Assembly: GCA_903873415.1 (NCBI GenBank) | Contig: CAIQOK010000048.1 | Coordinates: 1-42,103 of the forward strand | DNA: 42,103 nucleotides | Direction of reading: 5' to 3' | DNA from: an uncultured Verrucomicrobiota bacterium | GTDB lineage: Bacteria; Verrucomicrobiota; Verrucomicrobiia; Limisphaerales; CAIQOK01 | In this document: positions 1-42,103 of the stretch, piece by piece | Layout of the letters: each line of letters opens with the position of its first letter | Numbering within the stretch: the first letter of the stretch is position 1 | Position numbers and translations under genes: made by a program | The notes under the pieces: model-generated | Told to the model about the DNA's origin: nothing | What the model saw: the letters and a program-made list of their open reading frames with translations, nothing else | The model's database searches: none

Positions 1-97
1 CGCTGGGGCGTCCACGCTTGGCTGGTTTGGGGAGCAACGGTTTGAGATAAACCCATTGGGCATCAGTCAGGTTGGTTTCGTAAAAGGCGATTTTCAT
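1..97 (-). CDS. IS5-family transposase, N-terminal fragment (cut by window edge)
   Basis: Only the first 32 codons are present. The translation begins MKIAFYETNLTDAQW and continues with LKPLLP and KRGRPS. This is the typical N-terminus of the small DUF4096/IS402-like helical domain that opens many IS5-family DDE transposases: the aromatic-rich LTDxQW motif, then P..KRGRP. The catalytic DDE domain lies outside the window. The ATG at 97 is the natural start because it sits inside the element downstream of the terminal repeat at 204-217. Whether the full gene is intact cannot be told from here. Confidence 0.75.
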   Translation of the reverse strand, partial: MKIAFYETNLTDAQWVYLKPLLPKPAKRGRPS

Positions 98-203
98 CGC
101 CTGAAAAGCGCTGCCGCGAATGAAAGCCCCAAAACCGGACTGTGAAATCGAGTTTTTTTGGTTTTATTTCGGTTTGATACTCGCCGGAAACGCCCGCCTC
201 TCT

Positions 204-217
204 TTTTCAGACAGGCT
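204..217 (-). repeat. IS5-type terminal inverted repeat (5' end)
   Basis: Minus-strand agcctgtctgaaaa marks the outer boundary of the left insertion sequence. An identical 14-mer bounds the right copy at 41968-41981. The flanking bases beyond each repeat differ, as expected for two independent insertions, so a target duplication cannot be paired within this window. Confidence 0.7.
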
Positions 218-322
218 ATAAGACAAGCCGCCACACTCTACCCCCACACCTCGGCGGAGAGAGCTGTTTATCGGCGACGGAATGGGCCGCTGGAGAGCCG
301 AGTGCGGGACGTTAAAGGCCAT

Positions 323-345
323 GGCGGGACGGGCGAACTCCCGCC
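323..345. other. 7-bp perfect stem-loop in the gap before the SGNH hydrolase
   Basis: The arms ggcggga (323-329) and tcccgcc (339-345) are exactly complementary around a 9-base loop. There is no T-run on either side, so it is not a convincing intrinsic terminator. The rest of 218-452 shows no supportable gene. It may be an intergenic palindromic repeat, but only one copy was noticed here. Confidence 0.35.
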
Positions 346-452
346 GGCGTGAGGGTGCTCAAAAGTGAGTTTTTCGCCTGAAAAACCAGGGAAAAATTTT
401 GGACGGCTGCTTGGCAGTTGCGCAAGAGGCCACTTTGAGAATAATAAGCCCC

Positions 453-1154
453 ATGCAACCAATCTGTTTCCCCCGAGCCATCCGGTTTCTGCCCCTCACG
501 TTTCTGATCTGCCTGCTCCCCGGCTGCGCATCGGTCCCGCAGGCTCCGGTCGCTCGTGAGGGGATAGAGTGGTGCGACATCTGGATCGCCCACGCCAACG
601 AAACCAATCTGCCCCGGGTGCTGCTCATAGGCGACTCCATCACCCGCGGCTATTATCCGGCGGTGGAACAGCGCTTGGCCGGCAAAGCCTATGTGGCGCG
701 GCTGGCCACCTCGGCCTTTATCTCCGACCCGATGCTTCTGCAGCAGGTGTCGATGGTGCTGGACCACAATCGGTTTGAGGTGATTCAGTTCAACAACGGC
801 ATGCATGGATGGCAGCACGACGAGGCGGAGTATGGCCGGGCTTTCCATGCGTTTGTGGCCAACCTGCGGCGGCATGCGCCCCAAGCAAAACTCATCTGGG
901 CCAGCACGACACCTCTAAAGCCCTCTGCCGAATCCCGGACTGCCCATCCGGGTCAAGCCTCCGATGCTCGGGTCGCCGCCCGCAATTCCATCGCGCTGGA
1001 TTGTCTGAAGGGGCAGGGGATTGCGCTGACCGATCTTTACACCCCCGTTTTAGGCCATGCTGAATATTACAGCGATGGTGTCCACTTCAATCGGGATGGC
1101 ATTGCGGTTCAGGCTGGTGCTGTGGCCGCAGCCATCCGGGCATTGCTTCCATAA
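453..1154 (+). CDS. SGNH/GDSL-family hydrolase, predicted lipoprotein
   Basis: A 233-residue secreted hydrolase. I chose the ATG at 453 because it gives a short basic and hydrophobic signal ending in the lipobox LLPGC (Cys25). The open frame reaches back to 399 but those residues look non-coding. SGNH motifs are visible: GDSIT (block I, nucleophile Ser), a central FNNGMHGW block with the Asn-Gly pair, and SDGVHFN near the C-terminus carrying the catalytic Asp and His. Proteins of this family are esterases or carbohydrate deacetylases; in Verrucomicrobiota secreted members often remove acetyl groups from polysaccharides, but the substrate here is unknown. It is convergent with the sugar operon that ends 30 bases downstream. 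There is no clear Shine-Dalgarno sequence. Confidence 0.8.
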   Translation: MQPICFPRAIRFLPLTFLICLLPGCASVPQAPVAREGIEWCDIWIAHANETNLPRVLLIGDSITRGYYPAVEQRLAGKAYVARLATSAFISDPMLLQQVSMVLDHNRFEVIQFNNGMHGWQHDEAEYGRAFHAFVANLRRHAPQAKLIWASTTPLKPSAESRTAHPGQASDARVAARNSIALDCLKGQGIALTDLYTPVLGHAEYYSDGVHFNRDGIAVQAGAVAAAIRALLP

Positions 1155-1184
1155 ACAATTTTCAGGCGGGCCGGCCTGTGTTCC

Positions 1185-2213
1185 TTAAACGGCAGGCATC
1201 CGGACCACGGCTTTGATCACCCCAGCCTCGGGTTTTAGCCAGGTCGGGAAAACGCCCGGCAGGTCGGCGAATTCCGCCCGGTGGGTCAGCCACGGCCGGG
1301 TGTCAATCCGTCCCGACTCGATCAAGCCAATGATGCGGGGGAAGTCGGCGCTCAGGGCGTTGCGGCTGGCCAGGATGCTCAGTTCCCGGCGGTGCAGCAG
1401 CGCAGCATGCGGGAAGCAAAGATCCTTGGAGCTGATGCCGACATAGACGATGCGACCGGCGAAGGCGGCAAATTCCAGGCAACGACTCATGGATTCATTA
1501 TGGCCGGTGGCGTCGATGACCACATCCGCCAACTGGTTTCCGGTGAGTCGGGCCAGGGTGGGCAGGGCTTGAGGGCCGGCGAGAATGGTGTCTTGCACCC
1601 CCATTTTTTCACGCACGAAGCCAAGCCGCTGCTCGTTCAAATCAAGGACAAAGACCCGGGCACCCGAAACGCGCGCAAACTCGATCACTGACAACCCGAT
1701 TGGACCGGCTCCGAGCACGATGACATTCTCGCCGGGCTTGGGCGCGGCGCGGTTGACCGCATGGCAGCCTATGGCCAGTGTCTCCACCAGGGCGAGTTGT
1801 TCGGGGGCCAGAGAGCGGGAGATATGCAACTTGCGGGCCGGCAGGTTGAAAAGCGGGCGCAATCCGCCATCGCAGTGGACACCCAGAGTCTGGTGGTTTT
1901 CACAGCAATTGGTGTGGCCGCGCCGGCACGAGTAGCACTGTTGGCAATTGATGTAGGGCTCGACGGCGCAGTGATCGCCGGGGCGCACGTTGGTGACGTC
2001 GCCGCCCACCGCCACCACTTCCACGCCCAGCTCATGGCCGGGAATGCGCGGGTAGGAGAAAAAGGCCATCTTGCCCAGATACCCGCCGTAGTCCGTGCCG
2101 CAAATGCCCACGGCATGAACGCGAACTTGGGCTTGCCCCGGTCCGGGGGGGGCGGGGGCGGCCGTGTCGATGATTTGCAACCGGCCCGGTTCCGTCAGCT
2201 CAACGGCTTGCAT
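1185..2213 (-). CDS. zinc-dependent medium-chain alcohol/polyol dehydrogenase
   Basis: A 342-residue medium-chain dehydrogenase of the threonine/sorbitol dehydrogenase type, expected to oxidise a sugar-derived alcohol with NAD(P). The catalytic zinc site is visible as Cys38 (GICGTD) and His60-Glu61 (GHE). The structural zinc cluster is complete: Cys90, Cys93, Cys96 and Cys104. A Rossmann GAGPIG motif follows in the second half. The ATG at 2213 lies five bases after the stop of the aldo/keto reductase gene, so it is the last gene of a four-gene operon. The same frame is open far upstream, but that stretch is antisense-like shadow of the preceding gene. In this context the substrate is likely an intermediate of deoxy- or hexose-sugar oxidation; the exact one is inference. 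Confidence 0.88.
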   Translation of the reverse strand: MQAVELTEPGRLQIIDTAAPAPPGPGQAQVRVHAVGICGTDYGGYLGKMAFFSYPRIPGHELGVEVVAVGGDVTNVRPGDHCAVEPYINCQQCYSCRRGHTNCCENHQTLGVHCDGGLRPLFNLPARKLHISRSLAPEQLALVETLAIGCHAVNRAAPKPGENVIVLGAGPIGLSVIEFARVSGARVFVLDLNEQRLGFVREKMGVQDTILAGPQALPTLARLTGNQLADVVIDATGHNESMSRCLEFAAFAGRIVYVGISSKDLCFPHAALLHRRELSILASRNALSADFPRIIGLIESGRIDTRPWLTHRAEFADLPGVFPTWLKPEAGVIKAVVRMPAV

Positions 2214-2218
2214 GGCAG

Positions 2219-3154
2219 CTAGTTGTTCTCCGCGAGTCCCTCGGCATGGCCGAGGTTTTTGACCGGCGCGAAAATGGCTTGAACCTCGCGCAGCAGGGCT
2301 TGGTCGATCGGTTGGGCCGCCCATCGGGCCCACTGTCGGATGTTGGCCGGGTTGGCGCTCCCGGCCACGGTGGTGGTGATATCCGGATTGGCCAGGCAGA
2401 ACTGAAGCGCAAGCTGGGCGATGTCGATGCCTTTGCCTGCGCAATGGGCGGCAGCGGCGCGGGCGGCGGCTTTGACCTCTGCGGGTTCCTTGAGCCAGAC
2501 GGGCAGGGGGGCATTGGTCAGGAGGCGAGCGCTGAAAGGACCGGCGTTGATGGCCCCGATCCCACGTTCTTTTAGCCAGGGCACCGTCTCGTCGCCGAAT
2601 CGGCTGTTTTGCAGCGTGTATTGGTTGTAGTTCAAGACGCAATCCACCTCCGTCTGGTCGCAGATGAATTTGAAAATCTTTTGCGGGTAGCCGCTCAACC
2701 CGAGGTGCCGCACCTTGCCGGCCTGCTGCGCCTTGCGCAGGGCCGGCAGCGTCTCGTCTACAATCATCTGTTGCATCGGGACGAATTCAATGTCATGACA
2801 CAAAACCAGATCCAAGTGCCCGCAACCCAAGCGGTGCAGGGAGACGTCAATGCTCTCGGTCACGCGCCGGGCGGAGAAATCGAAATGGGTCAGGTCGTAA
2901 CGCCCCAGCTTGGTGCCCAGCATATAACTGTCGCGCGGCACGCCTTTGAGTGCGAAGCCCAGCAGCACTTCGCTCGCACCCCGTCCGTAGAAGGGGGAGG
3001 TGTCAATAAAGTTCAACCCGCAGTCCAGCGCGGTGCGCACGCTCTGCATGGCCTCTTCCAGCGTCACGCTGCGGAACTCCGCGCCCAGGGACGAGGCCCC
3101 AAAACTCAGGATGGGCAGATGCAGATTGGTTTTACCGAGTCGTCGGGTTTGCAT
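2219..3154 (-). CDS. aldo/keto reductase, L-galactose/L-fucose dehydrogenase-like
   Basis: A 311-residue (alpha/beta)8 NAD(P)-dependent oxidoreductase. The catalytic tetrad is complete: Asp51, Tyr56, Lys82 and His120 (motifs FIDTSPFYG, GTKLG, LCHD). The N-terminal RRLGKTNLHLPILSFGASSLG pattern resembles the group holding plant L-galactose dehydrogenase and bacterial L-fucose (D-threo-aldose) 1-dehydrogenases, which oxidise the anomeric carbon of a free sugar to a lactone. The gene follows a RbsD/FucU mutarotase by 15 bases and precedes the zinc dehydrogenase by five. A mutarotase that supplies the right anomer to a pyranose dehydrogenase makes functional sense. Substrate identity (L-fucose, L-galactose or another aldose) is inferred, not shown. 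Confidence 0.87.
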   Translation of the reverse strand: MQTRRLGKTNLHLPILSFGASSLGAEFRSVTLEEAMQSVRTALDCGLNFIDTSPFYGRGASEVLLGFALKGVPRDSYMLGTKLGRYDLTHFDFSARRVTESIDVSLHRLGCGHLDLVLCHDIEFVPMQQMIVDETLPALRKAQQAGKVRHLGLSGYPQKIFKFICDQTEVDCVLNYNQYTLQNSRFGDETVPWLKERGIGAINAGPFSARLLTNAPLPVWLKEPAEVKAAARAAAAHCAGKGIDIAQLALQFCLANPDITTTVAGSANPANIRQWARWAAQPIDQALLREVQAIFAPVKNLGHAEGLAENN

Positions 3155-3169
3155 GGCTTGGCAGATGGA

Positions 3170-3616
3170 TCAGGCGGTTCGGCAACCCACGGTCAGCAGC
3201 ACATTGGACCAGAGCGCCTGGTCGGCCGTCTGGATGGTCAGCACATGGTCGGGTGACTCCACCGCCTTGTAAAATTCCCACTTCGGGATAGGGCTGATGG
3301 GCGCCGCGATGCCAGCCTCCTTGGTAAGGGTGCGGAACTCCTGCCAGACGGCCGGCTCCCCGAATTTCGCGTAGGGATCCCCGGCGTCTATGCCCATGGT
3401 GTTCACTTCGTCGATGACCACCGCACTAAGGATGGCGCGGAGCACTTGTGCCACGGTGGGCACGCCCGGGGTGAGTTGCAGGCAGATCAGATCTGAATTG
3501 GGCCCGCGCTTGCTGGAGGCGGGATAATTCCCGTCGGCAATGAGGATCTTCGAGTGGTGCCCGGCCCGGGCGCAGAGCCGCAGGATTTCGGGGTGGAGGA
3601 GGGTGGTTTTAAGCAT
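3170..3616 (-). CDS. RbsD/FucU family sugar mutarotase
   Basis: A 148-residue protein with the family signature AGHHSKILIADGNYP near the N-terminus (His20 of GHxxxI is the expected catalytic or binding histidine) and the usual length of about 140-150 residues. RbsD and FucU interconvert sugar anomers or ring forms, for ribose or L-fucose respectively. Its start overlaps the end of the upstream isomerase gene by eight bases, suggesting translational coupling. The dehydrogenase next in line points toward FucU-type chemistry on fucose or galactose-series sugars, but RbsD-type activity cannot be excluded from sequence alone. Confidence 0.85.
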   Translation of the reverse strand: MLKTTLLHPEILRLCARAGHHSKILIADGNYPASSKRGPNSDLICLQLTPGVPTVAQVLRAILSAVVIDEVNTMGIDAGDPYAKFGEPAVWQEFRTLTKEAGIAAPISPIPKWEFYKAVESPDHVLTIQTADQALWSNVLLTVGCRTA

Positions 3617-4553
3617 GGCGTGGTTGATCGGTTTTAAGCAGTTGGCAAAAGGCGTTGCGGGTTTGGCGGGCCGCCGCCTCGGGGGTCGGCAGTGGCAGCA
3701 CTTCGGCGCTCAAATAGCCCTTATAGCCGACCCCCAACAAGGCCTCAATGATCGGGGCGGTTTCCAAGTGGCCAAAGCCGATGGCCTGACGGTTGGAGTC
3801 GGCAAAATGCACATGCCCCAGATACCCGGCCACGGCCCGAAGAGCCGCTGGAATCGATGCCTCCTCCAGGTTCATGTGAAAGAGGTCGCAGAGCAGTTTG
3901 ACGTGGGAGATTTTGCGGCTTGAAAGAAATGCGGCCGCATCCTCCGCCCGGTTGAAAAGATTGGTCTCGTAACGGTTGAGCGGCTCGTAAAGCAGGGGGA
4001 TGCCATGCCGTCCTGCGCGCCGGCCCAGGCTCTTCAACCCCTCCGCCAGCCACTTCTCAGCCTGTTTTCGGCCCGACTCCGGTTCCACCCGCCCCTGCAT
4101 GGACCCAATGATGACCGGCGCATCCAAAGCGGCTCCCAGATCGATGAGGCTGCCGATAAATTCCCAGGCCCTGACGCGGACGGATGGGTCGGGGCTGGTA
4201 AGGGTTAAACGATGTTTGATCCAGCCCGCTCCGCTGCCCAGTGCGGCAAGGGCAAGACCATGCTTTTTCAGGACCGAGCGCAGGTCGCTTGGCGTTACCG
4301 CTTCTGCCGAGGGTAGGAAGAGTTCCACGGCATCAAAGCCCAAGGCCGCAGCCCGGGCGCAGCCCCGGTTCAGGTCGCCCGAAAACACGAACGGCCCGCC
4401 CTTGCTCTCGGGCACCATCGAGAGGGTCACGGCGCAGCGGATGCGGGGTTTGAGCGGTTGTTCCAGTTGCCGGGCGACTGGTAGGGAGCGGACCGCCGGT
4501 TGCCGGTCGCGGCGCGGTTTGATTTTGGGACTGCCCGTTAGCATCGGCCCCAT
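3609..4553 (-). CDS. sugar-phosphate isomerase/epimerase-like TIM-barrel protein (AP_endonuc_2 fold)
   Basis: About 314 residues of the xylose-isomerase-like TIM-barrel family. Visible barrel pieces are IRCAVTLSMVPESKGGP (strand 1), ALGFDAVELF (strand 2), LLYEPLNRYETNLFN (metal Glu), LLCDLFHMNLEE (metal Asp and His), GHVHFADSNRQAIGFGH and YLSAEVLP (terminal metal Glu). Family members isomerise or epimerise sugars and keto-acids using a divalent metal. It is the first gene of the minus-strand sugar operon and overlaps the RbsD/FucU gene. The start is uncertain: ATGs exist at 4556, 4553 and 4544, with a GTG at 4430 and an ATG at 4418, but strand 1 of the barrel needs sequence upstream of 4430. 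The 40-odd N-terminal residues are unusually basic and lie next to an IS21-like end, so this N-terminus may be rebuilt from mobile-element sequence. Confidence 0.8.
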   Translation of the reverse strand: MGPMLTGSPKIKPRRDRQPAVRSLPVARQLEQPLKPRIRCAVTLSMVPESKGGPFVFSGDLNRGCARAAALGFDAVELFLPSAEAVTPSDLRSVLKKHGLALAALGSGAGWIKHRLTLTSPDPSVRVRAWEFIGSLIDLGAALDAPVIIGSMQGRVEPESGRKQAEKWLAEGLKSLGRRAGRHGIPLLYEPLNRYETNLFNRAEDAAAFLSSRKISHVKLLCDLFHMNLEEASIPAALRAVAGYLGHVHFADSNRQAIGFGHLETAPIIEALLGVGYKGYLSAEVLPLPTPEAAARQTRNAFCQLLKTDQPRHA

Positions 4554-4556
4554 CAT

Positions 4557-5103
4557 GCCTCGTTTTCTGCGGGCGGCAAGTCCGGACCCGTGCCCTATCG
4601 GCGGGAGTTCAAAATGAGAAACCTGTGTGAGTTCAAAAGGAGAAAGTTTACAGGGAATAACATCCCAAGATTTCGGGCCGGATATTTTGTGGTGACTGTG
4701 GGGGTATGTTGCGGCCAAGAAATTGCATAAAATACTGTGGGTGATTGTGATGGATGCGCGTTGGGTTGCGGCGACGTGCCGGCTGCGGCCCGGAAAATCG
4801 ATCTGGTGAGCGGTGTTGATCCGGCGGCGTAAATGGAGTGCCGGATGCAGGTCTAGCAGGGTGGCAGTAGGGCAACGACGGATGGCCGCGTCGCCCTTCC
4901 ACCAGCGTCTTGTCCCAAGCCGCATCGGGGCTGTGGCCGGTAGCAGTGGCGGCGTCATGCGCGGTGCCGTTGATGCCGCAAAACCGCACCCCGACAAACT
5001 CGGATAAGCGCGCCTGTGGCCCGCTAATGATTGGGGGTTGATTCTTTGTGTCGATTTTTTTGTGGAAATCCCGCACGCTTTCCCCCACAGTGCTTGGCGA
5101 TAT
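4557..5103. other. 547-base intergenic region with tandem repeat; no convincing gene
   Basis: It separates the divergent sugar operon and the E2 gene and should hold both promoters. Open frames cross it on both strands but lack family resemblance and appear to be extensions of neighbours. The repeat at 4605-4652 is the only structured part next to the isomerase. An AT-rich patch around 4720-4740 (ttgcataaaatac) is a possible promoter element, without a well-spaced -35/-10 pair on either strand. Confidence 0.5.
4605..4652. repeat. tandem 17-bp repeat ending in TTTACA, IS21-type terminal repeat candidate
   Basis: Two near-identical 17-mers, gagttcaaaatgagaaa (4605-4621) and gagttcaaaaggagaaa (4629-4645), lie exactly 24 bases apart and are followed by tttaca (4647-4652). 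Read on the minus strand the unit starts TGTAAA and then has two staggered repeats. This is the layout of ends of IS21-family elements, which carry multiple terminal binding repeats for IstA. No istA or istB gene is next to it, so it would be a remnant. Alternatively it is a tandem operator upstream of the sugar operon. Confidence 0.5.
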
Positions 5104-6405
5104 ATGGATGTAAAACTGCCGCGTCTCGGTGAAGGTGCTGATTCGGGTGTCGTGGTCACCGTCTTTGTGAAAGAAGGCGATACCGTGGTGCTGGATCAGG
5201 CCGTAATGGAACTTGAAAACGAAAAGGCTGTCGCCTCGATTCCCTCCACGGGTGCGGGCGTGGTCCAGAAAGTCCATGTGAAAGTGGGCGATCGGATCAG
5301 CGTAGGCCAGCGTATTTTTTCCCTGACTGAGGCGGGTGCCGTCGGGGTTGTAGCACCTGCGGCGCCGGCACCGGCTGCTGCCGTCAAGCGCGCCGCGCCG
5401 TCCGCTCCGACCCCGGTAGCCGCCGCCGAGCAGACCGGCGTCGAGGATTTCAGTGGGACGGAATTGCCTGAGTTGGATTCCAATGCCGCGCCGGTGGCGT
5501 CCCCCTCGCTGCGGCGCATGGCCCGTGAGCTTGGCTTGGACCTTAGCAAGGTCCGTGGCAGCCAAGCCGGGGGGCGCATTATTCTCAGCGATGTGCGCGC
5601 TTATCTGGCCCGGTTGCAGAGGCCCGTTGTGCCGCCCCAAGCCGCCCCAGCCCCCGCGGTCGCGGCCAAAACGCCGTCCGAATCCATTGATTTCTCAAAG
5701 TGGGGCCCCGTCACTAAGAAGTCGGTCACTCCGTTGCGTCAGGTCATTGCCCGGCGGATGTGGGAGAACTGGAATGCCATTCCGCATGTCACCCAGTTCG
5801 ACGACGCGGACTTCACCCGGCTCAATGAGCTGCGGAAGAAATTCGCCCCTGATTACCAGGCCAAGGGCGTCAAGCTCACCTTGACCCCCTTGGTGCTCAA
5901 GGCGCTGGTGGCAACACTCAAAAAGCACCCCGTTTTCAACGCCAGCCTCGACGAAGCGGCCAACGAGATTGTCCTCAAGGATTATTTCCACATCGGCATC
6001 GCGGTGGACACCGAGCATGGGTTGATCGTGCCGGTCCTGCGGGATGTGGACAAGAAAAGTCCTCTGGAGCTGGGTAAGGAATTGGAAGTGCTTGCCTCCA
6101 AGGCGCGCGACCGGAAGGTGTCCGGCGAGGAGCTCAAGGGTGGAACCTTTACCATTTCCAATCAGGGCGCCATCGGCGGGGGGCACTTCACCCCGATCGT
6201 CAACAAACCGGAAGTGGCGATTCTCGGTCTGGGCCGCGGCGCTTTGCAACCGGTTGTGCGTGAGGGCAAGGTGGAGGTTCGCATGATGACGCCGCTGGGA
6301 TTGAGCTACGATCACCGGGTGATAGACGGCGGGAGTGCGGCCCGGTTCATTGTGGACCTGGTTGCCTCGCTGCAGGAGTTCCCCGAAGCCGCGGTAAAAA
6401 TTTAA
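5104..6405 (+). CDS. 2-oxoacid dehydrogenase E2 (dihydrolipoamide acyltransferase)
   Basis: A 433-residue E2, most likely of pyruvate dehydrogenase. Domain order: one lipoyl domain (residues 1-80, lipoyl Lys41 in ENEKAVA), an Ala/Pro-rich linker, the peripheral-subunit-binding domain (PSLRRMARELGLDLSKV, about 130-170), a second linker, then the catalytic acyltransferase core with the signature DHRVIDGG (His404, Asp408). I took the ATG at 5104 because the lipoyl domain begins directly there (MDVKLPRLGEG); the frame is open to 5038 but those residues do not match. The E3 gene follows 15 bases downstream. No E1 gene is adjacent, so it must be encoded elsewhere. No strong ribosome-binding site is seen. 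Confidence 0.93.
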   Translation: MDVKLPRLGEGADSGVVVTVFVKEGDTVVLDQAVMELENEKAVASIPSTGAGVVQKVHVKVGDRISVGQRIFSLTEAGAVGVVAPAAPAPAAAVKRAAPSAPTPVAAAEQTGVEDFSGTELPELDSNAAPVASPSLRRMARELGLDLSKVRGSQAGGRIILSDVRAYLARLQRPVVPPQAAPAPAVAAKTPSESIDFSKWGPVTKKSVTPLRQVIARRMWENWNAIPHVTQFDDADFTRLNELRKKFAPDYQAKGVKLTLTPLVLKALVATLKKHPVFNASLDEAANEIVLKDYFHIGIAVDTEHGLIVPVLRDVDKKSPLELGKELEVLASKARDRKVSGEELKGGTFTISNQGAIGGGHFTPIVNKPEVAILGLGRGALQPVVREGKVEVRMMTPLGLSYDHRVIDGGSAARFIVDLVASLQEFPEAAVKI

Positions 6406-6420
6406 CGACTCTTTATTTTC

Positions 6421-7836
6421 ATGGATTCAATCAAAACTGAATTAGTAGTGGTCGGGGCCGGCCCGGGCGGATATGCCGCGGCGTTCTACGCGGCGGATTT
6501 GGGCAGGAAAGTCCTGCTGATCGAGCGCGAACCCCGTCTGGGCGGCGTGTGTTTGAATCGCGGTTGCATCCCTTCCAAGGCGCTGCTCCATGCGACCCAC
6601 CAGATCACAGCCGCGCGCGACTCCGAGAGCCGCGGCATCACTTTCGCCGCACCCTCTATTGATCTCTCCAAGCTGCGCGCATGGAAGGAATCCATCCTGA
6701 CCAAGCTGGGGGGCGGGATCGCCCAGTTGGCCAAGATGCGCGGTGTGCAGGTCATTCAGGGCCGCGCCTATTTTGAAGGCTCGCAATCGCTGCGGGTCGA
6801 GACCCCGCAAGGTCAGCAGTTTGTTTCCTACGAGAACGCCATTATCGCCGCCGGTTCGATCCCGGCATTGCCCAAGGCCTTTGATTTGGGCAATCCGCAG
6901 GTCATGACTTCCACTGAAGCCCTTGAGATTGAGGATATTCCGCAAAGCCTGCTGGTGGTGGGCGGCGGGTATATCGGCATGGAGATGGGGACCGTTTATG
7001 CCGCCTTGGGCAGTCAGGTGACCGTGGTCGAGGCCATGGACAATATTCTGGCGGGAGCGGATCCCGATCTGGCCCGACCGGTTCTGGCTCATGCCAAGAA
7101 AATGTTCAAGGAAATCCGGCTTAAGGCGAAGGTTTTGAAAATGTCCACCGCCGGCAAGCAGATCAAAGTCGAAGTGGAATTTGACGGCAAGAAAGTCGTT
7201 GAACTCTACGATCGTGTGCTCGTCTCCGTCGGGCGTGTGCCGAACAGCTCCGACATGGGGCTGGAAAACACCGGGATCAAGCTGGACGAGAAGGGTTTTA
7301 TCAAGGTGAACTCCAGCCAGCAAACCGACGATCCCCATATTTTCGCCATCGGCGACATTGCCGGGGGGATCATGCTGGCCCACAAGGCGCACAAAGAAGC
7401 CCGGATTGCAGTCGAGGTGCTTCATGGGGAGAGCAGCGTGTTTGATAAAATCATCATCCCGGCCGTGGTCTTCACTGACCCGGAACTGGCGTGGTGCGGT
7501 TTGACCGAGGCTGAGGCCAAGGAGCGGGGCATCGCCTATGAAGTCTCCAAATTCCCTTGGTCAGCCTCGGGTCGGGCACTTTCGTTCGACCGCACGGATG
7601 GCGTCACCAAGATGCTGATTGATCCGGAGACGGAGCGGGTGTTGGGTGTGGGGATTTGCGGGGCGGGGGCCGGAGAACTGATTGCCGAAGCCGTGCTCGC
7701 GCTGGAGATGGGGGCCACCGCCCAAGACATCGCTCTTTGCGTGCATCCGCATCCCACGCTTTCCGAGACCTTGATGGAATGCGCCGAGGCGTTTTATGGG
7801 CACGCCACGCATACGATCGCCAAGAAACGGGCTTAA
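6421..7836 (+). CDS. lpdA: dihydrolipoamide dehydrogenase (E3)
   Basis: A 471-residue FAD/NAD-dependent disulfide oxidoreductase that re-oxidises the dihydrolipoyl group of E2. Visible elements are the FAD-binding GAGPGGYAAAFYAADLG, the redox-active disulfide CLNRGC (Cys44 and Cys49), the NAD-binding GGGYIGMEMG, the second FAD motif IFAIGDIAGG, and the C-terminal active-site HPHPTLSE (His444 and Glu449). Length and motifs match typical LpdA. It forms a two-gene unit with the E2 gene and is followed, 175 bases on, by a strong intrinsic terminator. The same E3 could serve other complexes such as 2-oxoglutarate dehydrogenase or glycine cleavage. Confidence 0.96.
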   Translation: MDSIKTELVVVGAGPGGYAAAFYAADLGRKVLLIEREPRLGGVCLNRGCIPSKALLHATHQITAARDSESRGITFAAPSIDLSKLRAWKESILTKLGGGIAQLAKMRGVQVIQGRAYFEGSQSLRVETPQGQQFVSYENAIIAAGSIPALPKAFDLGNPQVMTSTEALEIEDIPQSLLVVGGGYIGMEMGTVYAALGSQVTVVEAMDNILAGADPDLARPVLAHAKKMFKEIRLKAKVLKMSTAGKQIKVEVEFDGKKVVELYDRVLVSVGRVPNSSDMGLENTGIKLDEKGFIKVNSSQQTDDPHIFAIGDIAGGIMLAHKAHKEARIAVEVLHGESSVFDKIIIPAVVFTDPELAWCGLTEAEAKERGIAYEVSKFPWSASGRALSFDRTDGVTKMLIDPETERVLGVGICGAGAGELIAEAVLALEMGATAQDIALCVHPHPTLSETLMECAEAFYGHATHTIAKKRA

Positions 7837-8011
7837 GCGACCGTCCGCTTCCACCCCTTTGCCCTGAAATTCAATGCAAAGGTGGACAAGGCGCGTCTGG
7901 TTGGAGAGACGTCCTCCTAGAGCCTGATTCTTGAGCTGAATCTGCCGGCATTCGAGGTGGAAAATCGGCGTTGAAATCGTCGTTTCGCGGGGCAGCTATT
8001 TTGCCCTCTTT

Positions 8012-8041
8012 AACCGGACGCTTTGTGTCCGGTTTTTTTTG
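8012..8041 (+). terminator. rho-independent terminator after the E2-E3 unit
   Basis: A perfect 8-bp stem (aaccggac 8012-8019, gtccggtt 8027-8034) with a 7-base loop runs straight into a T-run. The T-run is only on the plus-strand side, so it ends transcripts from lpdA. The stretch 7837-8011 before it shows no supportable gene. Confidence 0.88.
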
Positions 8042-8110
8042 TTGTGTGCCGATGGCACAAAGCATGGCGCACAAACCTGATATTCGTGGCATTTGAGACG
8101 GCGAGGTTTA

Positions 8111-8671
8111 TTAGGCCCGGAATTTCTGCGAGCTGAAAAAGCGCGGAGCGGTGGTGGGATGGGCGATGCGCCACAGATAGACGGAGAGCCCAAGGATGAC
8201 TGTCAGGTTCAGGCATTGCAGAACGACGCTCCAAAGGGTGTAGGATCGGCCTGCCGCCGCGTGGACTGCGGCCGGGAGGTTGGGGGCGTAGCGGGTGAGG
8301 TGCAGGTGTCGGAGGGTGGGTTGCAGCTCATTGCCGCCCAGCAGGCAGAGGGCCAGCAGAACGGTGAGTAGGCCCAAGGTGGACTTGAACTCCGGTTTTC
8401 CCAGATAGGCCCGCTCGGTCAGCACATGGAGCAGGGCGATCAGGGCGCAGGCGGTCTGGAGCTGAAAGCAGCGTCCCAGAAACACATGAGCTATGGCCCC
8501 TGAAAAGAAGGGGAAGTTGCCGCCCGGCAGCACGCCATGCAGCTCTTGGGAGCTGCAGGCCGGCCCGATTCCGGCCAGGCAAAAGACCGCGCCGCCCAGC
8601 CAGACGGATGCGTTCAAAAGTCCGATGAATCGCAGGAACCCAATCACGCCGCCACGGTAGGCAAAGGGCAT
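8111..8671 (-). CDS. DUF4149-type integral membrane protein
   Basis: About 186 residues with four predicted membrane segments: VIGFLRFIGLLNASVWLGG, CFQLQTACALIALLHVL, LGLLTVLLALCLLGG and LQCLNLTVILGLSVYLW. A soluble loop lies before the last helix (QPTLRHLHLTRYA). The pattern fits the DUF4149 family, membrane proteins of unknown function found in many bacteria. I chose the ATG at 8671, which has an AGGGA ribosome-binding-like stretch just upstream and puts the first helix near the N-terminus; the longer frame to 9007 is low-complexity and overlaps the gnd start on the other strand. It is divergent from gnd. The function is not known. Confidence 0.7.
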   Translation of the reverse strand: MPFAYRGGVIGFLRFIGLLNASVWLGGAVFCLAGIGPACSSQELHGVLPGGNFPFFSGAIAHVFLGRCFQLQTACALIALLHVLTERAYLGKPEFKSTLGLLTVLLALCLLGGNELQPTLRHLHLTRYAPNLPAAVHAAAGRSYTLWSVVLQCLNLTVILGLSVYLWRIAHPTTAPRFFSSQKFRA

Positions 8672-8979
8672 GTCCCTGCCAAGTCCCGATTCCCGAGCGT
8701 GGGGCTGGCGGTTTTCACTTCCAGTTCCGGGCGGCAGGTTGCGCGTCGCATGGGGGATGGGGTCTGCGAAAAACGCGTTTTTTGGCCTTTCCACCGCCGG
8801 CTGGGTCCGGGCGGGCGGCGCGCGGCCAAAGAAAACTTTTTGTTTTGCTCCGAGGCTGTGGCTCTGGATTTGTGTTTGAAATGCTGAAATCAGATTGAAA
8901 GCGCGGATTCTTCTCGCTGCCGGCGTGCGTTTTTGTATTGTAACAAAAATAAAACGGACCCAAGTCCGGATTTGGAAAT
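8672..8979. other. 308-base divergent intergenic region between the DUF4149 gene and gnd
   Basis: No gene is supportable here. It should carry the promoters of both flanking genes; the most AT-rich part is about 8930-8955. A small hairpin (cggac 8955-8959, gtccg 8964-8968) sits in the gnd leader just before the start codon and shares its arm sequence with the terminators at 8012 and 10478. A regulatory role is not shown. Confidence 0.4.
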
Positions 8980-10455
8980 ATGATGGAACCCAAAGCTGAC
9001 ATCGCACTCATCGGCCTGGCCGTGATGGGGCAAAATTTGATTCTTAACATGAACGACCACGGCTTTACCGTCGTGGCCTACAACCGCACGGTTGACAAGG
9101 TGGACCATTTTCTGGCCCATGAGGCCCGGGGCACCCGGGTGCTGGGGGCCCATTCCATCGCCGACATGGTTGCGCAGCTCAAGCGTCCGCGCCGGGTGAT
9201 GATGCTCGTCAAGGCCGGCAAGCCGGTGGACGAATTCATCGAGCAACTTCTCCCGCACCTGGAGCCGGGCGACATCATTATCGACGGTGGAAATTCGTTG
9301 TTTGAGGACACCAACCGCCGTGTGAAGCACGTGGAAAGCAAGGGGCTTTTGTATATCGGTACCGGTGTGAGCGGCGGCGAAGAGGGGGCGCGCAAGGGTC
9401 CCAGCATCATGCCCGGCGGATCGCCTCAGGCATGGCCTCATGTGAAGGAGATTTTCCAGAGTGTTGCGGCCAAGGTTGCCGACGGGGCGCCCTGCTGCGA
9501 CTGGGTTGGCGAGAATGGGGCGGGCCATTACGTTAAAATGGTTCACAACGGCATTGAATATGGCGACATGCAGTTGATCTGCGAGGCCTACAACATTTTG
9601 AAAAACGGGCTGGGTTTGGGGGCCGGGGAGATGCACGAGGTGTTTGCCGATTGGAACACCGGTGAATTGGACTCTTATCTCATAGAAATCTCCCGGGACA
9701 TTCTGGCCAAAAAGGATGAGGACGGCGCGCCGCTGGTGGACAAGATTCTCGACACGGCCGGCCAGAAAGGCACCGGCAAATGGACGGTGGTCAACTCGCA
9801 GGACTTGGGCATCCCGATCACCCTGATGGCCGAGGCGGTATATTCGCGCTGCGTATCGGCCTTGAAGGACGAACGGGTCAAAGCCTCCAGAAAACTCAAG
9901 GGCCCGAAGTCCGCGATGGCCGCGATTGCCGGAAACCCGGCGCGGAGAAAGCAGTTCATTGCGGACATCCGGGACGCGCTCTATTGCTCGAAAATTGTCA
10001 GTTACGCCCAAGGCTATATGCTGATGCGGGCGGCGGCCAAAGAATACGGCTGGAATCTGAATTATGGCGGCATCGCGCTGATGTGGCGGGGTGGCTGCAT
10101 CATCCGTTCCCGGTTTCTGGGGAAGATCAAGGATGCTTATGATCACAATCCCAAGCTGATGAACCTGATGCTCGACGACTATTTTCGCGGGGAGATCAAG
10201 CGCTGTCAGAAGGGGTGGCGCAACGTTGTGGCCACCGCGGCCAAGCGCGGCATCCCGGTGCCCGCCTTCAGCACCGCCTTGGCTTTCTACGATCAGTATC
10301 GCAGCGCCGTGCTGCCGGCCAACCTGCTTCAGGCGCAGCGCGACTATTTTGGCGCCCACACCTATGAGCGGGTGGATAAGCCCCGGGGTGAGTTTTTCCA
10401 CACCAACTGGACCGGGCGGGGCGGCACGACTTCTTCCAGCACCTACAACGTGTGA
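8980..10455 (+). CDS. gnd: 6-phosphogluconate dehydrogenase, decarboxylating
   Basis: A 491-residue long-form 6-phosphogluconate dehydrogenase of the oxidative pentose phosphate pathway (6-phosphogluconate + NADP to ribulose 5-phosphate + CO2 + NADPH). It has the nucleotide-binding IGLAVMGQN, the DGGNS motif, substrate loop GVSGGEEGARKGPSIMPGG, and the catalytic KMVHNGIEYGDMQ with Lys186 and Glu193. The C-terminal tail, including DYFGAHTYERVD and the final GRGGTTSSS, matches the dimer-crossing tail of the family. Two adjacent ATGs (8980 and 8983) are possible starts. It is monocistronic, with its own terminator directly downstream. Confidence 0.97.
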   Translation: MMEPKADIALIGLAVMGQNLILNMNDHGFTVVAYNRTVDKVDHFLAHEARGTRVLGAHSIADMVAQLKRPRRVMMLVKAGKPVDEFIEQLLPHLEPGDIIIDGGNSLFEDTNRRVKHVESKGLLYIGTGVSGGEEGARKGPSIMPGGSPQAWPHVKEIFQSVAAKVADGAPCCDWVGENGAGHYVKMVHNGIEYGDMQLICEAYNILKNGLGLGAGEMHEVFADWNTGELDSYLIEISRDILAKKDEDGAPLVDKILDTAGQKGTGKWTVVNSQDLGIPITLMAEAVYSRCVSALKDERVKASRKLKGPKSAMAAIAGNPARRKQFIADIRDALYCSKIVSYAQGYMLMRAAAKEYGWNLNYGGIALMWRGGCIIRSRFLGKIKDAYDHNPKLMNLMLDDYFRGEIKRCQKGWRNVVATAAKRGIPVPAFSTALAFYDQYRSAVLPANLLQAQRDYFGAHTYERVDKPRGEFFHTNWTGRGGTTSSSTYNV

Positions 10456-10477
10456 GAATCTGCCGGGTTCAATCCGG

Positions 10478-10508
10478 CCGGACGCCTTGGGGCGTCCGGT
10501 CTTTTTTT
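10478..10508 (+). terminator. rho-independent terminator after gnd
   Basis: A 9-bp perfect stem (ccggacgcc 10478-10486 and ggcgtccgg 10491-10499) with a ttgg loop is followed by tctttttt. It lies 22 bases after the gnd stop. Confidence 0.92.
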
Positions 10509-10593
10509 AGTTCGGTCTGTTTGCCAAAGACCGGGGTTGTCTCGGTTCAGTTTTCTTGACCTTCCCTGCCCGGATCGCCGACGCTCCTCTTCT

Positions 10594-11016
10594 ATGCCAA
10601 GACACTACTGGCTGGTAAAACAGGAACCCGAAGCTTATTCGTGGTCCGCTTTTGTTCAGGACGGCAGGACGGCGTGGACAGGCGTCCGGAATTTCCAAGC
10701 GCGCAATAACTTGCGCGCCATGAAAACGGGCGACCTCGCTTTTTATTACCACAGCGTCACGGATAAAAAGATTGTCGGCGTGGCTCGCGTCGAGCGGGAG
10801 GCTTATCCCGATGCCACCGCCATGGAAGGGGATTGGTCCTGTGTGGATTTGGTTCCCGTGAAGCCCTTGAAAACCCCGGTCAGTCTTGAGCAGATCAAAC
10901 TTGATCCATTGCTCCAATCCATGCCGCTGGTCAAACAATCGCGGTTGTCGGTGACGCCCCTGACGGTGGAGCAGGTGGATCGGTTGCTGTTTCTTTCAGG
11001 CACCCGATCGATCTGA
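10594..11016 (+). CDS. EVE-domain (PUA-like) protein
   Basis: A 140-residue protein built of a single EVE domain. The characteristic opening YWLVKQEPEAYSW, the WTGVRNFQARNNLRAMKTGD stretch with its conserved Asn and Arg, the FYYHS strand, and DLVPVKPL are all visible. EVE domains bind modified nucleobases in DNA or RNA; stand-alone bacterial members are widespread and their partner is usually unknown. I used the ATG at 10594, because the 19 residues encoded upstream (open to 10537) are not part of the domain. No restriction or defence genes are next to it, so a housekeeping role is as likely as defence. The following 273 bases contain no convincing gene. Confidence 0.88.
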   Translation: MPRHYWLVKQEPEAYSWSAFVQDGRTAWTGVRNFQARNNLRAMKTGDLAFYYHSVTDKKIVGVARVEREAYPDATAMEGDWSCVDLVPVKPLKTPVSLEQIKLDPLLQSMPLVKQSRLSVTPLTVEQVDRLLFLSGTRSI

Positions 11017-11240
11017 TGCCATCAAGCCTAGTCTGAACTCAGTCTGCAGTTTGAGCGGCAGGCGACCCCGAACGACTTGGGTGTGTGGTTGGTTTAATGT
11101 GCCGGCCAAACTTCAGCGGGGCACTGGCGGCTGGATGCTAAAAAATGCGGCGCGGTCCGCGAGGCGGACGTTGATAAATCCAAGGCGCTGGAGAATCCAC
11201 CCAAATAAGCGGGAGGAAACGGCTGGGACAGTGTGTCGTG

Positions 11241-11277
11241 AAAAGAAAAAGGGCGCGGTTTCATGGAAACCGCGCCC
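11241..11277 (-). terminator. rho-independent terminator for the small cytochrome gene
   Basis: A 12-bp perfect stem (gggcgcggtttc 11251-11262, gaaaccgcgccc 11266-11277) with a 3-base loop is followed on the minus strand by tttttctttt (complement of 11241-11250). It lies 12 bases beyond the stop codon of the minus-strand gene at 11290. Confidence 0.88.
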
Positions 11278-11289
11278 CTTGCTTCAAAA

Positions 11290-11700
11290 TCACTTCGCAC
11301 CCTGATCGATCCAAGCCCGGATGAGTCCGACCTCGTCCTTGGTCAGGGCGGGGATGTGGGCTTTGTTGTTTTTGGGCGGCATCCAGTCCTCTTCGTCGCC
11401 GATACGAGCCACATCCACTATCAGCACGCTTTTGTCGCTGCTGCCCGGGCGGACGACCTTGCCGTCCCCGCCACCCTTCATCACGTTCTCAAGGGTATCA
11501 AGCCGCAGCTTGCCCTTTGGTTTCTGTTCGCTGTGGCATTTGATGCAGGATTTTTCAAAGATCGGCTTGATGTCTCCAGCAAAGGTGACGTTGGGCTTGG
11601 AAGATGCCGGGGGAAGCTTGGTTAGGTCGACGGCTTCGGCAAGCGCCAGAGGGGCAATGCAGAGGGTTCCTACAACCGTGAGAAAATTGATTTTGTTCAT
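11290..11700 (-). CDS. small secreted planctomycete-type cytochrome c (PSCyt1-like) protein
   Basis: A 136-residue exported protein. The ATG at 11700 gives a clean signal peptide (MNKINFLTVVGTLCIAPLALA). The mature part carries a single haem-c site CIKCH preceded by FAGDIKPIFEKS, and continues KGKLRLDTLENVMKGG and ends with WMPPKNNKAHIPALTKDEVGLIRAWIDQGAK. This is the PSCyt1 domain that normally forms the N-terminus of the large DUF1549/DUF1553 proteins; here it stands alone. The distal Met of WMPPK is the likely second haem ligand. It has its own terminator, so it is probably monocistronic. A role in periplasmic electron transfer is inferred. Confidence 0.82.
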   Translation of the reverse strand: MNKINFLTVVGTLCIAPLALAEAVDLTKLPPASSKPNVTFAGDIKPIFEKSCIKCHSEQKPKGKLRLDTLENVMKGGGDGKVVRPGSSDKSVLIVDVARIGDEEDWMPPKNNKAHIPALTKDEVGLIRAWIDQGAK

Positions 11701-11814
11701 AAATAAAACGTTTTGATTTTTTACTAAGACGTTCAGCAGGTCAACAGGTTTCATTTATCCACCGGAAATTCAACGGTTGCTGTTTTTGCTTCAAACCGGG
11801 CTGTCCGGCGGCGG

Positions 11815-12282
11815 TTAAGGTTTGGGCTGTTGCCGCGGTGCCAGCCGCAGAACTCGCAACTCGGGTTTGCCATTCTTCGGTTTGGGCTCCAATCCGTAGC
11901 GGACGGCTCTTCCTATCACCGCTTCGTCCAGTGTGGCGGGTTTTGTGCCCGCAAAGAGCTTCGTCTGCGGGGTCAGAAGGAACACGTTCGTGGCGGAGTG
12001 GTGAGTCAAGGCGGGCGGACCGGATGCAATCGTGACGGATTGGTTTTGCCTGTCTACTGCCAGAAGCGTGCCTAGAAACAGCGGTTCGACGGGTGGGATG
12101 CCGGGGAAGGAGGCCGAGGGGGCATTGGTTGCGGTTTTGCCCGGTAGATTGGTTGATGCACCGTCACTTCGCCTGAGAGCAGTCTGGGGCCTTTCACCGG
12201 TGGATGGGGACGGAATGGCGGGTTGGGCCTTGATTGAGCCGGCAAGAAGTCCGGCCAGCAGTGCTAATGTGAGTTTTTTCAT
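11815..12282 (-). CDS. hypothetical secreted protein
   Basis: A 155-residue protein with a short signal peptide (MKKLTLALLAGLLAGSIKAQP), a Pro/Ser/Thr-rich low-complexity stretch (about 20-65), then a compact C-terminal part (about 68-150). The latter is LGTLLAVDRQNQSVTI, LLTPQTKLFAG, AVIGRAVRYGLEP, ELRVLRL. The alternation of short beta strands with a DxxxxxVTI opening looks like small beta-barrel domains of the DUF5666 kind, but I do not recognise the family firmly. It sits between the small cytochrome gene and the Gfo/Idh/MocA gene on the same strand, with gaps of over 100 bases on both sides. Confidence 0.65.
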   Translation of the reverse strand: MKKLTLALLAGLLAGSIKAQPAIPSPSTGERPQTALRRSDGASTNLPGKTATNAPSASFPGIPPVEPLFLGTLLAVDRQNQSVTIASGPPALTHHSATNVFLLTPQTKLFAGTKPATLDEAVIGRAVRYGLEPKPKNGKPELRVLRLAPRQQPKP

Positions 12283-12402
12283 GGGATGGGTCGGTTGTTA
12301 ACGGGTGATCCTTGCCATGATCTGGCATGAGGTTCAACTCTTAGGCACGCCTGTGAGAGCCGGTGCCGGAGTAAGCAGGAGTAAAGCAGGCCTGAACCGG
12401 GA

Positions 12403-12430
12403 ACGGAGCGGGGCCTGCGCCCCGCTCCGT
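12403..12430 (-). terminator. stem-loop downstream of the Gfo/Idh/MocA gene, possible terminator
   Basis: An 11-bp perfect stem (acggagcgggg 12403-12413, ccccgctccgt 12420-12430) lies 24 bases after the stop of the minus-strand gene at 12454. There is only a short T-poor tail, so termination efficiency is doubtful. Confidence 0.5.
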
Positions 12431-12453
12431 CGCTGCTCGGGGAGCGATCCCGC

Positions 12454-13776
12454 TTAGATAGTCGGCAGCACGGCCCCGTCCTTGAGGATATCGTGTTCGT
12501 GGGGCATTGGCGGGCGGAGTGTGCGGAAGCTGCTCCAGGTCATTTTGGACGGGTCGGTGTAGAGCAGTTCCGGGCCGTAGGTGTACTTGGAGTTGAGAAT
12601 GTCGTCCCATTCCACCACTGAGCCGCTGTAGGCGGCTTCACGGCCCATGATCGCTGTCAAGGTGCTGTCGGTAATCTGCTTCACTTCGTTCATCTCTTTT
12701 TCATTGATGATTGCGGTGATGAGGTCGACGTGTTCCTGGACCTGGGGTTCGAGGGTTTTGCCCTCGAAGCGCCAGGAGTCGCCGCCCAGAGGCTTGATGC
12801 TTCCGGCGGGATTGGAGGTGCCTTTGCTGCCGACGACCGCCTCGCTTACCGACCCGAAGTCGCGTTTGATCTGGCCGCAATAGCTGTGCAGATGGACGCC
12901 GTTGGCGTATTCAAACTCGACGGCGAAGTTGTCCCAGATTTCGCCGGGCTTCTCGCCCAGTTGCTGGCGTCCGCCCATGCCCCAAGCCTTGACCGGGGTG
13001 GCACCGGCCACCCAGTTGCAAACATCCAGATTGTGGACGTGCTGTTCGACGACATGGTCGCCGCACAACCAGATATAGTGATACCAATTGCGGATCTGGC
13101 GTTCCAAATCGGTGTTGCCATTCATGCCGCGGTGCCAGATGGGGCCGGTGTTGACCCAGTAGGCGCGCAGAGCCGTGACATCCCCGATGGCGCCGTCATG
13201 GATTCGTTTGATGGTCTCGATGTAGTGCGGGTCATGACGTCGCTGGGTGCCGACGGCTACCTTGAGGCCCTTTTTCTTGGCGGCTTCGCCGGCGGCATAC
13301 ATCAGGCGCAGGCCCGGTCCGTCCACGGCCACGGGTTTTTCGCAAAAGACGTTCTTGCCCGCGGCGACCGCGGCGGTGAAATGGCCCGGGCGGAAGCCCG
13401 GGGGCGTGGCCAGAATGACGTAGTTGACTTCGGGCACCTGAAGCGCCTTCAAATAGGCGTCGAAACCGCTAAAACACTTGTCGTCGGCCACGCCGAAATG
13501 CTTCTTGGCATTGGCGGCCGACTCCGGGAACAAATCCGCCACGGCGACGATTTTGGCATCGACTCCGGTGACCTTGGCGGCCTCCAGGAAGTTGCCGCCC
13601 GCGCCTGTGCCGCGGCCGCCCACGCCCACGATGGCGACGTTGAGGGTGCGTTTGTTTTGAGCCCGGACAAGGTTGGGGAAACTCACGGTGGCTGCCGAGG
13701 CTGCCACGAGGGAGCTGGTCTTCAAGAATTGCCGCCTGGAGAGGGCTGACAGCACGTTTTCTTCCTGGTTGGTCAT
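12454..13776 (-). CDS. Gfo/Idh/MocA-family oxidoreductase with Tat signal
   Basis: A 440-residue periplasm-targeted oxidoreductase. The N-terminus carries a twin-arginine signal (SRRQFLKTSSLVAAS, Arg14-Arg15), followed by the Rossmann motif VAIVGVGGRGTGAG, and the family's FCEKPVAVDG (catalytic Lys). A long C-terminal alpha/beta domain contains GTQRRHDPHYIE and WYHYIWLCGDHVVEQHVHNLDVCNW; the DHVVEQHVHNLD stretch is typical of the exported members abundant in Planctomycetes and Verrucomicrobiota. Those proteins act on sugars or glycosides with tightly bound NAD(P), but the substrate here is unknown. It is divergent from the DUF1549/DUF1553 gene, with about 200 bases between. Confidence 0.9.
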   Translation of the reverse strand: MTNQEENVLSALSRRQFLKTSSLVAASAATVSFPNLVRAQNKRTLNVAIVGVGGRGTGAGGNFLEAAKVTGVDAKIVAVADLFPESAANAKKHFGVADDKCFSGFDAYLKALQVPEVNYVILATPPGFRPGHFTAAVAAGKNVFCEKPVAVDGPGLRLMYAAGEAAKKKGLKVAVGTQRRHDPHYIETIKRIHDGAIGDVTALRAYWVNTGPIWHRGMNGNTDLERQIRNWYHYIWLCGDHVVEQHVHNLDVCNWVAGATPVKAWGMGGRQQLGEKPGEIWDNFAVEFEYANGVHLHSYCGQIKRDFGSVSEAVVGSKGTSNPAGSIKPLGGDSWRFEGKTLEPQVQEHVDLITAIINEKEMNEVKQITDSTLTAIMGREAAYSGSVVEWDDILNSKYTYGPELLYTDPSKMTWSSFRTLRPPMPHEHDILKDGAVLPTI

Positions 13777-13848
13777 AGTAATTTTATGGTTGTTGTTGAG
13801 CGTGTGTGGAGACTAACAACGCCGGTGGCGAAATCCATTTTTATTTTC

Positions 13849-13914
13849 ACTCATTTGCGGTTGGGTTTGCCGGTGCCGGGAGCCGGGGCGGGCGGCCTGA
13901 TTGACTCATTTGCG
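13849..13914. repeat. 11-bp direct repeat in a divergent promoter region
   Basis: The sequence actcatttgcg occurs at 13849-13859 and again at 13904-13914, 55 bases apart, between the divergent genes starting at 13776 and 13979. The second copy overlaps a possible -35 hexamer TTGACT (13901-13906), with CTAAAT 15 bases further on. Paired operators are one reading; chance duplication is the other. Confidence 0.4.
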
Positions 13915-13978
13915 CCATTGCCTAAATCCCATCGATCGGCTACCCAATCATCTCATCAATCAACGGTTTCAATTGCGA

Positions 13979-16900
13979 ATGGAAAAGTTCAAAAGCCTGT
14001 CCGTCGTTGCCTGGGGATGTTTGCTGCTTTGCCTGGCTTCGCCCGCTGTCGGGGCCGGGAGCATCAGCTACAACCGCGATATACGCCCGATTCTTTCCGA
14101 CGACTGTTTTCACTGTCACGGTCCCGACCAGAAGACGCGCAAGGGGAAGTTCCGGCTGGATGTGCGCGAGGATGCGGTAGCCAAGGGGGCCATCGTGCCC
14201 GGAAAGCCCGGGGAAAGCGGAATCATCCAACGGCTGCTGACCAAGGATCCGGAGGAATTGATGCCGCCTCCGGAGGCGCACAAGACCGTCACTTCTGCCC
14301 AGCGGGACATGTTGCGCCGTTGGATTGCCGCCGGTGCGAAATACGAGAAACACTGGGCCTATGTCCCTCCAGTCAAACCCGTTCTGTCTTCGGATCGCGG
14401 TGCTGTTGACGCCCTCATCCGCCGGCGTTTGAATGAGGTGGGACTCAGGCCTGCATTGCCGGCCGACCGCCGGACTCTGGCGCGCCGGCTTTACTTTGAT
14501 TTGATTGGCCTGCCTCCGGGCGCCGGGGATGTGGAGGCCTTTGTGCAGGACAAGTCGCCCGCAGCCTTTGCCGGGCTGGTGGAAAAACTGCTCGCCTCTC
14601 CGCAGTTTGGCGAGCGGATGGCCATTGGCTGGCTGGACGTCGTCCGCTTTGCCGACACCATCGGCTATCATTCCGATAATCCTCGCAATGTCTGGCCCTA
14701 TCGGGACTATGTCATCAAGTCGTTCAACCAAAACAAACCCTTTGACCAGTTCACCCGGGAACAGTTGGCGGGGGATCTGTTGCCGGGCAGCACGGCCGAG
14801 CAGAGGGTGGCCTCATGTTTCAATCGACTCCTTCTGACCACCGAGGAGGGCGGCGCACAATCCAAGGATTATGAGGCCCGCATGCTGACCGACCGGGTGC
14901 GGGCGGTCAGTGCGGTATGGCTGGGCCAGACCGTGGGTTGCGCCCAGTGCCATGACCACAAGTTTGACCCGATCAAGCAGCGGGATTTTTACGCGCTCGG
15001 CGCATTCTTTGCCGACATAGAAGAACCCATTATTGGACGCAGAGAGTCGGGTCTGCTGGTGCCGGATGAAAAGCAGGTAGCCGAGCTTGCGCGGCTGCAG
15101 GCCGAAGTCAGGAGTCTGGAAACCGGTTTTAATTCCCCCCATCCCGAATGTGAGGAGGCGTTCATCAAATGGAATCGTGAACAATCCCAGATTGCTCTGG
15201 AGGACAGCCGCTGGACTTCTCTGACTCCCGCCCGCGCGGTGGCTGCCGGGGGGGACAAACTGCAGATACAGTCTGACCAATCCGTTCTCGTCGCCGGAAA
15301 AAAGAAGCCAGAGACGGACGTTTACACACTGGATCTGACCAATTTTCCGTCGGCGATCCAAGCCTTGCGCATTGAGGCACTGCCCTCCGAGTCGCTTCCT
15401 GGCAAAGGCCCCGGCCGGGCCGGGAACGGCAATTTCGTTTTGTCCCGCGTGCTGGCAAGTATCGAACACACCAACGGCGCGAGCGACCCGCTTCAATTCG
15501 TTTCCGCCCGCGCCAGCTTCGAACAATCCATGGCGGCGGACCAGACCCCCAACAAATTGTGGAGCGCCGCCTCGGTGATCGATCCCCAGGCCAAGGGCGA
15601 ATTCACCGGCTGGGCCGTTCTGCCCGAGGTCGCCAAACCACAACAAATCATTCTGGATTGCGGCCGGCTGCTGGCGTTGAACCGGGGCGACACCTTGAAG
15701 GTTGTTCTAGAGCAGAATCACGGCCACGGCAACCATACTCTGGGCCATTTCAGGCTTTCTGCCACCACCAACACGGAGGCACTCCGGGGTCCTTTTGTAT
15801 TCCCTCTCGCCAAGGAAATCGACGATGTCTTGGCCGTGCCTTCCGGCAAGCGCGACCAAGCCCAGAGGGACAGGGTGTGGGAGTATTTCAAGAAGCATTC
15901 TCCGGAGTTCGCGACGCTGCGCACGAATCTTGCCGGGGCTCGCAAGACTTTGACTGCCTATGAGGATTCCCTCCCGCACTGCCTGGTTTCCGTCACCAAC
16001 GCCCAGCCCAGAACGGTGCGGGTGTTGCCCCGGGGCAATTTCCTGGCGGACACCGGCGATATCATGCAGCCGGCCCTGCCTGCCTACCTTGCGGGGCCTG
16101 AAACGAAATCCGGCGGGCGCCGGTTGACCCGTCTCGATCTGGCCGACTGGCTGGTTTCCCGAGAAAACCCGCTCACCGCCCGCGTGGTGGTGAACCGGCT
16201 TTGGAAACAGTTCTTCGGCTGCGGCCTCTCCAAGGTGGTCGATGATCTGGGGGCGCAGGGGGAACTGCCGCCCAACCAGCCATTGCTCGACTGGCTGGCG
16301 TGTGAATTCATGGACAGCGGCTGGGATCTGAAGCACATGGTTCGCCTTATGGTAAACAGTCAGGCCTACCAGCAGACCTCGGTGTCCCCGAAAAAGCTTC
16401 GGGACCGCGATCCGCTCAACCGGGAGATAGCCGCGCAAAGCCGCTGGCGTCTGGATGCGGAGTTGGTCCGGGACAATGCGCTGGCGGTTTCCGGATTGCT
16501 GGTGGAGAAGATCGGCGGGCCCAGCACAAAGCCCTACCAGCCTGAGGGTTACTGGGAAAATCTGAATTTCCCGGCCCGCAGCTATGAGGCCAGCACCGGG
16601 CCGGATCAGTACCGGCGCGGACTCTATGCGTGGTGGCAGCGCTCCTATTTGCACCCGAGCCTGCAGGCCTTTGATGCGCCGACCCGGGAAGAATGCGCAG
16701 CCGAGCGCAACCGTTCCAACATCCCGCAGCAGGCCTTGGTGCTCTTGAACGACCCAACGTATGTGGAAGCCTCCCGTGCCTTGGCTGTCCGGATGTTGAA
16801 AGAGGGCGGGGCGGATCCGTCAACGCGACTTGCTTGGGCGTGGCGTCAGGTGCTTAACCGCACCCCGCGCCCTGATGAGATCAAATCCGTTCAGGCCTTG

Positions 16901-17068
16901 CTTGACAAGGAATTGGCCGAATATCGCGCTGATAAAACCGCGGCCCAAGCCTTGCTGAAAACCGGCCAAAACACCACGCCCCCGGAAAGCGATCCTGTGG
17001 AACTGGCGGCTTGGACCAATGTGGCCCGTGTCCTTTTGAATCTCCACGAAACCATCACCCGCTCCTAA
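13979..17068 (+). CDS. PSCyt1-DUF1549-DUF1553 (planctomycete cytochrome) protein
   Basis: A 1029-residue secreted multidomain protein. The ATG at 13979 gives a signal peptide (MEKFKSLSVVAWGCLLLCLASPAVGA). Next comes the PSCyt1 haem domain with CFHCH and GKFRLDVREDA, then DUF1549 (PSCyt2; about 150-370, RRLYFDLIGLPP, DVVRFADTIGYH, FDQFTREQLAGD, GCAQCHDHKFDP with a second CxxCH), a middle beta-rich insertion (about 400-640) and C-terminal DUF1553 (PSD1; RLDLADWLVSRENPLTARVVVNRLWKQ, about 700-980). Members are universal in Planctomycetes and common in Verrucomicrobiota, always paired with a DUF1501 protein, as here six bases downstream. Roles in extracytoplasmic polymer or glycan turnover have been suggested in general, but no biochemical function is established. 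Confidence 0.92.
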   Translation: MEKFKSLSVVAWGCLLLCLASPAVGAGSISYNRDIRPILSDDCFHCHGPDQKTRKGKFRLDVREDAVAKGAIVPGKPGESGIIQRLLTKDPEELMPPPEAHKTVTSAQRDMLRRWIAAGAKYEKHWAYVPPVKPVLSSDRGAVDALIRRRLNEVGLRPALPADRRTLARRLYFDLIGLPPGAGDVEAFVQDKSPAAFAGLVEKLLASPQFGERMAIGWLDVVRFADTIGYHSDNPRNVWPYRDYVIKSFNQNKPFDQFTREQLAGDLLPGSTAEQRVASCFNRLLLTTEEGGAQSKDYEARMLTDRVRAVSAVWLGQTVGCAQCHDHKFDPIKQRDFYALGAFFADIEEPIIGRRESGLLVPDEKQVAELARLQAEVRSLETGFNSPHPECEEAFIKWNREQSQIALEDSRWTSLTPARAVAAGGDKLQIQSDQSVLVAGKKKPETDVYTLDLTNFPSAIQALRIEALPSESLPGKGPGRAGNGNFVLSRVLASIEHTNGASDPLQFVSARASFEQSMAADQTPNKLWSAASVIDPQAKGEFTGWAVLPEVAKPQQIILDCGRLLALNRGDTLKVVLEQNHGHGNHTLGHFRLSATTNTEALRGPFVFPLAKEIDDVLAVPSGKRDQAQRDRVWEYFKKHSPEFATLRTNLAGARKTLTAYEDSLPHCLVSVTNAQPRTVRVLPRGNFLADTGDIMQPALPAYLAGPETKSGGRRLTRLDLADWLVSRENPLTARVVVNRLWKQFFGCGLSKVVDDLGAQGELPPNQPLLDWLACEFMDSGWDLKHMVRLMVNSQAYQQTSVSPKKLRDRDPLNREIAAQSRWRLDAELVRDNALAVSGLLVEKIGGPSTKPYQPEGYWENLNFPARSYEASTGPDQYRRGLYAWWQRSYLHPSLQAFDAPTREECAAERNRSNIPQQALVLLNDPTYVEASRALAVRMLKEGGADPSTRLAWAWRQVLNRTPRPDEIKSVQALLDKELAEYRADKTAAQALLKTGQNTTPPESDPVELAAWTNVARVLLNLHETITRS

Positions 17069-17074
17069 CCCGGC

Positions 17075-18526
17075 ATGAATCCGCATCCCGAACTCAGGCA
17101 GTTTCTGGCCCAGCGCCAGACCCGGCGCACTTTTCTCGGCCGCACTTCTCAGGGGATCGGCGCTTTGGCGCTGGCCTCCCTGCTCAACCCGCGCCTCCTG
17201 GCCGCCTCCTCCGCGGCCCGCAAGGACAAGTGGACCGGCGCAGCCTATCCGCTCGATTATCCGCAGAAGGTCAAGCGTGTCATCTGGCTGAGCATGGCCG
17301 GAGGCCCCTCGCACTTGGAGACTTTTGATTACAAGCCCAAGCTCACTAAAATGCACGGGGAGGCCATGCCCGCTTCCTTCACCGAGGGCAAGCAAATCGC
17401 CCAGTTGCAGGGCCAGAAGCTGGTCTGTTTCGGCCAGCAGCATGGGTTCAAAAAATTCGGCCGTAATGGCACCGAGATATGCGAGCTGTTCCCCCACATC
17501 GGCTCGGTCTTGGACGATATCTGTCTGATCCGCTCGATGACCACCGAAGCGATCAATCACGATCCGGCCCATATGTTCATGAACACCGGTTCACAGATTG
17601 CCGGACGCCCCAGCATGGGGGCTTGGTCCACTTACGGCCTGGGCACCGTTTCGGAAAACTTGCCAGGCTTTGTGGTGCTGACTTCCCTTGGCCGCGGCGG
17701 ACAGAACCAGCCCATCGCCGCTCGCCAGTGGGCTGCCGGCTTGCTCCCCAGCCGGTTTCAGGGCGTTCACCTGCGCGGCAAGGGGGATCCCGTTCTTTAT
17801 CTCAGCACCCCCTCCGGCGTCACCCACACCCAGCAAAAGGATGTGGTCGACACCATCAATGCCATCAACGCCAAATACGACACGATCGTGGACGACCCGG
17901 AGATTGCGACGCGAATCGTGCAATACGAGATGGCTTTCAAGATGCAGACCAGCGTGCCGGAGTTGATGGATATCAAACCGGAGGGTGCCAAGACGCTGGA
18001 ACTCTATGGATGCAAGCCCGGTGACGGATCGTTTGCATCAAACTGCCTGCTGGCCCGCCGGCTTGCCGAACGGGGCGTCCGATTTATCCAGCTTTATCAC
18101 AAGGATTGGGACCATCATGGCGGGTTGAAGGACGGCATCAAGTTCAAGGCCGAGGAAATCGACCGTGCCTGCATGGCCCTGATTACCGATTTAAAGCAGC
18201 GGGGCATGTTTGAGGACACGCTGATTGTGTGGGCTGGTGAATTCGGGCGCACTCCGATGAGCCAGGGCGGTGACGGTCGGGACCATCATAACGCCGGGTT
18301 CAGCATTTGGCTGGCCGGCGGAGGCGTGAAGCCGGGCATGGTTTACGGCGCCACCGACGAGCTGGGCTATGCCGCCGTTGAAAACCCCATCGACGTCCAT
18401 GATCTGCACGCAACGATGCTCCGGCTGATGGGCGTTGAGCACAAGAAACTTTCGGTGAAGTTTCAGGGCTTGGACGTGCGGCTTACGGGAATCGCCGGCA
18501 AGACTATCGATGGCATCTTGACCTGA
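17075..18526 (+). CDS. DUF1501 protein with Tat signal, sulfatase-like fold
   Basis: A 483-residue protein with twin-arginine motif RRTFLGRTSQG (Arg17-Arg18) and hydrophobic stretch GALALASLL. Alkaline-phosphatase-superfamily-like pieces follow: VIWLSMAGGPSHLETFDYKPKL, DICLIRSMTTEAINHDPAHMFMNTG, FIQLYHKDWDHHGGLKDG, DTLIVWAGEFGRTPMSQGGDGRDHHN and IDVHDLHATMLRLMGVEHKKL. These correspond to the metal-binding Asp and His positions of sulfatase-type enzymes. It is the standard partner of the DUF1549/DUF1553 protein and starts six bases after it, so the two form an operon. Enzymatic activity has not been demonstrated for this family to my knowledge. Confidence 0.92.
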   Translation: MNPHPELRQFLAQRQTRRTFLGRTSQGIGALALASLLNPRLLAASSAARKDKWTGAAYPLDYPQKVKRVIWLSMAGGPSHLETFDYKPKLTKMHGEAMPASFTEGKQIAQLQGQKLVCFGQQHGFKKFGRNGTEICELFPHIGSVLDDICLIRSMTTEAINHDPAHMFMNTGSQIAGRPSMGAWSTYGLGTVSENLPGFVVLTSLGRGGQNQPIAARQWAAGLLPSRFQGVHLRGKGDPVLYLSTPSGVTHTQQKDVVDTINAINAKYDTIVDDPEIATRIVQYEMAFKMQTSVPELMDIKPEGAKTLELYGCKPGDGSFASNCLLARRLAERGVRFIQLYHKDWDHHGGLKDGIKFKAEEIDRACMALITDLKQRGMFEDTLIVWAGEFGRTPMSQGGDGRDHHNAGFSIWLAGGGVKPGMVYGATDELGYAAVENPIDVHDLHATMLRLMGVEHKKLSVKFQGLDVRLTGIAGKTIDGILT

Positions 18527-18578
18527 AGCGTTGCGGCTCATCTCAACTTTTGGTTGTCACAGCAGAGGTGCTAATCCA

Positions 18579-19274
18579 GTGAAATTCCTGACTTTGCTTG
18601 CCTGTTTTGCCGGGCTGTGCCGCGCGCTGGCGGCCCCGGAATTGTTATTGCCGGGCGACTCGATGTCGGCTTGGCGCGACTCCCGCGGGTGGATGACGGC
18701 CTGCCGGGTGGCGCTGGTCCAAACCGGCGGCCAACAATTCGTGATTGCCCCTGGGGCGGGAATCCTGGTCAACGGCGAGCAGGGACGGGCGGCAGATCTT
18801 GTCAGCCGTGAGGTGTTTGGAGACGCCCAGTTCCATGTGGAGTTTTGCATCCCGCGGCATTCGAACTCCGGCGTTTATCTCATGGGCCGCTACGAGGTCC
18901 AAATCTACGATAGTTTCGGCGTGGTGAAGGACAAGTATCCCGGCCTTGAGTGCGGCGGAATCTATCCCCGCTATGACAGCCAGCGGCATGAATACGAGGG
19001 GCATTCGCCAGCCGAGAATGTCAGCCGTCCCCCGGGCCTGTGGCAGTGTTTCGATATCACCTTTCAGGCCCCGCGTTTTGATGCCCACGGGCGCAAGACG
19101 GAGAATGCCCGGATCCTGAAGGTCATTCACAACGGCCGCTTGGTTCAGGAGAATGTCGAGTTGACCGGCCCCACGCATGGCGGTTACGAGGGCGAAAAAC
19201 CGGCGGGCCCGTTGCGACTGCAAGGGAACCACGGGCCCGTCGCCTATCGTAATCTGCGCATCACCCCCCTCTGA
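18579..19274 (+). CDS. DUF1080 (3-keto-disaccharide hydrolase-like) secreted protein, GTG start
   Basis: A 231-residue lectin-like beta-sandwich protein. I chose the GTG at 18579 over the ATG at 18531: it has a good ribosome-binding site (gaggtg eight bases upstream) and begins exactly at a signal peptide (KFLTLLACFAGLCRALAAPE). Family motifs are FHVEFCIPRHSNSGVYLMGRYEVQIYDSFG, CGGIYPRYD, and the C-terminal GPLRLQGNHGPVAYRNLRI. DUF1080 domains resemble concanavalin-like folds and some hydrolyse 3-keto-glycosides. That would fit the Tat-exported Gfo/Idh/MocA oxidoreductase nearby, since such oxidoreductases can generate 3-keto sugars. It follows the DUF1501 gene by 52 bases and probably belongs to the same transcript. 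Confidence 0.85.
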   Translation: MKFLTLLACFAGLCRALAAPELLLPGDSMSAWRDSRGWMTACRVALVQTGGQQFVIAPGAGILVNGEQGRAADLVSREVFGDAQFHVEFCIPRHSNSGVYLMGRYEVQIYDSFGVVKDKYPGLECGGIYPRYDSQRHEYEGHSPAENVSRPPGLWQCFDITFQAPRFDAHGRKTENARILKVIHNGRLVQENVELTGPTHGGYEGEKPAGPLRLQGNHGPVAYRNLRITPL

Positions 19275-19480
19275 CACACTGCGGTTAGGATATCGTTCGG
19301 TTTGCAGGGCGCATCTTCATGTGCGTTGGACTGGGGGCGGATCCTTGTTCTCCCACGGCGCTGCATGGAGATGCCCCCCATATTTTCGATGGCTATAGAT
19401 CCGAGCGTCTTCTGTGGAGGTTCGTGAGCGGGGTGGGGAAAAAACGCCCGTAAATTCCACTCGCGCTCTGGTCGGCCCCA

Positions 19481-19489
19481 TGCTAAAAT
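19481..19489 (+). promoter_or_regulatory. candidate extended -10 element upstream of plsY
   Basis: The sequence tgctaaaat carries an extended -10 (TG then TAAAAT) 37 bases before the GTG start of plsY. No matching -35 is visible at the right spacing. The gap 19275-19525 shows no gene. Confidence 0.35.
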
Positions 19490-19525
19490 CACATCACGGT
19501 AGAGGAGTTAGGATTTCCAGTAAGC

Positions 19526-20185
19526 GTGCAAACCAGTCTGTCATGGATTGAAGCGGCCCGTACCGTGAATTGGGGCGGGGTCTTTTTTATCTGCTTGAGC
19601 GCCTATGCTTTGGGCTGCTTAACGGCGGGTTATTATCTGGTGCGGATGCTCACTGGGGGGGACTTGCGGGAGCTGGGCAGTCGAAGTGTGGGCGCGCGCA
19701 ACGTCCACCGCGTGCTGGGTAAAACGGGTTTTTGTCTGACAGTTCTGCTTGATTTTGGGAAGGGTTCCCTCGCGGTTTGGGCTGCGAAGCGGTTGGGTTT
19801 CGGAGTGTTTTCTGTTGATGTGGCCATGCTGGCGGTTGTTGCCGGCCACATCTGGCCGGGGCAACTGCGGTTTCGCGGCGGTAAGGGCATGGCCACTGCC
19901 TTGGGCGGATTGCTTCTATGGGAGCCTCTGCTACCGATGGTCTTTGTTGTTTTGTTTCTCGTTTTTTGGGTGATACGCCGGCGGAGCGTTCCGGCCGGCC
20001 TGCTCGCGCTGGCCATACTCCCGCTGGCGGAGCCTTGGTTGAGGGCCGGTTTGCAACCGTTCATAACTGCCTGCCTTCTATCCACTCTGGTGCTCGCGGC
20101 CCACCGCAGAAATTTGGCCGAGGAGTTTTCCAGGTTGCTGGCCTCACATCAAAGCCATCTTCCACCGCACCAAAGACCCTCATGA
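19526..20185 (+). CDS. plsY: PlsY-type glycerol-3-phosphate acyltransferase, divergent, GTG start
   Basis: A 219-residue membrane protein of the PlsY family, which transfers an acyl group from acyl-phosphate to glycerol 3-phosphate. Several membrane helices are visible (FFICLSAYALGCLTAGYYLV, VDVAMLAVVAGHIWPG, PLLPMVFVVLFLVFWVI, FITACLLSTLVLAAH). Family motif 2/3 is well kept (GHIWPGQLRFRGGKGMATALGG). Motif 1, normally GSGN.GATN, here reads GSRSVGARNVHRVLG, so two highly conserved positions differ. The gene starts with GTG and its stop overlaps the next start as ATGA, so it is translationally coupled to the GNAT-aminotransferase fusion. It may be the housekeeping PlsY, but the altered motif and partner suggest a specialised acyltransferase. 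The substrate is unproven. Confidence 0.83.
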   Translation: MQTSLSWIEAARTVNWGGVFFICLSAYALGCLTAGYYLVRMLTGGDLRELGSRSVGARNVHRVLGKTGFCLTVLLDFGKGSLAVWAAKRLGFGVFSVDVAMLAVVAGHIWPGQLRFRGGKGMATALGGLLLWEPLLPMVFVVLFLVFWVIRRRSVPAGLLALAILPLAEPWLRAGLQPFITACLLSTLVLAAHRRNLAEEFSRLLASHQSHLPPHQRPS

Positions 20186-21825
20186 ACAGCCGAGCGCCGT
20201 TGATTTTCAAATTTGCCACCGAGGACTGGGAGGTTGAGCAGATTCACCGGCTCAACTATAAAACCTTCGTCGCGGAGATTCCGCAGCATGAGGCTCCGCC
20301 GACGCCGCGGCTTGTGGACCGGTTCCATGGCGAGAACACCTATCTGATCTGCCTGGACGGGGCCCGGCTGGCCGGGATGCTAGCGGTGCGGGGAGCGCGC
20401 CCCTTTTCACTGGATCAGAAGCTGGAGCGGCTGGATTCGCATCTGCCGTCTGGGCGGAGGCTTTGTGAGGTGCGGCTCTTGGCGGTGGAGAAAAGATTTC
20501 GTGGAGCGCAGGTGTTACAAGGTCTGCTGGCGCTGCTCTGGCAGCACAGTATGGAGAGAGATTACGATCTGGCGGTGATTTCCGGCACGACCCGGCAGCT
20601 CCGGTTGTATGAGCATCTGGGTTTCGTGCCGTTCGGACCCTTGCTGGGCAGCGGCGAGGCGAGGTTTCAACCGATGTACGTCACGCTGGAAAGTTTCGAG
20701 CAGGCCGCACGCGGGTTTATAGGGTCCGCTCCGGCCCGCTCCTTCCGCGCCGGGGCGGTGAACTTCCTGCCCGGCCCGGTCTCTCTGCGGCCGGGTGTTC
20801 GGCGGGCCTTTGAACAGGCGGCCGAGTCTCATCGCATGGAGAGTTTCCGGATTGGTTTTTCCGCGACCCGCAAGATGCTTTGCGAATTGACCCGCTCGCA
20901 GAACGTCCAGCTTTTTCTGGGCTCTGGCACGCTGGCCAACGAGGTGGTCGGGGCCAGGCTTTCGCTGGAGCCTGCCTGCGGTCTTGTGCTCAGCAACGGG
21001 GAGTTTGGCCAGAGGTTGATGGACCACGCGCGGCGGTGGCGTCTGAAGTTTGCCGCGTTGGAATTTCCCTGGGGACAAGCGCTGGATCTGCGCGAAGTGC
21101 GCCGCGCTTTGGAACACCCCTCTGCGCCCGAATGGTTGTGGTGCGTCCATTGCGAGACGTCCAGCGGCGTGCTCAATGATCTGGGTGCGCTCCGGGATTT
21201 GTGCGCGGAATTCCAGGTCAAGCTCTGCCTGGACTGCATGAGTTCGGTCGGCACGGTCGGGGTGGATCTTTCCGGGGTTTATCTGGCCTCCTGCACCAGC
21301 GGCAAGGGGCTGCGCTCCTATGCCGGCATTGCGATGGTGTTTCATCAAACCGGCGCGGCGGAGGGCTCGCAACAGCTGCCCCGTTACCTTGACCTCGCAT
21401 ATTATGACCAGCAGCAGGGGGTTCCGTTTACGTTTTCCTCCAACCTGCTGCACGCCCTGCACGCGGCCCTGCGGCATGTTGATTGGGAGCGGCGCTTTGC
21501 GGACACGCGCAAGCTCTCGGCCCAACTGCGCAGCGGCCTGGAGGAGTCGGGCTTCAGCCTGGTGGGCGTGGGGGCGGAAACATCCCCGGCCGTGACAACG
21601 CTGGATCTGCCGCCGGAACTCAACTCGGTCAGGCTGGGGCACGAGATTCAGGAGTGCGGCTACCTGGTCAGTTGCAACAGTGACTACCTGCGGCAGCGGA
21701 ACTGGATTCAAATCTGTCTGATGGGTGAATGCAGTCCGGGTAAAGTCGCCGGTTTGATTCAGGCGCTCAGAAAGGCCGTCCGGTCGCGGAATCCCAGCAG
21801 GCGTACGGCGGCAGTCGAATGTTGA
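20182..21825 (+). CDS. fusion protein: GNAT acyltransferase + class V PLP aminotransferase (2-aminoethylphosphonate transaminase-like)
   Basis: A 547-residue two-domain enzyme. Residues 1-175 resemble a GNAT/autoinducer-synthase-type acyltransferase (IHRLNYKTFVAEIPQ, RLVDRFHGENTYLICLDG, LCEVRLLAVEKRFRGAQVLQGLL, YEHLGFVPFG). Residues 190-530 form a class V aminotransferase: NFLPGPVSLRPGVRRAF, LFLGSGTLANE, LSNGEFGQRLM, VHCETSSGVLNDL, LDCMSSVGTVGVD (PLP Asp351) and SGKGLRSYAGIA (PLP Lys375). These motifs run parallel to PhnW-type 2-aminoethylphosphonate transaminases and alanine/serine-glyoxylate aminotransferases. The ATG at 20182 overlaps the plsY stop (ATGA). One protein could transaminate a keto compound and N-acylate the amine it makes; with PlsY beside it, an amino-lipid product is plausible but inferred. 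The longer frame upstream is plsY shadow. Confidence 0.87.
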   Translation: MNSRAPLIFKFATEDWEVEQIHRLNYKTFVAEIPQHEAPPTPRLVDRFHGENTYLICLDGARLAGMLAVRGARPFSLDQKLERLDSHLPSGRRLCEVRLLAVEKRFRGAQVLQGLLALLWQHSMERDYDLAVISGTTRQLRLYEHLGFVPFGPLLGSGEARFQPMYVTLESFEQAARGFIGSAPARSFRAGAVNFLPGPVSLRPGVRRAFEQAAESHRMESFRIGFSATRKMLCELTRSQNVQLFLGSGTLANEVVGARLSLEPACGLVLSNGEFGQRLMDHARRWRLKFAALEFPWGQALDLREVRRALEHPSAPEWLWCVHCETSSGVLNDLGALRDLCAEFQVKLCLDCMSSVGTVGVDLSGVYLASCTSGKGLRSYAGIAMVFHQTGAAEGSQQLPRYLDLAYYDQQQGVPFTFSSNLLHALHAALRHVDWERRFADTRKLSAQLRSGLEESGFSLVGVGAETSPAVTTLDLPPELNSVRLGHEIQECGYLVSCNSDYLRQRNWIQICLMGECSPGKVAGLIQALRKAVRSRNPSRRTAAVEC

Positions 21826-22107
21826 GGAAAGCGAGGTTGCTTTTATCCGCGAAACCCACCACCCGGCCCCCTCAGAGCGGCATCAAAGCCGTTGTGAAGC
21901 AACGGTCCGAACCGGATCCCAGGATTTTTGAGGCCGCCGGCAAGAAGGCTTGCACCACCCATTTCGGTGTTTTTTATCCGTTTTTTCTCTGTCGCGGCGG
22001 GTGCTCAGGGAGTTGGAGAATGAGTTTTTCGGGTTCCAATGCCGGACTTGCGGGCATCGCGAGTTCTTTGCCCGGGAGGAAGGTGGAGATCTGAGGCTGG
22101 ATTTTGT

Positions 22108-22482
22108 CTAGTCCCCGCTGCGCACCGCCCACCCGGCTTGGACTAGGGCCTTGTAGCCGCCGATGACGGAGGAGACCTTCCGGAAACCCATTTTCCCGGC
22201 GGCTTCGGCCGTCAGCGCGGAGCGGTAGCCGCCGCCGCAATACATGAGGATTTCCGTGTCGGGGTCGGGGAAGTGTTTTTCCAGATCGCGTTCCAAAATC
22301 CCTTTGCCAAGATGAATAGCCCGCTCCGCATGGCCAGCCGCCCATTCGTGGTCTTCACGCACATCCAGCAGCACGGCGGCGGGATTGGCGCTTAGCCGGG
22401 TAAGAGCCTGATCCGGGGATACTTCGACGACGTGTTGCCTGGCATCGTTGACCAGCTTTAAAAATCCAGGTGAATGATCCAT
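22108..22482 (-). CDS. rhodanese-like domain protein
   Basis: A 124-residue single rhodanese domain. Motifs seen are LLDVREDHEWAAGHAERAIHLGKG (CH2A-like opening) and the active-site loop YCGGGYRSAL with catalytic Cys82, followed by MGFRKVSSVIGGYKALVQAGW. Such stand-alone proteins carry a persulfide on the loop cysteine and move sulfur or act in redox signalling. A GG-rich, six-residue active loop starting with Cys fits a sulfurtransferase rather than a Cdc25-type phosphatase. It is divergent from the EamA permease gene (72 bases between starts). The stretch 21826-22107 downstream of the fusion gene shows no supportable gene. Confidence 0.87.
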   Translation of the reverse strand: MDHSPGFLKLVNDARQHVVEVSPDQALTRLSANPAAVLLDVREDHEWAAGHAERAIHLGKGILERDLEKHFPDPDTEILMYCGGGYRSALTAEAAGKMGFRKVSSVIGGYKALVQAGWAVRSGD

Positions 22483-22553
22483 ACGATCACCTTAGTTTTT
22501 CAGTTGTGCGGGTCAAACATATTTACTTTGGGATCTCTGCCGGATCGGGTTTA

Positions 22554-23486
22554 ATGCGGTGCGTGTTCTGGAAGAAAACCGACATTGTGCTCGCGTTGAG
22601 CCTGGTTTTTGCCGTGTTTTTATGGGGCGGCAACAATTGCGCCACAAAACTCATCATTACCACTTGGCCGCCGGCCTGGATCGGGTCGACCCGGTTTCTC
22701 GGGGCGGGCGCGATCCTGCTGGTGCTGCTGCGCTGGAGCGGGTGGTTTGGACCATACCGCCCTTTGCCGCCTGGTTTGGGCCGGGAACTGTGGTGGCGCG
22801 GGGGATTAAGTCTGGCGGCGTATCTGGTCGTTTTCAACTGGGCACTGCGCCTGACCGCGGTGTCACATGTCGCTCTTTATCTGGGAGCTTCGCCGGTCTG
22901 GGCGCTGGCCTGGGAGGGGCGGCCTGAGAATGGTTTTAGGGCGCTGCCGCGCTATGGCGCCGCATTGCTGGCGCTGGCCGGAGTGTTTGTGCTGTTCGTG
23001 CCGGCGCTCAATTCCGCCCGCGCCCACTGGGTGGGAGAGATTCTTGGATTGCTGGCAAGTTTGCTGTGGACACTTTACGGGCGTCAATGCCGCCATTTCA
23101 GGTCGCGCCTTTCCGGGGTGGAAATCTCGGCGCACACGATGGCCTATGCCGGCTTGACGCTGCTGCCCTTGGCCTGCCTGGAAATCCTCCGGTCCCGTCT
23201 GGTCTGGCGCACAGACGTGGTGTTGGTTCAGGTCTATTGCGTGCTGGCCGGAGGGGTGACGGCCTATTGCATCTGGAATCACGCGCTGAGCCGCTGGCCG
23301 GCCAGTCAGGTGCTCCTTTTCAACAATCTGATTCCACTGAGCACCATGACTTGGGCTTGGTTCTGGCTGCGCGAACCCGTCACGCCCACCTTTTGGCTCG
23401 CCATGGTTTTGATTGTGCTTGGAGTCCTTCTTGGCCAGGCAAAATGGCAGCGATGGATCGCACCAGTCAGTGTGCCCGCGGAGTGA
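22554..23486 (+). CDS. EamA/DMT-superfamily permease
   Basis: A 310-residue integral membrane protein with about ten hydrophobic segments in two repeats, e.g. IVLALSLVFAVFLWGGNN, STRFLGAGAILLVLLRW, GLSLAAYLVVFNWALRLTAV, HVALYLGASPVWALAW, YGAALLALAGVFVLFVPAL, ILGLLASLLWTLYG, LLFNNLIPLSTMTWAWFWL, and FWLAMVLIVLGVLLGQ. The early FLWGGNNCATK and the second-half LLFNNLIPLSTM...EP are typical of EamA exporters of metabolites or amino acids. I took the ATG at 22554 (RCVFWKKTD then first helix); the frame is open to 22470 but that overlaps the divergent rhodanese start. The substrate is unknown. Confidence 0.87.
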   Translation: MRCVFWKKTDIVLALSLVFAVFLWGGNNCATKLIITTWPPAWIGSTRFLGAGAILLVLLRWSGWFGPYRPLPPGLGRELWWRGGLSLAAYLVVFNWALRLTAVSHVALYLGASPVWALAWEGRPENGFRALPRYGAALLALAGVFVLFVPALNSARAHWVGEILGLLASLLWTLYGRQCRHFRSRLSGVEISAHTMAYAGLTLLPLACLEILRSRLVWRTDVVLVQVYCVLAGGVTAYCIWNHALSRWPASQVLLFNNLIPLSTMTWAWFWLREPVTPTFWLAMVLIVLGVLLGQAKWQRWIAPVSVPAE

Positions 23487-23626
23487 TCCGGGGCGGTCAT
23501 AAATCTCTTAACCATGAGTGATAAAGGCAGATTGGGCAGGCCTGACAGGCCGGCAGGCGCCGCGGTTCAGGCACAGTTTGTTCCGCGCGAACATTTGCCC
23601 CCTGCAGCCGTTTAGTATTGTTTGGC

Positions 23627-23992
23627 ATGGACCTGAAAAACCTGAATGAAGTGCCCGCCTTTATCACCAAGGACGGGTCGGAGATCCGGGAGCTTCTGGC
23701 TCATCGCAACTCCGCGATCCGCAACCAGAGCCTGGCCGAGGCGCGGCTGCCCGTTGGCGGCAGCACCCAGGAGCATTACCATCCCCGCGCCGAGGAGATT
23801 TATTTCATCACTCACGGCCAAGGCAGGATCCGGATTGGGGACGAGGTCCGTGAAGTGGGTGTTGGAGACGCGGTGGGGATAGCGCGGGGGCTGCGTCACA
23901 AGCTGTGGAATACCGGACCGGAACCGCTGCGGCTTCTATGCTGCTGCGTCCCGGGCTACGAGCATAATGACACTGTCCTGACTGAAATGTGA
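23627..23992 (+). CDS. small single-domain cupin protein
   Basis: A 121-residue cupin. Metal-binding motif 1 is seen as HYHPRAEEIYFITHGQGRI (His50, His52, Glu56 or Glu57), and motif 2 as GDAVGIARGLRHKLWNTG (last His about 94). A beta-rich core fills the rest, with a CCCVPGYEHNDT tail. Such proteins bind a divalent metal and may act as mannose-6-phosphate-isomerase-like, oxygenase-like or simple binding proteins; the reaction cannot be named. I used the ATG at 23627 rather than the TTG at 23618. It lies 140 bases after the permease gene on the same strand. Confidence 0.83.
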   Translation: MDLKNLNEVPAFITKDGSEIRELLAHRNSAIRNQSLAEARLPVGGSTQEHYHPRAEEIYFITHGQGRIRIGDEVREVGVGDAVGIARGLRHKLWNTGPEPLRLLCCCVPGYEHNDTVLTEM

Positions 23993-24044
23993 ACTGACCG
24001 AAATGTGAATTGACGCCGGGTGCCGGCCCGATTTTACTGCGTGG

Positions 24045-24410
24045 ATGCACAAAGTGTTCTTTCTGGCGTGGACGGCGGCGGTTTTTATGAGCGGATGCGC
24101 CAATCATGCGGCGGACAAGGGGGGCGGGGTCGCCAAACCGCACATGGGGGCTGATTCCATTAAGAAGGCCGTGGTCATGCCCGATACACAACTCAATGGG
24201 AAGGTGGTGTCCGCCAACCCCGGACTCCGTTTTGTGGTTTTGAATTTCCCTGTCGGTCAGATGCCCCCTTTGCAGCAAACCCTCTGGGTCTATAGAGGAG
24301 GTCTCAAAATGGGCGAAATTAAGATCACCGGCCCTCAGCGGGATGACAATGTCGTGGGGGACCTGGTTGCCGGGGAGGCGGTGATCGGCGATGAGGTCCG
24401 GGACCGTTAG
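24045..24410 (+). CDS. hypothetical small lipoprotein with FlgT-C-like beta domain
   Basis: A 121-residue exported protein. The N-terminus MHKVFFLAWTAAVFMSGCANH ends in a lipobox-like MSGC (Cys18). After a linker the C-terminal 75 residues read LNGKVVSANPGLRFVVLNF, QTLWVYRGGLKMGEIKITGPQ, VVGDLVAGEAVIGDEVRD. That order (strand, GLxxxVVLN, VYR, GxIKITxxxxxxxVxxLVxGEAxxGDxV) resembles the FlgT C-terminal or bacterial outer-membrane-stress type beta domains. Similar short proteins are common in Verrucomicrobiota, but I know of no assigned function. No flagellar genes are present here. Confidence 0.7.
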   Translation: MHKVFFLAWTAAVFMSGCANHAADKGGGVAKPHMGADSIKKAVVMPDTQLNGKVVSANPGLRFVVLNFPVGQMPPLQQTLWVYRGGLKMGEIKITGPQRDDNVVGDLVAGEAVIGDEVRDR

Positions 24411-24432
24411 TGAATACGGGGAGGGCTTGGGC

Positions 24433-24831
24433 TTAGCGCTTGGTGGAAGGAGTTTTATCGGGGGCAGGCTCGATCATAGCCTGCACCGTCTTGGGCAGTG
24501 CGTCCTTCTGATAAGGGGAATGCAGGTTGAAATAGATTCCGCACAGTGGTCTGGCCGTGTCGCTCTGGCTGAGTATCACCGTGAGGTGGGGATCGATGGC
24601 GATGCCGTGCCGGAAGCCGGGTCCGCGGTTCTGATAGGCGTGCATTGCCTTGAGCAGAAGGGACATCATTGAGGATTGAAACTCGTCCGGCGTCTTGTCA
24701 ATGCAGATGACGTATTTGTCATACGCTTTGAGCGCTTCGGAAGTTTCGGGTTGGAACATTTCAACGGTCACGCCCAGACAATAACCCACGGGTGCAAAAG
24801 GGGAAGCAAATACTTCCGGCTTGTGGACCAA
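24433..24831 (-). CDS. hypothetical protein, TTG start, directly downstream of yggS
   Basis: A 132-residue protein of unrecognised family. It contains LGVTVEMFQPETSEALKAYDKYVICIDKTP, SLLLKAMHAYQNRG and HLTVILSQSDTARPLCGIYFN, suggesting a small alpha/beta fold, then a charged C-terminus. No signal peptide is seen. The only start available is TTG at 24831; between it and the yggS stop (24862-24864) the frame has no ATG, GTG or further TTG, and that stop lies in the same frame. The gene is therefore either TTG-initiated and coupled to yggS or the remnant of a longer protein. Codon use looks like its neighbours. Confidence 0.55.
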   Translation of the reverse strand: MVHKPEVFASPFAPVGYCLGVTVEMFQPETSEALKAYDKYVICIDKTPDEFQSSMMSLLLKAMHAYQNRGPGFRHGIAIDPHLTVILSQSDTARPLCGIYFNLHSPYQKDALPKTVQAMIEPAPDKTPSTKR

Positions 24832-24861
24832 TTCACGGACTCGTATTGGTGCCTGCCCGAC

Positions 24862-25560
24862 TCAGTCCGGTCGGAGTGGTTTGGCACGGGGGCCGAAGAG
24901 CGCGGTGCCGATACGGATCAAAGTGGAGCCCTCCTCGATGGCGACTTCAAAGTCCCCGCTCATGCCCATGCTCAGGCAGGGTAGGGGGGCACCCAAGATG
25001 TCTTCACCGCGGTGCTTGAGCTCACGCAGTTGGCGGAACACAGGGCGGAGGGTCTCCGCCATCGGAGACCAAGGCGGCACGGTCATAAGTCCTTGGATTT
25101 CAAGGCTGGGCAGGGCATTGATGCGGGGCAGATCCGCGAGCAACTGATCGGGGGCATAGCCAAACTTACTCGACTCCCCAACAGCGTTGACTTCAAGGAG
25201 CACTTGCAGATGTTTGCCGGCCTGTCCGGCGCGTTTGCTGAGTTCCTCGGCCAGGGCCAGGCTGTCCACGCTCTGGATCATTGAGAACAATCCGACCGCA
25301 TCGCGGCATTTATTGGATTGGAGGTGCCCGATCATGTGCCAGCGGAGTTGGCCGGAGCAGAGGGGGGTTTTCGCCTTGGCCTCCTGAACCTTGTTCTCGC
25401 CGAAAAGGTTCACTCCCAGCCGCGCCGCCTCGTCAACGGCCTCCGGCGGTTGGCCTTTGGTGACGGCCATCAGGGTCACGGAATCGGGGCGGCGGCCGGC
25501 CCGGTCGCAGGCTTGCGCAAGCCGGTGCCGGATCAAACTCAGATTTTTGGAGATGTCCAT
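24862..25560 (-). CDS. yggS: YggS/PROSC-family PLP homeostasis protein
   Basis: A 232-residue alanine-racemase-N-domain protein that carries pyridoxal phosphate and balances free PLP and amino/keto-acid pools. Family hallmarks are VTLMAVTKGQP (PLP Lys35), LGVNLFGENKVQEAKAK, RWHMIGHLQSNKCR, LLEVNAVGESSKFGYAPD, GLMTVPPW, CLSMGMSGDFEVAIEEGSTLIRIGTALFG. I chose the ATG at 25560 because the family starts about ten residues before the RHRLAQAC helix; the frame upstream is not similar. It is divergent from rseP, with 128 bases between. Confidence 0.94.
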   Translation of the reverse strand: MDISKNLSLIRHRLAQACDRAGRRPDSVTLMAVTKGQPPEAVDEAARLGVNLFGENKVQEAKAKTPLCSGQLRWHMIGHLQSNKCRDAVGLFSMIQSVDSLALAEELSKRAGQAGKHLQVLLEVNAVGESSKFGYAPDQLLADLPRINALPSLEIQGLMTVPPWSPMAETLRPVFRQLRELKHRGEDILGAPLPCLSMGMSGDFEVAIEEGSTLIRIGTALFGPRAKPLRPD

Positions 25561-25688
25561 GGCTGGAGGATAGAGAATAACGGGCCGATGGTAAATTGCA
25601 TTGCGCGTGGCCGGCCTCGGCAAAAGATTGCAGCCGGGCCGTTGTCTGGTATAATCACGCATCTGTTGGCTTGTGCCAACCTGAGCTT

Positions 25689-27143
25689 ATGGCGATTTTG
25701 AAATCTATTCTGATCATTCTCGAGGTGCTGCTGCTGTTTAATCTCATCATCGGGGTGCATGAGCTGGGACATTTTCTTGCGGCGCGCTGGCGAGGGTTGC
25801 GGGTGGACCGGTTTGCAATCTGGTTCGGCAAGCCGATCTGGAAACGCACCATCGGCGGCATTGAATACGCCCTTGGATGGGCACCCTTCGGCGGTTATGT
25901 GGCCCTGCCGCAAATGGCCACGATGGAGGCCATCGAGGGCAAAGGCGAAAGTTCCGGACAATCCCTCCCCCCCGTCTCGGCTCTGGATAAAATCATTGTG
26001 GCTCTGGCCGGACCTCTGTTTAGCTTCGGCCTGGCACTTGCCTTTGCCGTCGTGGTCTGGGGTGTGGGAAAGCCTGTCAGCCAATCGGACAAGACGACCA
26101 CCATCGGGTGGGTCGAACCCGAAGGGCCTGCTTGGAAAGCCGGTTTGAGGCCCGGTGACCGGATTGTGGAGATTGACGGGAAAGCGGTCAGCCAGTTTCC
26201 GCCTCCGTCCCAAGACAGCATCACTTGGCGCATCGTCACCAGCGAAGGCACGAATATCGCCCTCAAATACATCCGTAACGGCCAGGAGTCCATGGCCTAC
26301 GCCGTCCCCTACCACCGTCCCACCAAGGTGTTTAAACCCTTCGGCCTGCTCTCCATTCCGATCGAGCGCAAATCCCTCAGGCAAATTCTCATCGCTCCGG
26401 CCACCGAACCGGTGATTGCCGGCGTTGCTTCCAACAGTCCGGCGGCCCTGGCGGGTTTGCGGCCGGGCGACAAAATTGTCGCGATCAATGGGGAGAGGAT
26501 CTTCAGCATTCTGGCGGTTTTACACGCCGAAGACGCCCTGACCAACGGGGCAGCCAACGGGGCGTCCTTGACGATTGAGCGTGGCACCGAGCGGTTCGAG
26601 CGGGTGGTTGCCTCGGAAAAGCCGCTGAAACCGCTCGGAAAGGGACCTTCTCTGGGAATCACGGAATGGCTGGCCAACACCAATGTGCTCGTCTCACACC
26701 CCTCCCCGGCCAGCCAGATCCGCGAAAGTGCCGGGCAGATCTTCGGCACCATCGGCGCTCTCTTTTCCCGTAAATCCGATGTGGGCGTGCAACAGCTGGG
26801 CGGCGCGGTCATGATCATCCGCGTCTACAGCAACCTGTTCGGGAGCGAACACGGCTGGCGTCAGGTGATCTGGTTCAGTGTCGTGCTCAACGTGAATCTT
26901 GCCATGCTCAATCTGGTTCCGCTCCCGGTGCTCGATGGGGGGCATATTCTGCTGGCACTGCTCGAACTGCTGCGCCGACGGCCTGCGAGCGGGAGGATTC
27001 TGCAGTATATCCAGAACGGGTTTGCCGCGTTGCTTATCACCTTCATGGTTTATATAGCCTTTTTTGACACCAGCGACTGGCTGCGAAGCGCCCGCAAGGA
27101 CCGGCAGGACGACCAGCCGATTGTCTTCGCTCCGAAGAAATAA
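25689..27143 (+). CDS. rseP: site-2 intramembrane metalloprotease RseP
   Basis: A 484-residue membrane zinc protease that cleaves transmembrane substrates such as anti-sigma factors and signal-peptide remnants. The zinc motif HELGH is in the first helix (His24, Glu25, His28) and the second motif LNLVPLPVLDGGH near residue 416 supplies the third ligand Asp. Two PDZ-like domains lie between (about 120-200 with GPAWKAGLRPGDRIVEIDG; 235-310 with PAALAGLRPGDKIVAINGE). The length suits the family, and the four membrane helices are at 5-25, 95-115, 390-410 and 445-465. The usual neighbours are dxr upstream and ispG downstream; here ispG follows, 65 bases on, but dxr is absent. Confidence 0.93.
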   Translation: MAILKSILIILEVLLLFNLIIGVHELGHFLAARWRGLRVDRFAIWFGKPIWKRTIGGIEYALGWAPFGGYVALPQMATMEAIEGKGESSGQSLPPVSALDKIIVALAGPLFSFGLALAFAVVVWGVGKPVSQSDKTTTIGWVEPEGPAWKAGLRPGDRIVEIDGKAVSQFPPPSQDSITWRIVTSEGTNIALKYIRNGQESMAYAVPYHRPTKVFKPFGLLSIPIERKSLRQILIAPATEPVIAGVASNSPAALAGLRPGDKIVAINGERIFSILAVLHAEDALTNGAANGASLTIERGTERFERVVASEKPLKPLGKGPSLGITEWLANTNVLVSHPSPASQIRESAGQIFGTIGALFSRKSDVGVQQLGGAVMIIRVYSNLFGSEHGWRQVIWFSVVLNVNLAMLNLVPLPVLDGGHILLALLELLRRRPASGRILQYIQNGFAALLITFMVYIAFFDTSDWLRSARKDRQDDQPIVFAPKK

Positions 27144-27208
27144 CCCCGGCCTGGCTCAGGCCCGTTCCCGCTTGAAATCCGACGCCCAAAACCGGTAGAT
27201 TTCCTCCC

Positions 27209-28990
27209 ATGCGTTACTGCGAATCCCCCTACCTTTTTCAGCGCCGGATCACCCGCCCTGTGGTGATCGGTGATCCGGCCCGCGGCGGCGTCATCGTCGG
27301 AGGCGGACATCCCGTGGTGGTCCAGTCCATGATCACCTGCGACACGATGGATACCGCGGCCTCGGTCCGCCAGACGCTTGACCTGGTGGCGGTCGGCTGC
27401 CAGATCGTGCGTATCACCGCCCCTACGGTGAAGGACGCGGCCAATCTGGAGCACATCGTGGCCCAATTGCGCCGGCAGGGTTGCCAGGTGCCGATCGTGG
27501 CGGACATCCATTTCAAGCCCGACGCGGCTATGGAAGCGGTCAAGTGGGTCGAGGTTATACGGGTCAACCCGGGGAACTACGCCGACTCCAAGAAGTTCGC
27601 CATCAAGGAATATTCCGACGCCCAGTATGATGCCGAGTTGAAGCGGATCGAGGAGAAATTCACTCCGCTGGTGCTCGAATCGCTCCGGCTGGGCCGCGCC
27701 ATGCGCATTGGCACCAATCACGGCTCGCTGTCGGACCGCATCATGAACCGATACGGGGATACGCCTCTTGGAATGGTGGAGAGCGCCCTGGAGTTCGCCC
27801 GGATTTGCAGGAAACAGAATTTCCACAACTTCAAGTTCTCGATGAAATCATCCAACCCGAAGGTGATGATCGAGTGTTACCGACTGCTGGTGGCCCGTCT
27901 GGAACAGGAGGGGCCTGATTGGAATTATCCGATTCATCTGGGCGTCACCGAGGCCGGCGAGGGCGAGGACGGCCGAATTAAGAGCGCCATCGGGATAGGC
28001 TCGCTTCTTTGCGACGGGCTGGGCGACACCATTCGCGTTTCGCTCACGGAGGACAGCCCGCGCGAGATCGAAGTGTGCGGCGATCTGCTGGCGCAGATTC
28101 CCCTCCTTGCCAATGCCGCCGGAGGGATTGCGGACCGCGAATTCGCCTTCGACCCCTTTCATTTTCAGCGGCGCACCACGCCTGAGATTCCGCTGAACGA
28201 CTCGCTGAAGTGCGGCGGGGAACAGCTCCTGCGCGTGGTTGTGACCCGCGCTACCTGGGAAAAGGTGGCTCCCAAGATACGGCCCAAGGATGATGTCAAG
28301 CCGGAGGCGGTTTATGAGGATCTCAATCTTGCGGAACTGGATCCGACAGTGGATTTTGAAATCAATTGCGAAACCCAGTTGGTGACGGTCAAAGATGGTC
28401 TTCATCTTCCGCCGGTCACCGCCTTCCGCCTGCTGGCGGCAAAGCTCAAACGCCTAGGCCGCAACAACCCGATTCTCCTTAAGGACTGCCTCTGCTTTGA
28501 ATCAGCCCCGCTGGAGCCGAAGATCGCATTGCTTCGCGCCTCGGTGGTCATAGGATCGTTGCTGGCCGACGGGATTGGGGACGCGATTCTGGTGCGGGGA
28601 GAGTGCGGCGGCGGTCAATCGCTCCGGCTGGCCTACAACATCCTTCAGGCCGCTGGATGCCGTTCCTTCAAGACGGATTATGTGGCATGCCCCAGCTGCG
28701 GCCGCACCCTGTTCAACCTGCAAACGGTGACGGCCCGCATCAAGGCCAGAACGGAGCATCTTAAGGGGGTTAAAATTGCGATCATGGGATGCATTGTGAA
28801 CGGGCCGGGCGAAATGGCCGATGCGGATTTCGGTTATGTGGGCGGCGCGCCCAATAAAATCAACCTTTACGTGGGCAAGACTCCGATCAAATTCAACATC
28901 CCCGAGGCGGACGCCGTGGAAAGGTTGGTGGATCTCATCAAGGAACACGGCAAGTGGGTGGAACCGGAATTGCAGGAAACAGCCCCCTGA
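27209..28990 (+). CDS. ispG: 4-hydroxy-3-methylbut-2-en-1-yl diphosphate synthase, long (three-domain) form
   Basis: A 593-residue IspG catalysing the penultimate step of the MEP isoprenoid pathway. It is the long type, with an extra middle domain (about 265-460) between the TIM barrel and the iron-sulfur domain, as in chlamydiae, Bacteroidetes and plastids. Seen are VVVQSMITCDTMD, VPIVADIHFKP, VIRVNPGNYAD, LGVTEAGEGEDGRIKSAIGIG, and the 4Fe-4S ligands Cys494, Cys497 (ACPSCGR) and Cys528 plus Glu535 (MGCIVNGPGEM). The start at 27209 gives a normal N-terminus. Co-location with rseP is conserved in many bacteria. Confidence 0.95.
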   Translation: MRYCESPYLFQRRITRPVVIGDPARGGVIVGGGHPVVVQSMITCDTMDTAASVRQTLDLVAVGCQIVRITAPTVKDAANLEHIVAQLRRQGCQVPIVADIHFKPDAAMEAVKWVEVIRVNPGNYADSKKFAIKEYSDAQYDAELKRIEEKFTPLVLESLRLGRAMRIGTNHGSLSDRIMNRYGDTPLGMVESALEFARICRKQNFHNFKFSMKSSNPKVMIECYRLLVARLEQEGPDWNYPIHLGVTEAGEGEDGRIKSAIGIGSLLCDGLGDTIRVSLTEDSPREIEVCGDLLAQIPLLANAAGGIADREFAFDPFHFQRRTTPEIPLNDSLKCGGEQLLRVVVTRATWEKVAPKIRPKDDVKPEAVYEDLNLAELDPTVDFEINCETQLVTVKDGLHLPPVTAFRLLAAKLKRLGRNNPILLKDCLCFESAPLEPKIALLRASVVIGSLLADGIGDAILVRGECGGGQSLRLAYNILQAAGCRSFKTDYVACPSCGRTLFNLQTVTARIKARTEHLKGVKIAIMGCIVNGPGEMADADFGYVGGAPNKINLYVGKTPIKFNIPEADAVERLVDLIKEHGKWVEPELQETAP

Positions 28991-29518
28991 GCAGCCGGGT
29001 GCTGGATGATTTCGAACCATTTCTTCGCATACGGCACCTGGAGGCAGTCTATGGTTTGATCGGGAACTTGATCCGGCCGGGTAATCTCCGAGTTAAAATG
29101 TCTTTGCATGGGGACGCCTGAAGCTGTTTGACGCGGCTTAGCGATGCGCCCCTCCGGGGAAACAATTTGCGGTCGGCTTGACGACTTGAGCTTTATTGCA
29201 TTGCAGCGTTCGTTGCATGCCTCTCCGTTGGATCTATCAACACCTCGCGCCTGCGGCATATGGATGCTCAGCCGTGGCATCCGACGCAGGGACTTCAAAT
29301 ACATATGCGGTTTCCGAAGGGCAGCATCAGATGATGCCATCCGAGGGGGCAGCGCGGGTTGGGCGATTCAGGGGTAACGCACCGGACTGCGTCACAAACG
29401 TCACGGATAAAATCCTGATGTCTGAAGCGGATCGAAAGAGTGAGTGTCGTGAGGGAAAAGTATCCAACCTGCTCGGCCATTTATTCGGAGTAAAAAAGGG
29501 GCTGCCTGTTGGATATGG

Positions 29519-29536
29519 TGTAAAAGTGTGCGACTG
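29519..29536 (+). repeat. copy a of an 18-bp motif TGTARAAGTGTGNGACYG
   Basis: The sequence tgtaaaagtgtgcgactg matches copies at 29935 and 33588 with two differences each, all in the same orientation. Confidence 0.5.
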
Positions 29537-29597
29537 AAACCTTTCTGGTTTCTGGTTGTGCTATTTTGGTAACTCGTGTGAATGCTCTGGTTTTCAA

Positions 29598-29632
29598 GCG
29601 CCGGAGGCGCGGCCTGCCAACAGATTGGCAGG
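29598..29632. other. two adjacent perfect stem-loops
   Basis: The first is gcgcc-gga-ggcgc (29598-29610), the second cctgccaa-caga-ttggcagg (29613-29632), two bases apart. Neither is followed by a T-run. The layout resembles REP-type extragenic palindromes or a structured RNA element. Only one copy was noticed in this window. Confidence 0.45.
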
Positions 29633-29781
29633 ACCAAGAAATATTCCGCAGCCCCATATCCTTGCCGCCTTGCGCTTGGCGTTTGGCTCCTGAGACAGGT
29701 CGCTCCTCTGGAGCTTTGAAGACAAGACTGAAACCGGATCTGGAGGCAAGTGGAGGGATGGAAAGGATGAAATCTGAAAAA

Positions 29782-29803
29782 TAAAAAAGCCGGGCTTTGG
29801 CTT
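29782..29803 (-). terminator. possible terminator of the DUF1549-DUF1501 operon
   Basis: On the minus strand aagcc-(aaagccc)-ggctt is followed by a T-run (complement of 29782-29787). The stem is only 5-6 bp and it lies about 190 bases after the DUF1501 stop, so it is a weak call. Confidence 0.4.
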
Positions 29804-29934
29804 CCCCGATTCGGTTGTATTCACGAAAATTACCATCACTGTTTCTGATGCCCAGTCAGGTTCGCGAGATCGGTGGAATCCGTGTCATACCTTTACCGAA
29901 ATTCACGGGGATTCCCAACCTTCACTCTTCCCGG

Positions 29935-29952
29935 TGTAGAAGTGTGGGACTG
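29935..29952 (+). repeat. copy b of the 18-bp motif
   Basis: The sequence tgtagaagtgtgggactg differs from copy a at two positions. It lies just beyond the 3' end of the minus-strand DUF1501 gene. Confidence 0.5.
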
Positions 29953-29990
29953 AGCCCGTTTGACTGATTGCCTGCTGACCGCAACCTGCT

Positions 29991-31487
29991 TCAACCGAAC
30001 AGGTCCATGACCGGCTTGCCGATCCCGTCGCGGGTCACATAGAAGGGGCGCTTCTCGATTTCATACGCCAGCTTAGGAGAAATTCCCATGGCTTGATAGA
30101 TGCTGGCATGCAAATCCTCGATGACCACCCGGTCCTTGATGGTTTTGCAGGGGCGCTCATCTGCGGTGATTCCATGGACGTGCCCTTTCTTGACACCGCC
30201 CCCGAAGAGCAGCACCGATCCTGCGTCGGTGAAATGCCGGTGCATCCCGTAATGCTTCTCGCTCTCCACCTTCTCTGGAACGTGGACCTGATCGGTCACG
30301 CGCTTGTCCGGCTTGCCTTCAATCATGGCGTCCCGGCTGAACTCGCTGGCCAGCACGATCAGGGTCCGATCCAACAGTCCGCGGGCTTCTAGATCCAATA
30401 CGAGCTGCGCAATGGGTCCGTCGATCTGCTTTTTCATGGAGATCAGGCGGGCATGGCCGTTCTCGTGGGTATCCCAGTTCAGGAATGGGATGTATTCGGT
30501 GGTGACCTCGATGTAGCGGGCGCCGACCTCTGTCAAGCGGCGTGCCAGCAGGCAGCCCAGCCCGAAACGCCCGACCATCTGATTTTCGTATTTGGATCCG
30601 GCGGCATCACGGGCGGCCTCGAACTTCTGGCCGGGCTGGTAGCCGGGCACATATTTGCGCACGCTCTCCAGAGGTTCCAAGGCGAGATCGAATGCTTTAG
30701 CCGCCGGTGAACTCAGGAGACGATGGGCGTTGTCCAGCGATCGGAGCAGAGATTCCTTTTGATAGTCGCTGCCGTGCTCTCCCACCGGGCTGGCGGCAAG
30801 GAGTTTTTTGTAGAACTTGTTTCGATCCTCGAAGCGTCCCGGCGTCATGCCGCCTGGAGGACGCACCGTGTTGGCGGCCTGATCCGGAAATGGAATGTTG
30901 AAGGGCCCGTGTTCGCTCCCGAGAAATCCGGCTGTGGTGAAGGCTTTGAGTTCCTCGCCTTCTCCGTTGTCGAAGCGCTGGCCAATGTTGATGAAGGCTG
31001 GCACCGCCGGGTTCAGAGGGCCGAGCGTGCGCGCCATCACCGCGCCAATATGGGGTGCAGCCACGGTTTGGGGCGGCGCGTAGCCGGTGTGCCACATGAA
31101 TTGATGGCGCGAGTGGAGGATTAATCCCAGATCTCCCGCAGTGTAGCTCCGGATGAGGGTGCCGCGGTCCATCACCGCGGCGGTTTTTTCCAGCCCCTCC
31201 GAAAACCTGATTCCATCCACTGCTGTGGGGATGCTGGGGAATGTGCTCAGAAAGGCGTCCGGTGCCATGCCCTTGGTGAATGGTGTGTAGCGCTTAGGAT
31301 CGAAGGTCTCCGTGCTGGCCATGCCTCCACCCATCCACAGAACGATCACGGTATCGGCACTGGCCTCGAGCTTTTCCAGTTCCGCCGCGGAGGCGCGCCG
31401 CGGATAGCCAGCGGCCAGGGCAGACAGGGTGGCCGCGCTGGCGGTCTTGAGAAAGTCGCGGCGCGACCAGTGGGTTGAGTTGCTCAT
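29991..31487 (-). CDS. DUF1501 protein with Tat signal (second pair)
   Basis: A 498-residue protein with twin-arginine signal SRRDFLKTASAATLSALAAG (Arg9-Arg10). The fold motifs parallel the DUF1501 protein at 17075: TVIVLWMGGGMASTETFDPK, RGTLIRSYTAGDLGLILHSRHQFMWHTG, YIEVTTEYIPFLNWDTHENGH, LLDRTLIVLASEFSRD and VVIEDLHASIYQAMGI. Some usual residues differ: EFSRD replaces EFGRTP, and HSRHQFMWHTG replaces NHDPAHMFMNTG, so this is a distinct subgroup. It starts 10 bases after the DUF1549 gene stop, and the ribosome-binding sequence gagga overlaps that stop codon, so the two genes form an operon. Confidence 0.92.
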   Translation of the reverse strand: MSNSTHWSRRDFLKTASAATLSALAAGYPRRASAAELEKLEASADTVIVLWMGGGMASTETFDPKRYTPFTKGMAPDAFLSTFPSIPTAVDGIRFSEGLEKTAAVMDRGTLIRSYTAGDLGLILHSRHQFMWHTGYAPPQTVAAPHIGAVMARTLGPLNPAVPAFINIGQRFDNGEGEELKAFTTAGFLGSEHGPFNIPFPDQAANTVRPPGGMTPGRFEDRNKFYKKLLAASPVGEHGSDYQKESLLRSLDNAHRLLSSPAAKAFDLALEPLESVRKYVPGYQPGQKFEAARDAAGSKYENQMVGRFGLGCLLARRLTEVGARYIEVTTEYIPFLNWDTHENGHARLISMKKQIDGPIAQLVLDLEARGLLDRTLIVLASEFSRDAMIEGKPDKRVTDQVHVPEKVESEKHYGMHRHFTDAGSVLLFGGGVKKGHVHGITADERPCKTIKDRVVIEDLHASIYQAMGISPKLAYEIEKRPFYVTRDGIGKPVMDLFG

Positions 31488-31497
31488 TTGTTGTTCC

Positions 31498-33432
31498 TCA
31501 GTAGACCAGTTGAAACTCCGGCAGCATGGCCAGCGTCCACAGCAGATCCTCCACGCCAGCCAGGCGGGTAGGGTCGCCGATGATTCGCCGCGCGAGATGC
31601 AATTCTTTGGATGTGGGAGGACGGCTTATGGCTTTACGATAGGCAGTGGTGATCAGCTCATCGGAGGAATGCGGTTTTCTGCTCAAGGCCGCTTCCGCCC
31701 CGCGTCGAATAAGGTCGGCCAGTTCGGATCCGTTGGTGAGTTCCAAGGCCTGCAGCGTGGTGGCGGCCGGAAGGCGCACGGTGACGATCTGTTCCCGGTT
31801 CGGGCGGCCCAGAGCGATCTGCAATTGATCCGCTGCAACCAACACCGAGCGGACGGAGGCGAAATGATTGGTGTGACCGTCCGCCTGATGGAGTGTTGGC
31901 ACCGGGTTAGGATACCAAGCGCCAGTAACGCTCCCGATAGCATCGCGGAATTGTTCCGCAGAAAGGCGACGCACTTCGGGGCCTCGGAACACAAATTTCG
32001 GGTCGGTCTGTTCCGTTGCCGCCACAGCAGGAAGTTGGTAGGCATTCGAAGTCAGCATCACCTCGATCAGGCGCTTTACATCGTAGCCATGGTCTGCCAA
32101 GTCCTCGGCCAGCCAATCCAGCAGGTCGGCGCTCCAAGCAGGCTTTTCCATGTCATCGACCGGTTCCACCAGACCGCGCCCATAAAACTTCTGCCAGAGC
32201 CGGTTGACCAAGGTGCGGGTAAGGCGTCCGTCCTCGCGCCGTGTGATGAGCCGCGCCAGGCTTTCCAGCCTGACTTCCTTGTTGGTGGAGGCCTGCACAT
32301 CCCCCAACTGCTGGTAGATGAATTTAGTCGGCGCGGTCTTGCCGGTGGGCTTGTCGCACAGCACCATTTCAAGGGGGCCATCCGCATACAACCCGGCCAT
32401 TCCATAGGCGTCGGCCAGTGTCCAGTCGTTTATGAAACTGTCGTGGCAGCTGGCGCACTTGAGGTTGATGCCCATGAACACTTGGGAGATGTTCTGCGCC
32501 GCCTGCATGTGGGGTTTCTGGCTCGCGTTGACCACGCCCCGCCAGACAATGCCCTTGGTGAACCCTTCACTGGCGGGAGTCGGGTGAACCAGCTCGGCCA
32601 CAAATTGGTCGTAGGGCTTGTTGGTTTCGAGTGCGGAGTAGAGCCACTGGCTGATGGCCTTGCGACCGCCGTCGATATAGCCGGTGCCTTGATAGTCGTT
32701 GCGAAGGAGGTCATTCCAGAACGACAGCCAGTTCAGCGCGTAATTTACATTGTCTTCCAGCAACCTTCGGACCAGTTGGGCGCGCTTATCCTTATCTGGG
32801 CTGGCCATGAAGGATTCCAGTTCGTCAGTGGGGGGGAGCAGACCAACGATGTCCAGATAGACGCGCCGCGCAAACAACCGGTCATCCACCGGCTTGCCCG
32901 GTTTCACATGGTGTGCCGGATAATAGGGGGCTAGCAATTGGTCAATGGGATTGGCCGTCTTTTCGCCGGTTTTAGGAAGTGCGGGGCGGCGGGGCTTGAG
33001 ATTCAACGGCTCCGCTCTGGCAAAGGATACAGACTCATCCCAGTGCGCCCCCTGATCGATCCAAGCCCGCAGCAGACCGACCTGTTGCCGGGTCAATTTC
33101 GTTCCCTTTTTCGGCATGACTTTGTCGGGATCCACTCCGGCGACCAATTCGATGAGATAGCTTTGAGCGCTTTCCCCTTCAACGACCGCTGGCCCGGTGG
33201 TTCCGCCCTTGAGAAGCGTCTGGCGGGAGTCCATCCGGAAGTCGCCCTTGGCCCGTCCATGGCCATGGCAGTTGATGCAGCGATCCTCCAGAATGGGTTT
33301 GATTTCCTTCTGGAAATCAATCGGACGACTGCCGGGGGGGGGGAGTTGTTGTATCTGCGCGGGAGACAAGGCGGCTGCGGCGTGGAGGCACGCAGCCAGC
33401 ATCAGGCTCAAGGCGGGCGCAAACGATTTCAT
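31498..33432 (-). CDS. PSCyt1-DUF1549-DUF1553 protein (second pair)
   Basis: A 644-residue secreted protein, much shorter than its counterpart at 13979. It has a signal peptide (MKSFAPALSLMLAACLHAAAA), a PSCyt1 haem domain (CINCHGHGRAKGDFRMDSRQTLLKGG, with MPKKGTKLT and LLRAWIDQGAHWDES), a DUF1549 part (RRVYLDIVGLLPPTDELESF, YALNWLSFWNDLLRNDYQGTGYIDGGR, LKCASCHDSFINDW with a second CxxCH), and DUF1553 (LARLITRREDGRLTRTLVNRLWQKF). The middle beta-rich insertion of the larger paralogue is missing. It precedes its DUF1501 partner in the same transcript. No function is established. Confidence 0.92.
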   Translation of the reverse strand: MKSFAPALSLMLAACLHAAAALSPAQIQQLPPPGSRPIDFQKEIKPILEDRCINCHGHGRAKGDFRMDSRQTLLKGGTTGPAVVEGESAQSYLIELVAGVDPDKVMPKKGTKLTRQQVGLLRAWIDQGAHWDESVSFARAEPLNLKPRRPALPKTGEKTANPIDQLLAPYYPAHHVKPGKPVDDRLFARRVYLDIVGLLPPTDELESFMASPDKDKRAQLVRRLLEDNVNYALNWLSFWNDLLRNDYQGTGYIDGGRKAISQWLYSALETNKPYDQFVAELVHPTPASEGFTKGIVWRGVVNASQKPHMQAAQNISQVFMGINLKCASCHDSFINDWTLADAYGMAGLYADGPLEMVLCDKPTGKTAPTKFIYQQLGDVQASTNKEVRLESLARLITRREDGRLTRTLVNRLWQKFYGRGLVEPVDDMEKPAWSADLLDWLAEDLADHGYDVKRLIEVMLTSNAYQLPAVAATEQTDPKFVFRGPEVRRLSAEQFRDAIGSVTGAWYPNPVPTLHQADGHTNHFASVRSVLVAADQLQIALGRPNREQIVTVRLPAATTLQALELTNGSELADLIRRGAEAALSRKPHSSDELITTAYRKAISRPPTSKELHLARRIIGDPTRLAGVEDLLWTLAMLPEFQLVY

Positions 33433-33587
33433 GGATGTAGTATTTAGCCTTGAGCCAGAAAAAGGACAGGCAAAAGTTCGCGATTTTGAAGGAGCCCTTC
33501 AGGGTTCTCATCCTCCGGTGGCTTGCGTCCAGAATTCCCCTGCCAAAATCCCCCGGGCTTTGCCGCAGGGAGTCAGAATGGGCGTGC

Positions 33588-33605
33588 TGTAAAAGTGTGT
33601 GACCG
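33588..33605 (+). repeat. copy c of the 18-bp motif, upstream of the CAZyme operon
   Basis: The sequence tgtaaaagtgtgtgaccg lies eight bases before a TAGAAT hexamer (33614-33619) that could be the -10 of the polysaccharide-deacetylase operon. That position would suit an operator or activator site. Confidence 0.5.
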
Positions 33606-33613
33606 GTTTGGAG

Positions 33614-33619
33614 TAGAAT
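33614..33619 (+). promoter_or_regulatory. candidate -10 element of the CAZyme operon
   Basis: TAGAAT lies 53 bases before the chosen start codon at 33672 and just downstream of motif copy c. No good -35 is seen at 17 bases, which would be usual for an activator-dependent promoter. Confidence 0.35.
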
Positions 33620-33671
33620 AGTGTTGGAGTCACCCAATTCCGCTGTTTATGCTCCTTTGAATGACCAGCCC

Positions 33672-34508
33672 ATGTTTGACATGAATTTTATTTTGCCCCG
33701 ATTGCACAAGACACCCGCTTTGAATTCTCTTTCCAGATGCGCTGCCAGCTTCATCGCTGCCTTGCTCCTGCTTGCCGCCACCTGCACCGCTGCCGATCTC
33801 TCACCTGAACCAACCTCGGCCAAAGCCGGAAAGATCCCCGACAAGCTTGTTGTCATGACCTTTGACGATTCAGTGGCCGATCACGCCACTTATGTCGCGC
33901 CGCAGCTTAAAAAATTCGGCTTCGGTGCGACCTTCTTCATCACGGAGGGCTTCAATTTTCTCACAAATAAAACACGCTACCTCACCTGGGAGCAGATCAA
34001 AGAACTCAATGACGCAGGGTTTGAGATCGGTAACCACACCCGCAACCACCAGAGCGTCCAAACCCAGAGCCCGGATCAGATTGCGGCCGATGTCGCCCAT
34101 ATCGAGCAGCAGTGTGCAGCCCACTGCATTCCTCGACCGACCAGTTTCTGCTATCCCGGTTACGCCACCAGCCCTGCTGCTGTGCAGGTCCTGCGATCCC
34201 GGGGATATCGGTTCGCCCGTGCCGGAGGCAGACAGGCATTTGATCCAGTCAAGGACGACCCCCTGCTCATGCCTCAGGCATTTGATTCCAAGCCGGATTG
34301 CAAGTTTGAGCAGTTCGTCGCTGCTGTTGCCCAAGCCCGGTCGGGCCACATCGCCGTCATGACCTTTCATGGTGTGCCCGATCTGGAGCATCCCTGGGTC
34401 GATACCGCCCCGGCCAAGTTCGAGAAATATCTGGAATATCTCAAGGAGCAGGGCTGCACGGTGGTTTCCGTGCGGGATATGGCAAAATATCTCCCGCCGC
34501 CCAAATAA
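33672..34508 (+). CDS. polysaccharide deacetylase (CE4/NodB-type), secreted
   Basis: A 278-residue secreted NodB-fold enzyme. The signal peptide spans SRCAASFIAALLLLAATCTAAD. NodB motif 1 is MTFDDS (Asp65, Asp66), motif 2 is HTRNH (His122, His126; zinc ligands), motif 3 resembles RPTSFCYPGY, and the C-terminal GHIAVMTFHGVPD supplies the last His. Family members remove N- or O-acetyl groups from chitin, peptidoglycan or xylan-type polymers. ATGs at 33672 and 33681 are both possible starts; the frame is open to a GTG at 33621. It heads a co-directional set with GH51, GH92 and a DUF5695-like gene (gaps of 37, 25 and 12 bases), which suggests de-acetylation of the polymer attacked by those enzymes. 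Confidence 0.85.
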   Translation: MFDMNFILPRLHKTPALNSLSRCAASFIAALLLLAATCTAADLSPEPTSAKAGKIPDKLVVMTFDDSVADHATYVAPQLKKFGFGATFFITEGFNFLTNKTRYLTWEQIKELNDAGFEIGNHTRNHQSVQTQSPDQIAADVAHIEQQCAAHCIPRPTSFCYPGYATSPAAVQVLRSRGYRFARAGGRQAFDPVKDDPLLMPQAFDSKPDCKFEQFVAAVAQARSGHIAVMTFHGVPDLEHPWVDTAPAKFEKYLEYLKEQGCTVVSVRDMAKYLPPPK

Positions 34509-34545
34509 CGCTGGGCGGTTGCAGCCGCCCCGATTTATAACTGGT

Positions 34546-36615
34546 ATGATAAAACGCAACATCAGCTCCAGTTACATTGGGTTCCGGATGCTGCTGTTTA
34601 TGGCTTTGGCCTGGACTTGTGCCGGCTCGGAAAAGAACCCCGATTCGAAATCAAATCTCCTGTCCAATGCTTCCTTTGAGGAGACGGGCGGTTCTGGCCT
34701 GCGCGGCTGGGAGTCCCGGGCGTGGGCAGGAGGTTCGAAAGTCGAGTGGAAAATCGATTCGAGCGCGCGGACCGGAAGGCGCTGCGCTTCCATTTTTTCC
34801 CTGGCCGGCGCCGATGCCGCATGGAGCATAAAGGCGAGGGTCAAAACAAACTCCTTCTATCGGCTCTCCGGCTGGATCAGGACCCGTGAGCTCCGGGGGG
34901 CGCTGGGCGCTTTGATCAATGTCCAAGGTCTGCCGGATGCAAAAACGGCGGCCGTGACAGGCACCAGAGACTGGACCCGGGTTTCTACCGTGTTCCAGTC
35001 CGGAGCGGCAACTGAATTGGAAATCAACTGCCTCTTTGGCGGTTGGGGCTCATCGACCGGGCAGGCATGGTATGACGACGTCAGCTTGCACCAGTGTGCC
35101 GCTCCGTCCGAGGATACCACCGCAACAGTGTCGATAGATACACGGGCCGCGTCGTTTCCCTACAGCCCGATGATCTTTGGCGGGTTTCTCGAGCACTTCG
35201 ACCGTCAGATTTACGGCGGAGTCTTCGAGCCGGGGTCGCCCCTGGCCGATGCGCGTGGATTCCGCACTGATGTGATTGCGGCGCTACGGGAGCTGAAAGT
35301 TCCTGTTATTCGATGGCCCGGTGGATGTTATGCCAGCGGTTATCACTGGGAATCCGGCGTCGGCAAGCAACGGCATCCCACGGATGACATGGCTTGGGGA
35401 GTTGTGGAGCCGAATACCTTCGGCACTGATGAGTATGTGGACTTCTGCCGCCAGATTGGTTCCATTCCCTATGTTTGCAACAATGCGGGCAACGGGACTG
35501 TTCAGGAGATGGCTGGCTGGGTTGCCTATTGCAATGGAACCGATGCGGATCATGTTCGGATTCGCGCCGCAAATGGGTATCGGCAGCCGCGCGCCGTCAA
35601 CCTCTGGAGCATTGGTAACGAAAACTGGGGGAGGCATGAGATCGGTTACAAGCCTATTGAGCAGTGGGCGCCGCTTGTGCTTGAGGCCGCAAAGCGGATG
35701 CGCGCCGTCGATCCCGCGATTGAGCTCACGGCGGCGGCTGTTCCGGACAAGTCCTGGCTCCTGCCATTGCTGAAAACCGCCGGCCCTTATCTTAACTACA
35801 TCTCCATCCACAACTACTGGACTCCTCTCTGGGAGAATTTTTCCGTGCCGAATTACATGTCGAGCATCCTCAAGTCGGAGGAGCCGGAGCGCAGCATCGC
35901 CAATACGATCGGGATTCTGCAGGAATCCGGTCAGCGCGGCCGGATTAAAATCGCTTTTGACGAATGGAATCTGCGCAGCTGGCATCATACGGGATTCCCG
36001 CGCAAGACGGTCCAGGACTATGCCGATCCGAAGGTGATTGCACTGGTGGCTGAGCGCGCCAAGAGCGACCTTGCTTCGCAATACACCCTGGCTGATGCAC
36101 TGTTTGCGGCTTCCTTTTTCAATGCCTGCCTGCGCCACGCCGGGGATGTCGGCATGGCCAATGTGGCTCCGCTGGTCAACACCACCGGCCCCTTGTTTGT
36201 GTATCCCAAGGGAATCGTCCGGCGCACGCATTTTTATGCGATGAAGATGTATGCCAACGAGCTGCAAAATAGGGTGGCTGCGATTGAACTCAGCTCGGGC
36301 TGCTTTGCCGGATCCAATGCTGCCGTGCCGATTGTCGACGCCATTGCGACCGTGGACGAGTCCGGCAAAAGCTGGGCCCTTGCTCTCGTGAACCGGCACC
36401 CCGAAAAGCGGGTGCAATGCTCTGTTCATCTCAAGGGGCGCCAGCTCAAAGGTGACTATGAAGCCATTGTGCTTGCCGGCGATTCTCCGGATGCTTTTAA
36501 CGACATAGACCATCCCGAGCGGGTTGTGCCGGTTTTGACGCGGATGTCTTTTTCCAAGGAAAAGGTCTGCCTGCCTCCCCACTCGCTCAGCATCATCAAG
36601 ATCAAATTCAAATAG
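34546..36615 (+). CDS. GH51 alpha-L-arabinofuranosidase with N-terminal carbohydrate-binding module
   Basis: A 689-residue secreted glycosidase. After a signal peptide (GFRMLLFMALAWTCAGS) comes a beta-sandwich module (about 35-185: NLLSNASFEETGGSGLRGWE, YRLSGWIRTREL, AWYDDVSLHQ) like CBM4/9/22 modules. The catalytic barrel then starts (FGGFLEHFDRQIYGGVFEPGSPLAD, typical of GH51). Acid/base Glu359 lies in SIGNENWG and nucleophile Glu473 in AFDEWN. The barrel continues through VIRWPGGCYASGYHW and YISIHNYW, and the protein ends in a beta domain. The enzyme releases terminal L-arabinofuranosyl residues from arabinan, arabinoxylan or arabinogalactan. A GC-rich hairpin (gggcgg, ccgccc, 34513-34530) lies in the 37-base gap before it. 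Confidence 0.92.
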   Translation: MIKRNISSSYIGFRMLLFMALAWTCAGSEKNPDSKSNLLSNASFEETGGSGLRGWESRAWAGGSKVEWKIDSSARTGRRCASIFSLAGADAAWSIKARVKTNSFYRLSGWIRTRELRGALGALINVQGLPDAKTAAVTGTRDWTRVSTVFQSGAATELEINCLFGGWGSSTGQAWYDDVSLHQCAAPSEDTTATVSIDTRAASFPYSPMIFGGFLEHFDRQIYGGVFEPGSPLADARGFRTDVIAALRELKVPVIRWPGGCYASGYHWESGVGKQRHPTDDMAWGVVEPNTFGTDEYVDFCRQIGSIPYVCNNAGNGTVQEMAGWVAYCNGTDADHVRIRAANGYRQPRAVNLWSIGNENWGRHEIGYKPIEQWAPLVLEAAKRMRAVDPAIELTAAAVPDKSWLLPLLKTAGPYLNYISIHNYWTPLWENFSVPNYMSSILKSEEPERSIANTIGILQESGQRGRIKIAFDEWNLRSWHHTGFPRKTVQDYADPKVIALVAERAKSDLASQYTLADALFAASFFNACLRHAGDVGMANVAPLVNTTGPLFVYPKGIVRRTHFYAMKMYANELQNRVAAIELSSGCFAGSNAAVPIVDAIATVDESGKSWALALVNRHPEKRVQCSVHLKGRQLKGDYEAIVLAGDSPDAFNDIDHPERVVPVLTRMSFSKEKVCLPPHSLSIIKIKFK

Positions 36616-36640
36616 TCGGCGACTTTCAAATTACGAATTA

Positions 36641-38887
36641 ATGAAAAGTAAAACTTCCGTTTCACTGGTGCTGCCCATACTGAGCCTTCTTTGCCTGCGG
36701 GCTGAAATCACTCAAGCTGCAACGCCGCTGGTAACCCATGTGAACATCCTCCAGGGGACGGATTCCGATAAGGATTTATCCCACGGGAACACACTGCCGC
36801 TGGTGGGAATGCCCTGGGGGATGGTTGCCTGGTCCATACAAAATGCCAGAGGGGAGAATGGTCGCTGGTTCTTTCAGCCCAACGGCACATTCGAGGGGTT
36901 CAGGGCCACCCACCAGCCTTCTCCGTGGATGGGGGACTATGGGCAATTTCTCATCGTGCCGGACCTGGCCCGGTCAGGACCGGGTAGCACCACCTATGAT
37001 ACAAACACCGCCGTGCTGCAGCCCGATTATGAGCGGCTCGATCTTCTGGGCGGAGCCATCACCGCGGAGCTGACCGCCACTGAAAGCTGCGGGGTTTTCC
37101 GGATTACCTTCAAGGAAGGGGCTGCGGGTCGGCTCCGGCTGAAGAGCTTTGGCGAGGCGGAATTCAAAATTGCCGGGCGCAAGGTCTATGGCGTCAGCCG
37201 CGTTAAGCCACGGGGCACCCCGCAGAATTTCGGAGTTTATTTTGTTTTGAGTCTGGATCGGGACATCACATTGGGTGAGTCCGATTCATCAGGAATTTTC
37301 AATCCCGGCGCCAAGTTCAAGGAGGTCCATCGCTGCGTTGAGTTTAAGACCTCTCCAAACAAGGCTGTCTTGCTCAAGGTCGCCACGTCCTTCATCAGTT
37401 GGGAACAGGCGGAGCAGAACCTTCACGCGGAGACGGAGGGGGATTTTGATTCGGTGCATCAACGGGTGGCTGCCGTCTGGAATGAGCGCCTTGGCAGGAT
37501 GGAAATCGAAGCGGATCCGGGGCGGAATAAAACGTTTTACAGCTGCCTCTATCATGCCCTGATGTTTCCACAGCGGATGTTTGAATTGGATGCCTCGGGA
37601 AAACCGATTCACTACAGTCCCTACGATGGGAAGATTCATGACGGCGTTCTCTATGGAAACATCGGCATCTGGGACGCCTTCCGAACCACGTTTCCGCTTC
37701 TCACGCTCGTTTATCCCGGGCAGCTCAATGAGATCCTTCAGGGCTTTGTCGCTGCCGCCAAAGAGGGGGATGGCACGCTGCCTGAGTGGCCCAGTCCGGG
37801 CTATCGGCGTTGCATGATCGGCCAGCATTGCGCCGCCATCTTTGCCGATGCCCTCGCGAAAGGGCAGAGAGGTTTTGATGTGGACGCTGCCTATGAGTCG
37901 CTGCGTAAAAGCGCATTTACCCCTCCCTCTCCCGGCATGCTGGTCAGAGACGGTATGGAATCGTATCTGCAACTCGGTTACACTCCGGGCATCCGCTATT
38001 CTGTCTCCACGGCCTTGGACTATGCGTATGACGACTGGTGTGTAGCCCGCATGGCCCGGCTGCTCAACCATCCCGATGTCGAAACCACTCTTATGGCTCG
38101 GGCCCAAAACTATCGCAAGCTCTGGGATTCGTCGGTGGGGTTCATGCGCGACAGGAAACCCGACGGAAGCTGGGTGGAGCCCTTCGATGAATTTGCCTGG
38201 GGCGGCCCCTATGCGGAGTCCGGACCTTGGCAGGCCAGCTGGTTTGTTCCCCATGACCCCGCAGGGCTGGCAAGCCTGCTGGGTGGGCGCGACCAATTTG
38301 CCGCCAAATTGGATCGCCTGATGAGTCAGCCTCCGACCTTTCATGTGGGGGGCTATGGCCATCCGATCCACGAAATGGTGGAGATGTCCGTCATTCCCTT
38401 TGGCCAATGTTCATTGGGAAATCAGCCCGCATTCGGAATCCCCTATCTCTTCGCTGCCATAGGCCAACCTTGGAAGACGCAATACTGGACGCGCAGAGCC
38501 TGCCGCGAGCTCTTCAATTCCACCCCCAGAGGCTTTCCCGGGGATGAAGACAACGGTTCCACGGCCAGTTGGTATATCCTCAGCTCGATTGGTCTTTACC
38601 CGGGCTGCCCGGGAACGCCGGAGTATATTGTCACCAGTCCGCTGTTCTCCAAGGTTGTTCTCCATCTGGCGGAGCGGAAAACACTCAAAATTACCGCTTC
38701 TTCCAACAGCGAGAAAAATGTCTATATCCAGAAACGCCGGTTCAACGGGCGCACAGATTCAAAAGTCTGCATCTCCCATCAAGACCTTATCAGGGGAGGT
38801 GAACTCCATTTCCAGATGGGACCGGAACCGAAATCACAAACACTTGGCTCTGCGGATTTGCCATATTCCGCATCGTCTTCAGAGTGA
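36641..38887 (+). CDS. GH92 alpha-mannosidase, secreted
   Basis: A 748-residue exported enzyme with a signal peptide (MKSKTSVSLVLPILSLLCLRA). The N-terminal beta-sandwich opens with HVNILQGTDSDKDLSHGNTLPLVGMPWGM, typical of GH92. The (alpha/alpha)6 barrel contains GNIGIWDAFRTTFPLL, EWPSPGYRRCMIGQH, YAESGPWQASWFVPHD and PGDEDNGSTASWYILSS. The presumed catalytic acid Glu526 and the base pair Asp635/Asp637 are present, 109 residues apart, matching the spacing I remember for a characterised GH92 enzyme. GH92 enzymes are calcium-dependent inverting exo-alpha-mannosidases. The usual GNEP motif reads GNQP here and GNAWQY reads SGPWQAS, so linkage specificity may be unusual. It lies 25 bases after GH51. 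Confidence 0.9.
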   Translation: MKSKTSVSLVLPILSLLCLRAEITQAATPLVTHVNILQGTDSDKDLSHGNTLPLVGMPWGMVAWSIQNARGENGRWFFQPNGTFEGFRATHQPSPWMGDYGQFLIVPDLARSGPGSTTYDTNTAVLQPDYERLDLLGGAITAELTATESCGVFRITFKEGAAGRLRLKSFGEAEFKIAGRKVYGVSRVKPRGTPQNFGVYFVLSLDRDITLGESDSSGIFNPGAKFKEVHRCVEFKTSPNKAVLLKVATSFISWEQAEQNLHAETEGDFDSVHQRVAAVWNERLGRMEIEADPGRNKTFYSCLYHALMFPQRMFELDASGKPIHYSPYDGKIHDGVLYGNIGIWDAFRTTFPLLTLVYPGQLNEILQGFVAAAKEGDGTLPEWPSPGYRRCMIGQHCAAIFADALAKGQRGFDVDAAYESLRKSAFTPPSPGMLVRDGMESYLQLGYTPGIRYSVSTALDYAYDDWCVARMARLLNHPDVETTLMARAQNYRKLWDSSVGFMRDRKPDGSWVEPFDEFAWGGPYAESGPWQASWFVPHDPAGLASLLGGRDQFAAKLDRLMSQPPTFHVGGYGHPIHEMVEMSVIPFGQCSLGNQPAFGIPYLFAAIGQPWKTQYWTRRACRELFNSTPRGFPGDEDNGSTASWYILSSIGLYPGCPGTPEYIVTSPLFSKVVLHLAERKTLKITASSNSEKNVYIQKRRFNGRTDSKVCISHQDLIRGGELHFQMGPEPKSQTLGSADLPYSASSSE

Positions 38888-38899
38888 TTCAAGAAGTGC

Positions 38900-41719
38900 A
38901 TGCGCAACATGCCGACAAAATTGGCGATGTGGAATCTGGTGATTGTGGCGATTGCCTCTGGCTGGAGTCAAGCGATGCCGCAACCTCCGGCCTTCCAGCT
39001 TGCGCGAAACCCGCAGACCGGCTTCGTCTCGAGCCTCCGCTGCAGCGGGGAACTGGATCCAGTTGAGTTCATTCGCCCCGGTTCATCTCTCGGCCCGGTC
39101 CGGCTCCGGGTTCGTGCCCAATCGCTCCAGGGCAATGGGCCATGGCTCGAAGTAACACAATCCACCAATGTCACGAAGCTCTGTTTACTGGATCTTTTTT
39201 CCAGAATGGATGCCGTCGCAGATTCTCTGGCGTGGGAAGTGACAGTCCGAAATGCCACCACCACCGGGCTGGAGATCGGTGATCTCGAGTTGCCCTTGCC
39301 GATGAACACGGATTATGTGACCGATCCCGAAGAGACGTTCCGGCACCGGTTGTTCAAGCACGCGTTCATCGCCGGAGCCGGTTCTTTTATCTACTGGATC
39401 CCGGTCAAGGGCACCGGATCCATCCTTCTGTTGCAACCGGACGCCGGCACAAGTCTGGAGTTCTTCCATGCCCGGGGCATGGACTATGCCCGAGGAAGGG
39501 AAGAGTTTTCCGTTTTTGTGCATTCCAAGGCCAGCGCGCAGACGGCTCCGCAAGGCCGCTGGCGCCAGACTCGAACCAGCCGGATGTTGCGCCCTGGTGA
39601 ATGCATCACCAACCGCCTCACGTTCCGCTTTGCTGAACATTACCAGGATGTCCGCGATCATCTCTATCGCAACGGCGGTGTCGATGTTCAGGTGGCTCCG
39701 GGAATGGTTGTGCCGCGCGATCTCACGGCCATGATTGCGCTGCGAACCCGCCTGAAAGTCGAAAAGCTGGCTGCGGAATTTCCCGACCAAACCCGCGTGG
39801 AATACGTCGGCCCCGCCCCTGGCTCGAACCATGTTTACCGGGTGAAATTCAAAAAGCTTGGAGAAAATCTGCTCACGCTTCGCGGGGCGGGGGGCTGGTC
39901 CATGCCCCTGGAGTTTTTTGTCACCGAACCCCTCGAAACCCTGATCCGCAAGCGGTCCGCATTCATCGTCCATCACCAGCAACACCGCGATCCTGCCCTC
40001 TGGTATGACGGCCTCTTCTCCCTGTGGGATCGACGCCACCCTGACGGCAGGGGGCTGCTCGGGCCGGATCATACCGGCGGCCTGAACCTCTATGCTGTTA
40101 GCGGCTCGGATGATCCCAGCAATAGCAAGGGCCTGCTGGTGGGGCAGAAGAATGTGGCCTTTCCAGATGCGGCAGAGATAGAGGCTCTCGAGTATTATGT
40201 GCAGCATTTTGTCTGGGGTAAACTCCAGCGAACCAATGACGAGAAACCCTATCCCTACGGTGTCTATGGCTCCGATTCATGGAAACAAAACCGGTTCACC
40301 GATCGCGACATCCTCGCGCTTGGAGTCAGCAGGCCCGGCGGTCCAAGTGCTTGCCGGATGTGGCGCACTTACGATTACACCACGCTTTTTGCCCTTTATT
40401 TCGATCTCTATCGCATCGCCAGGCAGCGGCCGGATCTCGTCAAGGTGCTTGATGCGGCCGGTTATCTGGAGCGCGCCTACGGAACGGCCCGCGCCTTTTT
40501 CGAAGTCCCCGCCGGCATCCGCATGGAGGGGGGGTGGAGTTTTAAGGGGTGGGTGGACTGGCAATACACCACCGGAAACTTCCATGAAAAATATCTGCTT
40601 CCGATCATAGCCGCTTTGGAGCAGGAGGGCCATGCGGACAAGGCGAAGTATCTCCGGGGCGAGTGGGAGAAGAAGGTGAAGTACTTCATTTACGACAATC
40701 CCTCGCCATTTGCGTCTGAAATGCCGATCGACTCCACAGCCTACGAATCCACCTATGCGGCTGCCGCCTATGCGCTGGGCCACGGATTGCAGGCCGACAC
40801 CAATCTCTGGCGCGATCCCAATCACGACCGGTGGTATTCGCATCCGGTGATTGATCCTAGTCGGCATAAAGATTTTCTTGAGCGTCAGCATGCGGCCAAC
40901 CTAGCCTGCCGGGGCGTGCTTGAGGCCAACTACTGGTCGCTGGGCAGCGATTTTCGAGGCTCCGGCAGCGCAAGCTATACCCTGAGTTATATGTCGCAGA
41001 TGGGCGGATGGTCCGTGCTGGATTATGCGCTGCACTTTGATCCGCAGCCGGCGGCGAATCTGCGCCTGGGCTATGCCTCCATGCTGAGTTCCTGGGCGCT
41101 GCTGAACAGCGGTGACTCCAAGTCCAACTTCGGGTTCTGGACCCCGGGGCCCCAAGATGATGGTGCCATGAGCTGGGGGTTTCAGCCCCGCCAATCCGGG
41201 CCCGAATGGGCACCCACCCTCCAGCATCTTTCCCGTGGCGCGTGGCCCGTCTGCGGTGAGGCTGATCACGGATTGGTCGCCGGTATTGAGTCCGCTTGCA
41301 CCGTCTTGTTCGACGACCCGCTCTTTGGCCTCATGGCCTATGGCGGCGATGTCCGGCAAAGTCGCGGTATGATAAAGGTCATTCCCCGTGACGGAGTTCG
41401 CCAAAGGTTCTATGCCATGATTGATGGCCGCCGCTTGCAGTTATCTTTGGACAGGGACGGTTTTGCCGCTCATGAACCACTGCTGCTTAACCAAGGATTG
41501 GACCGGATCCGATTCAGCATTGAAAATCGGGCGCCGCAGGCCCATCCGGTCCGGCTAAGTATCGAAGGGTTGCCGGCAGGCGATTATCGGATCCTTTTTG
41601 GAATAAAGGTCATTGAAATTCATGCGGCGGCTTGGACTGCGGTCGAAGTCCCAATCTCCCTTCCGTGTGGTCGAGGTGCAAGGGTTGATATAGAGCCGCA
41701 TCTGCCTTTCCGAAAATGA
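38900..41719 (+). CDS. DUF5695-like large secreted protein, candidate glycoside hydrolase
   Basis: A 939-residue exported protein that I place, from memory of the family, with DUF5695. A signal peptide (MWNLVIVAIASGWSQA) is followed by a beta-rich N-terminal half (about 30-330) and then an alpha-helical barrel-like part (about 390-800). The latter has RRHPDGRGLLGPDH, PYGVYGSDSWKQNR, MWRTYDYTTLFALYFDLYRIAR, GGWSFKGWVDWQYTTGNFHEKYLLPI, MPIDSTAYESTYAAAAYALG and NYWSLGSDFRGSG. A beta C-terminal domain (about 830-939) ends it. The two-domain plan is like that of (alpha/alpha)6 glycosidases or lyases. It ends the deacetylase-GH51-GH92 operon (12-base gap). Its substrate is unknown. The second ATG at 38909 is an alternative start. 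Confidence 0.78.
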   Translation: MRNMPTKLAMWNLVIVAIASGWSQAMPQPPAFQLARNPQTGFVSSLRCSGELDPVEFIRPGSSLGPVRLRVRAQSLQGNGPWLEVTQSTNVTKLCLLDLFSRMDAVADSLAWEVTVRNATTTGLEIGDLELPLPMNTDYVTDPEETFRHRLFKHAFIAGAGSFIYWIPVKGTGSILLLQPDAGTSLEFFHARGMDYARGREEFSVFVHSKASAQTAPQGRWRQTRTSRMLRPGECITNRLTFRFAEHYQDVRDHLYRNGGVDVQVAPGMVVPRDLTAMIALRTRLKVEKLAAEFPDQTRVEYVGPAPGSNHVYRVKFKKLGENLLTLRGAGGWSMPLEFFVTEPLETLIRKRSAFIVHHQQHRDPALWYDGLFSLWDRRHPDGRGLLGPDHTGGLNLYAVSGSDDPSNSKGLLVGQKNVAFPDAAEIEALEYYVQHFVWGKLQRTNDEKPYPYGVYGSDSWKQNRFTDRDILALGVSRPGGPSACRMWRTYDYTTLFALYFDLYRIARQRPDLVKVLDAAGYLERAYGTARAFFEVPAGIRMEGGWSFKGWVDWQYTTGNFHEKYLLPIIAALEQEGHADKAKYLRGEWEKKVKYFIYDNPSPFASEMPIDSTAYESTYAAAAYALGHGLQADTNLWRDPNHDRWYSHPVIDPSRHKDFLERQHAANLACRGVLEANYWSLGSDFRGSGSASYTLSYMSQMGGWSVLDYALHFDPQPAANLRLGYASMLSSWALLNSGDSKSNFGFWTPGPQDDGAMSWGFQPRQSGPEWAPTLQHLSRGAWPVCGEADHGLVAGIESACTVLFDDPLFGLMAYGGDVRQSRGMIKVIPRDGVRQRFYAMIDGRRLQLSLDRDGFAAHEPLLLNQGLDRIRFSIENRAPQAHPVRLSIEGLPAGDYRILFGIKVIEIHAAAWTAVEVPISLPCGRGARVDIEPHLPFRK

Positions 41720-41743
41720 TTCTAGTGCGCCGGGCGTTGATAA

Positions 41744-41878
41744 TTAGGCATAATTATTTCCACCCGCTACTTTTGCAAGGGCATCCTTGGCCCTTTTGAT
41801 TCTCAGGAGGATTTCCCGCCCTTCGGCTCTCCAGACGTGGAAATGTTTTTTGGTCTCCATGGCCTTCGTGAGCTCCAT
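41744..41878 (-). CDS. small hypothetical ORF next to an IS5-type element, possibly truncated
   Basis: A 44-residue frame (MELTKAMETKKHFHVWR, then EGREILLRIKRAKDALAKVAGGNNYA) with a charged helical composition that looks coding rather than random. The open frame extends upstream to 41986, but its first residues are translated from the terminal repeat of the neighbouring insertion sequence, so any longer N-terminus has been replaced. I do not recognise a family. The repetitive text upstream (accatgaaggacgtggagaa) looks like non-coding leader sequence. Confidence 0.4.
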   Translation of the reverse strand: MELTKAMETKKHFHVWRAEGREILLRIKRAKDALAKVAGGNNYA

Positions 41879-41967
41879 GATCAACCAGTTTTGGGATGGT
41901 ATTTTTACCATGAAGGACGTGGAGAACATGAGGTGGGAAGGATGGGTATGAAAGGAAAGCCTCTTAG

Positions 41968-42103
41968 AGCCTGTCTGAAAAGTCATGATCGTCCAGCAAT
42001 CAAGCGAGTCTGCGGAGTTGGATTCGTATCATTGCAATATATACCAAAGCCTCTGCGCTGGAGTCCGTGGTCTCGTAATCGCGCACCAGTCGCCGCTGGC
42101 ACA
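41968..42103 (-). mobile_element. IS5-family insertion sequence, 3' part, truncated by the window edge
   Basis: The terminal inverted repeat agcctgtctgaaaa (41968-41981) is followed by the 3' end of a transposase gene. Orientation is the same as that of the copy at 1-217, so the two copies are direct repeats about 42 kb apart. Confidence 0.8.
42000..42103 (-). CDS. IS5-family transposase, C-terminal fragment (cut by window edge)
   Basis: The last 34 codons are present, ending at the stop at 42000-42002. They read CQRRLVRDYETTDSSAE, then ALVYIAMIRIQLRRLA. The LVRDYE...AE.....IAMIRxxLRRLA ending is characteristic of IS5-family DDE transposases, with the Glu of the catalytic region upstream, outside the window. 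With the fragment at 1-97 it could represent opposite ends of the same IS type; the shared terminal repeats support this. Confidence 0.78.
   Translation of the reverse strand, partial: CQRRLVRDYETTDSSAEALVYIAMIRIQLRRLA

Follow-up and report, generated by a model that had tools for sequence, protein, structure and literature searches.

A PlsY paralogue conserved beside an N-acyltransferase–PLP enzyme fusion in at least seven bacterial phyla: a candidate amide/ester lipid module

In a 42,103-nucleotide stretch of DNA from an uncultured Verrucomicrobiota bacterium (contig CAIQOK010000048.1; hereafter the window), a gene for a divergent PlsY-family acyltransferase, PlsY′, overlaps a gene for a fusion of a GNAT N-acyltransferase domain with a class V PLP domain. 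We propose, with confidence that is evenly balanced, that the pair comprises an amine-making and N-acylating enzyme and a dedicated acyl-phosphate O-acyltransferase, which together would build a two-chain amide/ester lipid. The pair is carried by many mostly uncultured bacteria, and the conservation of such a module, complete with a PlsY paralogue of its own, across no fewer than seven phyla suggests a kind of bacterial membrane or signalling lipid that has gone undescribed. If this proposal is right, an amino- or amide lipid would have PlsY acyl-phosphate chemistry reserved for its synthesis, and amine formation and acylation would occur in one protein through the fusion of PLP and N-acyltransferase domains.

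The plsY′ gene has a GTG start and encodes 219 aa (Table 1). Its product belongs to the PlsY family by its match to Pfam PF02660 (G3P_acyltransf; 4e-36, 125 bits against a cut-off of 24.1) and keeps the GGKG and GxxNxxR motifs of PlsY. Because its score of 116.8 bits lies below the 137.2-bit cut-off of the NCBI PlsY equivalog TIGR00023, we describe it as PlsY-like and withhold the housekeeping-enzyme label. The junction with the fusion gene, CTCATGAACAG, is an ATGA overlap, as the initial annotation had stated, and the three fusion motifs quoted there (GSGTLANE, VHCETSSGVLN, and SGKGLRSYAG) are all present. The proposed architecture, a GNAT/autoinducer-synthase-like domain joined to a class V domain, was likewise recovered with Pfam FeeM (residues 21-153) and an NCBIfam class V model (residues 195-532).

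Table 1. Positions of the gene pair and of its domains and motif in the window
Feature	Position	Strand	Description
plsY′	19526..20185	+	membrane acyl-phosphate acyltransferase paralogue, PlsY family, divergent "GARN" subfamily
GNAT–class V PLP fusion	20182..21825	+	547 aa; ATG at 20182, stop at 21825
GNAT domain, fusion N-terminus	20182..20721	+	residues ~1-180; predicted FeeM/LuxI-type N-acyltransferase fold
Class V (subgroup IV) PLP domain, fusion C-terminus	20764..21780	+	residues ~195-533
NWIQICLM motif with Gln510	21700..21723	+	fusion residues 507-514; invariant or almost invariant across 44 homologues

PlsY′ is a dedicated second PlsY paralogue. The window genome encodes another, canonical plsY on contig 93, and among 42 fusion-related genomes checked, nearly all of those with a linked PlsY′ have at least two PlsY proteins; we therefore rejected the idea that the linked gene is the sole, essential PlsY of its genome. 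Genomes from the same set whose fusion has no PlsY′ neighbor have one PlsY, and three draft genomes (G309, G317, and G319) have the linked copy only. The linked PlsY proteins fall on one side of a branch separating them from all canonical copies (SH-aLRT 98). When a profile of linked PlsY proteins was run against 241 Verrucomicrobiota genomes, the top 11 genes scored 159-259 bits and all 11 adjoin a fusion gene; the first canonical PlsY followed at 149 bits, a modest gap below 159 in a clean ranking.

A contig scan with the fusion as query identified 52 loci, mostly full length, at ~43-65% identity and all labelled as MAGs, from the Verrucomicrobiota, Planctomycetota, Acidobacteriota, Chloroflexota, Sumerlaeota, Omnitrophota, Myxococcota/Thermodesulfobacteriota, and other phyla. 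Across all non-identical fusion loci collected with enough upstream sequence, PlsY′ lies directly upstream of the fusion in 56 of 80 distinct loci from at least seven phyla, including Verrucomicrobiota (17/20), Planctomycetota (10/11), Chloroflexota (4/5), Acidobacteriota (1/5), and Myxococcota, Omnitrophota, and Thermomicrobiota (1/1 each). The fusion is thus neither peculiar to the window, being present at more than 50 loci, nor set beside unrelated genes. Distances among PlsY′ and fusion proteins co-vary (Mantel r 0.84; 0 of 2000 permutations). Chance pairing is ruled out because the pair is conserved across phyla, and PlsY′ is exclusive to fusion loci in the 241 genomes; both findings support the dedicated, coupled pathway that had been suggested from the window. 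PlsY′ is not an obligatory partner of the fusion, since ~30% of fusion loci (24/80) are without it and the genomes counted among these have a single canonical PlsY. Prevalence is patchy: full-length fusions number 14 in 289 Verrucomicrobiota genomes. In the Planctomycetota sample, 16 of 294 genomes gave matches to the fusion, some of them incomplete or diverged, and the corresponding figures are 8 of 247 for the Acidobacteriota and 2 of 251 for the Chloroflexota sample. In three loci of the Acidobacteriota sample (L197, L198, and L199), the gene after the fusion, which here lacks PlsY′, by eye resembles one for a polyphosphate kinase 2 family protein.

The pair is conserved across phyla, whereas its flanking genes are not: apart from PlsC/Aas-type genes, clustering of gene neighbors returned lineage synteny only. 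Genes for PlsC or LplT-Aas-like acyltransferases adjoin only a small number of loci, seven in all. An LplT-Aas-like protein of ~1135 residues with MFS, PlsC, and AMP-ligase parts is encoded upstream of PlsY′ in L016, L032, and L033, directly so in the latter two and possibly with a short intervening ORF in L016; in L135, where PlsY′ is missing, a protein of the same make-up is encoded immediately before the fusion. A plsC gene precedes PlsY′ within a cmk-plsC-ispH-rpsA-like housekeeping cluster in L043 and L125, and in L023, which is without PlsY′, an AMP-ligase-ACP-PlsC protein follows the fusion. A MarR-like ORF, read by eye, precedes the LplT-Aas-like gene in L135, and a similar one precedes a split GNAT/PLP gene pair in L171.

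Natural dissections of the module suggest that the GNAT is its common core, with the PLP domain and PlsY′ as partners. In a Chloroflexota-sample genome (G795; L193, ~6290-7600), the gene after PlsY′ encodes a GNAT of this family that stands alone, the PLP domain being absent. The GNAT and PLP domains are encoded by two adjacent genes in L047 and in L171-L175 (genomes G011, G070, G002, G112, and G117), the latter with no PlsY′ nearby; in the split GNATs of L171-L175, ELHQH replaces the EIPQH motif of the fusions, with further divergence in G117. L178 (G223) encodes the GNAT alone, with no partner PLP domain. There (6283-7745), the gene is convergent with one that by eye is cdsA-like (phosphatidate cytidylyltransferase).

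The GNAT domain matches Pfam PF21926 (FeeM; 5.5e-9, 36.4 bits against a cut-off of 27) and PF13444 (Acetyltransf_5; 6e-6), and carries the signature motifs EIPQH, RPFSLD.K, CE.RLL, and QPM. BjaI was the first match of its sequence profile. In Foldseek searches with an AF2 model of the domain (pLDDT 91), LasI (TM 0.81), BjaI (0.78), and FeeM (0.75) were found among many GNATs. On the FeeM score and the predicted structure, the domain is of the autoinducer-synthase-type N-acyltransferase fold, and acyl-ACP-dependent N-acylation is predicted from that fold. The model's resemblance to LasI/BjaI/FeeM-type long-chain N-acyltransferases speaks against a domain that lacks an acyl-donor pocket. The model of the whole fusion (pTM 0.66) has a linker of pLDDT ~42, and the relative placement of the two domains in it is uncertain.

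Kinship with FeeM, BjaI, and LasI, together with the 24 fusion loci without PlsY′, would also suit a fusion that makes a soluble, signal-like N-acyl amino acid or amine, its PLP domain supplying or recycling the amine and PlsY′ channeling acyl groups without forming a second ester. We regard this reading as somewhat unlikely. A PlsY clade that is restricted to fusion neighbors and has kept its glycerol 3-phosphate (G3P) clamp argues instead for an acylated, phosphate-bearing product, as do the PlsC and LplT-Aas-like neighbors, and no LuxR-like or signalling gene was found beside the fusion loci, where the only such candidates are the MarR-like ORFs of L135 and L171.

To compare ligand-contacting residues, 48 PlsY′ and 31 canonical copies were mapped onto Aquifex PlsY (aaPlsY, 5XJ5), whose contacts have been published (PMC5700162). 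All four residues of the G3P phosphate clamp (Ser35, Arg45, Lys104, and Asn180) are present in the window PlsY′, and across the group Ser/Thr35 is found in 48/48, Arg45 in 47/48, Lys/Arg104 in 48/48, and Asn180 in 34/48. His92, the GGKG loop (GGxG), and His177 are retained in the window protein and mostly in the group. The sites that differ include position 41, where aaPlsY uses Thr to hold the acyl-phosphate carbonyl, and position 142, where it uses Ser to contact the 2-OH of G3P (PMC5700162). Position 41 is Arg or Lys in 37 of 48 PlsY′ but Thr in all 31 canonical copies; position 142 is neither Ser nor Thr in 46 of 48 PlsY′, commonly being Gly or Ala, but Ser or Thr in all 31 canonical copies. 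The window PlsY′ has R and G at these positions, and the canonical copy of the same genome T and S. Other changes in PlsY′ are Asn37, mostly to Ser, F97Q, and R176A. Across the PlsY family at large, Ser142 is just 53% conserved and Arg41 occurs in 3% (PMC5700162); the combination of changed sites therefore weighs more than any single one, and loss of Ser142 is suggestive rather than diagnostic. From these residues, we read PlsY′ as an enzyme that still uses acyl phosphate and an acceptor bearing a phosphate, but is probably altered near the donor carbonyl and near C2 of the acceptor.

The intact phosphate clamp, and the occurrence of N37S and S142A/G elsewhere in the PlsY family (PMC5700162), would also be expected of an ordinary G3P acyltransferase specific to a condition or chain and merely co-transcribed with a fusion that serves a different pathway. 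This seems distinctly improbable given that no PlsY′ without a fusion neighbor was found in the 241 genomes, that the pair and not its flanks is conserved across phyla, and that Arg or Lys at position 41 is so common in PlsY′ when Arg41 is so rare in the family as a whole.

The PLP domain gave 1.2e-37 with TIGR03301 (PhnW-AepZ; residues 195-532) but only 130 bits against the equivalog cut-off of 361, and 87 bits with PhnW TIGR02326 against a cut-off of 401. Its matches are subgroup IV transaminases (1iug, 7e7g, 1m32, and 1vjo). The Schiff-base Lys375 and Asp351, which pairs with the pyridine N, are invariant in 44 homologues, in keeping with a class V fold; the domain should bind PLP, and a degenerate, dead domain was rejected on this conservation. 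The substrate-carboxylate Arg of class V enzymes (AGT Arg360 type; PMC9340776, PMC9309667) corresponds to Gln510 in an NWIQ.CL motif. All 44 fusions have Gln here and four split relatives have Glu, whereas the 12 ordinary class V enzymes of the same phylum, one of them from the window genome, all have Arg; Glu takes the place of the Arg in the split class V enzymes of G011, G070, and G112. Because the Arg is replaced in all fusions, the domain is probably not an ordinary keto-acid or 2-aminoethylphosphonate (AEP) transaminase and would lack the PhnW/AGT-like recognition of an α-carboxylate or phosphonate. The PhnW-like chemistry suggested initially is thus not borne out. A PhnW or phosphonate-lipid pathway was rejected on the equivalog scores and the lost Arg, and no recurrent phosphonate gene cluster was found among the neighbors of fusion loci. 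Without the Arg, the usual amino donors (Glu, Ala) would also bind less well; transamination is therefore a step that we infer, with an uncertain donor. A different PLP reaction, such as a decarboxylation, condensation, or lyase reaction, might instead yield the amine for the GNAT, as replacement of the carboxylate Arg by Gln or, in split forms, Glu alongside intact cofactor residues could suggest; we consider this very improbable, the domain being closest overall to class V transaminases (TIGR03301; Foldseek 1iug and 7e7g).

In the pathway that we favor, that of a two-chain amide/ester lipid, the PLP domain would convert a carbonyl precursor, held otherwise than through the usual carboxylate contact, into an amine. 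The fused GNAT, judging from its fold, would transfer a long-chain acyl group to this amine, with acyl-ACP or acyl-CoA as the donor. PlsY′, on its homology and residues, would use acyl phosphate to add a second acyl group to a hydroxyl of a backbone that bears a phosphate. This could precede amine formation and N-acylation or come after them, and a PlsC or LplT-Aas-like enzyme may, in certain lineages, act beside PlsY′ or replace it. Two features together suggest a backbone with phosphate at C3 and a carbonyl or an amine at C2: PlsY′ keeps the clamp while its C2-side contacts vary, and the PLP domain has lost the carboxylate Arg. The candidate of best fit would be a C3-phosphate backbone with nitrogen at C2, derived from DHAP, acyl-DHAP, or serinol phosphate, and the product an amide analogue of lysophosphatidic or phosphatidic acid; transamination of DHAP has a precedent in RtxA (PMC3222319). 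In one specific version, DHAP or serinol phosphate would be acylated by PlsY′ and receive its C2 amine from the PLP domain, and N-acylation of that amine by the GNAT would give an amide-linked phosphatidic acid analogue; this version is tentative, and we rate it as unlikely. If true, many phyla, most of them uncultured, would be using the glycerolipid toolbox to make a ceramide-phosphate-like lipid.

The ornithine and glycine lipid pathways (OlsB/OlsA, OlsF, and GlsB/GlsA) likewise combine a GNAT N-acyltransferase with an O-acyltransferase to make a two-chain amide/ester lipid, and the same pairing of N- and O-acyltransferases is found here at the level of genes. Their O-acyltransferases are of the PlsC family, whereas the one described here is of the PlsY family, which uses an acyl phosphate donor; the GNAT here is FeeM/LuxI-like and PLP-fused, and its acceptor would be no known amino acid. 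FeeM and LuxI-type synthases (2g0b, 1ro5, and 5w8c) share the GNAT fold and Pfam family, making a long-chain acyl donor likely, but differ in being neither fused to a class V PLP domain nor coupled to a PlsY′, and in the signature EIPQH ... RPFSLD.K ... QPM of the present domain. PhnW and other class V aminotransferases (1m32, 7e7g, and 1vjo) share the fold, Schiff-base Lys, Asp, and phosphate-cup motifs but not the invariant Gln, and the PhnW equivalog cut-offs are far above the scores obtained here. The PntC-AEPT fusion (6pd1 and 6pd2) provides an earlier example of a PhnW-like domain joined to a tailoring enzyme, in that case one that acts in the synthesis of polar head groups, although its partner is a cytidylyltransferase rather than an N-acyltransferase and it is without a PlsY. 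Canonical PlsY (5xj5) shares with PlsY′ the fold family, phosphate clamp, and acyl-phosphate hole residues; PlsY′ differs as an extra copy in a separate clade with T41R, N37S, S142G/A, F97Q, and R176A. The N-terminal DHAP aminotransferase of RtxA, likened here by reaction, converts DHAP to serinol phosphate within a fused enzyme of rhizobitoxine synthesis but has no link to an acyltransferase (PMC3222319). In the open, as distinct from the subscription, literature, we found no published description of the PlsY′-fusion pairing or of an amide analogue of phosphatidic acid, and no published case of a PlsY dedicated to an amino- or amide lipid or of a PLP domain fused to an N-acyltransferase. The parts belong to known families and the combination appears to be new; we infer a module of the amino-lipid kind that is set apart from the ornithine-lipid pathway.

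Upstream of the pair, the window contains a tandem PVC-type cluster (13901-19274) of a PSCyt1-PSCyt2-PSD1 cytochrome (DUF1549/1553), a DUF1501 protein, and a 3-keto-disaccharide hydrolase (DUF1080); it likely serves surface or polysaccharide degradation, with no link to the lipid module. Downstream (22108-23486), a minus-strand rhodanese gene overlaps the start of a plus-strand EamA transporter gene, and this rhodanese/EamA pair or EamA alone recurs 3′ of the fusion in related Verrucomicrobiota (loci L003, L009, and L049) as lineage synteny.
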